Position numbers and translations under genes: made by a program. Source: Haloprofundus halophilus (GTDB taxonomy: Archaea > Halobacteriota > Halobacteria > Halobacteriales > Haloferacaceae). From it: 64,000 bases of DNA. Below are positions 1 to 64,000 of this stretch, in pieces. Position 1 is the first letter of the stretch. Every line of letters starts with the position of its first letter. The DNA lies in NCBI RefSeq assembly GCF_003439925.1, contig NZ_QQRR01000001.1, forward strand, positions 744,001 through 808,000, written 5' to 3'. The notes beneath the pieces are model-generated. The model saw nothing but the letters and a program-made list of their open reading frames with translations, ran no database searches and was not told the origin of the DNA.

Positions 1-936
1 TACCACATCCAGTCGCAGGTCGGCTACATGATCGCCGGCGTCGGCATCGGGACGACGGTGGCGACGGCGGGCGCGTTCGGCCACGTGTTCAACCACATCC
101 TCTACAAGAGCCTGCTGTTCATGACCGTCGGCGTCATCATCTACCGGACCGGCGAGGAGAGCCTGAAGTACGTCGGCGGCCTCTGGCGGAGGATGCCCGT
201 CACCTTCGTCGCGTTCGTCGTCGCAGCGCTCTCCATCGGCGGTTTCCCCGGCTTCAACGGCTTCGTCAGCAAGGGGATGGTGCTCGCGGAGGCGCACTAC
301 GAGCACCTCGACGTCATCTGGTATCTGCTCTTGGCCGGCGGCGTCGGGACGTTCCTCTCGTTCATCAAGTTGGGCTGGTACGCCTTCTACGAGGGGAGCT
401 ACGACGGCCCGGTCCGCGACGCGAACCGACTCCAGATGGTCGGGATGGTCTCGGTGGCGATTCTCTGCGTCGTCTACGGCCTGTTCCCGAACGCGCTGTT
501 CGCCATCCTCCCCGGCAACGAGGGCGGCTTCGACTACACGACGTACACCTGGGGACACATCCAGGAAGGGCTCATCCTGTTCGCCCTCGGCGTCGTCGCC
601 TTCGCCATCCTCAAGAAGCCGCTGGACCGACTCGGGCGCGTCCCCGACGTCGACGCGCTCTACAACCCGCTCGCCTTCTACGGCACGCGCGGGCTGGTTC
701 GCGGCGTCACCGAGACGTACGCGGCCGTCGACCGCGCGGCCGTCGCCACCGCCTCGGGCGTCACGTGGACGGTCGGCAACCCCGACGAGGCGCTCAGACG
801 CGTCACGGGGCGGACCGACACCGACGACGAAGGGAACGCCACGTGGCCGGTGTCGCTGCGGGCGGGTATGGGGACGAGCATCCTCCTCCTGACCGCCGTC
901 GTGACGGTCGGTATCGGACTGCTCGTCGCTATCTGA
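1..936 (+). CDS. mrpD: Na+/H+ antiporter (Mrp-type) subunit D, 5' truncated
   Basis: The reading frame is open from the first base, so the gene begins upstream; 311 residues are visible. The N-terminal visible part reads YHIQSQVGYM, the helix motif of the NuoN/MrpD proton-channel family, followed by FNHILYKSLLF with the conserved Lys and His of the channel. Several hydrophobic segments follow and the protein ends in a last membrane helix. In the family it works in the membrane within a multi-subunit cation/proton antiporter. The C-terminal 100 residues (linker from about residue 205) are haloarchaeal in style. It could instead belong to another NuoL/M/N-like complex; the missing upstream neighbours would settle this. 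Confidence 0.78.
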   Translation, partial: YHIQSQVGYMIAGVGIGTTVATAGAFGHVFNHILYKSLLFMTVGVIIYRTGEESLKYVGGLWRRMPVTFVAFVVAALSIGGFPGFNGFVSKGMVLAEAHYEHLDVIWYLLLAGGVGTFLSFIKLGWYAFYEGSYDGPVRDANRLQMVGMVSVAILCVVYGLFPNALFAILPGNEGGFDYTTYTWGHIQEGLILFALGVVAFAILKKPLDRLGRVPDVDALYNPLAFYGTRGLVRGVTETYAAVDRAAVATASGVTWTVGNPDEALRRVTGRTDTDDEGNATWPVSLRAGMGTSILLLTAVVTVGIGLLVAI

Positions 937-1023
937 GCGAGCGGCGCTGAAACGTCTCTTTTCGACGGCTCGAGCCGAATCCGACCCGTGCCACCGAACC
1001 ACGAACGACCGCCGAACCACCAG

Positions 1024-1030
1024 TATTTAT
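1024..1030 (+). promoter_or_regulatory. TATA box of the hpt gene
   Basis: The AT-only heptamer TATTTAT lies 24 nt before the ATG at 1054 in otherwise GC-rich DNA. The spacing fits a leaderless haloarchaeal transcript starting at or next to the start codon. Confidence 0.6.
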
Positions 1031-1053
1031 CCCGGTCCACAGAAACTGTCGGC

Positions 1054-1623
1054 ATGGACCAGTTGCGGCAGTCGCTGTGCGACGCGCCCATCATCGAGAA
1101 AGGCGAGTACGAGTACTTCGTCCACCCCATCAGCGACGGCGTGCCGATGCTCGAACCGAGTCTTCTCCGCGAGATCGTCATCAAGATCATCCGCAAGGCG
1201 GAACTGGAGAACGTCGACAAGATCGTGACGCCCGCGGCGATGGGCATCCACATCTCGACGGCCGTCTCGCTGATGACCGACATCCCGCTCGTCGTCATCC
1301 GCAAGCGCCAGTACGGCCTCGACGGCGAGGTGCCGCTGTTTCAGGAGACGGGCTACTCAGAGAGCGAGATGTACATCAACGACGTGGAGGAAGGCGACCG
1401 GGTGCTCGTCCTCGACGACGTGCTCTCGACCGGCGGCACGATGAAGGCGATTCTCGACGCGCTCACGAACGACGTCCGCGCGAACGTCGTGGACGTCGTC
1501 GCCGTCATCAAGAAGGCCGGCCCGAACGAACTCGACGACACCGGCTACGACGTGAAGACGCTCATCAACGTCACCGTCGAGGACGGCGAAGTCGTCATCG
1601 TCGACGAACACGGCGACGGATAG
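1054..1623 (+). CDS. hpt: Hypoxanthine/guanine phosphoribosyltransferase (HGPRTase-like)
   Basis: A 189-residue type I phosphoribosyltransferase of the archaeal Hpt/APRT-like group, predicted to salvage hypoxanthine or guanine to the nucleotide using PRPP. The PRPP-binding motif DDVLSTGGT is at residues 121-129, preceded by hydrophobic beta strands (VLVL), and the flexible-loop region [11 protein letters not shown] is near 84-94. I chose the ATG at 1054 because a TATA box lies 24 nt upstream and family members start MDxLxxSL. It is a single gene between the antiporter and a membrane protein. Base specificity cannot be read from sequence. Confidence 0.88.
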
Positions 1624-1710
1624 GAACCGGCCGCCGAGACGCGGCGTCCGACCGCGGCGACGCGAGCGGTCGAAGACTGCTTTTTTATCCGGTCGGTTGC
1701 GAGTGGCGGT

Positions 1711-2175
1711 ATGGCGCACGCGAACCCGCGGAATCTCATCAGTACGGTCCTCCTCGTCACCGGGGCGCTCGTCTTCGGCGAGGCGCTCCATCAGTCGGTC
1801 GTCGCCGGCGAAGCGTCGCTGTCCTCACAGCCGATTCTGCTCGCGTTGGCGCTCGGGACGGTTCTCATCGCGCTCGGCTACTGGGTTCGCGTCCCACTGG
1901 ACGAGTTGACTCGGGAGACGTCGTCGTCGCGGTCGGAGTCCGCAGGAGACGACGCGCTCGGTGACGCGCCCGCCGATTCCGAGTACGACCCGCGACTCAG
2001 CCCGCTCGGAAACACGCCCTCGGACGCCCACGACCGGGGGGCCGCCGACGGACGTGGAGCCGACGACGCCGACGAACTCCGACGGGAGACGGAAACGCGG
2101 TCGGAGAACGACACGCCGTCGGAGAACGACACGGACTCCGCTCGTCGCACGAACACTGACCGAAACATCGAGTAG
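1711..2175 (+). CDS. Hypothetical protein with two N-terminal membrane helices and acidic tail
   Basis: 154 residues. Two hydrophobic segments (about residues 10-28 and 41-58) are followed by a roughly 90-residue polar tail rich in Asp, Glu, Arg and Ser that looks disordered. A T-rich TATA-like stretch lies near 1681-1688. I do not recognise a family. Its separate promoter and its distance from hpt suggest a monocistronic gene. Confidence 0.6.
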   Translation: MAHANPRNLISTVLLVTGALVFGEALHQSVVAGEASLSSQPILLALALGTVLIALGYWVRVPLDELTRETSSSRSESAGDDALGDAPADSEYDPRLSPLGNTPSDAHDRGAADGRGADDADELRRETETRSENDTPSENDTDSARRTNTDRNIE

Positions 2176-2282
2176 GCGAGAAAGCAACGCGGAGTCGCTT
2201 CGAGCGTCCGCGGAACGCTCGCCTCCGGCCGTCCGTGTGAACCCATAGCGCGGGATATATATGACATCACTACGATGAACGG

Positions 2283-2540
2283 ATGATTACCATGTCGCTC
2301 AAACATCGGGTCCCGCCGAGGCTCCAGCAGCCAGTCGGCTTCGCCTCCCTGGGTCTGACGCTCGTGGGCGCGGTTATCGGGTACGTCCTCACGATACTCG
2401 GAATCACCCTCTACTTCGGCCTCAACGGCCTCGGTGACGCCATCACCACCGTCGACTCGTTCATCGTCATCGCAACCGGCCTCGTCTGTCTCGCCGCCGG
2501 ATACGCCGGCTGGCGCGGCTTCATGACGTTCGCCTACTGA
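2283..2540 (+). CDS. Small membrane protein, unknown function
   Basis: 85 residues with two hydrophobic helices (about residues 23-48 and 58-75). The sequence GGGATATATATG at about 2252-2262 looks like a TATA element 25-30 nt before the ATG at 2283, which supports that start and a leaderless message; a second ATG in frame at 2292 is the alternative. The stop at 2540 is 1 nt before the next gene, so the two probably form one transcript. Confidence 0.65.
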   Translation: MITMSLKHRVPPRLQQPVGFASLGLTLVGAVIGYVLTILGITLYFGLNGLGDAITTVDSFIVIATGLVCLAAGYAGWRGFMTFAY

Positions 2541-2541
2541 G

Positions 2542-3072
2542 ATGCCGGTCGACATCCGCGATCATCCGGCCGCGCCGGATCTCGACGCGCTCGGTGACCT
2601 GACGCTCGAACCGGTGCCCGCCGAGGAGATCCGTCGCCGCCTCGACGACGGCGACGAACTGCTGGAGGACGAACTCCGCGAACGCGACGACGTCGACGCG
2701 TACGTCGAGTTGAACCGCCGGTCGCAGGGCGGCGAGTACGGCGACATCGGCACCGCGCTCTACCGCCTCGTCCAACTGTTCGGCACGCCGCAGTTGCCCG
2801 GTTACGAGGCGGGAGGCGACCTCCGCGAGCGAACCGACGAGACGTTCAACTACCTCTTTCGCGTCGGCACCGACGCCGAGGAGCTCCCCGACGAGTGGCT
2901 CGTCACCGTCCACGACTGGCACGTCGACCTGGGCGTCTCTCTCGCCGGCTGGGAGTCCGACGGCGTCGACCCCGCCGAGATGGAGACGGCGGTCGGACTC
3001 GTCTCGCTCGCGCTCGTGACGAACGTCGTCACCGAACCCGTTCAGTGCGAGTACGAAGACATCTGGTACTGA
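2542..3072 (+). CDS. Hypothetical acidic cytosolic protein
   Basis: 176 residues, strongly acidic, no membrane segment and no motif I recognise. A pattern of short helices with Trp/Tyr-rich C-terminus (ends DIWY) is visible. It starts 1 nt after the preceding membrane protein stops and ends 10 nt before the next small membrane protein, so the three genes 2283-3304 are a likely operon. No function can be assigned. Confidence 0.7.
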   Translation: MPVDIRDHPAAPDLDALGDLTLEPVPAEEIRRRLDDGDELLEDELRERDDVDAYVELNRRSQGGEYGDIGTALYRLVQLFGTPQLPGYEAGGDLRERTDETFNYLFRVGTDAEELPDEWLVTVHDWHVDLGVSLAGWESDGVDPAEMETAVGLVSLALVTNVVTEPVQCEYEDIWY

Positions 3073-3082
3073 GGCCGAACGA

Positions 3083-3304
3083 ATGCGCGTGAGCCTTGAG
3101 AAACTGGAGGAGCGCGCGTACCGGTGGTACAGAAACGGCGTCAACCGAATCCTCCTCATCTTCGGCGTCGCCATCGCGCTCGCGGTCGTCAGTCTCGCGA
3201 GTTTCTTTCTCACCGACGACGGCGTCTCCCGCTTCGAGATCTCGCTCGCGCTCGTCTCGACGGGACTGATAATCTACGGCAGCATCGAGAGCGGCCTCGC
3301 GTGA
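3083..3304 (+). CDS. Small two-helix membrane protein
   Basis: 73 residues: a basic amphipathic N-terminus (residues 1-22, LEKLEERAYRWYRNG) and two hydrophobic segments (about 23-43 and 50-69). Last gene of the likely three-gene unit that begins at 2283. Convergent with the minus-strand gene ending at 3368. Function unknown. Confidence 0.65.
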   Translation: MRVSLEKLEERAYRWYRNGVNRILLIFGVAIALAVVSLASFFLTDDGVSRFEISLALVSTGLIIYGSIESGLA

Positions 3305-3367
3305 GCGCAGCGTCCGTTATTCGCACCGCTCACCTGTCGAACTCGTTCGGCCCGACCCGTCCGCCGC

Positions 3368-3622
3368 TTACCGCTTGAAATGCATCGCCGCGAACGCGAC
3401 GGTGATGGCGAAGACGAGCAGACCGCCGAAGACGGGGACGATAGCGCCCTCGCCGTAGTAGCCCGCGTAGAACCCGCCGTACGCGAGCGCGACGAACGTC
3501 GGAACCGACAGCAGAAAGAACAACGAGGAGAGGTAGCTCGCCAGCGTGGGGTCCTCGTTGTGGCCGGCGTACGTCCCGCGCTCGCGCGTCGAGCGCTCGC
3601 GCGTCGGAATGTCCTTCGACAT
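3368..3622 (-). CDS. Small membrane protein of the peptide ABC transporter locus
   Basis: 84 residues. The start is set at 3622 (protein begins MSKDIPTRERST); the frame stays open further upstream but that part is Arg/Pro-rich shadow sequence. Two hydrophobic helices at about residues 32-53 and 60-80. It is the last gene of the minus-strand unit that begins with the ABC transporter. A C-rich repeat separates it from the gene upstream, and it may have its own promoter near 3645-3655. Confidence 0.6.
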   Translation of the reverse strand: MSKDIPTRERSTRERGTYAGHNEDPTLASYLSSLFFLLSVPTFVALAYGGFYAGYYGEGAIVPVFGGLLVFAITVAFAAMHFKR

Positions 3623-3660
3623 GGCCGTCCGTTCCGGCCGTGTACTGATAGGTTCGTCGC

Positions 3661-3720
3661 TCCGCCCGACCGCCGGACCGCCCGACCGCCCAGCCGCCCG
3701 ACCGCCGGGCCGTCCGACCG
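3661..3720. repeat. 16-bp C-rich tandem repeat, 4 degenerate copies
   Basis: The octamer CCCGACCG (last copy TCCGACCG) recurs exactly every 16 bp at 3665, 3681, 3697 and 3713. It fills the space between two minus-strand genes and touches the stop codon of the 162-residue gene. Confidence 0.6.
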
Positions 3721-4209
3721 CTACGGCCGGAACGTACCGTCGACGACGACGGCGCTCAGATAGCCAACGAACAGCTGTGGAACCAGACTGGCGAACACGA
3801 GTCGGGCGACCTCCTCGCGGAGAATCGACTGAATCAGCAGGTCGCGCGCGACGGGGTCGTACGACAGCAGCCACAGGGGTGCGAGCGCCGCGACGACGTA
3901 CAGCGCCGTCGAGAAGACGAACGCGACGAGAAACGCCCTGACGCTCTCGCCGAGATCCCGACTGAGGACGTGGACGTACGCACCGCCGAGCAGGCCGGCG
4001 ACAAACGGAACCCACGCCGGAACCGCCGCGACCATCTGCGCGCGGTTGAACCCGTACGCCGCCAGCGCGACGAGGAGACCGGCAGCGACGCCGACACCGA
4101 CGAACCGCAGTTGTTCGGCGGAGGCGGAGAGGCCCGCGCCGAGTCGAGCGGGGGCGTCACCGCCTCGCGCGTTCGACTCCGAAAGGGCGCCGGAGTTGCC
4201 GTTACCCAT
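3721..4209 (-). CDS. Polytopic membrane protein, unknown, in peptide transporter operon
   Basis: 162 residues. After a polar N-terminus of about 30 residues come roughly four hydrophobic segments (about 35-53, 63-78, 92-115 and a weaker one near 140-155). Its start overlaps the end of the preceding gene by 8 nt, showing translational coupling. I do not recognise the family. Context suggests an accessory role to the peptide ABC transporter or simple co-transcription. Confidence 0.68.
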   Translation of the reverse strand: MGNGNSGALSESNARGGDAPARLGAGLSASAEQLRFVGVGVAAGLLVALAAYGFNRAQMVAAVPAWVPFVAGLLGGAYVHVLSRDLGESVRAFLVAFVFSTALYVVAALAPLWLLSYDPVARDLLIQSILREEVARLVFASLVPQLFVGYLSAVVVDGTFRP

Positions 4210-4687
4210 CGTTCGTCACCCCGAGGGTGACGCGTACGTTCTCGATGTAGCCGACGAGTTCGCCGCCCACGCGGATGCGGTCCTCCTCGATGGCCGTTCG
4301 CGCCGCCTCGGCCTTACCGTCGACGAGTTCGACGGCGACGGTGAACGTCGTCGCCTCTCGCGGCGCGAGAACGGTGTCTGAGAGCGACTGCGTGCCGTAC
4401 TGGGTGAGCTCTTCGCCGTCGCTGCGCCCGACGACCTGCGCGCTCGACAGCGTCAGCGACTTGCTGGTCGGGTTCTCCGCGCGAACAGTAACTTCGAGCA
4501 GTTCGCCGTCGTCGTCGACGCCGATTCCCGTCACCGAGGCCTCGATGGTGTCGCTTCGTGCGACGGCAAGCTGCGTCTGAAACGTCGCACCGAACAGTAC
4601 CGCGGTCAGCGCGAGTACCACCACGAACGAGACGACCGCCGGCGAACGCAGGCGTGGGCGGAGGCGTGAACGGAGGGCAGGCGCCAC
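4202..4687 (-). CDS. Membrane-anchored exported protein, LEA14-like beta domain (tentative)
   Basis: 161 residues with an Arg-rich N-terminus and a single membrane anchor at about residues 17-37, then a beta-rich extracytoplasmic domain with the pattern (EVTVRAENPTSKSLTLSSAQV) seen in LEA14/WHy-type folds. It starts 3 nt after the ATPase gene ends and overlaps the next gene by 8 nt, so it is part of the ABC transporter transcript. The fold assignment is inferred from the pattern only. Confidence 0.62.
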   Translation of the reverse strand: MAPALRSRLRPRLRSPAVVSFVVVLALTAVLFGATFQTQLAVARSDTIEASVTGIGVDDDGELLEVTVRAENPTSKSLTLSSAQVVGRSDGEELTQYGTQSLSDTVLAPREATTFTVAVELVDGKAEAARTAIEEDRIRVGGELVGYIENVRVTLGVTNDG

Positions 4688-4690
4688 GGA

Positions 4691-6049
4691 TTACTCCGCG
4701 TGCGGGGTCGCGGGGGTCCGTTCGGCGTCGTCGCCCTCGTAGAGGTGACAGGCGACCCGCCGTCGGTCGAGCGGCCGGGGTCTCGGCACCTCGTTCGCAC
4801 AGACCGTCGTGAGCGCGTCCAACTCCGCGACGGCACCGTCTCTGTCGCCGTCGAGGTAGCTACGCGTCGCCGACCGCAGCGACGACTCGGTCTCCGGCGG
4901 GAGGTCGAGTTCGTCGACGTCGACGCCGACACCCGCCCCGCGTAGCTCGGAGCTGTGACGGTACTCCTCCGGCACGTCGAGCGCGAGTCCCGCGCTGAGC
5001 ATCCGTTCGGCGGCGTCGTCGCCGTCGAACTCCTTGCGCTCGAACGCCGCCTCCCGGAGGCGTATCTTGTACTGGTACGCGCGGCGGAAGGCGTCCTGAC
5101 TCCCCTGCCAGTCGTCCGGCGGGATGATGTGAGCGCACCGCGGATGGTACCGGCACCCGGCCGGCGGGTCGCGCGGGCTCGGCACCTCGCCCGTCGCGTT
5201 GGCGCGTCGGCGCTCCTCGGCGATCTCCACGTCGGGGACGGCGTCGAACAGCGCCTCCGTGTACGGGTGTTTCGGGTCCTCGATGAGGTCGTCGGTCGGC
5301 CCCTGTTCGATGACGTTGCCGAGGTACATGATTGCCGTCCGGTCGCACATGTAGCGGATGAGCGAGAGGTCGTGGCTGATGAAGACGTACGTCAGATCGT
5401 ACTTGTCCTGCAGCTCCTTCATCAGGTTCAACACGCCGGCGCGGATGGAGACGTCGAGCATCGACACCGGCTCGTCGGCGACGACGAAGTCGGGGTCGAC
5501 GACGAGCGCGCGAGCGATGGCGACGCGCTGGCGCTCGCCGCCCGAAAGTTCGTCCGGGAAGGCGTCGAGGTACACTTCGGCGGGGCCGAGACCCACGTCG
5601 TTGAGCACCGTCTTGACGCGTTCGCGTCGCTCGTCGTAGGAGTCGGTCATCCCGTTTATCTGCAGCGGCTCCGCGATGGCGTCGAACACCGTCATCCGGG
5701 GGTTGAGACTCTCGAAGGGGTCCTGGAAGATCATCTGGACGCGCTGGCGGAACTCGCGCTCCTCCTCGCGGCTCAGATTCGAGATGTCCTTGCCGTCGAA
5801 GCGAATCTCGCCGTCGGTCGGTTCGTACAGTTTGACGAGCAGTTTCCCGAGCGTCGTCTTCCCGCACCCCGATTCGCCGGCGATGCCGACGATGTCGCCC
5901 CTCTCGATGGAGAGGTCGACGCCCTCGACGGCGCGAACCGGTTGCGCTTCGCGCCCGAGGACGGTGTCCACGATGCCCCGGGTCATGTCGAACCACTTGT
6001 GGACGTTCTCGATTTCGACTAGTGACTCTGCGTTGCGGTTTCCTTCCAT
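4691..6049 (-). CDS. Dipeptide/oligopeptide ABC transporter ATPase, DppF/OppF type
   Basis: 452 residues. Walker A GESGCGKTT is at 58-66, the signature LSGGERQ at 168-174 and Walker B VVADEP at 189-194. The oligopeptide-transporter C-terminal domain follows, with Cys-containing CRYHPRCAH near residues 296-305. The last 120 residues are longer than usual for the family and strongly charged. The start overlaps the preceding ATPase gene by 31 nt, so the two are translated together. With its partner it would power uptake of peptides or another solute of the SBP_bac_5 class; the substrate cannot be inferred. Confidence 0.88.
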   Translation of the reverse strand: MEGNRNAESLVEIENVHKWFDMTRGIVDTVLGREAQPVRAVEGVDLSIERGDIVGIAGESGCGKTTLGKLLVKLYEPTDGEIRFDGKDISNLSREEEREFRQRVQMIFQDPFESLNPRMTVFDAIAEPLQINGMTDSYDERRERVKTVLNDVGLGPAEVYLDAFPDELSGGERQRVAIARALVVDPDFVVADEPVSMLDVSIRAGVLNLMKELQDKYDLTYVFISHDLSLIRYMCDRTAIMYLGNVIEQGPTDDLIEDPKHPYTEALFDAVPDVEIAEERRRANATGEVPSPRDPPAGCRYHPRCAHIIPPDDWQGSQDAFRRAYQYKIRLREAAFERKEFDGDDAAERMLSAGLALDVPEEYRHSSELRGAGVGVDVDELDLPPETESSLRSATRSYLDGDRDGAVAELDALTTVCANEVPRPRPLDRRRVACHLYEGDDAERTPATPHAE

Positions 6050-7173
6050 GTTTCCTCCTTCATCGCCTTCGTTCGTATCTCGTCCAGTTCGTCACTGCGG
6101 TAACACGCCGAGCCGTGACGCCGGTCGTCCATCGCCTCCTGCAGTCGCCCGCTCTCCTCGACGGCGGCGATATCGTACATCGGCGGGTGGCTCCGCTCGC
6201 AGTCCTCGACGGCGAACGGACAGCGTTTACGGAACCGGCAGCCGGGTTCGGGGTCGCGCAGGTGCGGCGGCGACCCCGGAATGGAGACGAGCTGCTGCTG
6301 TTTCTGCGTGATGGTCGGGAACGAGTTCTTCAGTCCGAGCGTGTAGGGGTTCGCCGTCTCTCGGAAGATGTCGTCGCGCGTGCCGCGCTCCATGATTTTG
6401 CCGCCGTACATGACGGCCATCCGGTCGCAGATCTCGGCCATGACGCTGATGTCGTGGCTGATGACGAGGATGGAGACGCCGAACTCCTCCTGAATCTTCT
6501 CCAGTTCCTCCAGGATGCGGTCCTGGATGATGACGTCGAGCGCCGTCGTCGGTTCGTCGGCGATGAGAAGCGACGGGTTGCACGCCATCGCCATGGCGAT
6601 GACGGCGCGCTGCTTCATCCCGCCGGAGAACTCGTGTGCGTAGTCGTCGGCGCGTTCGGGGTCGATGCCGACGCGCTCGAGCAGGTCGCGGGCGCGGTCG
6701 TCGGCTTCGGCCTTCGTCGTCCGCGGTTCGTGTCGGAGGATGGCCTCGACGATCTGGTCGCCCACCTTGTAGACGGGGTTGAGCGCGTTCATCGCGCTCT
6801 GGGGGATGAGCGCCACCTCGCGCCAACGGATGTCCCGAATCTGGGAGTCCGTCAGCTGCGCGAGGTCGGTCATCCCGTCGGCGCGGACCGGGTAGCGGTC
6901 GTCGTCGATTATCTCCGGTCGCGGGTTGCCGTCGCCGTCTTCCCACTGCGGGAGCGTTCCGTCGAACCACATCTCGCCGCTTTCGATGTAGCCGTTCGAG
7001 TCCAGGAGGTGGAGGATGCTCTTCGCGAGCGTCGTCTTGCCACAGCCGGACTCGCCGACGAGGCCGTACGTCTCGCCCGAGTCGACGGTGAAGCTCGCGC
7101 CGTCGACGGCGTGGACGTCCGCGTCTTCGACTGCGTATCGTATCGAGAGGTCGTTTACTTCCAGTAGCGTCAT
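6019..7173 (-). CDS. Dipeptide/oligopeptide ABC transporter ATPase, DppD/OppD type
   Basis: 384 residues. Walker A GESGCGKTT at about 40-48, ABC signature FSGGMKQR and Walker B LLIADEPTTALD follow in order, and the C-terminal oligo_HPY-like domain has CRFRKRCPFAVEDC. Starts 4 nt after the permease gene upstream ends and overlaps the second ATPase by 31 nt. It is the first of the two ATPases of the heterodimeric motor. Confidence 0.88.
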   Translation of the reverse strand: MTLLEVNDLSIRYAVEDADVHAVDGASFTVDSGETYGLVGESGCGKTTLAKSILHLLDSNGYIESGEMWFDGTLPQWEDGDGNPRPEIIDDDRYPVRADGMTDLAQLTDSQIRDIRWREVALIPQSAMNALNPVYKVGDQIVEAILRHEPRTTKAEADDRARDLLERVGIDPERADDYAHEFSGGMKQRAVIAMAMACNPSLLIADEPTTALDVIIQDRILEELEKIQEEFGVSILVISHDISVMAEICDRMAVMYGGKIMERGTRDDIFRETANPYTLGLKNSFPTITQKQQQLVSIPGSPPHLRDPEPGCRFRKRCPFAVEDCERSHPPMYDIAAVEESGRLQEAMDDRRHGSACYRSDELDEIRTKAMKEETWKETATQSH

Positions 7174-7177
7174 ATGA

Positions 7178-8131
7178 TTATCTCTGAGGGTTGGTCACGT
7201 CCTCCATCGAGAACCCGATGAAGTAGAACGCCGCCGCGATGAGCATGATCGCCAGTCCGGGCGGGAGCAGCCACCACCACGCGGTGAAGATGTAGCCTTC
7301 CGACTGGATGCTCTCCAGCATGATGCCCCACGACAGCGTCGCGAAGTCGGCCAGGCCGAGGTACGCCAGCGCCGCCTGCGTCAGGATGGCGGCGGCGGCG
7401 TCCTGTGCGAGGTAGACGAACGACAGCGGCAGCACGTGCGGCATGATGTGTCGGAAGACGATGCGGAGGTCGCTCGCGCCGGCGACTCTCGCCGACTCGA
7501 CGTACGCCCGGGTCCGAAGCGAGAGCGTCTCGCCGCGGATGACGATGCAGTTGTTGAGCCACGAGGTGACGGCGATACCGATGATGATGTTGGTCGTCGT
7601 CTGCCCGCGAATCGCCACGAGGACGATGAGCAGCGGCAGGAACGGCAGGCCGTACATCACGTCGACGAAGCGCTGGATGGTCTCGTCTATCCAGGTGTCG
7701 CCGTAGAAGCCGCTGATGAGCCCGAGCGGCACGCCGACGAGACTCGACAGGAGGCCCGCGGCGAGGCCGATGTACATCGCCGTCGACGCCGAGTACACCA
7801 TCATCGTCGCGATGCCGCGGCCGTAGGAGTCGGTTCCCAGCGGCGCGAAGAAGGGGTCACCGAACGCGGGCGGGTGCGGCAGCGTCCGCACCTGCTCGCC
7901 GGTCAGCCGGGCGTTCTCGTAACCGATGTAGGCGATCCACTCGGGCGTGTGCGGCGCGAACCAGCTCGGAACGACGGCCCACAGCGAGAATATCGTCAGG
8001 ATGACGAGGCCAACGACGCCCATCCGGTGTTCGGTGAAGCGGTCCCACCCGCGGCGGGCGCGTTCGATACGCGGTTCCCACGCTCGCTTGTACGATTCGA
8101 GTCCGGTCGTTGATTCTCCTTCGGTAGCCAT
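7178..8131 (-). CDS. Peptide ABC transporter permease, DppC type
   Basis: 317 residues. One helix near residues 37-55, a large extracytoplasmic loop, then the block of five helices with the EAA-type coupling sequence (ESARVAGASDLRIVFRHIMPHVLP) that docks onto the ATPase. The start codon immediately follows the stop of the preceding permease gene (no gap). Pairs with the DppB-type subunit as the membrane channel. Confidence 0.87.
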   Translation of the reverse strand: MATEGESTTGLESYKRAWEPRIERARRGWDRFTEHRMGVVGLVILTIFSLWAVVPSWFAPHTPEWIAYIGYENARLTGEQVRTLPHPPAFGDPFFAPLGTDSYGRGIATMMVYSASTAMYIGLAAGLLSSLVGVPLGLISGFYGDTWIDETIQRFVDVMYGLPFLPLLIVLVAIRGQTTTNIIIGIAVTSWLNNCIVIRGETLSLRTRAYVESARVAGASDLRIVFRHIMPHVLPLSFVYLAQDAAAAILTQAALAYLGLADFATLSWGIMLESIQSEGYIFTAWWWLLPPGLAIMLIAAAFYFIGFSMEDVTNPQR

Positions 8132-9121
8132 CTAGTTCTCCTCCCCGAACTTGATGCGCGGGTCGAGGTACGTGTACGCGATGTCGGTGACGAGTCGCAT
8201 CACGACGACGAGCACGGCGAGCATGAAGAACGCCGCCTGCGTCACCGGGTAGTCGTTGTTCAGCACCGCCTCGACGAGGATCTGTCCCATCCCCGGCCAG
8301 GTGAAGACGGCCTCGGTGATGACCGCGCCGTCGATGAGGAACGCCAGTCCGACGATTGCGCCGGTCGCGACCGGGATGAGCGCGTTCCGCGCCGCGTGTT
8401 TGATCATCACTGTGCGTTCGTCGAGTCCCTTCGCACGCGCCAGGAAGACGTAGCCCTCGTCGACGACGTTGTTCATCGACGGGCGCATGATGAGCATCGC
8501 GCCGACCCAGCCGATACACGAGAGGCTGACGAGCGGCAGCGTGATGTGGACGAGCACGTCGGCCATCACGGTGAACGCGTTCCACTCGAACTCGGGGAAC
8601 TGCGTCATCATGTAGGCGCTCGGGAGCCAGCCCATCTCGTAGTCGAAGAACCAGATGAACAGCCACGCGAGCCAGAACGCGGGCATCGAGTACACCATCA
8701 GCGACGTCCCGAAGATGGTCTTGTCCTTCTGGGTGCCGCGCCACCAGCCGAGATACATCCCGACCAGCGGCCCGACGATGTAGGCGACGATGTACGCCGC
8801 GCCGAAGAGGATGAGCGTCCGCGGCATCCGGCGGAGGATGAGGTCCCAGACGGGGACGTTCCACGTCGGCGACCGGCCGAAGTTACCGGTCTGGTAGTTT
8901 ATCATGAAGTTGAGGTACTGTTTCCACAGCGGTTCGTTGAGCCCCCAGACCTCTCGGATGCGCTCGACCTGCGCTCTGGTCATCTCCGGGGAGATCATGC
9001 TGTCGATGAACGTCCCGGGTGCGCTCCGGATGAGCACGAACAGCAGGGTCATGATGAGCAGGAGGGTCAGATAGGAGACCACGAGCCGCTTTGCGAGATA
9101 CTTTCCACTGATTCTGGTCAT
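8132..9121 (-). CDS. Peptide ABC transporter permease, DppB type
   Basis: 329 residues. N-terminal helix (about 12-30), the family's long loop with conserved IRxxPG-like segment (IRSAPGTFID), and five further helices with the coupling sequence ARAKGLDERTVMIKHAARNALIP. First permease gene after the binding-protein gene, from which it is separated by 185 nt. Confidence 0.87.
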   Translation of the reverse strand: MTRISGKYLAKRLVVSYLTLLLIMTLLFVLIRSAPGTFIDSMISPEMTRAQVERIREVWGLNEPLWKQYLNFMINYQTGNFGRSPTWNVPVWDLILRRMPRTLILFGAAYIVAYIVGPLVGMYLGWWRGTQKDKTIFGTSLMVYSMPAFWLAWLFIWFFDYEMGWLPSAYMMTQFPEFEWNAFTVMADVLVHITLPLVSLSCIGWVGAMLIMRPSMNNVVDEGYVFLARAKGLDERTVMIKHAARNALIPVATGAIVGLAFLIDGAVITEAVFTWPGMGQILVEAVLNNDYPVTQAAFFMLAVLVVVMRLVTDIAYTYLDPRIKFGEEN

Positions 9122-9261
9122 GGTTTCGAGGTCACGGTTTTCTTAGCACGCGTACTGTTTGCGTTTCTGTGGCATGATTGGGAAGCGTCGTTATGAATGT
9201 GTTGGATTACTACGTTTTCTCGGAAAGAAAAGGTTCGAGCGGGCGCTACTCCGGCCGATAA

Positions 9262-9301
9262 CGGGAAAGAAAGAAACGACGAACGGCGGCGACAGTCGCC
9301 G
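9262..9301 (-). terminator. Hairpin plus T-rich tract after the binding-protein gene
   Basis: A 7-bp palindrome (CGGCGAC / GTCGCCG, 9287-9301) lies just after the binding-protein stop and is followed on the minus strand by a pyrimidine tract with repeated TTTC. It could end or trim most transcripts so that the binding protein is made in excess over the permeases. A second promoter near 9190-9200 is possible. Confidence 0.4.
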
Positions 9302-9306
9302 TCGGC

Positions 9307-11349
9307 TCAGTTGTCCTTCTGGTGGACCTGCATGATGTTCGTCCCGAGGTAACTGTCGCCCGGGCCCGGGATGTTACCGACGAAGCCGTCCCACTCGCCG
9401 GAGTTGACCGGCCACTGAACCTGCGAGTACGAGGTGATCATCGTCGGGAAGTCGAGGTAGATCTGCTCGACGGCCTGCTTTGCCAGGTCGTTGCGTTTCT
9501 CGGTGTCCATCTCGGTGCGGCACTGCGAGATGAGGTCGTCGGCCGTCGCGTCCTCGAACAGGCCGTAGCCCATCGGGTTGTTGAGCAGCGTGTCCGTGTT
9601 GGTCTCGCCGTCTTCGTTCTCCTCGCTGTGGTCGTCGGCGTTGTCGCTGTGGAAAAGGCCGTACAGCGAACTCGCGCCGAACGGCGAGAGACTGCTCCAC
9701 GACATCGGGAAGATGTCGAAGTCCTCCTCGGCGTAGACGGCGTTCAGCATCGTGTTGAACGTCATCACTTTTCGCTCGATGGGGATACCGATAGAGCGGA
9801 GGTTCGAGACGTAGCGTTCGACCATCTGGGCGGTCTTCGGCGAGTCCTTCGCCGGGTAGATGAGCATCTGCAGCGGACCGTCGTTCATGCTGGTGATGGT
9901 CTCGCCGTTGACGCGAATCTCCTGTTCGGCGTCGGCGTCCTGCAGGACGCTGGATTCGACCTCGCCGAAGCTGTAGTCGTGTTTCGCCTCGCTCTGGCCG
10001 GCGCTCACGTCGGTGAGGCTGCCCGGGTAGTCGAGGCCGACGTAGGTGCCGCCCTCGCCGGTGACGACCTGTCCGTCGGTGAGGAACTGGCGGATGCCCT
10101 CGACGTCGACCTCGGAACTGGTCGGGTCGACGCCGCGGAAGGTGAACGCCTGCGAAGCCGCGCCGGTCAGGAGCTCGCCGTCGCCGCCCGCGTCCGGACG
10201 CACCGCGGAGTAACCCGGCGGCATGACGAAGTCGCCCTCCTGAACGTAGCCGCGCTGGAGCTGCTGGGTCCAGTAGATGTCGTCGAAGGCGAAGCCGAGC
10301 ACCTGACGGAACGCGAGGTCGTCGAGCGGCGTCCGGCGGAGGTTGAACGAGTAGTGGCCGTACCCGGTGTCGTACCCCTGAACGATGCTCTGGCCGTCGG
10401 TCTCCTCGACCTGCTCGACCTTCGAGGTCTCGATGCTGCTGTAGACGGTGTCGATTTCGCCGTTGAGGAACGCCTGCGTGAGCGCCGACTGGCTGCCGTA
10501 GATCTTGAAGCGAACCGAGTCGATGAACGGGCCGCCCGCCAACAGGTTGTCGTGGTCCTGGAGCCACTGGAGGTTCTGCAGGGGAGCCTCGTCGCGGAAC
10601 GTGACTTCGATGGCGGTGTCGGGGCTGTACGTCGTAATCTCGCCCGGACCCGCGCCGATGGGGCCGCCGTTCTCCTGCGGCTGGTAGGCCTGGTAGTCGT
10701 CGACCTCTTCCCAGACGTGTTTCGGCAGCAGCGGAACCTGCAGCTGCGTCGAGTCGTAGGTGCCGATGGGCTGGGCGAGCTTCATGTGGACGTCCCAGTC
10801 GTTGTCGGCCTCCTCGACCGCCTGGATGGGCTCGACCGTCGAGACGTAGCGCCCCGGCTTCTTCTCCATCAGGTAGTTGTACGTGAAAATGACGTCCTCG
10901 ACGGTCAGGTCCTCGCCGTCGCTGAAGGTGAGGCCGTCGCGGACGTTGAAGTACACGTCGGGTTCGGCGTCGTCGCCGCTGGCGTTCTCGACGGTCCACT
11001 CCGTGTACGCGCTCGGGTTGACGTTGAAGTTGACCGGGTCGATAGTCGTCCCCCAGCAGTAGACGAAGTCGAGGATGCTCCAGGAGTACGCCGAGGAGGT
11101 CGAGAGCGGGTTGATCCCTTTCGGCTGCTGGTCCATCCCGACCGTGAACGTTCCACCGCGAGTGATCTCGTCGGGGTTCGTCGTGTTCTTTTCGGGGGTG
11201 TCGTCGGTCTCGGAGGAGTTCCCGTCAGTACCCTGGTCGTCTCCGCCGTTGCCACCGTCACTGCAACCGGCGAGAGTGAGGGCCACAGCGCCCGCACCGG
11301 AGGCTTTGAGGAACCGCCGACGGCTACCGTTCATCGAATCGTCAGACAT
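9307..11349 (-). CDS. ABC transporter substrate-binding lipoprotein (SBP_bac_5 family)
   Basis: 680 residues, exported through the Tat pathway: RRRFLK at residues 10-15, hydrophobic stretch, lipobox LAGC with the lipidated Cys at 29. A Gly/Asp/Ser/Thr-rich spacer of about 30 residues follows, then the large periplasmic-type binding fold (GTFTVGMDQQPKGINPL near 65-80). Captures peptides or similar solutes outside the cell and delivers them to the DppB/DppC-type permeases encoded downstream. Longer than the usual 520-560 residues owing to the spacer and insertions. The ligand is unknown. Confidence 0.88.
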   Translation of the reverse strand: MSDDSMNGSRRRFLKASGAGAVALTLAGCSDGGNGGDDQGTDGNSSETDDTPEKNTTNPDEITRGGTFTVGMDQQPKGINPLSTSSAYSWSILDFVYCWGTTIDPVNFNVNPSAYTEWTVENASGDDAEPDVYFNVRDGLTFSDGEDLTVEDVIFTYNYLMEKKPGRYVSTVEPIQAVEEADNDWDVHMKLAQPIGTYDSTQLQVPLLPKHVWEEVDDYQAYQPQENGGPIGAGPGEITTYSPDTAIEVTFRDEAPLQNLQWLQDHDNLLAGGPFIDSVRFKIYGSQSALTQAFLNGEIDTVYSSIETSKVEQVEETDGQSIVQGYDTGYGHYSFNLRRTPLDDLAFRQVLGFAFDDIYWTQQLQRGYVQEGDFVMPPGYSAVRPDAGGDGELLTGAASQAFTFRGVDPTSSEVDVEGIRQFLTDGQVVTGEGGTYVGLDYPGSLTDVSAGQSEAKHDYSFGEVESSVLQDADAEQEIRVNGETITSMNDGPLQMLIYPAKDSPKTAQMVERYVSNLRSIGIPIERKVMTFNTMLNAVYAEEDFDIFPMSWSSLSPFGASSLYGLFHSDNADDHSEENEDGETNTDTLLNNPMGYGLFEDATADDLISQCRTEMDTEKRNDLAKQAVEQIYLDFPTMITSYSQVQWPVNSGEWDGFVGNIPGPGDSYLGTNIMQVHQKDN

Positions 11350-11376
11350 GCAGCACCACGTTGACGTATCCCATAC

Positions 11377-11386
11377 TTATATTTGA
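11377..11386 (-). promoter_or_regulatory. TATA box of the peptide transporter locus
   Basis: Read on the minus strand the AT-rich run AATATAAGTA lies about 28-37 nt ahead of the binding-protein ATG at 11349, the expected distance for a haloarchaeal promoter with a very short leader. Confidence 0.55.
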
Positions 11387-11458
11387 TGGTATTCTCACCA
11401 GAGTTCAGTGTGTAGTTAGCTCACATGTAACGAGTGTTCGGGGTCGAAAAACCCGAAT

Positions 11459-11731
11459 TCAGCGGTCTCGGAGCGTCGAGCGACCTTCGATGAAAAAGTA
11501 CATACTCATTACTACCGCCGACCCCGACATCGCCAGGTAGATATCTCCGGGTACCTGCGTGGGACCGGTCCGCGACAGTGCCATACCCATGAGGCCCCAG
11601 AACGCCGCCAGCGCGAACCCGCCGCCGAGCAGGAAGAACGCTTCGACCTCCCGTCCGCGTCGGTAGGAGACCATCCCGACGAGAAACGCCACGCTGACGA
11701 GAATCGCCAGCACGCCACGAGTATCGAGCAT
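11459..11731 (-). CDS. Small membrane protein, unknown
   Basis: 90 residues from the ATG at 11731 (MLDTRGVLAILV). Three hydrophobic segments at about residues 6-20, 33-50 and 65-80. The minus-strand CTTATGTAGG at about 11752-11761 looks like a TATA element 25-30 nt upstream of this start, which is why I prefer it to an in-frame upstream ATG at 11752. Family not recognised. Confidence 0.62.
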   Translation of the reverse strand: MLDTRGVLAILVSVAFLVGMVSYRRGREVEAFFLLGGGFALAAFWGLMGMALSRTGPTQVPGDIYLAMSGSAVVMSMYFFIEGRSTLRDR

Positions 11732-11911
11732 ACCGAGTCGGTACGACCTCACCTACATAAGACCTCCGTGCTCGCGCGTGTACTCCGGCAGTTCCCCGGA
11801 CTGACCGCGTCCGGGCGCTCGCCGTTTCGTCTCGGACCGTTCGGTTTCGGTAGTCGACGATTCCTCGCTCGCCCCATCGCTTTTGCAGCTCAGGAACGTA
11901 CCCTTCGAACG

Positions 11912-12607
11912 ATGGTATCCGCACTGTTTATCGTCAGCGAGGAGGGGTACTGGGCCGAGGAGTGCATCGAACCGCTAACCACGCTCTCGGACGCGGGCGT
12001 CGACGTCACCGTCGCCACCCCGAGCGGGTCGCCGCCGGTGGTCGACGAGCGCTCGCTCGACCCCGAGACGGTCGGCGAGGAGGAGTCCGAACGGCTCCGA
12101 GAGGTTCACGAGTCCGACGACAGACTCAACGACCCCGAACCGATCGCGACGGTGTCGGCGTCCGACTACGACGCCGTCGTCTTCCCCGGCGGGCACGGTA
12201 CCGTCTGGGACATCAACCAGGACAGACACGCGAGAACGATTCTCCGCGACGCCGTCGACGGCGACGAGGGGAAGGCGCTCGTCGTCTGTCACGCCGTCGG
12301 TCTCCTCGGCTTCACGCACACCGAGGAGGGGAAGTACGTCGTCAACGAGCGCGACGTGACCGGCTTCCCCAACGAGTGGGAAGAAGACATCGTCGACGAG
12401 AACGACGTGATGCCCGACGGCCGGAAACTGCCGTACTGGGTCGAAGACGAGGTCAAGGGCGCCGGTGCGAACTGGGACGCCGAACTCGACGCCGACACCA
12501 GCGTCACCGTCGACGGCGACCTCGTTACCGCCCGGGGACCGGAGTCCTCGCACGCGGCGGCGACGACGCTGCTCGACGAGTTGGGTGTGGAAGCGAAGAG
12601 CGCGTAG
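11912..12607 (+). CDS. DJ-1/PfpI family protein (class I glutamine amidotransferase fold)
   Basis: 231 residues. The fold is clear: ALFIVSEEGYWAEE at the N-terminus, DAVVFPGGHGTVWD near 90-103, and the nucleophile elbow VVCHAVGLLGF with Cys about residue 129 preceded by Val-Val and followed by His. The Hsp31-like length and the Glu/His context fit a deglycase, protease or chaperone of this group; the biochemical role is not determined by sequence. The ATG at 11912 sits about 27 nt after a T-rich TATA-like element (11878-11884). Confidence 0.85.
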   Translation: MVSALFIVSEEGYWAEECIEPLTTLSDAGVDVTVATPSGSPPVVDERSLDPETVGEEESERLREVHESDDRLNDPEPIATVSASDYDAVVFPGGHGTVWDINQDRHARTILRDAVDGDEGKALVVCHAVGLLGFTHTEEGKYVVNERDVTGFPNEWEEDIVDENDVMPDGRKLPYWVEDEVKGAGANWDAELDADTSVTVDGDLVTARGPESSHAAATTLLDELGVEAKSA

Positions 12608-12637
12608 GCGGCCCGTTCGGCGTCCGAACCGCGACGC

Positions 12638-12925
12638 TCACTCGATTTTGAACACCGCCTCCTCGATGCTCTCGCTCCGGCAGTCGGGACACCGCGAGGG
12701 GTAGTTCACGGGGTCGTCGAAGTTCGAGAACCCGCAGTTTCGGCACTCCGGCGGCGCGACGAGAAACCGTTCGTCGGTGTCGTCGAGCGACTGGGCGACG
12801 TGTCGGAGGTGGTCGTAGACGACCGACCGAGGCGCGTCCACCCGCGTCGAGAGACCGCTCGCGGTCAGCGGTTCGTCTCTCAGCGCGTCGGCGATTCGCT
12901 GGCGGGTGGTCTCGGTTTCGTTCAT
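12638..12925 (-). CDS. HTH regulator with C-terminal zinc ribbon
   Basis: 95 residues. Residues 5-50 form a winged-helix motif (TRQRIADALRDEPLTASGLS...) and residues 61-83 a zinc ribbon with CxxC pairs (CRNC at 61-64, CPDC at 79-82). This matches the archaeal group of predicted regulators that fuse an HTH to a Zn ribbon. The start at 12925 is the Met of MNETETT; the longer open frame upstream is shadow sequence. Convergent with the DJ-1 gene and divergent from the NDP-sugar synthase. Confidence 0.8.
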   Translation of the reverse strand: MNETETTRQRIADALRDEPLTASGLSTRVDAPRSVVYDHLRHVAQSLDDTDERFLVAPPECRNCGFSNFDDPVNYPSRCPDCRSESIEEAVFKIE

Positions 12926-13015
12926 AGCTTCGAGTACGGCCGAACGGCCAAATTCCTTTTGTAGGCCGTCGATTCGAGCAAAACAGTCATCACGGCTGGC
13001 ATTGATTACCTGTCT

Positions 13016-13984
13016 ATGAAAGCAGTCGTCCTTGCTGGAGGCTACGCCACGCGACTTTGGCCGATTACGAAGCACCGCCCGAAAATGTTCCTCCCGGTGG
13101 GGGAGTCGACGGTCATCGATACGATATTTGCCGACCTCGAAGCCGACGACCGAATCTCGGAGGTGTTCGTGAGTACGAACGAGTACTTCGCCGACGAGTT
13201 CGAAGCGCACCTCGCCGAGTCGGAGTTCGAGAAACCGACGCTCTCGGTCGAGGAGACCAGAGCCGAGGACGAGAAGTTCGGCGTCGTCGGCGCGCTCGCG
13301 GAGTTGGTCGAACGCGAAGGCGTCGAGGAGGACCTGGTCGTCGTCGCCGGCGACAACCTCATCAGTTTCGACGCCGCGGAGTTCGTCGACTTCTTCGAGG
13401 AGAAGGGGTCGCCGATTCTGGCCGCCTACGACGTCGGCTCCCGCGAGCGCGCGAAGTCGTACGGTCTCGTCCAACTCGACGGCGACCAGGTCGTCGAGTT
13501 CCAGGAGAAGCCCGACGACCCCAAGAGCACGCTCGTCTCCATCGCCTGCTACGCGTTCCCCGCCGAGACGCTGCCGAAACTCGACGAGTATCTCGAATCG
13601 GACAACAACCCCGACGAACCCGGCTGGTTCCTCCAGTGGCTCCAGTCTCGCGAACCGGTGTACGCGTTCAGTTTCGACGAGGCCTGGTACGACATCGGGA
13701 CGCCCGAGAGCTACCTCGAAGCCGTCGCGTGGAAACTCGGAGGCGACAACTTCGTCCACGACGACGCGACGGTCGAGAACTCCGAACTCGGCGAGAACGT
13801 CCAGGTACTGCCCGGAGCCGAGGTCCGCGATTCGACGCTCGAACGCGCTGTCGTCTTCGACGGCGCGACGGTCCACGACTCGACGCTCCGCGATACGATC
13901 ACCGACATAGAGACGCACATCGAGGGGCTGCAGTTGACCGAGACGCTCGTCGGCGAGCACTCGAAACTGGTCGGCGAGGAGTGA
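13016..13984 (+). CDS. Sugar-1-phosphate nucleotidyltransferase
   Basis: 322 residues. The N-terminal signature VLAGGYATRLWPITKHRPK (residues 5-23) with Gly-rich loop and catalytic Arg/Lys is that of NDP-sugar pyrophosphorylases; the metal-binding DNL of AGDNLISFD is near 109-117 and FDEAWYDIGTPESY near 221-234. The C-terminus (from about 245) has hexapeptide left-handed beta-helix repeats. Makes an activated sugar, likely for glycosylation of surface proteins or glycolipids. Nucleotide and sugar are not determined. The AglF/RmlA-like group is the nearest known. Confidence 0.83.
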   Translation: MKAVVLAGGYATRLWPITKHRPKMFLPVGESTVIDTIFADLEADDRISEVFVSTNEYFADEFEAHLAESEFEKPTLSVEETRAEDEKFGVVGALAELVEREGVEEDLVVVAGDNLISFDAAEFVDFFEEKGSPILAAYDVGSRERAKSYGLVQLDGDQVVEFQEKPDDPKSTLVSIACYAFPAETLPKLDEYLESDNNPDEPGWFLQWLQSREPVYAFSFDEAWYDIGTPESYLEAVAWKLGGDNFVHDDATVENSELGENVQVLPGAEVRDSTLERAVVFDGATVHDSTLRDTITDIETHIEGLQLTETLVGEHSKLVGEE

Positions 13985-14259
13985 CGAAACCGCCCGCGTA
14001 GTCTGCTTTTTGTATCTCTGCCCGCTCTGATTCCTCCGCAGTCGTCTCCTCACTGCTCCCCGAGTCGAGCGTCGGTCACCCGAATCCGTCCTCGCGTCCC
14101 GTCCCACTCCGTCTCGTACTCGCACCTTTTGCGCTGCGGACCGCCTCCGGCGGCCCTCGGCAAAAGCTGCACCAAAAGCACTCGTCGTTCACTCCGCTTC
14201 GCTCCGTTCGCTCCTCGGCCCGCTCGCTCCTTCGGTCGCTCGCGGAACGAACTCGCTGC
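13985..14259. other. Intergenic region with T-run and composite repeat
   Basis: Between two convergent genes. It holds a T-run (CTTTTTG, 14008-14014) that may terminate the plus-strand gene, the duplicated dph6 end (14050-14121), a small hairpin CCGCC/GGCGG at about 14138-14150, and a stretch with repeated CTCGC/CTCCG and CAAAAGC motifs up to 14250. No gene is supported. Confidence 0.6.
14050..14121 (-). pseudogene. Duplicated 3' end of the dph6 gene
   Basis: Positions 14055-14121 match 14265-14331, the 3' end of dph6, at 64 of 67 positions, 210 bp apart in the same orientation. Read on the minus strand the fragment encodes the dph6 C-terminus ending DARLGEQ and then TGA, in place of DARLGER and TAA. 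Two of the three substitutions in the aligned block are synonymous and one changes Glu to Asp, so the copy diverged while coding. It probably came from another dph6 allele by recombination or insertion. Confidence 0.75.
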
Positions 14260-14976
14260 TTACCGCTCCCCGAGTCGAGCGTCGGTCACCCGAATCCGTC
14301 CACGTGTCCCCTCCCACTCCGTCTCGTACTCTAACTCGATGGGTTTCGACATGTGCGGTCCGTCGGTCACCAGCGTCTCGAACTCGCCGCCCTCGCCGAG
14401 GATGTGCACGCCGTACTCCTCGTTGAGCTCCGCTAACTCCGCGATGGCGTCGGCGTCGAGCGTTCGCCCCAGCCACGACTCGTCGAGGCCGTGGGCGGCG
14501 ACCTGAACGATGCGAATCTCGAATCCGGCGTCGAGCATCGCGTCGGCGAGTTCGCGGGGGTTCTCCTGCCACAAGGGTGCAAAGAGGTCGATGCCGAGTC
14601 GGTCGCACATCTGCTGAATCCGGTTCGTCTGGAACTCGCTCTCCACTGCGCCTGCGGTGACACCCGCCAAATCGAGTTCTCCCTGCAGTTCTCGGAGCGC
14701 CGCCTCCATCGGTTCGAGTTCGGCGTCGCCCTGTTCGCCGGAGTCAGTCGCTAATTCGGCCTCGAAGGAGCCGGGTTCGACTTCGACGAGTTCGACGCCA
14801 ACGCTCTCGGCGGCGAGCCGCGCCAGTCGCGTCTCGGGGACGTGGTACATGTACGAGTCGCCCTCGGGGTGGACGGTGAGCAGTCGACTCACGTTCAGCC
14901 CGTCTTCGAGCGCCAAGTAGAGCGCCCACGAGGAGTCTTTACCGCCCGAGAAGAGGCTCACCCAGTCGTCGGTCAT
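14260..14976 (-). CDS. dph6: Diphthine--ammonia ligase
   Basis: 238 residues. The PP-loop SGGKDSSWAL is at residues 9-18, and the family motifs HPEGDSYMYHVPE (39-51) and EGGEFETLVTDGP (194-206) follow. The enzyme uses ATP and ammonia to complete diphthamide on elongation factor 2. The start at 14976 (MTDDWVSLFSGGKDS) is the only one that fits the family; upstream sequence is basic shadow. dphB for an earlier step lies 38 kb away at 52756. See the separate entry for the partial copy of its 3' end. Confidence 0.88.
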   Translation of the reverse strand: MTDDWVSLFSGGKDSSWALYLALEDGLNVSRLLTVHPEGDSYMYHVPETRLARLAAESVGVELVEVEPGSFEAELATDSGEQGDAELEPMEAALRELQGELDLAGVTAGAVESEFQTNRIQQMCDRLGIDLFAPLWQENPRELADAMLDAGFEIRIVQVAAHGLDESWLGRTLDADAIAELAELNEEYGVHILGEGGEFETLVTDGPHMSKPIELEYETEWEGTRGRIRVTDARLGER

Positions 14977-15062
14977 TGGACGGAGTAGTGACGAACGGGG
15001 TTTACACGCTACGATTCGGCGCTCTCGTCGCCCGTCGTCGGGGTTCGCGCGCCTCGTCCGCG

Positions 15063-15329
15063 TTAGTACTCGTCGAGTTCGGTTTCGAGCGACTGCCACC
15101 AGAGGTGGCCCCGCTCTTGTACCTCCATGTGTTCGAGCACGCCCGCGTCGGTCAGCGATTCGAGTCGCTGATACATCGCCTCAGGAGGTACGCCGAATCG
15201 CTCGGCGAGATACCCCGTGTTGACGACCGGTTGCGGCGCGCGGCGAATCACCTCGACGATGTCGCTGGTCGGAATTTCGGCCTCGGAGACGCAGTCCGGC
15301 ATCTTGCGGCGGTCGTCTTCCGCGTCCAT
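15063..15329 (-). CDS. Small winged-helix DNA-binding protein
   Basis: 88 residues. Residues 20-75 fit a winged helix (DIVEVIRRAPQPVVNTGYLAERFGVPPEAMYQRLESLTDAGVLE), ending with an acidic tail. No effector domain. Likely a local regulator; lies between dph6 and the PAPS-reductase-fold pair, all on the minus strand. Confidence 0.72.
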   Translation of the reverse strand: MDAEDDRRKMPDCVSEAEIPTSDIVEVIRRAPQPVVNTGYLAERFGVPPEAMYQRLESLTDAGVLEHMEVQERGHLWWQSLETELDEY

Positions 15330-15630
15330 ACGGTCGGTACTCTCTGGAGCGACTAAGCACTCTGGCGAGAAGCCGATGAATGTACGCGTAAACGACGGAT
15401 TGGCGGTCGTCCGTCCACGAGAGGTGCGAACCGCGTCGGAGGGGAGACCGCTTCCGGATTCCGGGGTTCGACTCGTGGCGGGAGTTCGATTCGAGACGGG
15501 AGTTCGATTCGAGACGGGAGTTCGATTCGTAACGAAATTCGGTGTCGTGACGGGAGTTCGATTCGTAACGAAATTCGGTGTCGTGACGGGAGTTCGGTAT
15601 CGTGGTCCGCGGTTTACTGGCTCTCGGGTT
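15330..15630. other. Repeat-bearing intergenic region
   Basis: About 300 nt with no supported gene. Its main content is the 18-bp array described separately (15462-15605). The remainder, next to the winged-helix start, presumably holds that gene's promoter, but I see no convincing TATA box. Confidence 0.6.
15462..15605. repeat. 18-bp tandem array, 8 units of two types
   Basis: Units run in exact 18-bp phase at 15480, 15498, 15516, 15534, 15552, 15570 and 15588, with a degenerate unit before. Type A is GGGAGTTCGATTCGAGAC or its variant ending GTAAC; type B is GAAATTCGGTGTCGTGAC. The order is A A A B A B A, so a 36-bp A+B dimer has itself been duplicated. No spacers, so not a CRISPR array. It lies just past the stop of the downstream gene of the pair. 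Confidence 0.8.
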
Positions 15631-16581
15631 TCACATGTAGCCGAGGTCGCGCAATCGGCCCATGATGTTCTCTTTGTCCTGTGCGCGGCCCTCTCGTTCG
15701 GTCGTTCCGTCCAAATCCTGCATCCACGCCGGGCGTTCGTCGGACTTCGCCGACCCCGACTCGGTGCCGAGCGAGCGGAAGCCCTCGAAGTACTTCGGCG
15801 AGACGGGGAGGTCCTCGGCAGTTAGACCCGCGGGCAGGTCCTCGCGCGACCCCGGGACGTGTCCTGCCGGGTAGCCCTCGACGGTGTCGGGGACGACGAA
15901 CTGCCAGAACGCCTCCCAGACGTCGGCCTCGTCGAACTGGAGGATGGTGTGGATGCGGTCGTGCGGCGGGTACTTCTCGGAGTCGTGGCGCGGGCTGAAG
16001 AACGTCTCGCCGGCGCGGGACTCCTGTTCGTCCCAGCGGACGCCCGAGAAGATGCCGTCGAATCCGTACTCGGTGAGCGTCTCGTTCAGCGCGACGGTCT
16101 TCAGGAGGTGGTTGCCGACGAACGTGTCGGCGTCGAGGACGAGCGTCTCATCCTCGTACTCCAAACGGGCGAGTTCCCGCTGTGTCGCCTCGCTGAGTTC
16201 ACTCACGACGAACTCGTCGCCGGGTTCTGCACCGAGGCGGGCGAACTCCTCGTTGCGCGCGACGACGAGTTCGAGGTCCCACTCGTCGACCCAGCGGTCG
16301 ACGAACGCGGTCACTTCGGGGAAGTGCTCGAAGTGGTCGATGAAGACCACCGGCGGCACGTCGTACCCGTTCTCGCGGGCAACCTCCATCACGACGTAGA
16401 GAACGAGCGTCGAGTCCTTTCCACCGGTCCACATCACCGCCGGATTGCGGTACTCGTCGAGCGCCTGCTCGGTGAGTTCGGCGGCCTTCTCGACCTTGTC
16501 GCCGAGGGAGGGGTAGTCGGCGGCGGTCTGGGAGCTCCCGGCTTCGTAGTCTACGTCGAGATACTCGGGGAAGTTAGCCAT
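15631..16581 (-). CDS. PAPS reductase/CysD-fold protein, copy 1
   Basis: 316 residues. The PP-loop is MWTGGKDSTL at about residues 49-58, with a family block SGVRWDEQESRAGETFFSPRHD near 180-200 that contains the conserved Arg and Glu. The protein contains no cysteine, so it cannot use the C-terminal ECGLH-type catalytic Cys of true PAPS reductases; an ATP-sulfurylase-like (CysD) adenylyl-transfer reaction is more likely. About 60 percent of positions appear shared with the neighbour upstream, including the identical C-terminal RLRDLGYM. A TATA-like element lies near 16593-16612. Confidence 0.8.
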   Translation of the reverse strand: MANFPEYLDVDYEAGSSQTAADYPSLGDKVEKAAELTEQALDEYRNPAVMWTGGKDSTLVLYVVMEVARENGYDVPPVVFIDHFEHFPEVTAFVDRWVDEWDLELVVARNEEFARLGAEPGDEFVVSELSEATQRELARLEYEDETLVLDADTFVGNHLLKTVALNETLTEYGFDGIFSGVRWDEQESRAGETFFSPRHDSEKYPPHDRIHTILQFDEADVWEAFWQFVVPDTVEGYPAGHVPGSREDLPAGLTAEDLPVSPKYFEGFRSLGTESGSAKSDERPAWMQDLDGTTEREGRAQDKENIMGRLRDLGYM

Positions 16582-16792
16582 ACACTCCCTGTCGTTATAC
16601 GGAATAATGGTTGTTTCCGCTGTCAGTGCGTCGCACTGTCTCTATCGGGTGCGAGCGGTCACGACGAACATACTAAGCGGTCATTTTCTGCGGTCGTCCC
16701 CGAGAACAGGGGTCACATCGGCGGTGAGAGACGCTTCGGAAAGGAGATTCAAAGATCGTTCGGCGGTGTCTCGGCGGCGTTTCGGCCGGTCT

Positions 16793-17764
16793 TCACATGT
16801 AACCGAGGTCGCGCAGGCGCTCCATCAGGTCCTCTTTGTCCTGGGCGCGGCCGGCGCGTTCGGTCGTGTTGTCGAGGTCCTGCAGCCAGGCGGGCGTGGA
16901 CTCGGTCTTGTCGGTGGAGACCTCGCTGCCCAGCGAGCGGAAGCCCTCGAAGTACTTCGGCGACACCGGGATGTCCTCGTGGGTGAGGCCGTTGGGCAGG
17001 TCGTCGTAATCCTGCGGGACGTACCCTTCGTCGGGGTACTCGTCGACGCTCTCGGGCACGACGAAGTGCCAGAACGCCTCCCAGACGTCGGCCTCGTCGA
17101 ACTGGAGAATCGGTTGAATGCGGTCGTGCGGCGGGTAGATCTCCGGGTCGTGACGCGGCGAGAAGAACGTCTCGTCGGCGCGGGCCTCCTGTTCGTCCCA
17201 GCGGATGCCGGAGATGATGCCGTCGATGTCCTCGGATTCGAGGGCGTCGTTCAGCGCGACGGTCTTCAGGAGGTGGTTGCCGACGTACGTGTCGAGCAGG
17301 AACGGGAACGTGTCCTCCTCGTACTCGAGGATGTTCCGGACGTGGTGCTGGTTGTGTTCGGAGAGCTCCGAAATCGGGATGTCGTCACCGGGAGTCAGCC
17401 CGTGTTCGTCGACGTAGTCGCCGACGTCGGTGTTGCGAGCGTACTTCACATCGAGGTCCCACTCGTCGGCCCAGCGCTCGACGAAGTCGAACAGGTCGTC
17501 GAAGTGCTGGTAGTGGTCGATGAACACCGCGGGCGGTTTTTCGAGGTCGTAGCGCTCTGCGACCTCGTTGACGAAGTACAGCGTCAGCGTCGAGTCCTTC
17601 CCGCCGGTCCACATCACCGCGGGGTTCTCGTACGCTTCGAGGCCTGTTTTCGTCACCTCGATGGCTTTCTCTATCTTGTGCTGGATGCTCGGATAGTCCT
17701 CGGCGGTCTCACCCTCACCGTCGGTGTAGTCTACGTCGACGTACTCTGGGAAGCCTTCGGGCAT
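16793..17764 (-). CDS. PAPS reductase/CysD-fold protein, copy 2
   Basis: 323 residues from the ATG at 17764 (MPEGFPEYVDVDY), which aligns with the start of copy 1. PP-loop MWTGGKDSTL at about 49-58, SGIRWDEQEARADETFFSPRHD in the middle and the shared C-terminal GRAQDKE...RLRDLGYM. Like copy 1 it has no cysteine. AT-rich promoter sequence at about 17775-17803. The two genes are separated by 210 nt, with separate promoters, and are the product of a tandem duplication. Confidence 0.8.
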   Translation of the reverse strand: MPEGFPEYVDVDYTDGEGETAEDYPSIQHKIEKAIEVTKTGLEAYENPAVMWTGGKDSTLTLYFVNEVAERYDLEKPPAVFIDHYQHFDDLFDFVERWADEWDLDVKYARNTDVGDYVDEHGLTPGDDIPISELSEHNQHHVRNILEYEEDTFPFLLDTYVGNHLLKTVALNDALESEDIDGIISGIRWDEQEARADETFFSPRHDPEIYPPHDRIQPILQFDEADVWEAFWHFVVPESVDEYPDEGYVPQDYDDLPNGLTHEDIPVSPKYFEGFRSLGSEVSTDKTESTPAWLQDLDNTTERAGRAQDKEDLMERLRDLGYM

Positions 17765-17954
17765 CTCGTAATGAGATATAATTACCGGAGTAAAGTGTCT
17801 TATGGCTCGTCGCAACGCGTGCGTCGGCGTGTGTTCGAATCGCACACTCGGCCCCTCGAGCGTGTCGTGTGCATCCACCGCATCGAACGTGTCGAAAGGC
17901 CGCGTAACCGCTCGTCCGGACCCGGTCTGTCGGAGAAACCGCCGCGCGTGCCGT

Positions 17955-18521
17955 TCAGTTGATGAACTTGTTGTCGCGCCAGTTGATGCCGTTGCCGCCC
18001 GAGCTGTTCTGCTGTGGGTTCTCGACCACCTCGACGCTCGCCGGGCGAACGTCGCCTTCGACGATGCGGGTCGCGCGGAGGTCGCCGTCTTCCTCCGTTA
18101 TCGCCGTGAGCGTCCCTTTCTCGGCGAGTTTCGCTATCTCGCACAACACCTGAAACATCGGGAACTGTAGCGCCGTGTTCTGTAACACCGTCTCGCGGTC
18201 GCCCTTGAAACAGGCGAACTCGACGAGTTCGGAGGGAATCTCCTCCTCCTCGTCCTGGGCCCACTGCGGGCCGCCGGCGCGCGGTGGCTCCTCTTCGTAC
18301 ACGCGCGTCTCCGTGACGCTCGCCTTGAGCTGCGCCGTCGGCGTGTACTTGCTCAGGCTCTCGTCGTCGGAGATCGCTTTGATGATGAGGGTGTTGTTTC
18401 GTCGTGTGATGTCGATGTCGGCGACCTCCGTCGGGAGGTCGGGATTACCGTCGAAGTAATCCTCTACATCTTCGAGTGGCAGTTCGAGCGTCGAGTGAAG
18501 TCTATATACGCGGCCTGACAT
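17955..18521 (-). CDS. Conserved haloarchaeal hypothetical protein (DUF7110-like)
   Basis: 188 residues, acidic and soluble. The N-terminal half reads like a small alpha/beta domain (VYRLHSTLELPLEDVEDYFDGNPDLP) with an acidic linker near residues 80-95, followed by a mainly helical part (TVLQNTALQFPMFQVLCEIAKLAEKGTLTAI). It resembles what has been catalogued as DUF7110, from memory and not checked. Upstream of the PAPS-reductase-fold pair on the same strand. Confidence 0.65.
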   Translation of the reverse strand: MSGRVYRLHSTLELPLEDVEDYFDGNPDLPTEVADIDITRRNNTLIIKAISDDESLSKYTPTAQLKASVTETRVYEEEPPRAGGPQWAQDEEEEIPSELVEFACFKGDRETVLQNTALQFPMFQVLCEIAKLAEKGTLTAITEEDGDLRATRIVEGDVRPASVEVVENPQQNSSGGNGINWRDNKFIN

Positions 18522-18650
18522 TTTCTTGTGCTTCTGATGGGGGATGGGTTGGTACTGCGCTGTACGCGCAAATGCCGGTACGCGTGTCCTTTAGGGGCTG
18601 TGGGGATATAGGGGCTGCCCTTCTATCCAAGATTACTGTTTGGAAATAAA

Positions 18651-18995
18651 CTACGACGAGCCGAGCGTCGCTTCGAGTTCGCCGCGCTCGTCAAGTTCGG
18701 CCAGGATGTCGCTCCCACCGACGAACTCGCCGTCAACGTACGTCTGGGGAATCGTCTCCCACCCGCTGTGTTCCGACAGGGCGGCGCGGTACTGGTCGAG
18801 CGCCGGCAGCACGTCCACCGTCTCGAACTCCTCGCGATGCTGGCTGATGAGTTCGACCGCTCGCATCGAGTAGCCGCACTGCGGCATCAGGCGGTTCCCC
18901 TTCATGAACAGCACGACGTCGTTCTCCGCGATGGTCTCGTCGACTCGTTCTCGAACCTCGTCGGCGCTGAGGTCGCTTCCCGGTTGGAACGTCAT
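18651..18995 (-). CDS. Monothiol glutaredoxin
   Basis: 114 residues with a thioredoxin fold. The active site is CGYS near residues 40-43, a variant of the CGFS of monothiol glutaredoxins that handle Fe-S clusters. The expected TIPQTYVDGEFVGGSDIL follows (TIPQ with cis-Pro, and GG-S/C-D). Likely involved in Fe-S cluster transfer or redox balance. Haloarchaea use gamma-glutamylcysteine as thiol, so the cofactor is inferred to differ from glutathione. Confidence 0.85.
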   Translation of the reverse strand: MTFQPGSDLSADEVRERVDETIAENDVVLFMKGNRLMPQCGYSMRAVELISQHREEFETVDVLPALDQYRAALSEHSGWETIPQTYVDGEFVGGSDILAELDERGELEATLGSS

Positions 18996-19286
18996 GCGAA
19001 TCGGTACGACACCCCGACAGATAGGGGTTGCGCCCCGTTGCGGTAGAAGGGTCGTTCACGCTCGCGGGGAGCGACGACCTACCGCTGGCGCGGGCCGCGA
19101 CTCCGAGCGGCGCGAAGCTTCAAATACGAGGACGGGACCACCTGCTCGCGTGTCGTGACTATCGACCGCGGGCGGTTCGCGGGTGTGCGGCCACCCGCTC
19201 GCGGGGACGACTCGATATCGGATAGGCCGCCTGTTCGCCCATCTGTGGTGTCGCAACCTCCGTGTTGCTCGACACGACGCCGACGT
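18996..19286. other. Intergenic region, nothing recognised
   Basis: Some 290 nt between the cupin stop and the glutaredoxin start. The part next to 18995 should hold the glutaredoxin promoter. An AT-rich patch (TTCAAATACG, about 19118-19127) stands out, but no RNA gene or credible small ORF is visible. Confidence 0.4.
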
Positions 19287-19667
19287 TCAATCGAGGTACG
19301 TCGTCTCGGTCTGCGTCAACTCGTCCTCCCTGTCACCGGTGTTTCTGGTCGCCGCCGGTTCGAAGAGCAGTATCTCGGCTTCCGCGTCGGCGACGGGTCG
19401 ATGTTCGACGCCGGCCGGCACGACGAGTAGTTCGCCCGACTCGAGCAGAGCGGCCTCCTCGTCACGGAACTCGATACGGAGTTCGCCCGAGACGACGAAG
19501 AACAGTTCGTCGGCGTCGTCGTGGCTGTGCCAGACGAACTCGCCTTCGACTTTGGCGAGTTTCACCTCCTGCCCGTTCAGTTCGGCGGCGACGCGCGGGG
19601 ACCACTGCTCGTCGAACGAGTCGAACGCCTCGGCGAGTGCGACTTTCTCTGGCGGCAGCGTACTCAC
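19287..19667 (-). CDS. Cupin domain protein
   Basis: 126 residues, single cupin barrel. Motif 1 HSHDDADELFFVVSGELRIE (about 47-66) and motif 2 LVVPAGVEHRPV (about 81-92) supply His and Glu metal ligands. Its start overlaps the end of gfcR by 4 nt, so it is translated from the gdh-gfcR message. A sugar-phosphate isomerase or small-molecule sensor is possible; the reaction is not known. Confidence 0.83.
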   Translation of the reverse strand: MSTLPPEKVALAEAFDSFDEQWSPRVAAELNGQEVKLAKVEGEFVWHSHDDADELFFVVSGELRIEFRDEEAALLESGELLVVPAGVEHRPVADAEAEILLFEPAATRNTGDREDELTQTETTYLD

Positions 19668-20311
19668 TCCTCGCCGACGCTGACGACGTTGATGAGCGAG
19701 TAGACCGGAACGCCGTCTATCTCCTCGATACCCTGTTTGTCGACGACGACGACGGCAGCCTCGACGGTCCCTCCGTGGTCGTGGACGGCTTCGATGGTCT
19801 GGCGCATCGTCGTGCCGCTCGTGATGATGTCGTCGACGACGTAGCAGCTGCGGTCGCGGATCTGCGCGAAGTTCCGCGAGAAACTACCGCCGAGTTCCTC
19901 GATGTCGCCTTCCTCCCACTGGTGTTTCGCGGGAGCGAAGGTGCCGAGGTCGGTGTCGAGTTCGCGGGCGACCACCGTCGCCAGCGGTGCGCCGGCTTTC
20001 TCGATGCCGATAGTGAGGTCGACGTCGTCGCCCTCTTTCCCGAGCAGGTCGGCCATCGTCCACGCCATGTAGCTGAGGCGGGCGCTGTCGCGGCCGACGG
20101 TGCTCCAGTCGATGTGGATGTCGTCGGGCCCGGTGCCGCCGGAGGGGGAGGCGCTCGTCGCCTCGGGTTCGGAACTCGTCGCGCCGCTGCGCTCGACGAG
20201 CCAGCTCGCCGTCTCGCGGGAGACGTTCAGTTCGTCGGCGATCTCGCCCTTCGAGAGGCCGCGTTCTGCCAACTCCGCCGCACTGGAGATGAGGTCATCG
20301 ACGTTCTTCAT
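19664..20311 (-). CDS. gfcR: Transcriptional regulator GfcR (PRTase-like)
   Basis: 215 residues: an N-terminal HTH (about 1-42, LSKGEIADELNVSRETASWLVE) fused to an orotate-phosphoribosyltransferase-like domain with the PRPP motif CYVVDDIITSGTT at 157-169. In Haloferax GfcR activates glucose and fructose degradation genes. Here its start lies inside the 3' end of gdh (17-nt overlap), so the regulator is co-expressed with the first enzyme of the pathway it is known to control. A true orotate phosphoribosyltransferase is unlikely because of the HTH. Confidence 0.88.
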   Translation of the reverse strand: MKNVDDLISSAAELAERGLSKGEIADELNVSRETASWLVERSGATSSEPEATSASPSGGTGPDDIHIDWSTVGRDSARLSYMAWTMADLLGKEGDDVDLTIGIEKAGAPLATVVARELDTDLGTFAPAKHQWEEGDIEELGGSFSRNFAQIRDRSCYVVDDIITSGTTMRQTIEAVHDHGGTVEAAVVVVDKQGIEEIDGVPVYSLINVVSVGEE

Positions 20312-21380
20312 ACGTACTGAATTGCACGGCGGTTTTTATAGTGGTGTCGTCGTCGTCGAACGCTCGTTCGAACTCGTCGAGGCCGTAGATTCCGGTGACG
20401 AGCGAGTCCAAGAGCCACGCCGGCATCGACGCCAGCGACTCCGTCGCCGCCTCGAAGTGTCCGACGTGGGAGTTGACGCTGCCGACGAGCGCCTTGTTGT
20501 GGAGGACGAGCTCGCTGTGGAACGCGCCGCCGTCGACCTCGAACTCCCAGTCGCTGGGCACGCCTAGAAGCGCCGCCACGCCGTTCGGCGCGAGTGCGTG
20601 GACCGACTGGAAGACGTGTTTCGGGAATCCGGTCGCCTCGTAGACGAAGTCCATCGGTTCGTGTACCTCGGGAATCTCGTCGACCGGCGTCTCCCGGGAG
20701 TCGACGTACGTCGCGCCGAGCTCCTCGATAACGTCGATAGTCGGGTCGGGGCGGTCGCGGCGGCCCAGACAGTAGAGGCGGTCGGCGTCGTAGCCGTACT
20801 CGAAGCCGAGCATCGCCAGCGTCAGCAGGCCGAGGCTGCCGTTGCCGAGCACGAGCGCCGATTCGGGGCTCCACTCGAACGCGGAACGCGACGCGTAAGC
20901 GTGTTCGATGGCTTTCTCGGAGATGGAGACCGGTTCGACGAGGAAGCCGACCGACGCGAGCTCCTCGGGGATGGGCACGAGATACTCCTCGGGGCTCGTG
21001 AAGTACTCCGCCATGAAGCCGTGCGCGCCGTCGATGCCGCGCTCGTGGTACTCGCCCGCGGGAGCCATATCGGGTTCGCCCCGCTCGAAGTAGTCGTTGG
21101 GTCCGTTCGGCGGGCGGCGAACCGTCGGCACGACGACCTCGCCGCGTTCGAGGTCGGTACCGTTGGGGTCCTCGACGACGCCGACGGCCTCGTGGCCGAG
21201 CACGAGGAACTCCTCGCCCTCGGGGAACCCGCCGTGACCCCCGCTCAGCACCTCGTGGTCGGTGCCGTCGACGCCCACGCGAAGCGTTCGGACGAGCGCC
21301 TCGCCCGTCGACGGCTCCGGTTTCGGAACGTCGACGACGCCCGGTTTCTCGGCCCCCTCGTACACCGCTATCGCTTTCAT
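20295..21380 (-). CDS. gdh: Glucose 1-dehydrogenase (medium-chain, zinc)
   Basis: 361 residues from the ATG at 21380. The zinc ligands of the haloarchaeal enzyme are visible as Asp38 (GVDGTDHE) and His63 (LGHEAVG), with Glu149 in LVEP. The nucleotide-binding fold GNGSLGLLTLAML is near 183-195. It oxidises glucose to gluconate, the first step of the semi-phosphorylative Entner-Doudoroff pathway. First gene of an operon with gfcR and a cupin. Sequence ahead of the ATG has no ribosome-binding site, consistent with a leaderless message. Confidence 0.9.
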   Translation of the reverse strand: MKAIAVYEGAEKPGVVDVPKPEPSTGEALVRTLRVGVDGTDHEVLSGGHGGFPEGEEFLVLGHEAVGVVEDPNGTDLERGEVVVPTVRRPPNGPNDYFERGEPDMAPAGEYHERGIDGAHGFMAEYFTSPEEYLVPIPEELASVGFLVEPVSISEKAIEHAYASRSAFEWSPESALVLGNGSLGLLTLAMLGFEYGYDADRLYCLGRRDRPDPTIDVIEELGATYVDSRETPVDEIPEVHEPMDFVYEATGFPKHVFQSVHALAPNGVAALLGVPSDWEFEVDGGAFHSELVLHNKALVGSVNSHVGHFEAATESLASMPAWLLDSLVTGIYGLDEFERAFDDDDTTIKTAVQFSTYEERR

Positions 21381-21404
21381 ACTCGGGCTAGGAGCCTGAC
21401 CACC

Positions 21405-21420
21405 AAAACATTTATTCTCT
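21405..21420 (-). promoter_or_regulatory. Promoter of the gdh-gfcR-cupin operon
   Basis: Minus-strand AATAAATGTT (about 21405-21417) lies about 28-35 nt ahead of the gdh ATG. The adjacent upstream element GTGTTTACTCGGGAG is a candidate site for a regulator such as GfcR; that is inference only. Confidence 0.5.
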
Positions 21421-21616
21421 CCCGAGTAAACACTACAACCGTCGGTGAGCCTCGTACGCGACGCTTCAGCCCCGTCGCGTGACGCGCAACACCAGCGAAC
21501 GTCATCCAGCCTGCCAGCCACGTGAGCGCTCACCGCCACCCGTGCCTCTTTCGCGGTTCTCACTCGTCGAAACGTCCGCAACGGAGTTTATGCCGCGCGG
21601 TATCCTACACTCTCTC

Positions 21617-22402
21617 GTGTGTACACTCACTCTCGCGTGGCAGGTGTTTCCCGACGCGCCCGTCGTCGTCGCGGCCAACCGCGACGAAGCGTTCGGACGC
21701 CCCTCCGAACCCCCGGCGCGCATCGAGGACGACCCGGCTATCGTCGCCCCCCGAGACGCCGAGGCGGGCGGGACGTGGGTCGGCTACAACGAACACGGCC
21801 TGTTCGTCGGCATCACGAACCGCTGGATAGACGCCGACCCCGCCGCGGACCGCTCCCGCGGACTGCTCGTCCGCGACGCGCTCCGACAGGAGTCCGCCGA
21901 AGACGCTGCCCGTCTCGTCGAACGCGAACTCGACGAGCGGAGCTACGACGGGTTCAACCTCGTCGTCGCGGACGCAACTGCGGCAGTTCTCTTCGAGTGG
22001 GACGGTCGCCTCCGCGTCTCGCAGTTCGACCCCGGCGTCCACGTCGTCGTCAACGTCGGCGCCGACGACACTTTCACGATTCCGTCGGTCCGCTCCGAAG
22101 TCGGCGAGCGGCAGGCCGAGAACGCCCGCCGGCTCCGGGAGGCGCTACAGCCCGAGCCGGGCGAATCCTCGGAGGCGTGGCACGACCGGGCGGCGACGGC
22201 GCTCGGCGACCACGAGTACGGTGTGTGCATTCACGGGGGTATCTCCGAGCAACGCTCGGACGGCTCGTCGGGCTCGCCCGACGGTGGGTTCGGGACGCGC
22301 TCCTCCTCGCTCGTCGCCATCGGCGACGAGGGTGCGAGCTATCGGTTCGCCGACGGGCCGCCCTGCGAAACCGACTACGTTCGGGTCGAAAGCCACATTT
22401 AA
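21617..22402 (+). CDS. NRDE/TANGO2 family protein
   Basis: 261 residues. Starts with GTG at 21617, which puts Cys at position 2 as in the N-terminal nucleophile-like NRDE family (MCTLTLAW). The name motif AANRDE is at about residues 19-24, and GGTWVGYNEHGLFVGITNR follows. A TATA-like TTTATG at about 21587-21592 lies 25-30 nt upstream, supporting the GTG start. In eukaryotes TANGO2 acts in membrane traffic and haem or lipid handling; the archaeal role is unknown. Confidence 0.83.
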   Translation: MCTLTLAWQVFPDAPVVVAANRDEAFGRPSEPPARIEDDPAIVAPRDAEAGGTWVGYNEHGLFVGITNRWIDADPAADRSRGLLVRDALRQESAEDAARLVERELDERSYDGFNLVVADATAAVLFEWDGRLRVSQFDPGVHVVVNVGADDTFTIPSVRSEVGERQAENARRLREALQPEPGESSEAWHDRAATALGDHEYGVCIHGGISEQRSDGSSGSPDGGFGTRSSSLVAIGDEGASYRFADGPPCETDYVRVESHI

Positions 22403-22427
22403 GCGGGTCGCGGGACGTGTATCCAGT

Positions 22428-22466
22428 ATGAACCTGCGCACGCCACAGACGGAGGTGTTCGCGTGA
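22428..22466 (+). CDS. 12-codon upstream ORF (possible leader peptide)
   Basis: ATG at 22428 opens a 12-codon frame (MNLRTPQTEVFA) that stops with TGA at 22464, overlapping the GTG start of the wHTH gene by 2 nt within GTGA. A TATA-like CATTTAAG at about 22397-22404 sits 25-30 nt before this ATG, so the leaderless transcript would begin at this short ORF, and the wHTH gene would depend on coupling or re-initiation. Confidence 0.5.
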   Translation: MNLRTPQTEVFA

Positions 22467-22816
22467 GCGCCCCGGACCTCGAAGCCGACCTCACGGCGGA
22501 CGAGCGCCGCGGACTCGAACTCATCCGCGAGACGCGGGGCATCCACCAGAGCGACTTCTGGAAGCAACTCGATATCGGCTCTCGGAAAGGGAGCCGCATC
22601 GCGGAACGACTCGCGGATACGGGTCTCATCAAGCGCTCGGAGACGGTTTACGACGGACACAACACGTACTTCCTCGAACCGGCGGCGCGGGACCTCGACT
22701 TCTCGCTGCTCATGGCAGGCGACATGCTCTCGCCGTACATCGGCGAGGAGGAGATCGACCCCAAAAGCGACGCGTTCTCGCAGTGGCTGATGAACCTCGC
22801 GTACGACGAGTACTGA
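22463..22816 (+). CDS. Winged-helix transcriptional regulator
   Basis: 117 residues from GTG at 22463. Residues 14-65 make a MarR/Lrp-like winged helix (ERRGLELIRETRGIHQSDFWKQLDI..., KGSRIAERLADTGLIKRSE). The C-terminal half is a short acidic helix-rich segment (LLMAGDMLSPYIGEEE). No ligand domain. Its start overlaps the stop of a 12-codon upstream ORF, so expression may be set by translation of that ORF. Confidence 0.75.
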   Translation: MSAPDLEADLTADERRGLELIRETRGIHQSDFWKQLDIGSRKGSRIAERLADTGLIKRSETVYDGHNTYFLEPAARDLDFSLLMAGDMLSPYIGEEEIDPKSDAFSQWLMNLAYDEY

Positions 22817-22852
22817 GCGCTCGCTCGTCCCGCAGTCCCGCTTTTCCCACCG

Positions 22853-23269
22853 CTACTCGGTGCTGAGATACATCGCCTTCGACGCCGGCCTGGTCTCCTC
22901 GAAGCCGAAGCGCTCGTAGAAGCCGTCCACGTCGGCGACGAGGTTCACGTACGCGTTCGGCGGGGCCTCCTCGTCGAGGAACGCGAGGAGTTCGTCCAGT
23001 ATCTTCGTCCCGAGGCCCGCGCCCTGGTGGTCCGGATGAACGGCCATGTCCACTATCTGGTAGACGGTTCCCCCGTCACCGACGACCCGACCCATCCCGA
23101 CGGGCGTCTCGGTTCCGTCTCCGTCCACGGCGAACGCGGTTGCCGCGAACAGCGTGTTCGGCAGGCCGCGCTCGGTACCCTCCCGGGAGCGCGGGCTCAT
23201 CCCGGCGGCCTCGCGGAGCGATAGATACGCCTCGACGGTTGGCAGCGTCGCTCGGACCTCGTACTGCAT
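22853..23269 (-). CDS. GNAT family N-acetyltransferase
   Basis: 138 residues from the Met of MQYEVRATLP. The acetyl-CoA motif A is VDMAVHPDHQGAGLGTKILDEL (about 73-94, with the Q/R-x-x-G-x-G loop), followed by YERFGFEE typical of motif B. Acceptor unknown. Convergent with the upstream regulator gene and directly downstream of psmA on the same strand (71 nt gap). Confidence 0.82.
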   Translation of the reverse strand: MQYEVRATLPTVEAYLSLREAAGMSPRSREGTERGLPNTLFAATAFAVDGDGTETPVGMGRVVGDGGTVYQIVDMAVHPDHQGAGLGTKILDELLAFLDEEAPPNAYVNLVADVDGFYERFGFEETRPASKAMYLSTE

Positions 23270-23340
23270 ACCGGAGAAGGGTCCCAACCGTCGACTTCAG
23301 TTTCGGTTCGCCGCGAGAGGCGGGATGTCGGTTACTCGCC

Positions 23341-24093
23341 TTACTCGGCTTCCTCGTCGTCGCTCGGCGTCAGGTCGTGCTCGGAGAGGTACGACTCGAT
23401 TTCGTCGGCGGAGTGCTCGGTGTACTGCTCGGACTCCACGTCGATGGTGGCGAGACCGACGCCCTCGGGTTCGAGCCCTTCGTCGTTCGACTCCGCGAGC
23501 GCCGACAGCGCGAGACCGATGCCACCCTCCAAGTCGGCGTCCTCGGTGTAGTTCTCTTCGAGGTAGTCGCGGATGTCCGCGCGGTTCGCACCGACCGAGA
23601 GCGCCTTCCACTCGTACGGCGTCCCCGAGGGGTCGGTCTCGAACAGGCGCGGTTCGCCGTTCTCGATGCCGCCGACGATGAGCGCGACGCCGAACGGCCG
23701 CGCGCCGCCGACCTGCGTGTACTGCTGGATGTGGTCGGTGACCTCCTTCGTCAGCGACTCGATGCCGATGGCCTCGCCGTAGCGGAGGCGGTTGACCTGC
23801 GCGCGCTGTCGGGCGAAGTCGATGAGTTGGCGCGCGTCGGCGACGTGGCCCGCCGAGGCGATGCCGACGTGCTCGTCGGCCTTGTGGAGTTTCTCGACGC
23901 TCGACGGCTCCATCAGCGGCGAGCGGCTGCGCTTGTCCGCCGCCAGCACGACGCCGTCGGCGGTTCGGACGCCGATGCTCGCCGTGCCTCGCTTGACTGC
24001 TTCACGCGCGTACTCGACCTGGTACAGACGGCCGTCGGGCGAGAAGATGGTGATGCCGCGGTCGTACGCCTGCTGTTGCGCTTGTCCCTGCAT
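23341..24093 (-). CDS. psmA: Proteasome alpha subunit
   Basis: 250 residues starting MQGQAQQQAYDRGITIFSPDG, the canonical N-terminus of haloarchaeal alpha subunits; an in-frame ATG 9 nt upstream is less likely. The proteasome alpha signature FSPDGRLYQVEYAREAV is at about 17-33. Forms the gating outer rings of the 20S proteasome. The acidic C-terminus (DDEEAE) is haloarchaeal in style. Last gene of the operon rnp3-methyltransferase-rnp2-psmA, 5 nt after rnp2. Confidence 0.93.
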   Translation of the reverse strand: MQGQAQQQAYDRGITIFSPDGRLYQVEYAREAVKRGTASIGVRTADGVVLAADKRSRSPLMEPSSVEKLHKADEHVGIASAGHVADARQLIDFARQRAQVNRLRYGEAIGIESLTKEVTDHIQQYTQVGGARPFGVALIVGGIENGEPRLFETDPSGTPYEWKALSVGANRADIRDYLEENYTEDADLEGGIGLALSALAESNDEGLEPEGVGLATIDVESEQYTEHSADEIESYLSEHDLTPSDDEEAE

Positions 24094-24098
24094 AGGTA

Positions 24099-24578
24099 TC
24101 ACTCGAAATCGAGTTCCGTCGCGCCGAGAACGCCCGAGGGCAGGCGGATGCAGCGTACGTCGTCGCGTGCGACCGCCGGCCGCTCGGAACCCTCGAACAC
24201 GACCTGTCTCTTCTCGGAAGATGCGGCCGCGCCGCGTAAATAGCTTTCTTCACAGGCGCGCACGGTGCCGGAGACGCCGCGGACTCGCACCCCGATTTCG
24301 TCGCCGTCGACGACGCTCAGGCAGGCGAGCGCCGCGCGCGCGTCGTCGACGTGGCCGCGCCGGACGCGGACGACGACCTCGCCGACGCCGTCGCCGAGTT
24401 CGAAGCTGTACACCGTGAGGTCGGCGTCCGCGCTCCCGGCGTCGCCCAACAGGTTCTGGGCGGCGTACCAGAGTTCGCGCTGGAAGTCGCCGCGACCGAA
24501 CTCGGCGTCGGGCCACGTCTCGATACCGACCGCGAGGTAGCGCCAGCGCGGTCGGAGGTGTTTCGGCAGGTGCTTCAT
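24099..24578 (-). CDS. rnp2: Ribonuclease P protein component 2 (Pop5)
   Basis: 159 residues. N-terminus MKHLPKHLRPRWRYLAVGIE and the alpha/beta Rpp14/Pop5 fold (FQRELWYAAQNLLGDAGSA, EVVVRVRRGHVDDARAALACL) are diagnostic. Pairs with Rpp30 (gene at 25240) to support catalysis by RNase P RNA in 5' maturation of tRNA. The C-terminal 30 residues are an extension of unknown role. Confidence 0.9.
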   Translation of the reverse strand: MKHLPKHLRPRWRYLAVGIETWPDAEFGRGDFQRELWYAAQNLLGDAGSADADLTVYSFELGDGVGEVVVRVRRGHVDDARAALACLSVVDGDEIGVRVRGVSGTVRACEESYLRGAAASSEKRQVVFEGSERPAVARDDVRCIRLPSGVLGATELDFE

Positions 24579-24584
24579 CGACGA

Positions 24585-25256
24585 TTACTCGTCGGTTTCG
24601 GCATCGCCGCCGCTGCTGTCATCGTCGCCACCGCTGCTCTCGTCGTCGCCGCCGAACCGCTCGGCGACGAGCACGCCGACCTGGTCGTGGACGCGTTCGA
24701 CGGCCGTCAGCGCGAACCCGGCGCCGGTGAGACAGTCGACGAGGTGGCCGACCGTCGACGGGTCGTCGACCTCGGGGCTGTAGAACGGCTCCTCGGGGTC
24801 GGGTTCGCCGAAGAACATCACGTCGCCGAGGACGAACTTCCGCGGGCCGAGGTCGGCGACGACCTCGATGGCCTCGCGCTTCTCATCGTCGGAGAGGTGG
24901 TGCATGGCGAAGTTCGAGACGACCACGTCTACCTCGCCGTCGTAGTCGGGTTCGCGGAACGAGCCGCGCCCGAACTCGACGTTCTCTATCCCCTGTTCCT
25001 CGGCTTTCTTCTCCGCCTGTTTCATCATCCCCTCGCTGATGTCGCGTCCGACGACTCGTTTCGCCTTTGGGGCGAGCGCGAGCGCGATGGCTCCGGTCCC
25101 TGTTCCGAGGTCGAGCACCACGTCGTCGGGGCCGGGGTCGGCGTGGTCGACGACGAGCGACGCGCAGGCTCTGTACTCGTCGGAGTCCTGGCTCTCGTCG
25201 TAGTCGGCGGCGATCTCCGAGAAGCGGACGGCGTGTTCCTCAACAGTCTTCTTCAT
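24585..25256 (-). CDS. Class I SAM-dependent methyltransferase
   Basis: 223 residues. SAM motif I VLDLGTGTGAIALALA (about 47-62), motif II GRDISEGMM (69-77) and motif IV VDVVVSNFAMHHL (109-121). The C-terminus carries a Gly/Asp/Ser repeat tail (GGDDESSGGDDDSSGGD). Its start overlaps rnp3 by 17 nt, between the two RNase P protein genes, which suggests an RNA or ribosomal target; this is inference from position. Confidence 0.83.
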   Translation of the reverse strand: MKKTVEEHAVRFSEIAADYDESQDSDEYRACASLVVDHADPGPDDVVLDLGTGTGAIALALAPKAKRVVGRDISEGMMKQAEKKAEEQGIENVEFGRGSFREPDYDGEVDVVVSNFAMHHLSDDEKREAIEVVADLGPRKFVLGDVMFFGEPDPEEPFYSPEVDDPSTVGHLVDCLTGAGFALTAVERVHDQVGVLVAERFGGDDESSGGDDDSSGGDAETDE

Positions 25257-25938
25257 ACCTGCCCCGTTTGACCCCCGGGGCTATGAACGACTCGGACGTT
25301 CGCTCGCGGTTTCGGGCGGCGAGGCGGCCCCACTCGCGCAGGCCGGCTTTCACCTGGTCGGCCGTGAACCCCACGCGCTCGCCGACGGCGACGAGTTCGC
25401 GCGGCGCGCGCAGTTGGAGGTGCGAGGACGGATTCGCGCTGACGACGAACGGCACGTCGTAGTACTCGACGAGTTCGCGGAGTTTCCGCATCGACTTGAG
25501 CGCCTGCACGCGCTGGCCGCCGTCGGCGCGCAACACTCGGCGAAAATCGAACTCGACGCGGACGCCGTTTCGCTTCGCCGACTTGGCGAGCACGTGGTTG
25601 AAGTCGCCGCCGGACATCGGCCGCGACAGCACGTCGATTCGCTCTTGTTCTGTTGCGAAGCGATTCAGTTTGTCGTCGCCGCCGCGGAGGACGAGGAGCG
25701 TCGTTTTGGGTCGGAAGTTTCCGACCGCGCCGCTGGCTTGTTCGGGGGTCGCGGCGACGACTTCGACGGCGTCGACGACGTCGACGTTGTAGCGGTCGCT
25801 CGCGCGCTCGCAGGCGTCGAGGTCGGGTGCGCCCTGCGACCGGACGACGACGCCCTCGAAGCCGTAGTGGGCCGCCGTGCGGGCGAACCGCGAGGGGGTG
25901 CTGTCGCCGTCTGGGTACGCGTGGACCGCTTCGTACAT
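25240..25938 (-). CDS. rnp3: Ribonuclease P protein component 3 (Rpp30)
   Basis: 232 residues, a PHP-like TIM barrel. Start MYEAVHAYPDGDST; conserved FNHVLAKSAKRNGVRVEFDFRRVLR and PFVVSANPSSHLQLRAPREL are Rpp30 hallmarks. Partner of Pop5 in archaeal RNase P. First gene of the four-gene unit that ends with psmA. Confidence 0.9.
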   Translation of the reverse strand: MYEAVHAYPDGDSTPSRFARTAAHYGFEGVVVRSQGAPDLDACERASDRYNVDVVDAVEVVAATPEQASGAVGNFRPKTTLLVLRGGDDKLNRFATEQERIDVLSRPMSGGDFNHVLAKSAKRNGVRVEFDFRRVLRADGGQRVQALKSMRKLRELVEYYDVPFVVSANPSSHLQLRAPRELVAVGERVGFTADQVKAGLREWGRLAARNRERTSESFIAPGVKRGRYEEDC

Positions 25939-26029
25939 GGTGGGCTGTCTGGGTTCTGTTCTCGGCGGTGGGTGCTTGTCGGTTTCGGGACCGTGCCGTG
26001 GTTCGAGGACGGCGTGTCGGGACGTGGCG

Positions 26030-26275
26030 CTAGTCGACGAGCGCGAGCACGGCGAGTCCGAGCGAGAGCGCGCCCAGGCAGAACACGGCAGTCGTGATTC
26101 CGCCGGGCAACGCGTCGTATCCGAGGTGCTCCAGTTCCGTCTGCAGGAGGATGCTCGTTATCCCGCCAGCGACGATGAGAATCGGCACGAGTAGCTGTGC
26201 CCGGAGCGGATGATTCCACGACTGCCAGTTCGACGAGAGCAGACGGGATTTGAGTTTTCCGACCGCGTCGGTCAT
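26030..26275 (-). CDS. Small two-helix membrane protein, unknown
   Basis: 81 residues; hydrophobic segments at about 29-45 and 59-80 after a polar N-terminus. Ends with Asp at the membrane boundary. Stands alone between rnp3 and folCP, with 91 nt to the rnp3 start. Function unknown. Confidence 0.6.
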   Translation of the reverse strand: MTDAVGKLKSRLLSSNWQSWNHPLRAQLLVPILIVAGGITSILLQTELEHLGYDALPGGITTAVFCLGALSLGLAVLALVD

Positions 26276-26427
26276 ACGCTATCGACTCAACGGAGTGGAA
26301 TAAGTGTTCATGGGGTCCGGATGAGAGCAGCTACTGAGACTCGGACGAGCGGACTCGGCCGACGCACAGTCGCCGGGCGCACCGAGAGACCGCACCGCAA
26401 CCGCCCGCCTCGGCCCTCCCCAGCCTC

Positions 26428-26451
26428 GTCGGGCGCATGAACGCGCCCGAC
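26428..26451. terminator. Perfect 9-bp hairpin downstream of folCP
   Basis: GTCGGGCGC at 26428-26436 pairs perfectly with GCGCCCGAC at 26443-26451 across a 6-nt loop. It lies about 60 nt past the folCP stop, so it could be a terminator or processing site of that message; no T-run follows. The rest of 26276-26512 shows no gene. Confidence 0.35.
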
Positions 26452-26512
26452 TCCCTCGCGCGTTGGTCGCGCCACACAGGGCGCTCCCGCCGCGCGCCGT
26501 CGGAACCCCGCC

Positions 26513-29005
26513 CTACTCGAACCGACTCGGGTCCAGCGTCGCCTCCGCGACCCGCACGGCCGCGACGTTCTCGGGCACGTCGTGGACGCGGACGATATCT
26601 GCGCCGCGGTCGACGGCCAGCGCGGTCCCGGCGATGGTCGCTTCGAGGTTATTTCCGGCTTTCTGCCCGACGAGTTCGAACATCGACTTGTGCGAGTGGC
26701 CGACGAGAATCGGACAGCCCAGCGCCTCGAACTCGGAGAGTCGCGAGAGGAGTTCGAAGTTCTCGGGCTTCGACTTCCCGAAGCCGAGGCCGGGGTCGAC
26801 GATGACGCGCTCTCGCGGGATGCCCGCTTTCTCGGCCAAGAGGATGCGCTCGTTCAGTTCCTCGATGACGTCTTCGACCACGTCGTCGTAATCGATCTCC
26901 TTGCCCGGCACGACCGGCGCGTCGATGCTGTGCATGACGATTACCGGGACCTCGCGCTCGGCGGCGAGAAATCGCATCTCCGGGTCTTCGAGGCCGGTCA
27001 CGTCGTTGAGTACGTCCGCGCCCGCGTCGAGCGCCGCGCGGCCGACTTCGGCTCGTCGCGTGTCGACGGAGATGGCCACGTCGAGTTCGGAGATGGCCTC
27101 GATGACCGGGACGACGCGCTCGATTTCGTCTTCTATCGAGACGGGGTCCGCGCCGGGGCGGGTGCTCTCGCCGCCGACGTCGATAATCTCCGCGCCGGCG
27201 TCGACCATCGCCCGCGCTCTGTCGATTGCGTCGTCGGCGTCGAAGAACTCGCCGCCGTCGTGGAACGAATCCGGCGTCACGTTCAGGATGCCCATCACCG
27301 ACGCGCCCTCGTCCCACGGGTAGGCCGATTCGTCGGCCACTCCGCCCTCGTCGAGTTCGAGACGTTCGCGGAGGTCGGCGCCGACTTCCGAGAGACCGTA
27401 CGGGTGACCGTCGAGCGCGTCGAGCAGTCGCCCGAACTGCGCGAGCGTCCCCGAGAGGACGACGTCGTGGAGCTCGCCGTCGCTGTCGAGGCCGGCGACG
27501 ACGCACTGTCCGTCGAGACGCGCCATTTCGATTTCGAGCGCCTGCGCCTGTCGGCTCTCGACCTGGGTCTTCACGACGCGGTGGGCGATATCGTCGCCGG
27601 CGGCGTCGACCGCCTCGGGCGTCGCGCCCGCTCGCTCCAGCGTCGTCCGCGCCTCGGCCCGAGAGGTGACCTCCTTGGGTATCCCCAGTCGCGTCCACCG
27701 CCGCCGCGCCTCGGCGACGCAGAACAGCGAACCGGTGAGGAGCACGCAGTCGTCGGGGTCGGCCCGGTCGAGGGCGCTCGACAGCGCGTCGGAGACCGAG
27801 TCGACGCTGTCGACGGTTTCGACGCCCGCCCGCTCGAAAACGCGTGCGAGAATCTCGGGGTCCTCCGCTCGGCTGAGGTTCGGTCGACACGTCGTCACGG
27901 AGTCGGGCGTCGGCAGGGCGGCAGCCATCTCGCGGTGGTCCTTGTCGTGCATCGCGCCGAACACCAGGTGGAGGTCGTCGTAGTCGAACTCCGAGAGCAC
28001 GGCCGCGAGAACCTCGAACGCGCCCGGGTTGTGCGCGCCGTCGAGGACGACCATCGGCTCTCGCTGCATCACCTCGAACCGGCCCGGCCAGTGGGCGTTT
28101 CGGAGGCCGCGGGCGATGGTGTCGGTATCGAGCTCGACGCCGACCTCGTCGGCGACCTGTCGGGCGAGCGCGACGGCGACGCCCGCGTTCTTCGCCTGAT
28201 ACGCGCCGAGCATCGGCAAGCGGGCCTCGACTGCGAGCGCGTCCGAGACCGACTCCGATTCCGCCGAGACGGCGACGACAGACTCGGTGTGGTTGACGCG
28301 GCCCTCGTAGCTCACGCGGAAGTCGGGGTTCTCGGGGGCGTCGGCGTCGTTCGCATCCGCGACGGTGACGACCTCGCCGGCCTGCGCGCGGACGGCGTCC
28401 AGCGCTTCGCCCGTCGCGGCGGTGACGAGCGGTCGGTCGGCGGGGGCGACGTGGGCTTTCGTCGTCGCGATCTCCTCGATAGTGTCGCCGAGCACGGCCG
28501 TGTGTTCGAGCGTGACGTTCGTGACGGCGCTGGCGACGGGGTCGACGACGCTCGTCGCGTCGAGTTCGCCGCCCATCCCCACTTCGAGCACGGCGACGTC
28601 GACGTCGCTGCGGCCGAAGTACCAGAGGCCGAGCGCCGTCACCGCCTCGAAGAAGGTGAGCGGTTCGCCCGCTGCCGCGCGGTCGACGAGGTACGGCTTG
28701 GCCTCCTCGACGAACGCACAGAGCGCGGATTCGGGCATCTTCCGCCCGTCGACGCGGACGCGTTCGCGGAGGCTGTCGAAGTGCGGTGAGGTGTAGAGAC
28801 CGACGTTGCACCCGGCTTCGCGGAGTGTCGACTCGACCATCCGCGCGGTGCTGCCCTTTCCGTTCGACCCCGCGACCTGAACGAACCGGACGTGCTCGTG
28901 GGGGTCCCCGAGGTGAGCCAGCAGCGCGCGAACCGACTCGGTCCCCGGTTTCACCTGAAAGCGGCGGAGGTCGAAGAGAAAGTTCGCCGCCTCGGAGTAG
29001 TTCAT
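26513..29005 (-). CDS. folCP: Bifunctional folylpolyglutamate synthase / dihydropteroate synthase
   Basis: 830 residues. The N-terminal FolC (Mur-ligase-like) part spans about 1-440, with the P-loop GSNGKGST at 46-53 and LDGAHNPGAF at 331-340. The C-terminal dihydropteroate synthase starts about 569, with GILNVTPDSFHDGG at 572-585, GGESTRPGA at 611-619 and the SHKS loop near the end. The 450-565 segment belongs to neither enzyme and includes its own small fold. Such fusions are known in haloarchaea (Haloferax FolCP). Makes dihydropteroate and glutamylated folate for one-carbon metabolism. Confidence 0.93.
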   Translation of the reverse strand: MNYSEAANFLFDLRRFQVKPGTESVRALLAHLGDPHEHVRFVQVAGSNGKGSTARMVESTLREAGCNVGLYTSPHFDSLRERVRVDGRKMPESALCAFVEEAKPYLVDRAAAGEPLTFFEAVTALGLWYFGRSDVDVAVLEVGMGGELDATSVVDPVASAVTNVTLEHTAVLGDTIEEIATTKAHVAPADRPLVTAATGEALDAVRAQAGEVVTVADANDADAPENPDFRVSYEGRVNHTESVVAVSAESESVSDALAVEARLPMLGAYQAKNAGVAVALARQVADEVGVELDTDTIARGLRNAHWPGRFEVMQREPMVVLDGAHNPGAFEVLAAVLSEFDYDDLHLVFGAMHDKDHREMAAALPTPDSVTTCRPNLSRAEDPEILARVFERAGVETVDSVDSVSDALSSALDRADPDDCVLLTGSLFCVAEARRRWTRLGIPKEVTSRAEARTTLERAGATPEAVDAAGDDIAHRVVKTQVESRQAQALEIEMARLDGQCVVAGLDSDGELHDVVLSGTLAQFGRLLDALDGHPYGLSEVGADLRERLELDEGGVADESAYPWDEGASVMGILNVTPDSFHDGGEFFDADDAIDRARAMVDAGAEIIDVGGESTRPGADPVSIEDEIERVVPVIEAISELDVAISVDTRRAEVGRAALDAGADVLNDVTGLEDPEMRFLAAEREVPVIVMHSIDAPVVPGKEIDYDDVVEDVIEELNERILLAEKAGIPRERVIVDPGLGFGKSKPENFELLSRLSEFEALGCPILVGHSHKSMFELVGQKAGNNLEATIAGTALAVDRGADIVRVHDVPENVAAVRVAEATLDPSRFE

Positions 29006-29149
29006 GCAACGGGTGAGTCTGCGACTCCGCTTAGGCCTATCGGACTACTGGGTGGACTCGCCGGTCGGCGAGGAGGACCGGTCGGATAAAAACGGCCTGA
29101 AGGAACAAGCCTACATCGGTTGTTGCTGGACCGACATCGTACAGACGAG

Positions 29150-29572
29150 ATGCTCGGAACCGTTACTGTCGGTCGAAAGGCGGCGAAGTACGGCTACAAA
29201 AAGTACGGCGTTCCGGGTGCGGTCGTCGCCGGAGGGGCCGCCGTCGGTGGCGTCTACGTCGCCAGAAAGACGTTCAAGTCGAAGTTCGGCGGCGACGCCG
29301 AGAGCCTCGCCGAGACGACGGACGGCGAATCGGCGGACGGCGAATCGGCGGACAGCGAATCGGCGGACAGCGAATCGGCGGACAGCGAGTTAGTGGACGT
29401 CGAGTCGGCGGACGACGAGTCGACGACGGACGCAGACGCCGCCGACCCGGCGGAGACGGAGGCGGACGAGCGCGAGGACGTCGACAGACACGAAGACGTC
29501 GACGAAGACGAAGTCGACGAGTCTCGGGATACGGAGGCTGATTCGGATACGCAGTCGGACGACGAGACGTAG
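29150..29572 (+). CDS. Small protein with Gly/Ala helix and repetitive acidic tail
   Basis: 140 residues from the ATG at 29150 (MLGTVTVGRKAAKYGYKKYG). A weakly hydrophobic Gly/Ala/Val segment at about 21-40 could be a membrane helix. From residue 49 on it is an acidic, disordered tail, including six near-identical pentads of the form (D)GESA/(D)SESA. It is divergent from folCP; family not recognised. The tail is probably surface-exposed or a flexible linker. Confidence 0.6.
   Translation: MLGTVTVGRKAAKYGYKKYGVPGAVVAGGAAVGGVYVARKTFKSKFGGDAESLAETTDGESADGESADSESADSESADSELVDVESADDESTTDADAADPAETEADEREDVDRHEDVDEDEVDESRDTEADSDTQSDDET
29321..29410. repeat. 15-bp tandem repeat in coding sequence, 6 units
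   Basis: Units of 15 bp start at 29321, 29336, 29351, 29366, 29381 and 29396: two GACGGCGAATCGGCG, two GACAGCGAATCGGCG and two diverged. The near-identity at DNA level, including third positions, indicates recent slippage or unequal exchange. Confidence 0.8.
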
Positions 29573-29642
29573 AGGTGTCAACCCGCCGTTCTCGACCGAA
29601 CCTGCCCCAACGACTATCATTCTGGCTGCGGTGTATTTCGGT

Positions 29643-29981
29643 GTGACAGAGTACACGCTGCACGAACCGACGATTCGCGGTGCGACGCAGGACGCGCCGA
29701 ACCGGTCGCTCTCGGAGGACGACTTCGCGACCGACGACCTCGCGGATCTCGACGATTACTTCCTGCTGTCGACTTCGGGCATCCCGCCGGAGTCGTTCGA
29801 GGACCTCTACCTACCGGTCGTCCACCTCGACCAGCGACTGAGCCTTCCCCTGCTCCGTCAGGCGCTCAACGACGTGGAGACGCTCGACATCGACGCCGAG
29901 ACCAAGAAACAGACGATAGATCTGCTGCACTCGCTCGGCGAGTGCTTCCCGAACGATAGCCTCCGAAACGACGACAACTGA
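29643..29981 (+). CDS. Conserved hypothetical acidic protein
   Basis: 112 residues from GTG at 29643 (MTEYTLHEPTIRG), which I prefer over a GTG 12 nt upstream. The N-terminus is acidic and flexible, the C-terminal half is helical (RQALNDVETLDIDAETKKQTIDLLHSLGE). No membrane segment. Convergent with a small membrane protein. Function unknown. Confidence 0.6.
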   Translation: MTEYTLHEPTIRGATQDAPNRSLSEDDFATDDLADLDDYFLLSTSGIPPESFEDLYLPVVHLDQRLSLPLLRQALNDVETLDIDAETKKQTIDLLHSLGECFPNDSLRNDDN

Positions 29982-30010
29982 CCGTCGTTCCCACGACTCC
30001 ACCCCGGTCG

Positions 30011-30196
30011 TCACTCGGGGCGGAGTCGTTCAGCTTCTCGACGCGCGTTTCGGTCGGTGTCCAGCACCACGCCGAGCGTCAGAAAGACGACGCCGAGCGC
30101 GAGCCACACGGGCGTCGAACCGGTGTCTCCACTGACGCCCATGTACGTCCCGATAACGAGAAACGCCGCACCGACGACCAGAAACGCAACGTGCAT
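30011..30196 (-). CDS. Small two-helix membrane protein
   Basis: 61 residues from the ATG at 30196 (MHVAFLVVGAAFLV); an in-frame ATG 15 nt upstream is possible. Two hydrophobic segments separated by a Gly/Ser-rich turn, then a charged C-terminus DTDRNARREAERLRPE. No family recognised. Confidence 0.55.
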   Translation of the reverse strand: MHVAFLVVGAAFLVIGTYMGVSGDTGSTPVWLALGVVFLTLGVVLDTDRNARREAERLRPE

Positions 30197-30355
30197 GGTA
30201 GTGTGTCTCACGACACCGTGATAAATCTACTCACGCGAATCTCTCGGTGAGTGGACGTTCGGCGTCGCCTACGCTCGCCTCTCGAACTTCCGGCGCTCCT
30301 TTCAGTCGTGCCGGAAACGCCGTTGTTTCGCTTCGCTCGTCACGAGTTTCCGTCA

Positions 30356-31939
30356 CTAATCGTGACGGAAACACCGCCGACCGGTGAACACCATCACCAT
30401 GTCGTGCTCGTCGGCGGCCGCGACGACGTCGTCGTCGTTGACCGAGCCGCCGGGCTGGATGACGGCGTCGATACCGGCTTTCGCCGCTTCCTCGATGCCG
30501 TCGGGGAACGGGAAGAACGCGTCCGACGCCATCACCGCGCCCTCGGCGGATTTGCCCTCCGCGTGCTCGTCGGCCTTCATCGCCGCCAGTCGGACGGCGT
30601 CGACGCGACTCACCTGCCCCATCCCGACGCCGACTGTCTCCGTCCCGTCGGCGAAGAGGATGCCGTTCGACTTGACGTGCTTCAGCACCTTCCACGCGAA
30701 CAGCATCGTCTCAAGTTGTTCGTCGGTCGGTTCGCGCTCGGTGACGACTTCGAGGTCGTCGACGGTCGGACTCCACAGGTCGCGTTCCTGGACGAGTCGC
30801 CCGCCGACGATGGGTTTCTCCGTGAAGCGTTCGGAGATGTCGCCGAGTTCGCCGACATCGAGTACGCGGAGGTTCTTCTTCTCGGTCAGCACCGAGAGCG
30901 CGTCGTCGGTGTAGCCCGGCGCGACGACGACCTCCTTGAACGAGTCGACGACGAGTTCGGCCGTCTCGGCGTCGCACTCGCGGTTGAGCGCGACGATGCC
31001 CCCGAAGGCGCTCATCGGGTCCGTCGAGAGCGCGCGCTCGTACGCCTCCGAGAGCGTCTCGGCGGTCGCACAGCCCGCGGGGTTGGTGTGCTTGATGACC
31101 GCCGCGGCGGGTTCCTCGAACTCCTTGACGAGGTCGAGCGCGCCGTCGGCGTCGTTGTAGTTGTTGTACGACAGCGCCTTCGCGCCCTCGTTCAACTGCG
31201 GGGCGCTCACGACGTTCGCCTCCTCGCAGGCGTCGTCGACGTAGACGGCGGCGTCCTGGTGCGGATTCTCGCCGTAACGCAGTGTGTCGCCGCGGCGCTC
31301 GGAGACGACTCGGCGCGAAGGGAGGTCGCCGCCCTCGTCGCCCTCAACGGAGACGCGACCCGACTCGGAATCGACGGTCACGCGGTCCTCGGCGAACAAG
31401 CGGACTGCCCGGGGATAGGCGGCGAACTCGGCGTCGTAGAGGACGCGCTCTTTCAGCGACGCCTCGTCGTCGTCCTCGAAGACGGGGACGGCCTCCTGGG
31501 TGACGATCGGACCGGCGTCGACCTCCTCGGTGACGACGTGGACCGTACAGCCGGTCGTTCGGACACCAGACTCCAGAACCTGCTCGTGGGCGTCGTTACC
31601 GGGGAACACGGGGAGCAGGGAGGGATGGACGTTCAGCGTCGTCGGCGCGGCGTCGAGGAACTCGTTCGTGAGCACGCGCATGTAGCCGTCGAGGCAGACG
31701 AGGTCGAACTGGTAGCCGTCGAGCGCGTCGAGGACGCGTCGCTCGTGGGACTCGCGGGATTCACCCTCCTCGCGTTCGACGCTCTCGGTCGGGACGCCGC
31801 GTTCGGCGGCCGCGTCGAGAACGGGCGCGTCGTCGTGGTTCGACAGCACGACGCTCAACCCGGCCCCGCCGGGCGCTGCGTCGGCGATGTGTCGGAGGTT
31901 CCGTCCGCGGTTGCTCGCCAGACCCGCAATCCGTAGCAT
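30356..31939 (-). CDS. purNH: Bifunctional GAR transformylase / AICAR transformylase
   Basis: 527 residues from the ATG at 31939 (MLRIAGLASNRGRN). The N-terminal 185 residues are a PurN-type formyltransferase, with NVHPSLLPVFPG near 101-112 and the catalytic Asp region VTEEVDAGPIV. The rest is the AICAR transformylase half of PurH, with LRYGENPHQDAAVY (about 219-232) and the KHTNPAGCATAE catalytic Lys/His loop (about 270-281). The IMP cyclohydrolase half of classical PurH is absent; archaea use PurO for that step. Both halves use 10-formyl-tetrahydrofolate. Divergent from purB with 169 nt between starts. Confidence 0.92.
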   Translation of the reverse strand: MLRIAGLASNRGRNLRHIADAAPGGAGLSVVLSNHDDAPVLDAAAERGVPTESVEREEGESRESHERRVLDALDGYQFDLVCLDGYMRVLTNEFLDAAPTTLNVHPSLLPVFPGNDAHEQVLESGVRTTGCTVHVVTEEVDAGPIVTQEAVPVFEDDDEASLKERVLYDAEFAAYPRAVRLFAEDRVTVDSESGRVSVEGDEGGDLPSRRVVSERRGDTLRYGENPHQDAAVYVDDACEEANVVSAPQLNEGAKALSYNNYNDADGALDLVKEFEEPAAAVIKHTNPAGCATAETLSEAYERALSTDPMSAFGGIVALNRECDAETAELVVDSFKEVVVAPGYTDDALSVLTEKKNLRVLDVGELGDISERFTEKPIVGGRLVQERDLWSPTVDDLEVVTEREPTDEQLETMLFAWKVLKHVKSNGILFADGTETVGVGMGQVSRVDAVRLAAMKADEHAEGKSAEGAVMASDAFFPFPDGIEEAAKAGIDAVIQPGGSVNDDDVVAAADEHDMVMVFTGRRCFRHD

Positions 31940-32108
31940 ACGAGAGACGCCCACCGCCGTGGGAAAAACAGTTGCGGTCTGTTGAGCCCGTATATCCAAA
32001 TACGTGCATCATATTGCCGTCGTTCGAGCCATCGAACCGACACTGTATGCACAGAAGTGGGTTACACCCATCGACACGCTTTTGCCGCGTCCGCGGGCAC
32101 ACCCGAGC

Positions 32109-33536
32109 ATGACAGACCTCTCCCGGAACGACCCGCTGTCGGCCGTCTCGCCGGTCGACGGGCGGTACGCGCGCCGAACGACGCCGCTGGTCCCCTACGC
32201 CAGCGAGTCGGCGCTGATGCGCGCTCGCGTCCGCGTCGAAGCCGAGTATCTCGTCGCGCTCGCCGACCTCGAGGCGACGCCGCTGACGCTCGGCGAGGAG
32301 GAACGCGCCGCAGTCCGCGACTGCTACGAGTCGTTCGACGGCGACGACGCGCGCCTCGTCAAGCGCCTCGAAACCGAGGGCACCGAGGAGTACTCGGCGA
32401 CGAACCACGACGTGAAGGCCGTGGAGTACTTCCTGCGGGTTCGTCTCGGCGAATCGGCGACCGTCGACGACGCCGAACGACTCCACCCGTGGATTCACTT
32501 CGGCCTCACGAGCGAGGACGTGAACAACCTCGCGCAGCGCTTGCTCGTCGAACCCGCCGTCGAGGACGTGTTGCTTCCGGCGCTGGCCGACGTGCGCGAC
32601 GAACTCGCGTCGCTGGCGCGAGAGCACCGCGCGACGCCGATGCTCGCGCGGACGCACGGACAACCCGCGACGCCGACGACGTTCGGCAAGGAGATGGCCG
32701 TCGTCGCCGCCCGCCTCGGCCGGCAGATGGGCCGGATTCGGGAGGCGAGCGAGGCGCTCTCGGGGAAACTAGCGGGAGCATCGGGCACCTACGCCGCCCA
32801 CGTCGCCGCCTACCCGGACGTGGACTGGCAAGCGTTCTCCGAGTCGTTCGTCGAGTCGCTCGGACTCCGACACACCGCGCTGACGACGCAGGTCAACCCC
32901 TGCGACGACCTCTCCGCGCTCTTCGACGCGCTCCGCGGTGCGAACAACGTCCTCCTCGATTTGGACCGCGATATCTGGCTCTACGTCTCGGACCGCTACC
33001 TCGGCCAGCGAACCGTCGAGGGCGAGACGGGGTCGTCGACGATGCCGCACAAGGTGAACCCAATCGACTTCGAGAACAGCGAGGGTAACCTCTCGAAAGC
33101 CAACTCCGATCTGACGTTCCTCGCCGACTACGTCACGACGTCGCGCCTCCAGCGCGACCTCTCGGATTCGACGGTCAAACGGAACATCGGCGCGGCGTTC
33201 GCGCACTGTCTCATCGGGTACGGAAAGACCGCCGCGGGGTTGGAAAAGGTCGTCCCGAACGAGCGCGTGATGCGCGAGGAACTGGAGGTGACGCCCGAAA
33301 TTATCGGCGAGGCAGTCCAAACCATCCTGCGGCGTGAGGGCGACACCGAGGCGTACGAGCGCGTCAAGGAACTCACCCGCGGCCGCGACGTGACCATCGA
33401 GGAGTTCCGCGCGCTGTTCGACGACCTCGACGTCTCTCCCGAGGTTCGCGAGGAGCTACGCTCGCTCTCGCCCGCCGGGTACACGGGTGTCGCCGACGAA
33501 CTCGTGAGCGAACTCGACCGGAACGGCGAAAACTGA
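32109..33536 (+). CDS. purB: Adenylosuccinate lyase
   Basis: 475 residues from the ATG at 32109 (MTDLSRNDPLSAVSPVDGRYARR). Family signatures include NHDVKAVEYF (about 98-107), HFGLTSEDVNN (118-128), the catalytic His in ARTHGQPATP and the flexible signature loop GSSTMPHKVNPIDFEN (about 310-325). Cleaves SAICAR and adenylosuccinate in purine synthesis. It faces away from purNH, so the intergenic region 31940-32108 serves both purine genes. A TATA-like T-rich stretch lies about 30 nt upstream (32078-32085). Confidence 0.93.
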   Translation: MTDLSRNDPLSAVSPVDGRYARRTTPLVPYASESALMRARVRVEAEYLVALADLEATPLTLGEEERAAVRDCYESFDGDDARLVKRLETEGTEEYSATNHDVKAVEYFLRVRLGESATVDDAERLHPWIHFGLTSEDVNNLAQRLLVEPAVEDVLLPALADVRDELASLAREHRATPMLARTHGQPATPTTFGKEMAVVAARLGRQMGRIREASEALSGKLAGASGTYAAHVAAYPDVDWQAFSESFVESLGLRHTALTTQVNPCDDLSALFDALRGANNVLLDLDRDIWLYVSDRYLGQRTVEGETGSSTMPHKVNPIDFENSEGNLSKANSDLTFLADYVTTSRLQRDLSDSTVKRNIGAAFAHCLIGYGKTAAGLEKVVPNERVMREELEVTPEIIGEAVQTILRREGDTEAYERVKELTRGRDVTIEEFRALFDDLDVSPEVREELRSLSPAGYTGVADELVSELDRNGEN

Positions 33537-33579
33537 GCGCGGAGCGTCGGTCGGCGCGTCCCTCACACCGCCGAGAAGA

Positions 33580-33586
33580 TATTTAT
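33580..33586 (+). promoter_or_regulatory. TATA box of the 75-residue zinc-ribbon gene
   Basis: TATTTAT at 33580-33586, 23-29 nt before the ATG at 33609, in GC-rich surroundings. A leaderless transcript is expected. Confidence 0.6.
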
Positions 33587-33608
33587 CCTGTCACGAGAGA
33601 CGGCAGAT

Positions 33609-33836
33609 ATGGTCTCCGACCACAGCCCATCCAGCGCACAGACCCACAACGGCTGCGAGAAATGCGGCCACGACGAAGCGACCACGGACTCGATCTCGAC
33701 GACCGGCAGCGGGTTCTCGAAGTTCTTCGACGTACAGAACCGGCAGTTCACGGTCGTCTCCTGTACGAACTGCGGTTATTCGGAGCTGTACAAAGGCCAG
33801 TCGAGCGGCGACCTCGTCGACATCTTCCTCGGCTGA
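33609..33836 (+). CDS. Zinc-ribbon protein, 75 residues
   Basis: Two CxxC pairs (CEKCGHDE at about 16-23; CTNCGYSE at about 52-59) form a zinc ribbon around a Gly/Ser/Phe-rich middle. The second knuckle CTNCGYxExY is typical of nucleic-acid-binding ribbons. It has its own TATA box. First of three small zinc-ribbon genes in this stretch. Likely a regulator or RNA/DNA-binding protein; target unknown. Confidence 0.8.
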   Translation: MVSDHSPSSAQTHNGCEKCGHDEATTDSISTTGSGFSKFFDVQNRQFTVVSCTNCGYSELYKGQSSGDLVDIFLG

Positions 33837-33911
33837 GGCGGCAGACCCACTCGGCACAGATGCCGATTTTTCGACCACTGAGGCGTCCAGTTCGCTCGTA
33901 GGTCGATGGCG

Positions 33912-34061
33912 CTAAGAGCTGTACCCTTTGACTTGTACCTCCACAAACGAGTCGTTACCACAGACCCGACACTCTTCGGGAGCCTGATACCGTGCGTACA
34001 CGACCGAACACTCCTGGCACGCGTGGAGCGGCCGACCGTGCTGACTGTATTGGTCCGACAT
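33912..34061 (-). CDS. Zinc-ribbon microprotein, 49 residues
   Basis: A complete 49-residue frame from ATG at 34061 to TAG at 33912-33914: MSDQYSQHGRPLHACQEC, then CRVCGNDSFVEVQVKG near the end. Cys15-x2-Cys18 and Cys31-x2-Cys34 form a zinc knuckle pair of rubredoxin-like type. The tight spacing of Cys pairs and the clean start make chance unlikely. It faces the 75-residue ribbon gene end to end. Confidence 0.75.
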   Translation of the reverse strand: MSDQYSQHGRPLHACQECSVVYARYQAPEECRVCGNDSFVEVQVKGYSS

Positions 34062-34274
34062 AGTACCGGGTACAGTCCAGTCAGGCAAAAACGTCCGCGT
34101 CGGAGACCAGCGGAACCGACGGCGATTGACCGATAAACGCGACGTTCTGCTCGGCGCGATGGACGGGTTGGTCCGGCAACTTCGTTCGAACCGACTCCCG
34201 ATGTCCGTCCGAGTGCCCCGATTAGCAGTCCAACAAACGCTTATCCGTCCCGGCCGCCTCTGCGGAGAGAACCC

Positions 34275-34451
34275 ATGGGCATTTTCAACGAGTTAGGGCG
34301 ACAGGTCGAGCAGTTCAAACGGACTGTGCAGACGACGGCCGACGAAAACGCAGCGTACCGGTGTCGGGAGTGCGACGCGCGGTTTCACACGCATCACGAG
34401 CAGTGTCCGGAGTGCGGGTCGACGAACCTCGAACCGGTGACCGAGGAGTGA
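34275..34451 (+). CDS. Zinc-ribbon microprotein, 58 residues
   Basis: 58 residues: helical N-terminus MGIFNELGRQVEQFKRTVQ, then a zinc ribbon with Cys30-x2-Cys33 and Cys44-x2-Cys47, plus His residues at 38, 40 and 41. The ribbon form YRCRECDARF is common in haloarchaeal small zinc finger proteins. A TATA-like CTTATCC lies about 35 nt upstream. Convergent with the dapE end. Confidence 0.78.
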   Translation: MGIFNELGRQVEQFKRTVQTTADENAAYRCRECDARFHTHHEQCPECGSTNLEPVTEE

Positions 34452-34474
34452 GTAGCACCCGCCTCGAACGCTCA

Positions 34475-35656
34475 CTACCTGTTCTCGCCCACTAGCGACC
34501 GCAGCGCCTCGGTCACGGCGTCTGCGGCCGCCCGAACCTCGCTGACTCGAACGTACTCCCGGTTGGCGTGCGCCACCGGTCCCTCGTCGTCGGCCAGCAC
34601 GCCCGGTCCGAAGACGACCGTCGGCGCGGGCGAGAAGTACGACGCCTCCGTCGCGGCGGTGAACGGACGAATCTCGCCGCTCGACGCGTCGGCGAGCGTC
34701 GCCACGAGTTCGTGGCCGGGGTCGGTCGAGAACGCCTCCAGAAACGGCGTCTCGCGGTCGGCGAGCGCGAACGCGACGCCGACGTCGTCGGGAGTGTGCG
34801 ACCCGACGTGCGCTTCGAGCGCCTCCCGGAACTCGTCGGCCGTCTCCGGGGGGACGCTGCGGCGGTCGACGGTAATCGAACAGTCGGCGGGAACCTGGTT
34901 CGTCGCCTCGCCGCCGGAGATGACCGTCGGCGTCAGCGACGGCGCGCCGAGTTGGTCGTGCGTCGGCGGCGACGCGTCGACGACGTCGTCGTACGTTCGA
35001 ATCGCTTCGAGCGCCCCCTCCGCGGCGGCGACGGCGTTGACCCCCGACGCTGATTCGGCGGCGTGGGCGTTCTCGCCCGAGAGGTGAACCGCGCCCTCGA
35101 ACCGACCTTTCGCGGCCGTACACACGTCCAAGCCGGTCGGTTCGCCGACGATGTACAGGTCGCCGTCGAGGTCGAGCGCGTGCGCGCCCTTCGACAGCGT
35201 CTCCTCGTCGGGCGTGACCGCGAGCGTCAGTTTCCCTCCGTTGCCTCCGTCGCCGTTGTCGCTGTTGTCGCTGTTGTCACCTCCGTCGCCGCCCTCGCCA
35301 CCAGTGCCGACGTCGGCGGCGAAGAACCCCGCGAGCAACGCCGCGAGCGGGCCTTTCGCGTCGCACGACCCGCGGCCGCGAATCACCTCGGCGTCGCCCG
35401 TTCCCTCGCGTTCGTACTCGACGTGTGGGGAGACGGTGTCGATGTGCGTGTTCAGGACGACGTGTGGCGCGCCCTCGCCGCGCGAGGCGAGCGTGTTCCC
35501 GGCGTCGTCGACCGTCGCGTCGACACCCTGCGCCTCGATGGTCTCGACGAGCAACTCGCGCATCGCCGTTACGTCTTCGTGAGAGTCGGTGCGGACCGCC
35601 CGGTCGAGGAAGTCGACCGGGTCGAACGCCCGACTCTCCGAATCGGCGCCGCTCAC
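34475..35656 (-). CDS. dapE: Succinyl-diaminopimelate desuccinylase (M20 peptidase family)
   Basis: 393 residues. M20 metal-site motifs are visible: NTHIDTVSPH (about 69-78, first His and Asp), RGRGSCDAKGPLAALL (93-108, bridging Asp), TPDEETLSKGAHA (148-160, catalytic and metal Glu) and GEPTG. It is the last gene of the DAP lysine operon and overlaps dapF by 4 nt, which supports the desuccinylase role over a generic carboxypeptidase. Residues about 117-141 form a Gly/Asp/Asn/Ser-only insertion. Confidence 0.88.
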   Translation of the reverse strand: MSGADSESRAFDPVDFLDRAVRTDSHEDVTAMRELLVETIEAQGVDATVDDAGNTLASRGEGAPHVVLNTHIDTVSPHVEYEREGTGDAEVIRGRGSCDAKGPLAALLAGFFAADVGTGGEGGDGGDNSDNSDNGDGGNGGKLTLAVTPDEETLSKGAHALDLDGDLYIVGEPTGLDVCTAAKGRFEGAVHLSGENAHAAESASGVNAVAAAEGALEAIRTYDDVVDASPPTHDQLGAPSLTPTVISGGEATNQVPADCSITVDRRSVPPETADEFREALEAHVGSHTPDDVGVAFALADRETPFLEAFSTDPGHELVATLADASSGEIRPFTAATEASYFSPAPTVVFGPGVLADDEGPVAHANREYVRVSEVRAAADAVTEALRSLVGENR

Positions 35657-36552
35657 CGCTCCGGAAGCGCGGCGAGTCGGCCCTCGTACTCCGCCTCGAC
35701 GGGACCGCGGAGCGTCGCGCCGCCGCGGTCGGGCACCGTGATTTCGAGGTCGCCGCTCGGCGGCGAGACGCGAATCGGGTCGTCGCCCTCGACGAGACCG
35801 AGACGCTTCGCGGCAGCGACGACGGCGACCGCACCCGTCCCGCAGGAGCGCGTCTCGCCCTCGACGCCCCGTTCGAAGGTGCGCTGGCTGAAACCGCCGT
35901 CCTCGTCGCGGGAGGCCAGCGTCACGTTCGCGCCCTCGGGGAAGGCGTCGGCGTGACGGACCGCGGGCGCGACGGCTTCGAGGTCCACGTCAGCCACGTC
36001 CTCGACGAACGCGACGGCGTGCGGAACGCCGGTGTTCACCGCCGTGACTTCGAGACCCTCGACCTCCTCGGCGACGAGTTCGCCGTCGCGGTCGGCCGCC
36101 AGCGGCACGTCCCGCGGGTCGAACGTCGGGCGTCCCATCTCGACGGTGATGTCGGCCGAGTCGTCGCCCGGGCCGTCGCGGACGACGGCGCGCTTGGTGC
36201 CCGACTGGGTGTCGATCATGAACTCCGAGGCGTCGGTGCGGGCGGCCGCCCACGCCGCCGCACAGCGCGCGCCGTTGCCGCACATCGCGGCGACGGAGCC
36301 ATCGGGCTGGACGAGCGTCATCACGATTCTGGGCGGATGGAACCGGTCTTCGAGCGCCAAGAAGAGGACGCCGTCCGCGCCGCGTCGGTCGTGGACGCCG
36401 CTCTCGTCGACGACGCCGGTGTCGCGGTCGCAGTGCGCCTCGGCGAACCGACCGCGGTACGGAACCGAGTCGGTCGCGTCGACGACGACGAAGTCGTTGC
36501 CGGTCCCGTGGTACTTTTCGAACGATACGGTGTGGTCGAGTGCTGGGCTCAT
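35653..36552 (-). CDS. dapF: Diaminopimelate epimerase
   Basis: 299 residues. The two catalytic Cys sites are present: MCGNGARCAAAW (about 89-100) and RSCGTGAVAVVAAAK (about 235-249). FEKYHGTGNDFVVVD at the N-terminus is the family signature. Converts LL- to meso-diaminopimelate. Starts inside the lysA stop (4-nt overlap) and stops inside the dapE start. Confidence 0.92.
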   Translation of the reverse strand: MSPALDHTVSFEKYHGTGNDFVVVDATDSVPYRGRFAEAHCDRDTGVVDESGVHDRRGADGVLFLALEDRFHPPRIVMTLVQPDGSVAAMCGNGARCAAAWAAARTDASEFMIDTQSGTKRAVVRDGPGDDSADITVEMGRPTFDPRDVPLAADRDGELVAEEVEGLEVTAVNTGVPHAVAFVEDVADVDLEAVAPAVRHADAFPEGANVTLASRDEDGGFSQRTFERGVEGETRSCGTGAVAVVAAAKRLGLVEGDDPIRVSPPSGDLEITVPDRGGATLRGPVEAEYEGRLAALPER

Positions 36553-37838
36553 CGTGATTCTACCTCCGTGAGGTCCGTCAGGGTCTCGCGCCGCCGGACC
36601 AACGCGGCGTTTTCTCCGCTCTCGTCGTCAGCTTCGCCTCCGAGTGCGACCTCGGCGGGTCGCGGCCGGGAGTTGTAGGTGCTCGCCATCTCGTAGCCGT
36701 ACGCCCCCGCGTTGCCGACGGCGAGCAGGTCGCCCCGTTCGGGGCGCGGCAGGGGGCGGTTCTCGCAGAACACGTCCGAACTCTCGCAGATGGGGCCGAC
36801 GACGGTCGCGCCGACAGTCTCTCTCCCCTCACCGTCGAGATTCCGAATCGCGTGGTACGCGTCGTACAGCGCGGGCCGAAGCAGCGTCGTCATCCCGGCG
36901 TCGACGCCGGTGACGACCGTCTCGGGCGTCTCCTTGACGGTGTTGACCCGCGTGAGGAGCACGCCCGCGTCGGCGACGACGTAGCGACCGGGTTCGACCG
37001 CGAGCGTCGCGTCGATATCCCCGATGGCCTCGCGCGTCGCCTCGGCGACGGCGGGCAGGTCGAGCACCGGTTCGTCTTCTCCGTAGGGGACGCCGAAGCC
37101 GCCGCCCACGTCGACGAATTCGAGGTCGACGCCCGTGGCCGAAACGTCGCGGGCGAGGTCGCCCATCCGGCGCACGAGTTCGCGGTGGTTTTCGAGGTCG
37201 TCGCCGGAGATGCCGCTTCCAGCGTGGGCGTGGACGCCGACGAGGTCGAACGCCTCGCTCGCGGACTCGACGAGGTCGGCGGCGCGGTCGTACGGGACGC
37301 CGAACTTCGCGTTCGCGCCGGTTCTGACCTTCTCGTGGTGGCCCGCGCCGACGCCCGGGTTGACGCGGACGCAGAGGCGGCCGTCGAACCCTCGCTCTGC
37401 GAGTCGTTCCGCGGTATCGGCCGCGCCGACCGTGACGGTGAGGCCGGGGTGTTCACGCCACGCGTCGACGACGTAGTCGAGGTCCTCGGCGGGCGGGTGA
37501 ACGGCGGTGTACTGAATCTCGTCGCCCGAGAAGCCCGCGCCGAGCGCCCGGTGGACCTCGCCCGCCGACGCGCACTCGGCGGGGAGGCCGGCGTCGCGAA
37601 CGGTTTCGAGCACCGCCCGGCCGGTGTGCGCCTTGACCGCGTAGCGAACCTCCGCGTCGGGGAACGCGTCGCGCAGGCGAGCGCAGTTCTCCCTCACTCT
37701 ATCGAGGTCGGTGACGTACAGCGGCGTGCCGTACTCGTCGGCGAGGACTTCGAGTCGTGCGGCGTCCCAGTCGGCGAGTCGTCGGACCGCGGGATTGGGT
37801 CGGTCGTCGCGCGATACCCCGTCGGCTGACTCGCTCAT
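36549..37838 (-). CDS. lysA: Diaminopimelate decarboxylase
   Basis: 429 residues from the ATG at 37838. PLP fold type III: YAVKAHTGRAVL with the PLP Lys near residue 69, HAHAGSGISG near 199-208, DVGGGFGVPYGE near 240-251, EPGRYVVADAGVLL and the C-terminal catalytic CESSDVFCE. Makes lysine from meso-DAP. The start overlaps the dapD stop by 4 nt, which decides this start against the very long open frame upstream. Confidence 0.92.
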   Translation of the reverse strand: MSESADGVSRDDRPNPAVRRLADWDAARLEVLADEYGTPLYVTDLDRVRENCARLRDAFPDAEVRYAVKAHTGRAVLETVRDAGLPAECASAGEVHRALGAGFSGDEIQYTAVHPPAEDLDYVVDAWREHPGLTVTVGAADTAERLAERGFDGRLCVRVNPGVGAGHHEKVRTGANAKFGVPYDRAADLVESASEAFDLVGVHAHAGSGISGDDLENHRELVRRMGDLARDVSATGVDLEFVDVGGGFGVPYGEDEPVLDLPAVAEATREAIGDIDATLAVEPGRYVVADAGVLLTRVNTVKETPETVVTGVDAGMTTLLRPALYDAYHAIRNLDGEGRETVGATVVGPICESSDVFCENRPLPRPERGDLLAVGNAGAYGYEMASTYNSRPRPAEVALGGEADDESGENAALVRRRETLTDLTEVESR

Positions 37839-38680
37839 TCCCGGAGCGCCTCCTCCCGACGGGTCGCGTCGAGGGTGTCGTCTTCGACGTCGAGCGCGAC
37901 GACGGCGGGCTTGAACGCGCCGCCCGCAAAGAGGTCGTGGTCGCCGAGCGAGGATTCGACGAAGCGCGTGAACGCGCGGCGCTCCGGCGGCAGGTGGCCG
38001 TAGACGACCTCCTCCTCCACGAGGTCGTAGACGGGAATCCGCGGCGTCAACAGGGTGTTCTCGCCGACGATACTGTCCTCGCCGACGACGAAACCGGAGG
38101 TGACTCGGCAGCCGGCGCCGAGCGAGACGCCGTCCTCGACGACGACCGGCGCATCCTCGACGGGTTCGAGCACGCCGCCGATGAGCGTGTTCGCGCCCAA
38201 CTTGACGTTCGCGCCGATTTGGGCGCACGAGCCGACGGTGTCGCAGGAGTCGACGAGCGTGCCGTCGCCGACGTGCGCGCCGATGTTGAGGAACGCGGGG
38301 CTCATGACGATGCAGTCGTCGCCGAGGTGCGCCCCCCGACGCAGGACGGTGCCGTCGGGTGTGTTCCGCGTGCCTCGCTCGGCCAAATCGTCGGTCTCGC
38401 GCAGCGGCAACACGTCGTGGTACGTCACGCCGCCGTACTCTCGCGGTTGGGTCGCGCGCAGGCCGAAGTTGAGCAGGATGCCCCGCTTGACCCACTCGTT
38501 GGCCTCCCACGAGTCGAGCGACGAGCCGGTCTTCTCGGCCGCCCTCGCCTCGCCCGATTCGAGCGCGTCGAGAAACGCGTCGAGCGCGTCCAACTCGTCG
38601 CTGCCCGCCGTCTCGGCGTCTATCTCGTCGTCGTCGTAGCGCTGCCACAGGTCGTCAATGTCGGATTCGAGTGTCGTCAT
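37835..38680 (-). CDS. dapD: Tetrahydrodipicolinate N-succinyltransferase
   Basis: 281 residues. A helical N-terminal domain, then a left-handed beta-helix with hexapeptide repeats (GTVLRRGAHLGDDCIVMSPAFLNIGAHVGDG, VKLGANTLIGGVLEP). Uses succinyl-CoA to block tetrahydrodipicolinate, which defines the succinylase variant of the DAP pathway. Overlaps dapB by 4 nt upstream and lysA by 4 nt downstream. Confidence 0.92.
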   Translation of the reverse strand: MTTLESDIDDLWQRYDDDEIDAETAGSDELDALDAFLDALESGEARAAEKTGSSLDSWEANEWVKRGILLNFGLRATQPREYGGVTYHDVLPLRETDDLAERGTRNTPDGTVLRRGAHLGDDCIVMSPAFLNIGAHVGDGTLVDSCDTVGSCAQIGANVKLGANTLIGGVLEPVEDAPVVVEDGVSLGAGCRVTSGFVVGEDSIVGENTLLTPRIPVYDLVEEEVVYGHLPPERRAFTRFVESSLGDHDLFAGGAFKPAVVALDVEDDTLDATRREEALRE

Positions 38681-39468
38681 CGTTCGTCAGAACCTCCGAT
38701 TACGTCGGAAAAGTCGTACCGACCGGCCTCGCGGCCGGCGAGCCACACCGCCGCGTCGAGCGCTCCCGCGGCGAAGACGCCGCGAGAGCCGGCGCGGTGG
38801 GTGAGCGAAAGCACCTCGTGGTTGCCGGCGAGAAGGACTTCGTGCTCCCCGGTCACGTCGCCGGCGCGGCGCGCGTGGACGCCGATTTCGCCGGCCTCTC
38901 TCGGTTGGTCGCCCTCGCGGCCGTGAACGCGCCCCGTCGTCTCGCGCTCGGCTTCGATGTCGTCGAGAATCGTGTTGGCCGTTCCACTGGGCGCGTCGCG
39001 CTTCCCGTTGTGGTGGGTCTCGGTCACCTCGATGTCGTAGTCCGGGAGCGCCGCCACCGCCTCGCGGACGGCGCGTCGGAGTCCGGCGATGCCGCGCGAG
39101 AAGTTCGCCGCCTTCAGCAGCGGAATCGATTCGCCGGCGTCTTCGAGCGCCGACTGCTGTTCCTCGGAGAAGCCGGTCGTGCCGACGACGACGGGAACCC
39201 CGGCTTCGACGCACGCGGCGGCGTACTCGACGCTGGATTCCGGGCCGGTGAAGTCGACGAGCACGTCGGGGTCCCGTTCCGCGAGCAGCGACGGCAGGTC
39301 GGCTGCGTCTTCGATTTCTTCACCCTGGCCGCTGCGGGCGACTGCGAGGACGACGTTGAGGTCGTCGCGGTCGGCGGCCAGTTCCCGAAGTTCGCCGCCC
39401 ATCCGACCAGTTGCGCCGGTGATGGCGATTCTGATTGGCCGACCCCGTACGTCGTCGCCCGCGCTCAT
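38677..39468 (-). CDS. dapB: 4-hydroxy-tetrahydrodipicolinate reductase
   Basis: 263 residues. Nucleotide-binding GATGRMGGELREL (about 17-29), the catalytic motif ETHHNGKRDAPSGTA (about 145-160) and VGTTGFS (about 95-101). Reduces the DapA product with NAD(P)H. Its start overlaps dapA by 4 nt. Its N-terminus carries a short polar extension before the dinucleotide fold. Confidence 0.93.
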   Translation of the reverse strand: MSAGDDVRGRPIRIAITGATGRMGGELRELAADRDDLNVVLAVARSGQGEEIEDAADLPSLLAERDPDVLVDFTGPESSVEYAAACVEAGVPVVVGTTGFSEEQQSALEDAGESIPLLKAANFSRGIAGLRRAVREAVAALPDYDIEVTETHHNGKRDAPSGTANTILDDIEAERETTGRVHGREGDQPREAGEIGVHARRAGDVTGEHEVLLAGNHEVLSLTHRAGSRGVFAAGALDAAVWLAGREAGRYDFSDVIGGSDER

Positions 39469-40376
39469 CCGCTCGTCGCCTCCGCTTCCCGTGCTTCGGG
39501 TTGGAGGTCGTCCAGCAGTTCCCGCAGGCGCTGGCGGTGCTCTTCGGAGAGCCGCGTCAGCGGCGCGCGCAGGTCGGCGGGACCGTAGCCGCGCATCGCC
39601 ATCGCCTCCTTCACCGGGATGGGGTTCGTCTCGACGAACAGCTGGCGGGTGAGCGGTCCGAGTTCGTGGTGAATCCCGCGGGCGCGGGCGTAGTCGCCGT
39701 CGAGCGCCGCCGAGACGAGTTCGACCGTCCGCTCGGGTTCGACGTTGGCGACGACGCTGATGGTTCCGGCGCCGCCCACGGAGAGGACGGGTAACGTGAG
39801 GCCGTCGTCGCCCGAGAGCACCGAGAATTCTTCCTCTTGGGTGCGCTCGACGACTTCCGAAATCTGGTTCAGGTCGCCGCTGGCGGCCTTGTAGCCCGCG
39901 ACGTTCTCGTGAGATGCGAGTTCGGCGACGGTGTCGACGGTCATGTTCCGGCCGGTTCGCGAGGGGACGTTGTAGACGATTTGCGGCACGTCCACCTCGT
40001 CGGCGATGGTGCGGTAGTGGTCGACCATCCCGGCGGGTTCGGGCTTGTTGTAGTACGGCGAGATGAGGAGGAGGGCGTCCGCGCCGGCGTCGGCCGAGCG
40101 TCGGGAGAGTTCGAGCGCTTCGCGGGTGGAGTTCGACCCCGACCCGGCGATAACGGGAACGTCGACGGCGTCGACGACGGCTTCAACCACGTCGACGTGT
40201 TCGTCGTGGCTGAGCGTCGCGCTCTCGCCCGTCGAGCCGACGGGGACGAGGCCGGCGACCCCGGCGGCTTCGAGGCGTCGGGCGTCGGTCCGCAGTTGTT
40301 CGAAGTCGATGCGTCCTTCCGAGGTGAACGGCGTCGTCATCGCCGGGTACACCCCGCGGAACTGGGTGGTTGTCAT
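39465..40376 (-). CDS. dapA: 4-hydroxy-tetrahydrodipicolinate synthase
   Basis: 303 residues, a class I aldolase barrel. GSTGESATLSHDEH (about 47-60), Tyr of NVPSRTGRNM (about 134-143) and the Schiff-base Lys in GYKAASGD (about 160-167) are visible. First committed step of lysine synthesis from aspartate semialdehyde and pyruvate. First gene of the six-gene dap operon. Related aldolases (KDG aldolase) share the fold, but the operon settles the role. Confidence 0.91.
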   Translation of the reverse strand: MTTTQFRGVYPAMTTPFTSEGRIDFEQLRTDARRLEAAGVAGLVPVGSTGESATLSHDEHVDVVEAVVDAVDVPVIAGSGSNSTREALELSRRSADAGADALLLISPYYNKPEPAGMVDHYRTIADEVDVPQIVYNVPSRTGRNMTVDTVAELASHENVAGYKAASGDLNQISEVVERTQEEEFSVLSGDDGLTLPVLSVGGAGTISVVANVEPERTVELVSAALDGDYARARGIHHELGPLTRQLFVETNPIPVKEAMAMRGYGPADLRAPLTRLSEEHRQRLRELLDDLQPEAREAEATSG

Positions 40377-40484
40377 TGGTGCTGTGTGGTTGGTCGAGAG
40401 AGACGGTGAGATATCGGTGCGCGTCGGAGTTCGCCCGAGACGGGGTCGCCACCCCCGCCGCGAGCGATCAGTACGCGCGTTTTT

Positions 40485-40514
40485 TCAGAAAAGTCGGCCG
40501 CGTCGCTGTCGCGG
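40485..40514 (-). terminator. Terminator-like hairpin in the dap leader (possible attenuator)
   Basis: On the minus strand CCGCG and CGCGG (outer bases 40514 and 40498) can pair over a 7-nt loop, and are followed by CGACTTTT. It lies inside the presumed leader, between the TATA box and dapA, where an intrinsic stop signal would act as an attenuator. Only five base pairs, so the evidence is weak. Confidence 0.35.
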
Positions 40515-40567
40515 GGCGTGTCCCGAACGCGACGGCCGAGTGAGTCACGTTCCGACCAAGGGAGTCT

Positions 40568-40580
40568 ACGAGATTTATAG
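40568..40580 (-). promoter_or_regulatory. Promoter of the dap lysine operon
   Basis: Read on the minus strand, GCTATAAATCTCG is the best TATA match between dapA and the divergent gene. A start about 25 nt downstream would give a leader of roughly 165-175 nt, unusually long for a haloarchaeal gene. Confidence 0.5.
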
Positions 40581-40685
40581 CTTACGTCGTCCGCCAATGC
40601 TGCCGACCGCGGGCGCTCCCGGGAGGGTCGCATCACTCTCGGCTGAAAACAAGGCATTAAACGGAGTCACTTCGAGTATGGAATC

Positions 40686-41183
40686 ATGACCGAGATCCAC
40701 CCGAACCAGCGCGTCGCCGTCTTGGTCGACGCGCAGAACCTCTACCACACGGCACAGAGTCTCTACTCTCGAAACATCGACTACTCCTCGCTCCTCGAAA
40801 AGAGCGTTCAAGACCGGGAACTCACCCGCGCCATCTCGTACGTCATCCGCGCGGACGCGCCCGACGAGGAACGCTTCTTCGAGGCGCTCGTCGACATCGG
40901 CTTCGAGACGAAGATAAAGGACATCAAGACGTTCGGCGACGGCTCGAAGAAGGCCGACTGGGACGTCGGGATGAGCTTAGACGCCGTGACGCTGGCGAGC
41001 CACGTCGACACCATCGTGCTCTGCACCGGCGACGGCGACTTCTCCCGGCTCTGCTCGCACCTGCGTCACGAGGGCGTCCGCGCCGAAGTGATGGCGTTCA
41101 AGCAGTCGACCGCCGAGGAACTCATCGAGGCGGCGGACTCGTTTTTGGACCTCTCGGAGCGACAGGAGACGTTCCTGCTCTGA
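40686..41183 (+). CDS. NYN domain protein (LabA/DUF88 family), putative RNase
   Basis: 165 residues. The PIN-like NYN fold has acidic residues in VLVDAQNLYH (about 12-21), in ADWDVGMSLDAV (about 90-101) and in CTGDGDFSRLC (about 114-124), the usual three-Asp metal site. Predicted metal-dependent ribonuclease. TATA-like sequence about 25-30 nt upstream. Divergent from the dap operon; no evident functional link. Confidence 0.83.
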   Translation: MTEIHPNQRVAVLVDAQNLYHTAQSLYSRNIDYSSLLEKSVQDRELTRAISYVIRADAPDEERFFEALVDIGFETKIKDIKTFGDGSKKADWDVGMSLDAVTLASHVDTIVLCTGDGDFSRLCSHLRHEGVRAEVMAFKQSTAEELIEAADSFLDLSERQETFLL

Positions 41184-41252
41184 GCGCGACGACCCGACGA
41201 GCACGGACCCCGAAGTCGAAGCGTTTTCGCCGTCCCCCGCTCAGAAGCGAGT

Positions 41253-41726
41253 ATGAGCGATGCTGCGGACGTAGCTGATTTGCGCGTCGTCGCCGACTAC
41301 CAGTTCGGCGCGGGCGCGGGCGACGCCTTGTTCCCCGAGACGGGCGACTTCGAACTCCGGCGGACCAAGAGCGGCCGCCCTCGACAGGTGTACGACGGCG
41401 ACGACCGAGTCGTCTCCTACGGCGTCGACGGCCGGTTCCGCCTCGGCGTCGCGGGCGGCCGCCGCCTCATCGAGACGCTCGACGCACCCGCCTGTCGGGT
41501 CGTCGTCGGCGACGAGAGCGAGCCGTTCGTCCGCGACGGCAAGAACGTGTTCGCGAAATTCGTCCAGGAAGTCGGCGAGGAGATTCGACAGGGCGACGAG
41601 GTGGCCGTCGTCCACGAAGACGGGGGAGTGCTGGCCGTCGGCCGCGCGGAACTGTCCGCGTCGGCGATGCTCGACTTCGAGTCGGGGATGGCCGTGAAAG
41701 TGCGAAGCGGCGCGGGCGAGGCGTAG
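41253..41726 (+). CDS. PUA domain RNA-binding protein
   Basis: 157 residues. The C-terminal half is a PUA domain (RVVVGDESEPFVRDGKNVFAKFVQEVGEEIRQGDEVAVVHEDGGVLAVGRAEL), as in archaeosine and pseudouridine enzymes. The N-terminal 75 residues look like the small alpha/beta domain that precedes PUA in TGT-related proteins. No catalytic domain is seen. Likely binds tRNA or rRNA; partner unknown. Confidence 0.8.
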   Translation: MSDAADVADLRVVADYQFGAGAGDALFPETGDFELRRTKSGRPRQVYDGDDRVVSYGVDGRFRLGVAGGRRLIETLDAPACRVVVGDESEPFVRDGKNVFAKFVQEVGEEIRQGDEVAVVHEDGGVLAVGRAELSASAMLDFESGMAVKVRSGAGEA

Positions 41727-41738
41727 ACATCAGAGGCG

Positions 41739-41792
41739 CTGTTGAAACCCTCAGTCGGTGATAGATGGAATTTGGCGTGCTGCATACAGAGC
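41739..41792 (+). repeat. Boundary repeat, copy 1
   Basis: CTGTTGAAACCCTC starts at 41739 and GTGCTGCATACAGA at 41777-41790, 39 bp after the first base. Related sequence occurs at 42468-42520 in direct orientation and at 43353-43394 inverted. Possibly the end of a degraded insertion sequence. Confidence 0.5.
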
Positions 41793-41884
41793 GCGAATCG
41801 GCCACTTGTCAGTAGTGGTCTGGCGAGGAATCGGATTGGGAGATACAGACAAAATATTTACCGATGCGACAGTTCCTCAAAGTC

Positions 41885-42448
41885 ATGGATAGACGACAGT
41901 TCTTTCTCGGTACAACTACTGCTCTGGCATTTAGTATCTCCGCAGGCTGTTCCACGACCACGAGTTCTTCCCCTACTGCAACGGAGTCCTCGGCCAGCGA
42001 AGGAGCAGATGGAGTCACCCCGACAGCCTCTCCGACACCCGATCCCCTTCCGAACGTCCCAAACCCAACCAGTAACTGCGAGATTAGTGAGCTACCTGAC
42101 GCAACCTATCCATCTCTGCCTTCCTCGGTTTCGGAATCAAGTGTGGAGAGCTATTCTCTTGAATTTGAGAAGGCGTACTCTTCGGCAACCGTGGAGAAAG
42201 AGTGGGAGGTCACCTTCAGCGGCTTCGATGGGTGGGACACCGAGGTCATGCAGAGGACGAAAGCGGGGTTTGTCGTCCGAGTGTGGGTGAGCGTAGACTT
42301 CACGAAGGAAAGCGGCAGCACGCCAGTTGCCGGGAGCGAGGAGTTCTACGGGTGGTATTACGTCACGGATGACTTCGCCGTTCGCGCACCCGGGGATTCG
42401 TCGGACTCGATTCCCTCGACCGGGTGGGAAACGGTCGCTTGTAAATAG
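41885..42448 (+). CDS. Tat lipoprotein, unknown, atypical composition
   Basis: 187 residues from ATG 41885 (MDRRQFFLGTTTALAF), preferred because it gives a compact twin-arginine signal with RRQFF at 3-7 and lipobox SAGC near residue 22; an in-frame ATG lies 21 nt upstream. A Ser/Thr/Pro-rich spacer of about 45 residues follows, then a small beta-rich domain with two Cys (about 65 and the penultimate residue) that could pair. GC is visibly lower and T/A-rich codons more frequent than in neighbours, suggesting transfer. Family not recognised. Confidence 0.68.
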   Translation: MDRRQFFLGTTTALAFSISAGCSTTTSSSPTATESSASEGADGVTPTASPTPDPLPNVPNPTSNCEISELPDATYPSLPSSVSESSVESYSLEFEKAYSSATVEKEWEVTFSGFDGWDTEVMQRTKAGFVVRVWVSVDFTKESGSTPVAGSEEFYGWYYVTDDFAVRAPGDSSDSIPSTGWETVACK

Positions 42449-42467
42449 GTGCGCTCTACCTATCGGT

Positions 42468-42520
42468 CTGTTCAACTCATCTAGTATAAAACAAAAAACG
42501 GCGGCTTGCTGAATACATCC
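42468..42520 (+). repeat. Boundary repeat, copy 2
   Basis: CTGTTCAACTCATCT starts at 42468 and TTGCTGAATACA at 42506-42517. The 39-bp interval between CTGTT and TGCTG is identical to that of copy 1, so together they bracket the lipoprotein gene as direct repeats. Sequence in between is AT-rich (ATAAAACAAAAAA). Confidence 0.45.
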
Positions 42521-42573
42521 CACTTCCAACAGATTGGTGACCGTTGGAGACACCACCCCGACCGAGACACCGC

Positions 42574-43002
42574 TCAGGTTCCCGGTTCGATGCGGTCGAT
42601 GAGTCCATCGAAATCCGTGTCGAAGCTCAGTATCGCATCGATACCACGTGACTCGCACAGCGCGACGATCGACGCGTCGGTGAAACTGAGTTCGTGGTCG
42701 TCGTATCGGCGAAACGCGTCCAGGGACGCGCGAACGTCGTCCGGTTGGAGGTGAAGTAGCTCGAAGACGCGAGGGAACGGCTCTTCACCGAGGATTCGAC
42801 TGGCGACGGCGTTCGCGGCCTCGAACGACCCCGTCCGAGCACGCGTAAGCGTCACCGTTTCGTCGAAGACGTAGTCGTTCGTGTACGGCTGTCCGTACTC
42901 ACCATCGAGCAACGAGTCGAACGCATCGACGGCGTGGTCGTGTCGAGCCGCATCCGTGTCGTGGTGCGCGAAGAACACGCCGGTATCGACGAAGACGCTC
43001 AT
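42574..43002 (-). CDS. PIN domain toxin, VapC-like
   Basis: 142 residues. Acidic residues of the PIN active site: Asp6 (VFVDTGVFFA), Glu near 48 (YVFDETVTL), Asp near 109 (LSFTDASIVAL) and Asp near 127-129 (ILSFDTDFDGL). A sequence-specific ribonuclease is the usual role. The start overlaps the antitoxin stop by 4 nt in the order antitoxin then toxin. Confidence 0.83.
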   Translation of the reverse strand: MSVFVDTGVFFAHHDTDAARHDHAVDAFDSLLDGEYGQPYTNDYVFDETVTLTRARTGSFEAANAVASRILGEEPFPRVFELLHLQPDDVRASLDAFRRYDDHELSFTDASIVALCESRGIDAILSFDTDFDGLIDRIEPGT

Positions 43003-43274
43003 CCGTACAGCACGTCGTCGATATCGTCTTCGGTCGTCGTGACGCCCGACGAGACCATCCCATCGTGAAATCTCTCACGGTCGGAGTCAGCCAGCGGAAC
43101 CCGTTCCTCACGGAACGAGTCGATGAGGTCGGCTTTCGACTCGATAGCACGCTCGACGAGCCGAGCGAGGATCTCCTGTTGAGTTACTCGTGTCCCCGTC
43201 TCCAGTCGTATCTCGGCCTGTAACCGTTCGAGACGCGACTTGGTGTCGTCGTCCATCTTCACCGAGGTCGCCAT
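42999..43274 (-). CDS. Antitoxin, VapB/CopG-like
   Basis: 91 residues. The N-terminus MATSVKMDDDTKSRLERLQAEIRLETGTRVTQQEILARLVERAI fits a ribbon-helix-helix DNA-binding domain; the acidic C-terminus would block the toxin. A perfect GGTAG/CTACC palindrome sits just upstream of its ATG, as expected for autoregulation. First gene of the toxin-antitoxin pair. Confidence 0.8.
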   Translation of the reverse strand: MATSVKMDDDTKSRLERLQAEIRLETGTRVTQQEILARLVERAIESKADLIDSFREERVPLADSDRERFHDGMVSSGVTTTEDDIDDVLYG

Positions 43275-43281
43275 ACTATTT

Positions 43282-43297
43282 GGTAGAAAATACTACC
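43282..43297 (-). promoter_or_regulatory. Palindromic operator of the toxin-antitoxin pair
   Basis: GGTAG (43282-43286) and CTACC (43293-43297) are perfect inverted repeats around AAAATA. The site lies 8-23 nt ahead of the antitoxin ATG and overlaps the AT-rich promoter element, the position where a VapB-VapC complex would repress. Confidence 0.55.
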
Positions 43298-43352
43298 GGG
43301 TAAACGTTTCCACGTACTCTGCCGACACGTTCATCTTTTGTTGCATGCACCA

Positions 43353-43394
43353 TCTGTATTCAGCACACATCACCTGTTAGCGAAGGAGGGTTTC
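43353..43394 (-). repeat. Boundary repeat, copy 3 (inverted)
   Basis: Read on the minus strand: CGAAACCCTC (from 43395) followed 28 nt later by GTGCTGAATACAGA (43366-43353). These match the GAAACCCTC and GTGCTGCATACAGA blocks of copy 1 in inverted orientation, so copies 1 and 3 bracket the whole lipoprotein/VapBC segment. Confidence 0.5.
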
Positions 43395-43406
43395 GATAGG
43401 ACCCCC

Positions 43407-44456
43407 TCAGAGATACGGCGCGAGGCCGAGCGCCTGCACGAGCGAGACGCCCGCGAGCAGCGACCCAACCAGATATCCGCCTATCGCGCCGCCGTTCAAA
43501 AGCGGAAGGCCGGCGTGGGCGCGACCCTTGGCGACGGCCCACATCAACACGCCGAGTCCGAGGAACGTCCCGACCATCGCCAGTAGTGCCGGGAGGTTCA
43601 GCGCGGGAATCGCTCCGAACCCGAGCGCCGCCGCGGGCGAGAAGAAGGCCGCGCTGGCGACGAGCACCGTCGGCATCACGGCGTCGCCGAGGCCGATAAA
43701 GAACGCGTCGCGCCCGGCGTCGGGTTCGCCCGTTTCCGATTCCGATTCCGATTCGCCTTCACTATCCTCGTCGGCGACCGCGGTCGACTCTTCTTCTTCT
43801 TCCGGCCCTTCGCCCTCGTGAACGCCGCTCGCGCCCGAGAAGTCGTCCTCCAGAAGCGAGTACGAAAGCGAGAGCGGGATGACCAGCACGACCGGCACCC
43901 GGAGGTCCATCACGCCTTCGGCGAGGCTGAGCATGTGCTCGGTGCCGTAGACGCTGACGGCGTCGTAGACGGCCAACACCGAGAGGAGGACGATGGCCGG
44001 GAGGACACCGAAACTGATGCCGAAGAGCCCAGCCGCGCCCGCGCCCATCACCACGCCGGCGGCGTCGACGACGTACCACTCCGGGTAGAGATAGAGCGCC
44101 AACGAGACGCCCGCGGCGAGCGCCAGCGTCGGGAGGTCGAGGTAGCCCCCACCCGTCTGGACGGCGAGCGTCGGCGGGACGACGGCGCTGAACACGTACC
44201 ACGAGAGCATGCCGCTGCTGAGGAGGACGAGCGCGCGGACGGTCCACGCGGCGTCGTAGCGGAAGGCGGCGAGCATCGCGGCGGTGGCGACGAGAATCGC
44301 GCCGACGTAGACGAGGCTGTTCGTCGGGTCGGAGGGGTCCTCCACGGCCTGATAGCCGGCCGCGTCGAACGTCGGGACGAGCGCGAGCGCCCCGAGCTGG
44401 ACGAGGAGGAAGATGAGCGCGGCCAAGAGGGTGCCGCGGAACATGCGAGGGTCCAT
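43407..44456 (-). CDS. Presenilin-type intramembrane aspartyl protease (PSH)
   Basis: 349 residues, about nine membrane helices. The catalytic motifs are Y164-D165 (LAVYDAVSVYG) and G255-LGD-258 (FIGLGDAVMP); the PAL-like motif is PLL at 318-320 in the last helices. A polar acidic loop of about 45 residues (205-250, rich in Glu and Ser) separates the two catalytic helices, as in archaeal presenilin homologues. Cleaves peptides in the membrane. Substrates are unknown. Confidence 0.87.
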   Translation of the reverse strand: MDPRMFRGTLLAALIFLLVQLGALALVPTFDAAGYQAVEDPSDPTNSLVYVGAILVATAAMLAAFRYDAAWTVRALVLLSSGMLSWYVFSAVVPPTLAVQTGGGYLDLPTLALAAGVSLALYLYPEWYVVDAAGVVMGAGAAGLFGISFGVLPAIVLLSVLAVYDAVSVYGTEHMLSLAEGVMDLRVPVVLVIPLSLSYSLLEDDFSGASGVHEGEGPEEEEESTAVADEDSEGESESESETGEPDAGRDAFFIGLGDAVMPTVLVASAAFFSPAAALGFGAIPALNLPALLAMVGTFLGLGVLMWAVAKGRAHAGLPLLNGGAIGGYLVGSLLAGVSLVQALGLAPYL

Positions 44457-44528
44457 CGACGACCGGTTAGCACGCAGATGGTTTGGTGGTTCCGCTTGGC
44501 GACGAGCGAGGTGTGTCGAAGGAGGCTA

Positions 44529-44756
44529 TCACCGCGCGTACAGTTTCGTGCCGACCATCGACGGAAGCTTCGACCGGTCCTTCGGCGTCACCGCGACGTA
44601 GGGGGCGTCGACGGGGCCGAACACGTCGACGATGCGACCCGCCGCGGAGAGGCTCTCGTCGACGACGCTCGTGCCGATTCGCGGGTCCTCGTCGCCCTCC
44701 CAGCGGACGATTGCCAACCCTTGTGCCGTCCGGGAGACGGTGCCGACGCGCTGCAT
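44529..44756 (-). CDS. gar1: H/ACA ribonucleoprotein protein GAR1
   Basis: 75 residues, small beta barrel: RVGTVSRTAQGLAIVRW, then VGRIVDVFGPVDAPYVAVTP-type sequence near 39-58 (IVDVFGPVDAPYVAV), the Gar1 signature. Works with Cbf5 and Nop10 in guide-RNA pseudouridylation. Its start overlaps the srp19 stop in TGATG, so the two are translationally coupled. Confidence 0.88.
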   Translation of the reverse strand: MQRVGTVSRTAQGLAIVRWEGDEDPRIGTSVVDESLSAAGRIVDVFGPVDAPYVAVTPKDRSKLPSMVGTKLYAR

Positions 44757-45034
44757 CAGTCGCGGAGGATGCCGACGTAGGCGGCGACGGCTTGCACGAG
44801 GTCGTTCTTGGTGGCGTCGTCGGCACCCTGGACGAGGACGCAGCCGCGGGTCTCGTACTCCCGGGAGTACGACTTGTCGCGCTCGATGATGGCGTCGTAG
44901 CCGACCTGCTGGACGGCTTTGGCGATTTCGTCGACTGTCGGGTCTTCGACGGCCGCTTTCAGCGGGACGCGTCGCCCCTCCGAACGAGTCTTCTCGGCGT
45001 CGAGATAGGCGGGCCAGATGACGTTTTCGACCAT
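44756..45034 (-). CDS. srp19: Signal recognition particle protein SRP19
   Basis: 92 residues. [20 protein letters not shown] (about 5-24) is the SRP19 signature that binds 7S RNA helices 6 and 8. Helps assemble SRP54 on the RNA for membrane targeting. Precedes gar1 with a 1-nt overlap, a conserved pairing in haloarchaea. A/T-rich stretch upstream of 45034 may hold the promoter. Confidence 0.92.
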
Positions 45035-45097
45035 GGTCGGAGTGAACGCGCCGGGAAAAAGACGGTTGTGGTCGCCGGGCGCGGTCTGACGAGCGGG

Positions 45098-45197
45098 CGT
45101 CGGGTCGGTTAGGCCAGCACCTCGTCGAGTCGGTTAGGTCGGTTAGGCGTCGAGTCGGTTAGGTCAGTTGGGCGTCGGGTCGGTTGAGTTGGTTAGA
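45098..45197. repeat. Degenerate TCGGTTAGG repeats
   Basis: The word TCGGTTAGG and variants (TCAGTTGGG, TTGGTTAGA) occur about eight times between the srp19 start and the btuF stop, mostly 10 or about 20 bp apart, with interspersed GCGTCGAG/GCGTCGGG. Non-coding; function unknown. Confidence 0.55.
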
Positions 45198-46380
45198 GAC
45201 GCCGCGCCGACAGCGCGACGAGGAGAAGGGCGGCGACGGCGGCTGTGACGCCGAAGCCGGGTCCGGTCGTCTCGGTCGAGTCGGCGTCGGTCGCGCCGTC
45301 GTCACTGTCGGTCGTCTCCGCGGTCTCGGTACCGTCCGTCGACTCCGACGAACCGTTCTCGGGACCGGTGTCCGCACTCGCGTTCGACGTCGCGTTCGCC
45401 TCGAACTCCGCGCGGGAGACGAACGCCGCGTCGGCGTCGGGGTGGAAGCCCTCAGTCATGTTCTGCACCGCGTAGACGACGCTCCGGGGTGCGGGCTGGT
45501 TGAGGTAGTTCTGCTCGACGACGACGTACCGCTCGTCCTCGCCGGCGGCGGTGCTGGCGTACGGCTCGGTCGTCACGTACCGCTGGCCGTCGGCTTCCGT
45601 CTGGACGAGCAGTATCTCGGGATTCGCCTCGACGACGACCTCGTCGCTCACCTGCGGGTAGCCGCTCAGTCCGCGCTCGGCGGCGACGTTCGACCCGCCG
45701 GAGGCGTTTATCATCGCGCTGATGAACGTGTCGCCGCCGGCGACGTAGCCGCCGCCGAGCGGGTAGAGGACGGACGGGCGCTCGGTGTCGGCCGTCGCGT
45801 TCTCCGCGGCGTCGACGTTCTGGGTCATCCAGGCGTTAGCCTCGGCCGCGCCCTCGCAGTTACCGGTGAGTTGGCCGACGAGCGTCGTCTTCTCGCGGAC
45901 GTCCCCGACAGTCGTCGCCTCGGACATGTGGAACACCGTCAGCCCGGAGTTTCGCAGCGACTCGACCGTCTCGACGGGCGTCGCGTTCGGCGCGAGCACG
46001 AGGTCGGGGTTCGTACCGACGACCTTCTCGTTGTTCACGCCGAAGCCGGACGCCGAGACGTTCGTCCGGTCCTCCGCGCCGTCGAGGTAGGACGCGAACT
46101 GCGAGACGCCGACGACCTGCTCTTCGCCGCCGATCTCCCACATCGTCTGGGCGGCGCTCGGGTTGAGCGTCGTCACGCGTTCGGGTCGTTGCTCTACGGT
46201 CACTTCGGTCCCCGTCGCGTCGGTCGCGGTGAACGGGAACGCACAGTCGGCCTGTACCGCCGGCGAGACGTTCTGGTGAGCGCCTGCGCTCTCGACGCCC
46301 GTCACAGGAGCCGCCGCCGCGGGTGCGACGAGCGAAAGGACGACGAGCGCCGTGAGAATCGCGGATACTGTCTGTCGCAT
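45193..46380 (-). CDS. btuF: Cobalamin ABC transporter binding protein BtuF, PGF-CTERM anchored
   Basis: 395 residues. Sec signal peptide about 1-24, then a class III helical-backbone binding fold (PERVTTLNPSAAQTMWEIGGEEQVVG). A Ser/Thr/Asp-rich spacer (about 330-370) leads to the PGF-CTERM sorting signal PGFGVTAAVAALLL near residue 374, processed by archaeosortase A (gene at 53599). Captures corrinoid outside the cell. Divergent from btuC-btuD. Haem or siderophore binding proteins share this fold, but the neighbours fit B12. Confidence 0.85.
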   Translation of the reverse strand: MRQTVSAILTALVVLSLVAPAAAAPVTGVESAGAHQNVSPAVQADCAFPFTATDATGTEVTVEQRPERVTTLNPSAAQTMWEIGGEEQVVGVSQFASYLDGAEDRTNVSASGFGVNNEKVVGTNPDLVLAPNATPVETVESLRNSGLTVFHMSEATTVGDVREKTTLVGQLTGNCEGAAEANAWMTQNVDAAENATADTERPSVLYPLGGGYVAGGDTFISAMINASGGSNVAAERGLSGYPQVSDEVVVEANPEILLVQTEADGQRYVTTEPYASTAAGEDERYVVVEQNYLNQPAPRSVVYAVQNMTEGFHPDADAAFVSRAEFEANATSNASADTGPENGSSESTDGTETAETTDSDDGATDADSTETTGPGFGVTAAVAALLLVALSARRL

Positions 46381-46444
46381 CGTACGCTGTCCGAACCACT
46401 AATCCAATAAGTATTTACCTAATGCAAGCAGGCTTTCGTAACAG
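46381..46444. promoter_or_regulatory. Divergent btuF / btuCD promoter region
   Basis: Only 64 nt separate the two start codons. The AT-rich centre (AATAAGTATTTACC, about 46401-46414) can serve as TATA element in both directions, and a TAATcc/ATTAGG pair flanks it. Joint control of binding protein and permease/ATPase is therefore likely. Confidence 0.5.
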
Positions 46445-47539
46445 ATGCGTACTTCGACACGCGCGGGCGTCTGGTCCGGCGCGCTCTCCTGTGTTCTCGC
46501 GGTCGTCGTCCTCGTGAGCGCCGGTATCGGGCCGGTCGCTATCGCGCCGACGACGGTCGCGAAAGCGACGCTCAACGCCGTCGCCGTCCCCGGGGCGCTC
46601 TCCCTCGGGCAGTCGACGGTCGGCGGTGTCGTCGTCCCGACGCCCGATATCGGCTACGTCCATCCCTTCTCGTTTCCCGTCGAGGAGCCTCACCAGGTCA
46701 TCGTGACGACGATTCGACTCCCGCGAATCCTGCTCGGGGCCGTCGTCGGCTTCGCGCTGGCGACGGCGGGCGTCGTCATGCAGGGCTTTTTCCGGAACCC
46801 GATGGCCGACCCCTCCATCATCGGCGTCTCCTCCGGCGCGGCCGTCGGTGCCGTCGCCTTCCTCGTCGCGCCGTTCGCGCTCCCGTTCGGCCTCGGCCTG
46901 CAGGGGGCGGCGTTTCTCGGCGCGCTCTGCACGGCGTTCGGTGTCTACCTCATCGCCAGCGAGAACGGCAAGACGCCCGTCGCGACCCTCCTCCTCGCGG
47001 GCGTCGCGGTCCAGACGTTTCTGGGCGCGGTCATCTCCTTCATGCTCCTGCACAGCGGCGAGAGCCTCCGACAGGTCGTCTACTGGCTGATGGGCCACCT
47101 CGACAACGCCTCGTGGGGCGACGTCGGCGTCGCGGCGCTCGTCGTCCCGCCGCTGTTTCTCCTGCTGCTCGCCTACGGCCGCGACCTGAACGTCCTCCTC
47201 CTCGGCGAGGAAGACGCCCACAGCCTCGGCATCGAAGTCGAGCGCACCAAGCGCGTACTATTGGCGGTGTCGAGTCTCGTCACCGCGGCGGCCGTCGCCG
47301 TCTCGGGGGTCATCGGCTTCGTCGGCCTCATCGTCCCGCACGTGATGCGACTCGTCGTCGGCCCCGACCATCGGATTCTGTTGCCGACGAGCGCGCTCGC
47401 GGGCGCGGCGTTCCTCGTCGCCACCGACACGCTCGCGCGCTCCGGCACCGCGGAGTTGCCGGTCGGCGTCGTCACCGCGGCGCTGGGCGCGCCCTTCTTC
47501 CTCTACCTGCTGCGGACTCAGGAGGTGCGCTCGCTGTGA
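46445..47539 (+). CDS. btuC: Cobalamin ABC transporter permease BtuC
   Basis: 364 residues, FecCD family, about ten helices. Marks: [42 protein letters not shown] (about 97-140), the family's first cytoplasmic signature, and [20 protein letters not shown] (about 295-314), the coupling helix. Imports corrinoid through the membrane with BtuD. Ends with TGA overlapping the BtuD GTG by 3 nt (GTGA). Confidence 0.88.
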
Positions 47540-48993
47540 GCGACCGAAACGGCGAGGGTGACCGAAACGGCGAGGGTGACCGAAACGGCGAGGGTGACGC
47601 CGAAACCACCGACGCCGAAACCACCGACGCCGACATCACCGACGCTGACATCACCGACGCCGAAACCCCCGACGCGGCCATCCGCGTCGACGACCTCGCT
47701 GTCGAACTCGGCGGCGTCTCCGTCCTCGACGGCGTAGACGCGACGGTCGAACGCGGCGCGTTCGTCGGCCTCGTGGGACCGAACGGCGCGGGGAAAACGA
47801 CGCTGCTCCGCTCGCTGTCGGGGCTGATCCGACCCGACCGGGGGTCGGTCGCCGTCGACGGCGTCCCCATCGCGGGTCGGTCGTCGAAGGAGGTGAGTCG
47901 GCTCGTGGCGACGGTTCCCCAGGACACCTCGCTGTCGTTCGACTTCGACGTGCGCGAGACGGTCGCCATGGGTCGCTCGCCGCATCTCGGTCGGTTCGAG
48001 CGGTTCGGCCCCGAGGACGAACGCGCCGTCGACGACGCGATGGAGAGAACGGAAGTCACGCAGTTCGCCGACCGATCGGTGACGGCGGTCAGCGGCGGCG
48101 AGCGCCAGCGAGTGCTCCTGGCGCGAGCGCTGGCGCAGGACGCGCCCGTGCTCCTGCTCGACGAACCGACCGCCAGCCTCGACATCAACCACCAGGTACG
48201 GACGCTCGAACTCGTCCGCGACCTCGTCGCGAGCGGGAAGACCGTCGTCGCGGCCATCCACGACCTCAACCTCGCGGCGCACTACTGCGACGAACTGCTT
48301 CTCTTGGGCGACGGGCGAATGCTGGCGGCGGGCGACCCGCAGTCGGTGCTCACCGAGGCGAATCTGGAGACGGCCTTCGGCGCGAACGCCGTCGTCTCCC
48401 GGCACCCGGTGACGGGTTCGGTGTACGTGACGGCGCTGCCCGACGACCCCCGACGCGACCGCGGCGACGAGGGCCGCGTCCACGTCGTCGGCGGCGGCGG
48501 GAGCGCCGCCCGCCTCCTCTACCTCCTCGACGCCGCGGGTTACGACGTGTCGGTCGGCGCGCTCAACGAGGGCGACTCCGACACCGAGACGGCCCGCAGT
48601 CTGGGGCTGGACGCGGTGACGGTGCCGCCGTTTGCCGCCGTCGACGACGAGGCGTGCGCGGCGGTCGAATCCCGCATCCGCGAGGCGGACGTGACCGTCG
48701 TCGCCGACGTCGAGGTCGGCGAGGGGAACCGGGCGAATCTCGAAGCAGTTCGTCCCGCGTCGTCGGTCGTGCTCGTCGAGGAACGGCCGTTCGCGGAGCG
48801 AAACTACGCCGGCCCCGCGGTCGCCGAGACGTACGCCGAACTCCGAGCGCGGGCGACGGTGGTCTCGCCGAGTCGCGTCGTCGGCGCAGTCGCCGCCGCG
48901 GCCGACGAGAGCCGAGACGCGACGGACGCCACCCGGTCCGCTCAGTCCTCCCAGTCCTCGTCGCCGTCTCGCTTCTCCGACCAGCGGTCGTAG
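47536..48993 (+). CDS. btuD: Cobalamin ABC transporter ATPase BtuD, extended at both ends
   Basis: 485 residues from GTG 47536. Residues 4-21 are RNGEGD three times and 22-46 five [15 protein letters not shown] pentads; the ATPase begins near 48. Walker [10 protein letters not shown] is at 81-89, the signature VSGGERQR near 182-189 and Walker B LLLDEPTA near 202-209. After the ATPase ends (about 310) a further 140-residue Rossmann-like domain ([29 protein letters not shown]) follows, then a Ser-rich tail. The extra domain is known in haloarchaeal BtuD; its job is unknown. Overlaps btuC by 4 nt. Confidence 0.85.
47542..47673 (+). repeat. Tandem repeats encoding the BtuD N-terminus
   Basis: Three perfect 18-bp units GACCGAAACGGCGAGGGT at 47542, 47560 and 47578, then five 15-bp units at 47599, 47614, 47629, 47644 and 47659 (GCCGAAACCACCGAC, GCCGACATCACCGAC and variants). 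DNA-level identity shows recent expansion. The repeats start 6 nt after the start codon. Confidence 0.85.
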
Positions 48994-49244
48994 AGCGCGT
49001 CGCCGACGACCGAGCCGACGATGCCGGGGAGCAGAAACAGCGACCCGAGAAAGACCGCGGCGATGCTCAGCCAGCGCGAGTACGGCTCCGTCGGCGGCCA
49101 CAGCAGCGGAATCCACTGAACGACGAACTCCCAGAGCAGGACGACGAGCAGAAACGAGAGCACGGTCGTACAGCCGAGTCGGACGGCGAGGCGTCTCGCG
49201 GACGGTCCCGGTTGCGGGTCGGGGAACTCGAAGTCGTCGGCCAC
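48942..49244 (-). CDS. Membrane protein, unknown
   Basis: 100 residues from GTG 49244 (MADDFEFPDPQPGPSARRL), supported by a TATA-like TTATATC on the minus strand at about 49265-49272, 25 nt upstream; the open frame further upstream runs through repeats. Two hydrophobic helices (about 25-45, 60-80). Its last 50 nt overlap the end of btuD on the opposite strand. Confidence 0.62.
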   Translation of the reverse strand: MADDFEFPDPQPGPSARRLAVRLGCTTVLSFLLVVLLWEFVVQWIPLLWPPTEPYSRWLSIAAVFLGSLFLLPGIVGSVVGDALYDRWSEKRDGDEDWED

Positions 49245-49286
49245 GGTCGCAGTTCGTGCGCGACCGATATAACCGACACGCGATGC

Positions 49287-49335
49287 ACACACTGCGAGGG
49301 TGTACACACTGCGAGGGTGCACATACTGCGAGGGA
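49287..49335. repeat. 17-bp tandem repeat, 3 copies, upstream of trm5
   Basis: The core CTGCGAGGG recurs at 49292, 49309 and 49326, exactly 17 bp apart, each preceded by ACACA or ACATA. It lies between the divergent promoter of the membrane-protein gene and the trm5 start at 49395. Confidence 0.65.
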
Positions 49336-49394
49336 CCACTACGACGCGCGAAGCGTCAGCCTTACTCGCCGCGGGAGCGACGCTCCGGACAGAC

Positions 49395-50375
49395 ATGACG
49401 GTGCCCTGCGTACGCGTGCCCGCCTCCGCGGGCGAGGAGACCCGACAGGCGCTCGTCGAGGCGGGCGTCGTCGACCACGGTCACGACATCGTCGCCGACG
49501 ACGGCGTCCTCTACATTCCCGTGACCGACTCGACGGGCGTCCCTGCCGACTACGAGGTGGTCGACCGCGACGTCCCGACCCGACGACAGCAGCGGACGCC
49601 CGCCGACGTGTTGGGTTTCGAGCCCTCCTACGAGCGACTCGGCGACATCGTCATCCTCGACGAGGACGACCCCGAGCGCGCCCGCGAGATAGCCGACGCG
49701 GTGATGGACTCCGACGTCCGCGCGAAGACGGTCGTCAACCGCGACTCGAAGATTCGGGGCGAGCTCCGCGTCCGCGACTGGGAGCTGCTCGTGGGGAGCG
49801 ACACCGAGACCGTCCACCGCGAGTACGGCTACGAGTTCCTCCTCGACATCTCGACCGTGTACTTCTCGCCGCGGCTGGCGACCGAGCGCCACCGCGTCGT
49901 CGCCCAGGTCGAACCGGGCGAACGCGTGTTCGACATGTTTGCCGGGGTGGGCCCGTTCGCGATTCCCTGCGCCGGAGAAGGCGCGGAGGTCGTCGCCGTC
50001 GACCTGAACGAGGCTGCCGTCGAGTACCTCCGCGAGAACGCACGCCGAAACGGCGTCGAAGAGCGACTCACGGCGATTCAGGGAGACGTGACCGAAGCGG
50101 GAAGCGAGTACGAAAACTGGGCCGACCGCATCGTGATGAACCTCCCGCACAGCGCCGGCGAGTTCCTGGACACGGCCGTCGCCGTCGCGGGCGACGACTG
50201 CGTGGTTCACTACTACGACATCCAGCACGAGGACGACCCGTTCGGCCCCGGCGAGCGGGCGATTCGCGCCGCCGCCGAGCCCGAGTACGAAGTGACCGTG
50301 CTGAACGAGCGCGTCGTCCGGTCGTACGCGCCTCACGAGTACAACGTCTGTCTCGACGTTCGGCTGTCCCGGTGA
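49395..50375 (+). CDS. trm5: tRNA (guanine37-N1)-methyltransferase Trm5
   Basis: 326 residues from the ATG 49395 (MTVPCVRVPASAG). The N-terminal D1-like domain precedes the linker; the SAM fold has DMFAGVGPF at 180-188 and the catalytic NLPHSAGEF at 249-257 (NPPH-type). Methylates N1 of G37 to keep the reading frame. A further marker is FSPRLATERHRV near 158-169. The enzyme may also start wyosine synthesis; variants cannot be told apart here. Confidence 0.88.
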   Translation: MTVPCVRVPASAGEETRQALVEAGVVDHGHDIVADDGVLYIPVTDSTGVPADYEVVDRDVPTRRQQRTPADVLGFEPSYERLGDIVILDEDDPERAREIADAVMDSDVRAKTVVNRDSKIRGELRVRDWELLVGSDTETVHREYGYEFLLDISTVYFSPRLATERHRVVAQVEPGERVFDMFAGVGPFAIPCAGEGAEVVAVDLNEAAVEYLRENARRNGVEERLTAIQGDVTEAGSEYENWADRIVMNLPHSAGEFLDTAVAVAGDDCVVHYYDIQHEDDPFGPGERAIRAAAEPEYEVTVLNERVVRSYAPHEYNVCLDVRLSR

Positions 50376-50467
50376 GAGGGGGTACCTGCGCCTCGCCGTC
50401 GCACGCCGCGACTCGTTTCGGAACCCTTATTGGCCCGATGGCGGTACGTTGAGATGCGCGATACCGC

Positions 50468-50540
50468 GCCGGTGTAGCTCAGCTGGCAGAGCGATTCCTT
50501 CGTAAGGAATAGGCCGAGGGTTCAAATCCCTCCACCGGCT
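50468..50540 (+). tRNA. tRNA-Thr, anticodon CGT
   Basis: 73-nt cloverleaf. Acceptor GCCGGTG pairs with CACCGGC at 50533-50539; D-arm GCTC/GAGC; anticodon stem ATTCC/GGAAT around loop TTCGTAA, so the anticodon is CGT; T-arm GAGGG/CCCTC around TTCAAAT. Discriminator T, no encoded CCA, no intron. A T-run follows at 50541. The anticodon reads ACG, threonine. Confidence 0.93.
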
Positions 50541-50545
50541 TTTTC
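50540..50545 (+). terminator. T-run after tRNA-Thr
   Basis: TTTTTC directly follows the tRNA acceptor, a usual archaeal stop signal. Confidence 0.5.
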
Positions 50546-51193
50546 TGCGACGAACCCCGTGCAGAGCGAAGCGAACCGCGAGCGACTCGAATCGGTGCCG
50601 AGCGACGCACCGACCGCGCCCCCGGGTCCGCGCACCGGTTTGCGTCTGTCCACGGTATCGCGTCTCTGTCCGCCGAACATCCTCCGGTGAGTCCTCTGTT
50701 TAGCCAAGTTTCGTCGCGGACGTCGTGGCCGACAGATAGTGGCGACCGTCGAAAGAAGTCTGTCCGTGTGCCTACTACGGGGCAGACCCCTTTCTCGGAG
50801 TCGCCACTTATGAGACCATGCCCGGAGTATAAGCACTTATCGAATAACCTATAGTTTGAGCGGTGATTCGGTCCGGGCAGCATGTCTTCCCGAGGCCGAA
50901 GCCGCTCGAACCACTCTCGGGTCTCGCCACCGAGCGAATCGGCGCTCACGAGGTTCGCTCACGAGGTCTGCGTACGTGACTGACGCTCGCCGAAAGCGCC
51001 CGTCTTCCAAACGACCCAGAGACACTCGCTTCGTTTCCCCGTAGACGGTCGGGTTCGGTGAGACACGAAAGGGTTCGACACCGAAAACGTCCGGTCGGGC
51101 GATGGTCCCCCTTTCGACCCGGCTCCGACCGGTGTGCTCGTCGCTAACGTGACCACCAGATAATTTATTACAACTTACGTATTACAATCTTAT
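50541..51193. other. Long non-coding stretch between tRNA-Thr and the HalOD1 gene
   Basis: About 650 nt without a gene I can defend. The longest minus-strand frame here is translated from the antisense of the tRNA and is not credible. Contents: the nested stem-loop 50738-50808, an AT-rich patch at about 50829-50860 with several promoter-like TATA words, and the AT-rich promoter of the HalOD1 gene (about 51160-51192). Confidence 0.6.
50738..50808. ncRNA. Nested stem-loop, candidate structured RNA
   Basis: Three coaxial helices can form: 9 bp AGTGGCGAC/GTCGCCACT (50738-50746 with 50800-50808), 5 bp GAAAG/CTTTC (50751-50755 with 50790-50794) and 8 bp GTCTGTCC/GGGCAGAC-type (50758-50765 with 50780-50787, one G-U pair), closing a 14-nt loop. 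All pairs are strictly nested over 71 nt of non-coding DNA. Strand and function are unknown; a riboregulator, a processed small RNA or a DNA element are all possible. Confidence 0.5.
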
Positions 51194-51544
51194 GTGCCTA
51201 CTACGGGTAAAATTCCACAACAGATTACGTCGCCCGGCATCAGCGTCCCGACGTACGCGATAGATATCACGGAAGCGATGGCCGGCGAGGACGTCTCCAC
51301 GGCGATCATCATGTCGATCGCGGCCATCGAAGGACGCGACCCGCTGGACCTCGATCCGATGTTCGACGACATCGAGACCGATTCGCTGAACACGCTGTTC
51401 AACTCCCCGTCGAACGATCTCCACGTCCAGTTCACCACGAACGGATGGAACGTGCAGCTTCACGGCTCGGGCGAGGCCATTTTCGAGCGCCAGATCTCTC
51501 TGTCCGAGGCTTCCGGGCCGAACTCCGAGAAATCGACCGCGTAG
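51194..51544 (+). CDS. HalOD1 (halobacterial output domain 1) protein
   Basis: 116 residues from GTG 51194 (MPTTGKIPQQ). The HalOD1 pattern is DVSTAIIMSIAAIEGRDPLDLDPMFDDIETDSLNTLF (about 33-70) followed by VQFTTNGWNVQLHGSGEAIF. The domain is common in haloarchaeal signalling, alone or behind receiver domains, but its output is unknown. TATA-like AATTTATTAC about 30 nt upstream supports a leaderless start. Ends with a charged tail. Confidence 0.75.
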   Translation: MPTTGKIPQQITSPGISVPTYAIDITEAMAGEDVSTAIIMSIAAIEGRDPLDLDPMFDDIETDSLNTLFNSPSNDLHVQFTTNGWNVQLHGSGEAIFERQISLSEASGPNSEKSTA

Positions 51545-51603
51545 CGACACCGCTGACGAACTCGTTCTGCTACTCGGACGAGTAGCTCTCGGCTCGAAAA
51601 CGC

Positions 51604-51801
51604 TCACTCGGGCGGCTTCCGTTGGGGCTCGCGGTCTGTCCGTCTGGCGGCGACTAACCGCCGAAGCCACTCGATCTGTTCGTCGCTGATTCCGTCTTCG
51701 ACCGCGGTCTGTGGCGGGTTTCCGAGTTTGAGCTCTTTACTCGGTCGTCGGGGATGGTTTTTTGTGCGGCTCGGCTCCCGGTGAGGCGTAGTCGCCGTCA
51801 T
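51604..51801 (-). CDS. Small basic protein, unknown
   Basis: 65 residues, basic and proline-rich at both ends, with one probable helix DEQIEWLRRLVAARR in the middle. The ATG at 51801 is preceded by an AT-rich promoter (TATA-like on the minus strand around 51822-51832) inside a large palindrome. Convergent with the HalOD1 gene. No family recognised. Confidence 0.5.
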   Translation of the reverse strand: MTATTPHREPSRTKNHPRRPSKELKLGNPPQTAVEDGISDEQIEWLRRLVAARRTDREPQRKPPE

Positions 51802-51807
51802 GCGTGG

Positions 51808-51849
51808 TTTTTTCCTACTTAGCGAAAATAAATCTTACTTAGGAAAAAA
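51808..51849 (-). promoter_or_regulatory. Promoter inside a 10+10 bp inverted repeat (operator)
   Basis: TTTTTTCCTA at 51808-51817 and TAGGAAAAAA at 51840-51849 are perfect inverted repeats separated by 22 bp that contain the AT-rich, TATA-like AAAATAAAT and two copies of the word (C)TTACTTAG / CTACTTAG. The outer edge is 7 nt from the ATG. Symmetric sequence around a TATA box is what a dimeric repressor or activator would bind. Confidence 0.5.
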
Positions 51850-52073
51850 TTGACGAGTGCTTAGCACCGCTCCGTACACCGCTGACACGCGACGCCCCAC
51901 GAGCGACGAACTCGCCGCTCGGGACGGAGGACGGTCCGGGAACTGCCGTGACAGTCGACCGTTCGCGGACCGACGCGGCTCTGAGACGTTCGCTTCGGTA
52001 CGCACCGTTCGGACGAGGGTGCGCTGTACCAGCTATCGGGGGGTTGCGAGGCGCGGGTTCGCAGCCGGAGTCG

Positions 52074-52490
52074 TCAGGGCCACCCGGCCGGGAGTTCCTC
52101 TCGGTGTTCGTCGAGGAGTTCGAGCAGCGGTGTCGCCTCCTCGAGCAACGGACCGCGTCGTATCGTCGCGCGTTCTTGGTCCCAGTCGACGAACCCCGCT
52201 TCGTTGAGCTGCGGCAGGTGAACGTGGTAGAGGTTCTCGGGGGCGACGCCCGCCTCGGCCAGTTCGGCGGCGAACCGTTCCAGTTCGACGGCCTCGTCGG
52301 CGCCGTACTCCCGCGCTAGAAAAACGAGGATGCGTCGACGCGACTGGTGGCTCAACGTACGAAAGAGACAGTCGAGTGTCGTAGCGCTCCAGTCGTGTTC
52401 GGTCACCGACTGACGCCCCCGGACCGTCTCCTGTAGCTTTGCGAGAATACCATCCGTTCGAGAACTACTACGCTCGGAACAATCAACCAC
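52074..52490 (-). CDS. HTH protein with DUF7344-like domain
   Basis: 138 residues from GTG 52490 (MVDCSERSSSRTDGIL). The DUF7344 winged-helix pattern is LDCLFRTLSHQSRRRILVFLAREYGADEAVELERFAAEL then NLYHVHLPQLNEAGFVDWDQERATIRRGP. A TATA-like GATAAAAGTC on the minus strand at about 52508-52518 supports this GTG. Likely DNA-binding regulator; target unknown. The 272-nt gap to 51802 holds the palindromic promoter and otherwise nothing. Confidence 0.78.
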   Translation of the reverse strand: MVDCSERSSSRTDGILAKLQETVRGRQSVTEHDWSATTLDCLFRTLSHQSRRRILVFLAREYGADEAVELERFAAELAEAGVAPENLYHVHLPQLNEAGFVDWDQERATIRRGPLLEEATPLLELLDEHREELPAGWP

Positions 52491-52604
52491 TACCTACATT
52501 GGTACAGGACTTTTATCGCTCTCCACGTCTGCCCGACCGAACTTTCGTTCTCGGACCCCTCAAAATCTCGTTTCCGGGCGTCTCGACCGTCTACCCGTTC
52601 GCTC

Positions 52605-52684
52605 CGTCCCTCCGAACTTCGTCCCTCCGAACTTCGACCCTCCCCGAACTTCGACGTCTCGACCCTTCGACCCTTCGACGTTCG
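52605..52684. repeat. Short imperfect repeats upstream of dphB
   Basis: TCCCTCCGAACTTCG occurs twice in tandem and a third, diverged copy (CCCTCCCCGAACTTCG) follows; then GACCCTTC-type words are repeated at 52661-52680. Non-coding, between the DUF7344 start and dphB start. Confidence 0.5.
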
Positions 52685-52755
52685 TTTGTCGGCCAGCCGC
52701 GCGCCGCGCCGATGCAGACGGTTTATGCGGGCGTGTCGCCGACTCCGACCACACG

Positions 52756-53562
52756 ATGCTCACGTTCATCGGACTCGGTCTCTACGACGAGCGGTCGATA
52801 ACCGTCGAGGGTCGGGAGGCGCTTCGGAGCGCCGACCGCGCCTTCGCGGAGTTCTACACCAGCAAACTCATCGGGACGACGGTCGAGGCGCTCGCCGACC
52901 ACCACGGCGTCGACATCGACGTCAGAGACCGCGCGGGGGTCGAGCGGGATGCGGACGAGATTCTCGACGCCGCCGAAGACGGCGACGCCGCGTTTCTCAC
53001 CGCCGGGGACACGATGATATCGACGACGCACGTCGACCTGCGCCTCCGGGCCCACGAGCGCGGCATCGAGACGAACGTCGTCCACGGCGTCACCGCACAG
53101 TCGGCGGCGAGCGGACTCACCGGCCTGCAGAACTACAGGTTCGGAAAGGCGACGACGCTCCCGTTCCCGTACGCCCACGGTGCCGACGGAACCCCCCAGA
53201 GCGTCGTCGACACCGTCGAGGACAACCGCGAGCGCGGCCTCCACACGCTCGTCTACCTCGACATCAAGGTCGGCTACGAGCGCGCGGGCGTTGACGCCGA
53301 CGACGAGTACATGACCGCCGACTTCGCGGCGGGCGAGTTCGCCCGCGACTGGGACGGCGACGCGCTGGGTGTCGTTGTCGCCCGCGCGGGCAGTCCGGAA
53401 CCGGTCGTCGCCGCCGACCGACTCTCGGCGCTCGCCGAGCGCGAGTTCGGCGACCCGCTGCACATGCTCGTCATCCCCGCGTCGCTGCACGACCTGGAGG
53501 CGGAGGCGCTCTCGGCGTTCGGCGGTGCGCCCGCCGAGGTCGTCGACGAGAACACCGTGTAG
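52756..53562 (+). CDS. dphB: Diphthine synthase
   Basis: 268 residues. MLTFIGLGLYDERSITVEG is the diphthine synthase signature; SAM-binding GDTMISTTHVDL (about 84-95), VHGVTAQSAASGLTGLQNYRFGKATTLPF (about 114-142) and the C-terminal HDLEAEAL follow. Trimethylates the modified His of EF-2 in diphthamide synthesis; the last step enzyme dph6 is at 14260. Convergent with artA, 36 nt apart. Confidence 0.92.
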   Translation: MLTFIGLGLYDERSITVEGREALRSADRAFAEFYTSKLIGTTVEALADHHGVDIDVRDRAGVERDADEILDAAEDGDAAFLTAGDTMISTTHVDLRLRAHERGIETNVVHGVTAQSAASGLTGLQNYRFGKATTLPFPYAHGADGTPQSVVDTVEDNRERGLHTLVYLDIKVGYERAGVDADDEYMTADFAAGEFARDWDGDALGVVVARAGSPEPVVAADRLSALAEREFGDPLHMLVIPASLHDLEAEALSAFGGAPAEVVDENTV

Positions 53563-53598
53563 CGCAGGAGCCGACGAGAAACCAGCGAGGTGACGGTG

Positions 53599-54609
53599 TT
53601 AGTCGTCGCCGTTGCCGCTCTGTTCTATCTCAGCACCGCTCTCGACGCCGACGCGTCCGCCGTCGGGGCGCGCCTGTCCGCGACCACCTGCTTGCTGGAC
53701 GTCGAGCGCGCTGTGGAGGTCGTACTCCTCGCGGGTCAACATGTACAGCACGTCCTCGATGACGGTGAGCAGTTCGGGCAGTTCGCGGACGACGAGGTAG
53801 GTGATGCCCATGAGCGCGACGACGGCGAGCAGTTGGCTGATGACGCGGTCCGAGAGGAAAAAGGACACCATGTAGGGGTCCGAGGAGCCGAACAAAAACA
53901 GCACCTCGTCGACGAACCACTGCATGTACTGCTTGCCGAAGACGATGCCGATGAACGTCGTCCGAAGCAAGTTCAGCGCGTAGATGATGGGGATGGCGAT
54001 GGCGAGCGCGCGGAGTTTCCGACCCAGCGGCGCGCGGACCGCGGCGATGAGCCCCGCGAAGATGGCCATGCTCCCGATGCCGGTGCAGGCGAGGACGACC
54101 GAGAAGACGAGACTGTGGCCGTCGGTGTGGACGAACCTGAACGTGTTGTCGTAGCCCTCCGGACCGACGATGGGCGTCGGGTCGTAGCCGAGCAGGTTGA
54201 TAAGGTCGCCGGTCTGGGACGCGACGACCTCGACCAACACCTCTCGGGGCGAGGGGATGGTCGTCGCGCCGACCGTTATCGCGGGGATCGTCTCGAACGG
54301 GAGGTAGACGATGCCCATCACGGCGACGGCGCGCGAGAGCACGAACAGAGTGTCGCGGCCGCGGTACAGCAACAGCCCCGCGTAGAGGCTGAGCGGGACC
54401 GCCGCGAGGCTGAGGACGCCCTCGATGTAGGATTTGTGCTCGAAGGCGAAGTGCGGGAACAGGTTGAGCCAGAAGAGCGCGAAAGCGACCCACGCGCTCA
54501 CCATCACGTACCGAGCGACGCGCCGATTCGAGCGTTCGAACAGCGCACCGCCGGCGAACAACGCGATGGCGACCCACGCGAGCGGGTCGGAGGGGACGAC
54601 GCCGGGCAT
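53599..54609 (-). CDS. artA: Archaeosortase A
   Basis: 336 residues, about eight helices. The catalytic triad is visible as Cys175 (VVLACTGIGS), Arg216 (LNLLRTTFIG) and Arg255 (FLSDRVISQ). Their spacing (41 and 39 residues) equals that reported for Haloferax ArtA (Cys173, Arg214, Arg253, from memory). Cuts PGF-CTERM proteins and attaches them to membrane lipid. Two of its substrates are in this window: BtuF and the S-layer glycoprotein whose gene ends just 201 nt upstream of artA. Confidence 0.92.
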   Translation of the reverse strand: MPGVVPSDPLAWVAIALFAGGALFERSNRRVARYVMVSAWVAFALFWLNLFPHFAFEHKSYIEGVLSLAAVPLSLYAGLLLYRGRDTLFVLSRAVAVMGIVYLPFETIPAITVGATTIPSPREVLVEVVASQTGDLINLLGYDPTPIVGPEGYDNTFRFVHTDGHSLVFSVVLACTGIGSMAIFAGLIAAVRAPLGRKLRALAIAIPIIYALNLLRTTFIGIVFGKQYMQWFVDEVLFLFGSSDPYMVSFFLSDRVISQLLAVVALMGITYLVVRELPELLTVIEDVLYMLTREEYDLHSALDVQQAGGRGQARPDGGRVGVESGAEIEQSGNGDD

Positions 54610-54792
54610 ACCGCTATGCTTCGCGTGCGGGGGTAAATCCCTTGTCGTCTGTTGTGGGGCGAGCGCACGAGCGGTCAGGAGAATCGACTGTCTCGAACGC
54701 CGACCGACGTCGCTGTCGCTCGTCGGTGTGAGTTCGATAAAGGAAGTAGGGCCGGGAACGGTCCCGGTGGTTCTGCGTTAGCGCTCGAAAGC

Positions 54793-54808
54793 AGACTCGT
54801 CAGAGTCT
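54793..54808 (-). terminator. Hairpin after the S-layer gene
   Basis: AGACTC (54793-54798) pairs with GAGTCT (54803-54808) over a 4-nt loop, 2 nt after the S-layer stop codon at 54811. On the minus strand it is followed by GCTTTCGAG. A second GC hairpin CCGGGA/GTCCCGG lies about 40 nt further. Consistent with terminating a very strong transcript before artA. Confidence 0.45.
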
Positions 54809-54810
54809 AC

Positions 54811-56970
54811 TTAGTTGTCGCGGCGGACCGCGAGGAGCGCAGCGGCGATGAGCGCGACGAGAGCGACGATGACACCGAAGCCGGGCGTGTCCGTTTCGGT
54901 CTCGCCGTCACCGTTGCCACCATCGGTGGTTTCCTCGGTGGTTTCCTCAGGAGTGTCCTCGGTGGTCTCCGTAGGCTCATCCGTGGTGGTTTCCGTGGTG
55001 GTGTTGTTCGTCTCGGTGGTGGTGACGTTACCGTCGTCGCCACCGCTCGTGCCGTTCACGATGACTGCCGAGTACTCAGTGTCGCCCTCGAAGCCAGAGC
55101 CAGTCTGGTCGTTGAGCGACAGCGTGAAGTTCGTACCTGCTTCGAGGTCAGCGAAGTCGAAGGAGGCGTTGAACGTTCCGTTCTGACTGACAGTCACGGT
55201 CTGCGTTTCGACGAACGTGTTGGTTGCACCGGACTCACTCTGCGCGCGGACGCGAATCTCGGAGCCAGGCGCGATCGAGGATTCGCCCTCAACCGAACCG
55301 TTCTCGGAGGCAGCAACCTCAACGACATCGTCGTCGTTAGTCTCGAGGGAAGCCTCGCGGTCAACGACCTCGAAGGTCGAACCAACAGTGACGTCGTCAT
55401 CTTCGACAAGGTCACCGCTCGCAGTCATCGAGACGTTGAATTCTTTACCACTGTCGAACGCAACAGTGTCACCGTTCGGACGTTCGAGCTCTTCAGAGTC
55501 CGTGTCAACAACAACGAAGAGGTTGTTGTTCTCATCGTCGAGAACAACGTTCTCTGCAGTTAGTTCAGTCGATGCAGCCTCACGGTTCGCACCGGGGTTC
55601 ATCTCCTCAACGGTGAGGGTAAGGTCGCTTGCGTCGTCACGTTCAAGAGCGCCGAAGAAGCCGGAGCCCTGAATCTGGACGACAGCGATGTCGCCCTCAG
55701 CAACGGTGCTGTCCTGCGTGATTTCGCCATCCTCGATCGCTTCGAGGACATCCTCACGCGAAGTATCGCTGTCAACAGCACCAGCGGGTGCAGTCCATGA
55801 CTGAGCATCCTGAATGGAGCTCTCCGTCACAGCAAGCGTGCTGACGTCCGTCGAGTCAATTTCGCTGTCGTCAGCGAAACCAGACGGACCAACTTCGATG
55901 TCGTAGTTAGCTGCGTCGAGGACGCCGGAGACACCGATGTTGCTCGCGTTGTCGAAGGCCGTTACGGACGAGTCCTCGTCGCCCGAAAGACCGTAGTTGT
56001 TCGCTTCAGTCGGGTTGTACGTGTTGATGGTGACGTTCGCGACTCCGTCCTCGTCTTCGTCGTTGACGGTAGCGTTGACAACGTAGCCGTCGTCGTTGCT
56101 ACCGATGAGGATGTCGGCTTCCGTCGTGTCTTCCATCTCAACCTGGAAGGTCGTAGTGTCTCCAGATTCGACGTTCACGCTATTCGGGAGCGAGACAGCC
56201 TGGTCAACTTCCTCAACATCGATTGACGTGGAGTCCTCTGCGGTCGTGTCCGCAACAGAGAATGTGAAGTTGTACTGGCCAGGGCTGACATCGGAGAAGT
56301 CAGCCGTATAGTCGCCGCCCTTGTTGAAGTTCTCAAGGACAACATCACCGTCGTCAGTCTCTCCAATCTGGAAATCCTCTGCACCAGGATTGTCGGCCAC
56401 GTTATCCTCGAAAAGGGCTTCGATTTCATCGTTGCTCAGGTCCTCTGCTTCGACGACAAGGTCGAACTCGGAGCGAACGGCGGAGTCAACGTTGAGTGTC
56501 GTATCGCCGCCCTGGTTAACTGTCTCGTCCTCGAAGGACGCAGAGATGTCCTGCTCCGTAATGTCGAAGGAGCCACTGTTCGGGTCCGATGCATCACTAG
56601 TTCCGGACTCAGTCACGGAGAGTGCCGTATTCCGGTCGTTAGCCTCAACAAGGGCGTACGAACCAGAACCGAGGGAACTGGTGTCAATGATGGCCGAGCC
56701 GTCAGCGTCCGTAGTGAACGAGTAGACGGTCGTACCAAGACTATTGTCTTCGACAGTACGAATCTGGTAATCAGCTTCGGTCGATGCGCCGGTCTCTACA
56801 TAGAGCTCCTGACCCTGATAGAACAACGACCCTGAGGTAAGGGTGTCGTCAGCGTCAGCAGCGTTAGCCGCAGCAGCCGTACCTGCAAACGCGACGGTGC
56901 CCGCGAAAACGGAGAACACCATCAGCGCAGCAAGGAACACTGCACGGAACTTCTGTGTTGTTTGTGTCAT
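54811..56970 (-). CDS. csg: S-layer glycoprotein, PGF-CTERM anchored
   Basis: 719 residues. Sec signal peptide about 1-34 (ends AGTAAAA). The body is Asp/Glu/Ser/Thr-rich, nearly without Lys, with repeated immunoglobulin-like beta segments and many N-glycosylation sequons (for example NVS, NGT, NFT). A Thr/Glu-rich stretch of about 50 residues (about 640-690) is the usual O-glycosylated spacer, followed by the PGF motif at 696-698, a hydrophobic helix and RRDN. Base composition is less GC-rich than the neighbours, as expected for a highly expressed surface protein. Likely the main cell-wall protein. Processed by ArtA, encoded next door. Confidence 0.88.
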   Translation of the reverse strand: MTQTTQKFRAVFLAALMVFSVFAGTVAFAGTAAAANAADADDTLTSGSLFYQGQELYVETGASTEADYQIRTVEDNSLGTTVYSFTTDADGSAIIDTSSLGSGSYALVEANDRNTALSVTESGTSDASDPNSGSFDITEQDISASFEDETVNQGGDTTLNVDSAVRSEFDLVVEAEDLSNDEIEALFEDNVADNPGAEDFQIGETDDGDVVLENFNKGGDYTADFSDVSPGQYNFTFSVADTTAEDSTSIDVEEVDQAVSLPNSVNVESGDTTTFQVEMEDTTEADILIGSNDDGYVVNATVNDEDEDGVANVTINTYNPTEANNYGLSGDEDSSVTAFDNASNIGVSGVLDAANYDIEVGPSGFADDSEIDSTDVSTLAVTESSIQDAQSWTAPAGAVDSDTSREDVLEAIEDGEITQDSTVAEGDIAVVQIQGSGFFGALERDDASDLTLTVEEMNPGANREAASTELTAENVVLDDENNNLFVVVDTDSEELERPNGDTVAFDSGKEFNVSMTASGDLVEDDDVTVGSTFEVVDREASLETNDDDVVEVAASENGSVEGESSIAPGSEIRVRAQSESGATNTFVETQTVTVSQNGTFNASFDFADLEAGTNFTLSLNDQTGSGFEGDTEYSAVIVNGTSGGDDGNVTTTETNNTTTETTTDEPTETTEDTPEETTEETTDGGNGDGETETDTPGFGVIVALVALIAAALLAVRRDN

Positions 56971-57531
56971 GGTTTTGTGCTGTTGTCGGCAACACCTACT
57001 TTCGCCCGTGCCTGGATACCGAAACGCCCAGCGGAGTGCCGGACTTGGCGGGGGATACTCGTCGATGCTACCATGGGTAGGGGTACGCTCAAAACCTTAG
57101 CCTCTCATTATAAATGCTTTGTGGTAAATCGGGGGATTTGTCATCCAGTGACACGACCGAATTCGAGGGACAGAAGCGTTCTCCTGCTGATACGGGGTTA
57201 AGTATTTTGTGTCTGACTACTCCAGTCGCTGATAACTGAAATCCGAGGTTTTACCGACTGACGTTCGGAAATCAAGCGTTTTCGACTTCGGTGGTGAAAC
57301 CCGACGAGCGGACTCTCCTGTCGCTAAAAATAGCCAGTAGAACTAAATTTCACTCTCAGGCAGAGGTCGATTCAGCACGAAGGGACATTCGGGGTTCGCC
57401 TCGTTCGCGTATGATTCACGGGGGAGTGGGGCCGTCTTCCAACGCCGAAACTGTCCGTTGCGAGCGACTGCTCGGTCAGTACCGCGAAAACTTGGAGAAC
57501 GGGCGTTCGGTCGTCCGCGTGAGCGTCGGGA
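56971..57531. other. Leader and intergenic region upstream of the S-layer gene
   Basis: 560 nt with no gene. The minus-strand part 56971-57085 would be a leader of about 115 nt between TATA box and start codon. Beyond the promoter, 57120-57400 is AT-richer than average and may hold activator sites. A plus-strand frame at 57291-57608 has shadow-type composition and is not reported as a gene. Confidence 0.6.
57108..57115 (-). promoter_or_regulatory. Promoter of the S-layer gene
   Basis: On the minus strand ATTTATAATG-like sequence at about 57108-57117 is the strongest TATA box in the region. A start about 25 nt downstream gives a leader of about 115 nt, comparable to the long leader described for the Haloferax S-layer gene (from memory). 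Confidence 0.6.
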
Positions 57532-58329
57532 CTACGCCGGGAACAGCGAGTCGGCGTCGAAGTCGCGTTCGAGCACCTCTATCTCGTGGCCGTCAGGGTC
57601 CTTCGTGAACGCGTACTTGTCGTCGCACGAGGCGGGGTCGCGGTAGTCGTCGGCCTCGCGCTCCATCAGCGTCTCCCAGTACTCGGAGAGGTCGTCGGCG
57701 CGGACGGCGAGGTGTCCCCACGCGTCGCCCAACTCGTAGCTCCGGCCGTCGTAGTTGTAGGTGAGTTCGACGGCCATCGCTTCTTCCGCGCTTCCCTCGG
57801 GCTTCACGAAGTAGTTGGCGAAGGTGTCGGACTCCCAGCGGCCGGTGTGCTGGTACTCGAACTTCCGCGTCCAGAAGCCCAGCGCCTCGTCGGCGTCCTC
57901 GACGCGGATCATCGTGTGGTCGAGACTCCAGCGCGCGCCGAGGTCGGGGTCGCGCTTGACGATCTCGATCTCGTGGCCGTCGGGGTCCTTCACGAAGGCG
58001 TACCGACCGCCGCAGGACTCGGGGTCCCGGTAGTCCTCGACGCCGTTGTCCATCAGCTCCTGATACGCCTCCTCCAGTTCGCCCTCGGGCACGCGCACGG
58101 CGATGTGGCCCCACGCGTCGCCGACGTCGTACTCGTCGGTGTCGTGGTTCTCGGTCAGTTCGAGCATCGCACCCTCCTCGTGCATCTCCTCGGGCCCGAC
58201 GTAGACGTTGGTGAAGGTGTCGGCCTCCCAGCGGTCTTTCTCCTCGTAGTTCAGGTTCGTCTTGTACCACTCCAGCGACTCCTCCAGGTCGCCGACGCGA
58301 ATCATCGTGTGGTCGAGTACTCCGGACAT
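57532..58329 (-). CDS. Two-domain VOC (glyoxalase-like) protein
   Basis: 265 residues made of two homologous VOC domains (about 1-128 and 133-262). Each has the metal ligand set: His in LDHTMIRV, Glu in MLELTENH / MAVELTYNY, His in WGHIAVRV / WGHLAVRA and Glu in DGHEIEIV / DGHEIEVL. A fused lactoylglutathione-lyase-like protein is likely, but haloarchaea lack glutathione, so the thiol substrate may differ or it may be a dioxygenase-type relative. Both domains keep all four ligands, hence both sites may be active. Confidence 0.85.
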   Translation of the reverse strand: MSGVLDHTMIRVGDLEESLEWYKTNLNYEEKDRWEADTFTNVYVGPEEMHEEGAMLELTENHDTDEYDVGDAWGHIAVRVPEGELEEAYQELMDNGVEDYRDPESCGGRYAFVKDPDGHEIEIVKRDPDLGARWSLDHTMIRVEDADEALGFWTRKFEYQHTGRWESDTFANYFVKPEGSAEEAMAVELTYNYDGRSYELGDAWGHLAVRADDLSEYWETLMEREADDYRDPASCDDKYAFTKDPDGHEIEVLERDFDADSLFPA

Positions 58330-59224
58330 AGACGAGTAATGGGTCGGCGCGTCGAAAAGAATACCGGAGGCGGAACCGTCTCGCCGTGTCGACCACTAGT
58401 CGTCCGCGAATGGCTGTCCTCTCTTTAGTTGAAGGAGGGGCGAAGTCCCATTCTCAGCGAGCGAAGCGAGCAAAGTAAGTGAGTAAGGCGGGGGAGCTCA
58501 CAGAGAATGCAGTCGGCCTTCTCCGACATTCACCGAAGTTCATACTCGACGAAGACCGTTCAGCGTCGAGTAAAGGAGTTCTCGTGGTCATCAGTTGCTT
58601 CGAGTGCGGTTCATATTCGGCGCAAATCCCCGCAAGAAGACTGATACTGACCGTTTCACTCCCACTAGGAGGCGCCCGACGGCATGTCCCAATCACCGCC
58701 AACGCACCGAAAGAGCGCACCCAAAGCGTGGAGACGAGCGTTTAGCGTGCTGATGCAGTCGACCCTCACTATTGACTCGCCGCTCGATTCGCCGTGAAAA
58801 TCTTCATAATCGGCTTGCGTCTCTCGATTTTGATATCGGGTGCGGTGATGTACGCCACACGCTCTGTCGCGATAATCGAACGACGGGTCGTACTCCCGCT
58901 TAACGGGCGCGCTGCGAACGCTGTCGTATTTTCCATCGATGCTGCCGAGTGCTCATACTCGACTCTCGAAACCGGGTGTAACCGCTTCTTGCGGAGGAAA
59001 ACACCGATTATGAACTCTCGTCGGGGTCTTCTCCGGAGTCGAACGGCGCTCTCGTCTGCTGTGCGAGCGCCGCGGCGAGTATGAAACGTTCCGTGATGAT
59101 TTCGTTCTCTAATCGATAAGGGAAGTCTGGTTCGCTCAGTTGGACCCATCGGTGGGGTGAGTCCGACGTTGAGTGTGTATCAAAAAAAGTCCGCACTCTT
59201 TTTCGTGCGATATTCGAACGTCGC
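58330..59224. other. Long intergenic region, no supported gene
   Basis: About 895 nt of lower GC. Includes a nested hairpin (58449-58509). Open frames such as 58794-59084 (plus) exist but lack family features and a clear TATA box. The segment 58500-58720 has the look of decayed coding sequence (possibly an old HTH or transposase-related gene) but no family can be named. The minus-strand part near 58330 should hold the VOC promoter. Confidence 0.5.
58449..58509. other. Nested hairpin in intergenic DNA
   Basis: CATTCTC (58449-58455) pairs with GAGAATG (58503-58509), and inside it GTGAG (58479-58483) pairs with CTCAC (58497-58501). Between the outer arms is GCGAGCGAAGCGAGC. Could be a remnant of an insertion-sequence end or a small RNA. 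Confidence 0.35.
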
Positions 59225-60832
59225 TCAGTCGTCGGCGACGTCGCGCTCCTGTCGGGGTCGCCGCGACGCCTTCGGGGTGAGCCCCTTCCGCCGCGCGTCG
59301 AACTCCGAGAGGCCGTACACCAGCGCGACCAGCAGTCCGAGGCCCACGGGGAGCAACACCAGCGGCGTGAGGCCGGTCATGCCGTAGATGAGAAGCATTA
59401 CAGACGCGACGAGCACCACGGTGACCGCGTAGTACAGTTGCGTGCGCACGTGGTCGATGTGGTCCGCGCCGGTGAACGTCGACGAGAGGATGGTCGTGTC
59501 GGAGATGGGCGAGGTGTGGTCGCCGAAGATAGCGCCGCTGAACACCGTCCCGACGGCGACGGGGATGAGTTCCGGCGACTGCCCGCCGATACCCCACGCC
59601 AGCGGAATCGCCACGGGCGTCACGATGGCCATCGTCCCCCACGAGGTACCGGTCGAGAAGGCGATGAACGCGGACGCAAAGAGGACGACGAGCGGGAGCA
59701 GCGTCGGCGTGACGATTCCCTGGGCGATGCCGGTGACGAACTCGCCGGTGCCGAGCGCGCCCGTGGTGAGGCTGATAGACCAGGCCAGTACGAGGATGGT
59801 GACCGCCGTCAGCATGATGGAGAAGCCGTCGACGAGCGAGTCCATGCACTCGTCGAGCGTGAGCGCGCCCGAGACCAGCGCGAGCAGCATCGCCGAGACG
59901 ACCATGAAGAACGACCCCCAGACGAGCGCCGAGGCGAAGTCGGCGTTGCCGGCGATCTGGACGATTCCCCGGTCGGGGGCGTATCCCGTCCACACCGCGC
60001 CAGCGATGGCGACGACGACGAGCACGAGTACCGGGACGACGAACATCCGCAACTGCGGATTGTCGCCGTTGGGTTCGCCGAGGTTCTCCTCGATGCTCTG
60101 CAGCGGAACTGCGTCCTCGCGGAGCACGTTCCCGGTCTCCCACGAGCGGTGTTCGGCGTCGAGCATCTCGCCGAAGTCCCGTCCGGTGACGACGACGATG
60201 AACACCATGGCGATGGCGAACAGGCAGTACATGTTGAACGGGATGCTCTGCAGGAAGGCGATGAACGCCGTCGGAACCTCCTCGCCGCCAGTGACGCCGA
60301 TCTGCGAGTACCCCTCCTGCACCATGCTGATCTGGTAGGCGACCCAACTGGAGATGCCGAACGTGGCGACGGGCGCGGCCGTCGAGTCGACGATGTAGGA
60401 GAGTTTCTCGCGGGAGATGCGCAGTTCGTCGGTGATGTCGCGCATCGAACTGCCGACGACGGCCGTGTTGGCGTAGTCGTCGAAGAACCAGACGAGACCG
60501 AGCAGCCACGCCATCAACCCGGCCTTTCGCTGGCTGTCGAGTCGCTTCGTCGCGAACTGCGTGATAGCGAGCGACCCGCCGGTTCGCCAGATGAACGTCA
60601 CGCCCGCACCGAGCAGGAGCGTGAAGATGAGAATCTGGGCGTGGAACACGTCGTCCCCGATCGACTCGGCGACCCAGGTGAACGTCTGGACGACGCCCAA
60701 CCCGCCGGAGTAGATGACGCCGCCGGACCAGACGCCGAGAAACAGCGCCAGTATCGGTTTCCGCGTGACGATTGCGAGTACGATGGCTAACAACGGCGGT
60801 ACGAGTGACAGTGCGCCGAATTCTGCTGCCAT
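59225..60832 (-). CDS. nhaC: Na+/H+ antiporter, NhaC family
   Basis: 535 residues, about eleven to twelve helices. The NhaC pattern WFFDDYANTAVVG (about 114-126, charged residues in the membrane core) and GAIFGDHTSPISDTTILSS (about 437-455) are present. Exports sodium in exchange for protons or a related substrate. Has a basic cytosolic tail. Relatives can exchange malate for lactate or other substrates, so specificity is open. Confidence 0.88.
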   Translation of the reverse strand: MAAEFGALSLVPPLLAIVLAIVTRKPILALFLGVWSGGVIYSGGLGVVQTFTWVAESIGDDVFHAQILIFTLLLGAGVTFIWRTGGSLAITQFATKRLDSQRKAGLMAWLLGLVWFFDDYANTAVVGSSMRDITDELRISREKLSYIVDSTAAPVATFGISSWVAYQISMVQEGYSQIGVTGGEEVPTAFIAFLQSIPFNMYCLFAIAMVFIVVVTGRDFGEMLDAEHRSWETGNVLREDAVPLQSIEENLGEPNGDNPQLRMFVVPVLVLVVVAIAGAVWTGYAPDRGIVQIAGNADFASALVWGSFFMVVSAMLLALVSGALTLDECMDSLVDGFSIMLTAVTILVLAWSISLTTGALGTGEFVTGIAQGIVTPTLLPLVVLFASAFIAFSTGTSWGTMAIVTPVAIPLAWGIGGQSPELIPVAVGTVFSGAIFGDHTSPISDTTILSSTFTGADHIDHVRTQLYYAVTVVLVASVMLLIYGMTGLTPLVLLPVGLGLLVALVYGLSEFDARRKGLTPKASRRPRQERDVADD

Positions 60833-61028
60833 GTTATGCTATGCCACCCCAGAGGGTCAAAGGTGTTGTGTCGCACTTGCAAGCACACGATTCGACAACT
60901 GACTTACAGCTGACTCACAACGAACGCGAGAGGAGCCACGACGAATTCGCGGCGAGTCCACGACGAACCGGAACGAGTCCACACCGAACCGAGACGGAGA
61001 GCCACGCAACGGCCGAATTCGGACAGAG

Positions 61029-61484
61029 TCAACGGTAATAGAGCCACGCGGCGGCCCACAGCGCGACGGTACCGACGGGGAGCGCGAGTCGCCCACCGGA
61101 TTGTGCGAAGCCCCAGGCGAACGAGAGCTGTCCGAGTCCGGCCAGAACCAGCAAGAGGGCGGTCACGCGCGAGTCCTCGCGGCCGACCAGCGCGCCGCCG
61201 CCCGCGCTCGCCGTCGCCAGGAGAAACGCCACGACGCTCGTCGGCCACGCGCGGAGATACCTCGGTAGCGACCCGAACCCGCCGGTGAACTCGAACAGGT
61301 AGCTGTACAGCGAGACGAGGCGGCCGGAACCGGGGTCGAACAGCCCCCACGGAAAGACGAGCGTCGCCGGACGGCCGTCGACGAGGAGCACGCTCCACGG
61401 AACGAGCCACAGCGAGAGCAGAAACAGGAGCGTCCGCGGCGTCGAGGTGCGGCGTGGGTCGCGTCCGTCCGTGGTGGCCGCCAT
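61029..61484 (-). CDS. Membrane protein, TIGR04206 family
   Basis: 151 residues. Hydrophobic helices with the pattern LVPWSVLLVDG...LVFPWGLF...AWPTSVVAFLLA, which I recall as the haloarchaeal TIGR04206 family (from memory). Four or five helices. Its ATG at 61484 is 3 nt after the DRG gene stops, so it is co-transcribed. Function unknown. Confidence 0.7.
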   Translation of the reverse strand: MAATTDGRDPRRTSTPRTLLFLLSLWLVPWSVLLVDGRPATLVFPWGLFDPGSGRLVSLYSYLFEFTGGFGSLPRYLRAWPTSVVAFLLATASAGGGALVGREDSRVTALLLVLAGLGQLSFAWGFAQSGGRLALPVGTVALWAAAWLYYR

Positions 61485-61487
61485 CCG

Positions 61488-62597
61488 CTACTTCCGCGCG
61501 ACGATGCGCAGCACGTCCTCGTCTGCGAGTTCGTGGTCCTTGCCGACCTGCTGTTCGTCGTGTTTGGCGCTCGGCCCGGAGACGCGGGCGAACTTGAACC
61601 GGTCTTCGAGGTTCGCCCCGAGTTTCCGGCAGGCGTCGCCGACGGTCATCCCGCGCCGGATGACGAGCGGTTCCTCGTAGTCGGTGCCGCGGCCCGGTTT
61701 GTCCATGTACACGCGGATGAGACCGAGCGCCTCCCATATCTCGTCTTTGAGGCCGTCGAGACCCTTCTCCTTCTCGGCGCTGATGAACGTCACCTCCTCG
61801 GGGTCGAGTCCGATCTCCTCCAGGTTCTCGTACACCGTCGGCAGGTAGTCGCGGTCGATGAGGTCGGCTTTGTTCACCGAGACGATGGAGGGCAGATACA
61901 CCCGGTTGTCCATGATGCCGTCGATGAGTTCGTCGATGGAGGGGTCGCCCCGGACGGTGACCTCGGCGTTGACGTAGCCGTACTCGCGGAGGACGTCCTT
62001 GATGGTCTGCTCGTCGAGTTCGACCGAGTCGCTCTTCGTGACGTTGATGCCGCCTTTGATCTGCTTGGAGATGGTGAGACTCGGCGGTTCGGTGTCGAGG
62101 CGAATCTTGTTGTAGTACAGCTCCTGGCTGAGTCGCTCGTACTGGTCGACCTCGAACACCGAGAGGACGAACACGACGAGGTCAGCGGTCCGGACGACCG
62201 ACAGCACCTCGCGGCCGCCGCCGCGTCCGCCCGCTGCGCCCTCGATGAGTCCCGGGACGTCCAGCACCTGGATGTTCGCCCCGCGGTACTGCAGCATCCC
62301 GGGGTTGACGTCGAGCGTCGTGAACTCGTAGGCTCCCGTCTCGCTCTCGGCGTTGGTGAGCGCGTTGATGAGCGTCGACTTGCCGACGCTCGGGAAACCG
62401 ACGAGCGCGATGGTCGCGTCGCCGGTTTTCTCGACGGCGTAGCCTTGCCCGCCGCCCGCGGAGGACTGGTTTTCGAGTTTCTCCTTCTTCTCCGAGAGTT
62501 TCGCCTTCAGTCGACCGATGTGCGCCTCCGTCGACTTGTTGTACGGAGTGCTGGCGATCTCCTCTTCGATCGCGTCGATCTCCTCCTCCAGTCCCAT
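61488..62597 (-). CDS. DRG-family GTPase (Rbg-like)
   Basis: 369 residues from ATG 62597 (MGLEEEIDAIEEEIASTPYNK). Residues 1-45 are a coiled-coil HTH-like helix, then the Obg/DRG G domain: G1 GFPSVGKST (about 66-74), G3 DVPGLIEGAAGGRGGG (about 112-127) and G4 NKAD near 245, and a C-terminal TGS domain (about 290-365). Translation-associated GTPase; in eukaryotes it acts with a Dfrp partner to rescue stalled ribosomes. Precedes the TIGR04206 gene by 3 nt. Confidence 0.9.
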   Translation of the reverse strand: MGLEEEIDAIEEEIASTPYNKSTEAHIGRLKAKLSEKKEKLENQSSAGGGQGYAVEKTGDATIALVGFPSVGKSTLINALTNAESETGAYEFTTLDVNPGMLQYRGANIQVLDVPGLIEGAAGGRGGGREVLSVVRTADLVVFVLSVFEVDQYERLSQELYYNKIRLDTEPPSLTISKQIKGGINVTKSDSVELDEQTIKDVLREYGYVNAEVTVRGDPSIDELIDGIMDNRVYLPSIVSVNKADLIDRDYLPTVYENLEEIGLDPEEVTFISAEKEKGLDGLKDEIWEALGLIRVYMDKPGRGTDYEEPLVIRRGMTVGDACRKLGANLEDRFKFARVSGPSAKHDEQQVGKDHELADEDVLRIVARK

Positions 62598-62673
62598 CGT
62601 CGTAGCTTCCGCCGCGTGTGTCGAAAAACCCTTTCCTTCGACGGCGGCGGCGAGGGACGGACCTCGGCCGGAG

Positions 62674-62789
62674 CACTCACCTATGGAAGCACTCGCCTGT
62701 GTCACTCACCTATGGAAGCACTCGCCTGTGTCACTCACCTATGGAAGCACTCGCCTGTGTCACTCACCTATGGAAGCACTCGCCTGTGT
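62674..62789. repeat. 29-bp tandem repeat, four perfect copies
   Basis: Units start at 62674, 62703, 62732 and 62761; each contains CACTCACCTATGGAAG then CACTCGCCTGTGT. The four are identical to the base. Unit length is not a multiple of 3 and there are no spacers, so it is neither coding nor CRISPR. It sits about 75-190 bp upstream of the DRG ATG, beyond its likely promoter. Confidence 0.95.
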
Positions 62790-62874
62790 CGTCCTTCGCG
62801 CGCGCGGAGCGCACGCGAGACTGTCGCTGATTTCGGTACCGTTATACGACATTACGGCAACCATTCGACGAGCG

Positions 62875-63078
62875 ATGCCGGACCCGGTGAAACTCCGAGA
62901 CAGCACCGAAATCGTCCTGCCGTGCGCCTCGCTGGACGGTCTCCGAGAGGAGTTGGAGTCGCAGTTCACCGTGACGATTTTCTCGCGGGAGAACACGCGC
63001 TGTCGCATCATCGGGAGTCCGGTCGAGATCAAAGCCGCGAGCGAGTATCTGAGCCGCCACGGCATCACGCTCCCGTAG
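62875..63078 (+). CDS. VNG_1110C-type small protein
   Basis: 67 residues: MPDPVKLRDSTEIVLPC... then CRIIGSPVEIKAASEYLSRHGITLP. I recall this as a haloarchaeal family named after VNG_1110C; from memory. The pattern suggests a small alpha/beta, KH-like domain. TATA-like TTATACGA at about 62842-62849 lies 25-30 nt upstream of the ATG, so leaderless. Function unknown. Confidence 0.75.
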   Translation: MPDPVKLRDSTEIVLPCASLDGLREELESQFTVTIFSRENTRCRIIGSPVEIKAASEYLSRHGITLP

Positions 63079-63130
63079 CGGTTCGCACGCTCATCGAAGC
63101 GCTTCTTACGGTCGGGGCGTAAGAACCGAC

Positions 63131-63517
63131 ATGGACGAAAATCCGGGGCTCTCCGAACAGTACCGGACGGCCAGTCCGTGGCCGTTCTTCATCGCGCTCA
63201 GTATCCCGCTCGCGGAGGCCGGCATCCTGTTCAACCTCTTCGCCGTCGCCGTCGGCGGTCTGCTGCTGTTCTTCGGCTGTTGTGCGGGCATGATGCAGGA
63301 GGCGGGCTACGTTGACCGGCCGTGGCGGGCACTCGTCGCCTCGGCAGTGCTCGTCTTCGGGCTCGGGGCCCTGTTGCTGTACGCGGATACGCAGGTCGCA
63401 GCCGAAGCCGTACAGCTCGCAGAGCGCGGCTACGCCGTTCTCGTCGCGGGCGTCATCCTCCTCCTCGTCGGCGTACTCGGCGAGGTGTTCGTCGACGACG
63501 AGGAGTTCGCTGTCTAA
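63131..63517 (+). CDS. DUF7541-type membrane protein
   Basis: 128 residues, four hydrophobic helices (about 17-33, 34-55, 67-85, 98-118). The start MDENPGLSEQYRTASPWPFF matches what I recall as DUF7541, usually located among cytochrome oxidase and haem-A assembly genes; from memory. Likely an accessory protein of the terminal oxidase. The next gene fits the same setting. Confidence 0.7.
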   Translation: MDENPGLSEQYRTASPWPFFIALSIPLAEAGILFNLFAVAVGGLLLFFGCCAGMMQEAGYVDRPWRALVASAVLVFGLGALLLYADTQVAAEAVQLAERGYAVLVAGVILLLVGVLGEVFVDDEEFAV

Positions 63518-63565
63518 CCGAGCGGAACCAACAATCTATTTGACCGGCGTCCGTAACAGGTCACC

Positions 63566-64000
63566 ATGGCGAACACGAACTCGAACAAAGTCTTCGACAG
63601 GGAGACGCTTCTCGACCTGACGGTGAACATCATCCCGCTGTTCATCCTCCTGTTCTTCGTCGTCCTCTTCCTGCTCGTCCAACCGTGGGGCGGCGACCTC
63701 TTCCCCACTGCCATCATGGTCGGTCTGCACGCCGTCCCGTTCGTCCTGCTCGCTATCCTGACGTACTTCTCCGGGAAGGCCGTCGCCAGCGCCGAGAAAT
63801 CCTCGACGGTGTACTACCCGGGACAGGCGGGGATGCCGGGCGCGGAGGCCGAACACGGCGAGACGAACCAGGACGGCCGCGCCGACACGCAAGCAATCGA
63901 ATCCGGGACCGACCGCGACAGCGAGCTAACCGCCGGCGACGAGACGGATGACGACACCACCGGCGAAACAGACGACGACACCCTCAGCGAGACAGACGAC
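63566..64000 (+). CDS. DUF6684-type membrane protein, 3' truncated
   Basis: ATG at 63566; the frame is open to the last base (145 codons, no stop), so the gene continues beyond the window. Two helices (about 22-42 and 50-70) after VFDRETLLDLTVNIIPLFILLF, then an acidic, repeated tail (ETDDDT-type). Resembles the DUF6684 family that sits in haloarchaeal cox operons, from memory. TATA-like AATCTATTT about 30 nt upstream (63532-63540). Confidence 0.7.
   Translation, partial: MANTNSNKVFDRETLLDLTVNIIPLFILLFFVVLFLLVQPWGGDLFPTAIMVGLHAVPFVLLAILTYFSGKAVASAEKSSTVYYPGQAGMPGAEAEHGETNQDGRADTQAIESGTDRDSELTAGDETDDDTTGETDDDTLSETDD

Follow-up and report, generated by a model that had tools for sequence, protein, structure and literature searches.

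A candidate family of hairpin antisense RNAs in haloarchaeal viruses, with a chromosomal member predicted to repress a HalOD1 gene by pairing with the 5' end of its mRNA

Introduction

The bacterial kissing-loop antisense RNAs, such as ColE1 RNAI, R1 CopA, and Sok, consist of a stable stem and an exposed loop that starts pairing with the 5' region of the target; they are encoded in cis and are fully complementary to their targets. In the RNAs considered here, by contrast, only the loop is complementary; they are archaeal or viral, and they are unrelated by sequence to the bacterial examples (no Rfam match). Within archaea, the likeness is to Methanosarcina sRNA162, Haloferax s479, and sRNA132, i.e., to intergenic small RNAs with an mRNA target, although no sequence relation to them was found, and the present RNA differs from them in having a dedicated target, adjacent or in the same genome, and in having viral kin.

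The closest precedent comes from the halovirus PhiH, whose antisense RNA (Tant) acts on the early lytic transcript T1 and makes it a substrate for a host RNase, so that the translation start region is removed (PMC4284463); this RNA also contributes to immunity (PMC4284463, PMC8707807). Common to both cases are a haloarchaeal virus and a small RNA that is antisense to one of the early mRNAs of a virus. However, the PhiH RNA is encoded in cis, opposite its target, whereas here RNA and target lie apart, by 23-40 kb in the viruses and by 0.4 kb, on the other strand, in the host. Moreover, pairing proceeds here via a hairpin loop (15 nt in the window) and not through the extended complementarity that characterises the cis-antisense Tant, and we claim no homology to PhiH. 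Antisense RNAs of such a kind are known in general; for this RNA family, the geometry of a loop facing a leaderless start, and the distribution between viruses and hosts, no description was found in the literature and libraries searched.

Comparison of structure, strand preference, conservation, homology, and loop-target complementarity with its covariation makes it quite probable that these hairpins form an undescribed family of antisense RNAs of haloarchaeal viruses, whose chromosomal member would repress a HalOD1 gene by kissing the 5' end of its mRNA.

The hairpin and its conservation

The window analysed is a 64-kb stretch of haloarchaeal DNA (G000:C1:744001-808000), in which a preliminary description had reported a nested hairpin of 71 nt (50738-50808). 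The locus comprises the following features:

50468-50540, plus strand: tRNA-Thr (CGT), found by ARAGORN; a syntenic neighbour, given for context
50736-50810, minus strand: predicted hairpin small RNA gene, with a stem of 10 bp + 12 bp and a 20-nt apical loop region, matched by models R1/R2 and recognised by its folds, conservation, minus-strand pairing, and distant homologues
51194-51544, plus strand: gene for a stand-alone HalOD1-domain protein of 116 aa (Pfam PF18545, E 4.2e-15; GTG start at 51194), the predicted target
52074-52490, minus strand: gene for a DUF7344 protein (Pfam PF24035), 0.5 kb beyond the HalOD1 gene

Sequence and folding reproduce on the plus strand exactly the nested helices of 9, 5, and 8 bp and the 14-nt loop that had been claimed, at 50738-50746/50800-50808, 50751-50755/50790-50794, and 50758-50765/50780-50787 (the last with one G-U), around the loop at 50766-50779. 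The minimum free energy is -36.8 kcal/mol on the plus and -39.3 kcal/mol on the minus strand, with shuffle means of approx. -21 (z = -5.1 and -5.5, respectively). None of 200 shuffles folds as well on either strand; the claimed rarity by chance is thus borne out. It should be noted that the raw energy is matched by 404 of 21,311 plus-strand windows (approx. 2%) and 140 of 21,311 minus-strand windows within the GC-rich 64 kb. Since the energy alone is unexceptional in such DNA, conservation is the stronger evidence.

The hairpin occurs as a single copy per genome in four of the five genomes of the genus, with 96-99% identity, and is always flanked by tRNA-Thr(CGT) and the HalOD1 gene. In the four-way alignment of the congeners, 65 of its 71 columns (92%) are invariant, compared with 28 of 197 in the spacer on the tRNA side and 29 of 240 in the one beyond, downstream (about 12-14%); the other conserved islands are the 42 nt adjoining the hairpin (67%) and the start of HalOD1 (37 of 40). 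The HalOD1 gene is found only in the four congeners that carry the hairpin. The fifth species (G002) lacks both, together with the DUF7344 gene, and retains the small ORF between them (tblastn included). Among the congeners, the DUF7344 protein diverges fast (41-66% amino acid identity vs. 78-89% for HalOD1). Scans of genome contigs by way of the HalOD1 protein or the hairpin pattern returned nothing, and the hairpin has no Rfam match above the gathering threshold, the tRNA alone being found. The setting between tRNA-Thr and a signalling-domain gene, as first described, is confirmed by synteny, with the correction that the signalling gene appears to be the likely target and not merely a neighbour.

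Coding strand and promoter

Pairing on the minus strand (10 + 12 bp) is longer than on the plus strand, with a G-U on the minus strand where the plus strand has A-C. In the congener alignment, 97% of the cells pair on the minus strand vs. 81% on the plus strand. Substitutions at the outer pairs and at the helix end turn G-C into G-U, or A-U into G-C or G-U, when read on the minus strand; most of them would be A-C mismatches on the plus strand, with one inner position behaving in the opposite way. Stem mutations without compensation had been named as an outcome that would speak against a structured RNA, and every congener change in the two main minus-strand helices keeps its pair; the only unpaired cells belong to one inner C-A position at the base of the loop, in three of the four species. 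Among the 11 homologues described below, the sense strand folds better than the antisense strand in 10.

Upstream of the stem, two further elements are conserved:

50828-50833, minus strand: predicted TATA box CTTATA of the small RNA, positioned from the consensus, 25 nt before the stem; GCTTATA is invariant in the four congeners
50834-50890, minus strand: conserved upstream region of the putative promoter, with a BRE-like GATAAG and a further conserved block

Invariant columns amount to 28 of 42 at 50809-50850 and 22 of 40 at 50851-50890 vs. 12% beyond. The promoter consensus (TTWT/BRE) was taken from published work (PMC4983044), and 5' ends were derived from TATA spacing, which would place the 5' end of the small RNA at the outer end of the stem, +/- 5 nt. 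No terminator was seen after the hairpin in the window, and a scan for sigma-70 promoters and intrinsic terminators yielded nothing, sigma-70 being the wrong promoter type here. Pair conservation and a conserved TATA box approx. 25 nt upstream point to the same strand, and the assignment of the small RNA to the minus strand is well supported by comparison. A processed leader had been suggested earlier; since such an RNA would be divergent from the signalling gene, it would not be a processed leader of that gene.

The loop and the start of HalOD1

The proposed contact involves three short elements:

50767-50781, minus strand: loop segment CCCGTAGTAGGCACA, the exact reverse complement of the HalOD1 start region
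51193-51207, plus strand: target site TGTGCCTACTACGGG over the GTG start codon, within the conserved island 51181-51220 and identical to 50767-50781 on the plus strand
51163-51169, plus strand: TATA box of HalOD1, approx. 28 nt before GTG, predicting a transcript start at GTG or at most 2 nt from it

The two copies of TGTGCCTACTACGGG are exact repeats and the sole sites in the genome with at most one mismatch. Given that 29 other 15-nt repeat pairs lie within 1 kb in the window, many of them tandem, the repeat alone is unremarkable; what distinguishes it is its place in the loop and on the start codon. Elsewhere in the window, a tandem array of 29-nt units (approx. four copies) is located at 62674-62790. 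In the 64-kb window, the best duplex partner of the loop outside the hairpin is the start of HalOD1 (-30.3 vs. -23.2 kcal/mol for the next best). The first nine HalOD1 codons show no change of any kind in the four species, whereas 61 of 116 codons after the start vary (hypergeometric p of approx. 0.002 for the nine frozen codons). The loop of one congener (G003) carries a change that is not found in its target and leaves one uncompensated mismatch.

Because of the spacing of its TATA box, the HalOD1 mRNA is predicted to be leaderless, and it probably is; leaderless transcripts comprise 72% of the protein-coding transcripts of Haloferax volcanii, where native GUG starts occur (PMC4983044). The loop of the minus-strand RNA would be antisense to the predicted 5' end of this mRNA, and the pairing is well supported by comparison. 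As a separate observation, an out-of-frame ATG 2 nt before the HalOD1 GTG opens a 23-codon frame that ends in TAG (51192-51265), is open in L003 too, and might act as a competing start if the mRNA is leaderless. The stem and the 3' end of HalOD1 also share a perfect inverted match of 11 nt (50791-50801/51522-51532); the gene end differs there in G001 and G004, and the match was taken as chance.

Homologous hairpins in proviruses and viruses

Two covariance models were used, R1 from the four hairpins of the genus and R2 also built on provirus copies. In 170 genomes of the family, R1 had no match beyond the genus; a broader sampling of the order gave strong matches in G428 and G324, which belong to two other families. 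Each has two copies of the hairpin, approx. 1 kb apart, with a common loop core and different stems, and R2 scores range from 46 to 77 bits (74-77 for copies b, 46-60 for copies a). The G428 hairpins adjoin the small terminase gene of a tailed provirus, in which genes for portal, large terminase, protease, and major head proteins are also present, and the G324 locus resembles this one, leader and flanking sequence being common to both. The order in G428 is hairpin a, HalOD1, hairpin b, DUF7344, and the window likewise has hairpin, HalOD1, DUF7344; it should be noted that HalOD1 and DUF7344 are large haloarchaeal families and that the window and G428 proteins are only approx. 30% identical. In both proviruses, a TATA box is found 25-26 nt before the stem of copy b, on the strand predicted for the window; none was seen before copies a. 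Covariation among homologues, which had been proposed as a check, was found: across eight hairpins, nine stem pairs changed on both sides, a result reached in none of 500 shuffles.

Outside proviruses, divergent homologues occupy the corresponding place: the isolated Halorubrum virus HRTV-25 (L170) has two hairpins with the loop core CUCGUGGUAGGCA beside its small terminase gene (small terminase 59% identical), and the IMG/VR contig L126/L147, reached through TerS, has one with the loop UCUCCGUGGUAGGC. Model scores of these hairpins are weak (20-25 bits), and they were accepted because of their position and loop. A long stem with the loop core GTrGTAGGC is common to the RNA family, with one loop change in G003. 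Within the Hafunaviridae, HRTV-25 has two loop-bearing hairpins by the small terminase gene, and HF2 has a HalOD1 gene in that place; HRTV-27 and HF2, however, lack such a hairpin with a matching target, and the window locus lacks virus genes.

Several candidates were rejected. HRTV-27 contains two inverted repeats with CUUGGUAGG and no matching target; these repeats lie near its small terminase gene (L128, approx. 930 and 1262), share the core CTTGGTAGG, and are each other's only complements. Other weak R1 matches (G269, G300, G050, and G323, among others) have no conserved loop or only part of the stem. Most pattern matches in viral contigs are unrelated, the motif occurring by chance or in coding-like sequence, and the relevant ones are L134, L170 (HRTV-25), and L126/L147. 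A group of IMG/VR contigs (L162, L165, L167, L172, L176, L180, and L182) shares a conserved stretch with CGTAGTAGGCAAGCGG that folds and is coding-like; a relation to the loop is unlikely. Plasmid records contained no relative of TerS or of the zinc-finger protein discussed below. As regards annotation, hypothetical genes of HRTV-25 (L130 232-390 and 506-667, minus strand) overlap or adjoin the two hairpins and may be spurious.

Viral targets and loop-target covariation

In G428 and G324, the element contains one further occurrence of the reverse complement of the loop, 23 kb off, inside CTGCCTACTACGGGGACGAyGCTCCCTCyTGAA. This site starts approx. 30 nt downstream from where a TATA box begins, and it precedes by approx. 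110 nt a small putative zinc-finger gene, which is located downstream of an exonuclease gene; an identical leader is present in the IMG/VR contig L134. Of 392 genomes, only G428 and G324, both of which carry the viral hairpins, contain the exact leader motif TGCCTACYACGGGGACGAYG; in both, it directly follows a TATA box. The leader of the HRTV-25 zinc-finger gene begins with UUGCCUACCGCGA, again after a TATA box. For L126/L147, the leader predicted from the loop was GCCUAC(C/U)ACGGAG or a wobble variant, and the one found, GCCUACCACGGGGA, pairs throughout with one G-U. One-mismatch leader matches in G093, G115, G334, and G402 have no adjoining zinc-finger gene and were rejected.

Taken together, 11 of 11 hairpins are complementary to their own target over 12-15 nt (12-14 nt in the viral cases), that of G003 with one mismatch. 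Compensatory change is seen at two positions: at the first, U in the mRNA is met by A or G in the loop and C by G only; at the second, G is met by C in most cases or by U in L126, and A by U in HRTV-25. This covariation is limited to those two positions and to few lineages. In HRTV-25, the leader is the best partner outside the hairpins for one loop, by a small margin, and is not among the listed best duplex partners of the second; since the energy ranking is weak, the case of this virus rests on position. In several cases, the viral motif reads NTG-CCT-AC, into which L147 with TCG does not fit. The HRTV-25 gene gp060 (L130 39674-39835, minus strand) is annotated as starting with a TTG at the very beginning of the loop-complementary site, as a leaderless ORF would.

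The preliminary description had proposed a new structured RNA as a candidate, with a small regulatory RNA as one possibility. This proposal holds: Rfam has no match, and conservation, strand-specific pairing, covariation within the stem, and covariation between loop and target support a functional RNA.

Proposed mechanism and alternatives

We infer that the small RNA would be transcribed from its own TATA box on the minus strand, away from HalOD1, and would form one long stem presenting a loop antisense to the first ~15 nt of the HalOD1 mRNA, including GUG. Kissing between the loop and the mRNA 5' end would block access to the start codon and/or expose the mRNA to cleavage, and HalOD1 would be repressed; since the loop would cover the start codon, blocked ribosome access makes repression the natural outcome. 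Tailed viruses resembling Hafunaviridae would carry such hairpins, usually two, antisense to the 5' end of a transcript of the replication region. As the viral site lies approx. 110 nt before the main ORF, blocking of the start codon could be common to all cases only if a short leaderless ORF is counted, and such an ORF may be the first target in HRTV-25 too. Cleavage at the duplex end is a plausible second step, because the PhiH antisense RNA renders an early lytic mRNA RNase-sensitive.

It is possible, albeit rather unlikely, that the RNA activates or stabilises its target by covering the 5' end instead of repressing it. The site is the extreme predicted 5' end in all cases, and a distance of ~110 nt to the viral main ORF would suit 5'-end protection; yet the HalOD1 start codon itself would be buried, and the halovirus precedent is inhibitory (PMC4284463).

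We are more doubtful that the motif is a DNA site, at which a regulator binds TGCCTACTACGGG at the HalOD1 start and in the upstream inverted repeat with no RNA made. Each genome does contain the motif twice, in the same strand orientation relative to HalOD1, and the viral motif directly follows TATA boxes, a location at which archaeal repressors can bind. Nonetheless, inverted-repeat DNA would not favour G-T over A-C, whereas the pairing is strand-biased and the sense strand is the better folder in 10 of 11 hairpins; loop-target changes include G-U intermediates, stems of differing sequence stay stems, and the TATA box keeps a fixed distance.

An RNA read from the plus strand could mimic the 5' end of the HalOD1 mRNA, to which its loop is identical in sense, or serve as its decoy, but pairing on this strand is broken at several positions in all species, the sole conserved TATA box at a suitable distance faces the opposite way, and the provirus copies preceded by TATA boxes are oriented as predicted for the minus strand, which makes this reading very improbable. 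Finally, a mobile (MITE-like) or chance inverted repeat without function, which the perfect terminal inverted repeat and the many equally stable GC-rich windows might suggest, can practically be dismissed in view of one syntenic copy in each genome, 92% invariance in four species, and matched targets in independent lineages.

Origin and significance

If the hairpin is an antisense RNA as proposed, the window copy is perhaps a stable chromosomal member of viral origin. The viral kinship and the location beside a tRNA gene, where most haloarchaeal proviruses integrate (PMC8651126), suggest that the RNA came from a virus and was later domesticated. No virus genes were found at the host locus and no att-like repeat of the tRNA-Thr end around it; TerS was not found in 68 relatives, including the genus, a set that contained no positive control for this query. 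Transfer in the reverse direction, from host to virus, is conceivable as well. The host loop CCCCGUAGUAGGCA is perfectly complementary to the predicted replication-region mRNA 5' end of viruses of the G428/G324/L134 type, UGCCUACUACGGGG. It is conceivable, although rather unlikely, that the chromosomal RNA derives from a viral antisense RNA that has been domesticated for the protection of the host, silencing incoming viruses while also, or through, controlling HalOD1. If true, archaea would possess a form of antisense immunity that is fixed and needs no protein.

In haloarchaea, the majority of mRNAs lack a leader, which raises the question of how small RNAs gain access to them; the locus described here offers a compact and testable case, in which the loop would sit on the start codon. 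Since HRTV-25 has been isolated, culture experiments can put the prediction to the test. The lysis-lysogeny control of haloarchaeal tailed viruses has been described as unexplored (PMC8707807), and the present finding points to an unstudied layer of RNA in these viruses and to an exchange of RNAs between viruses and host chromosomes.
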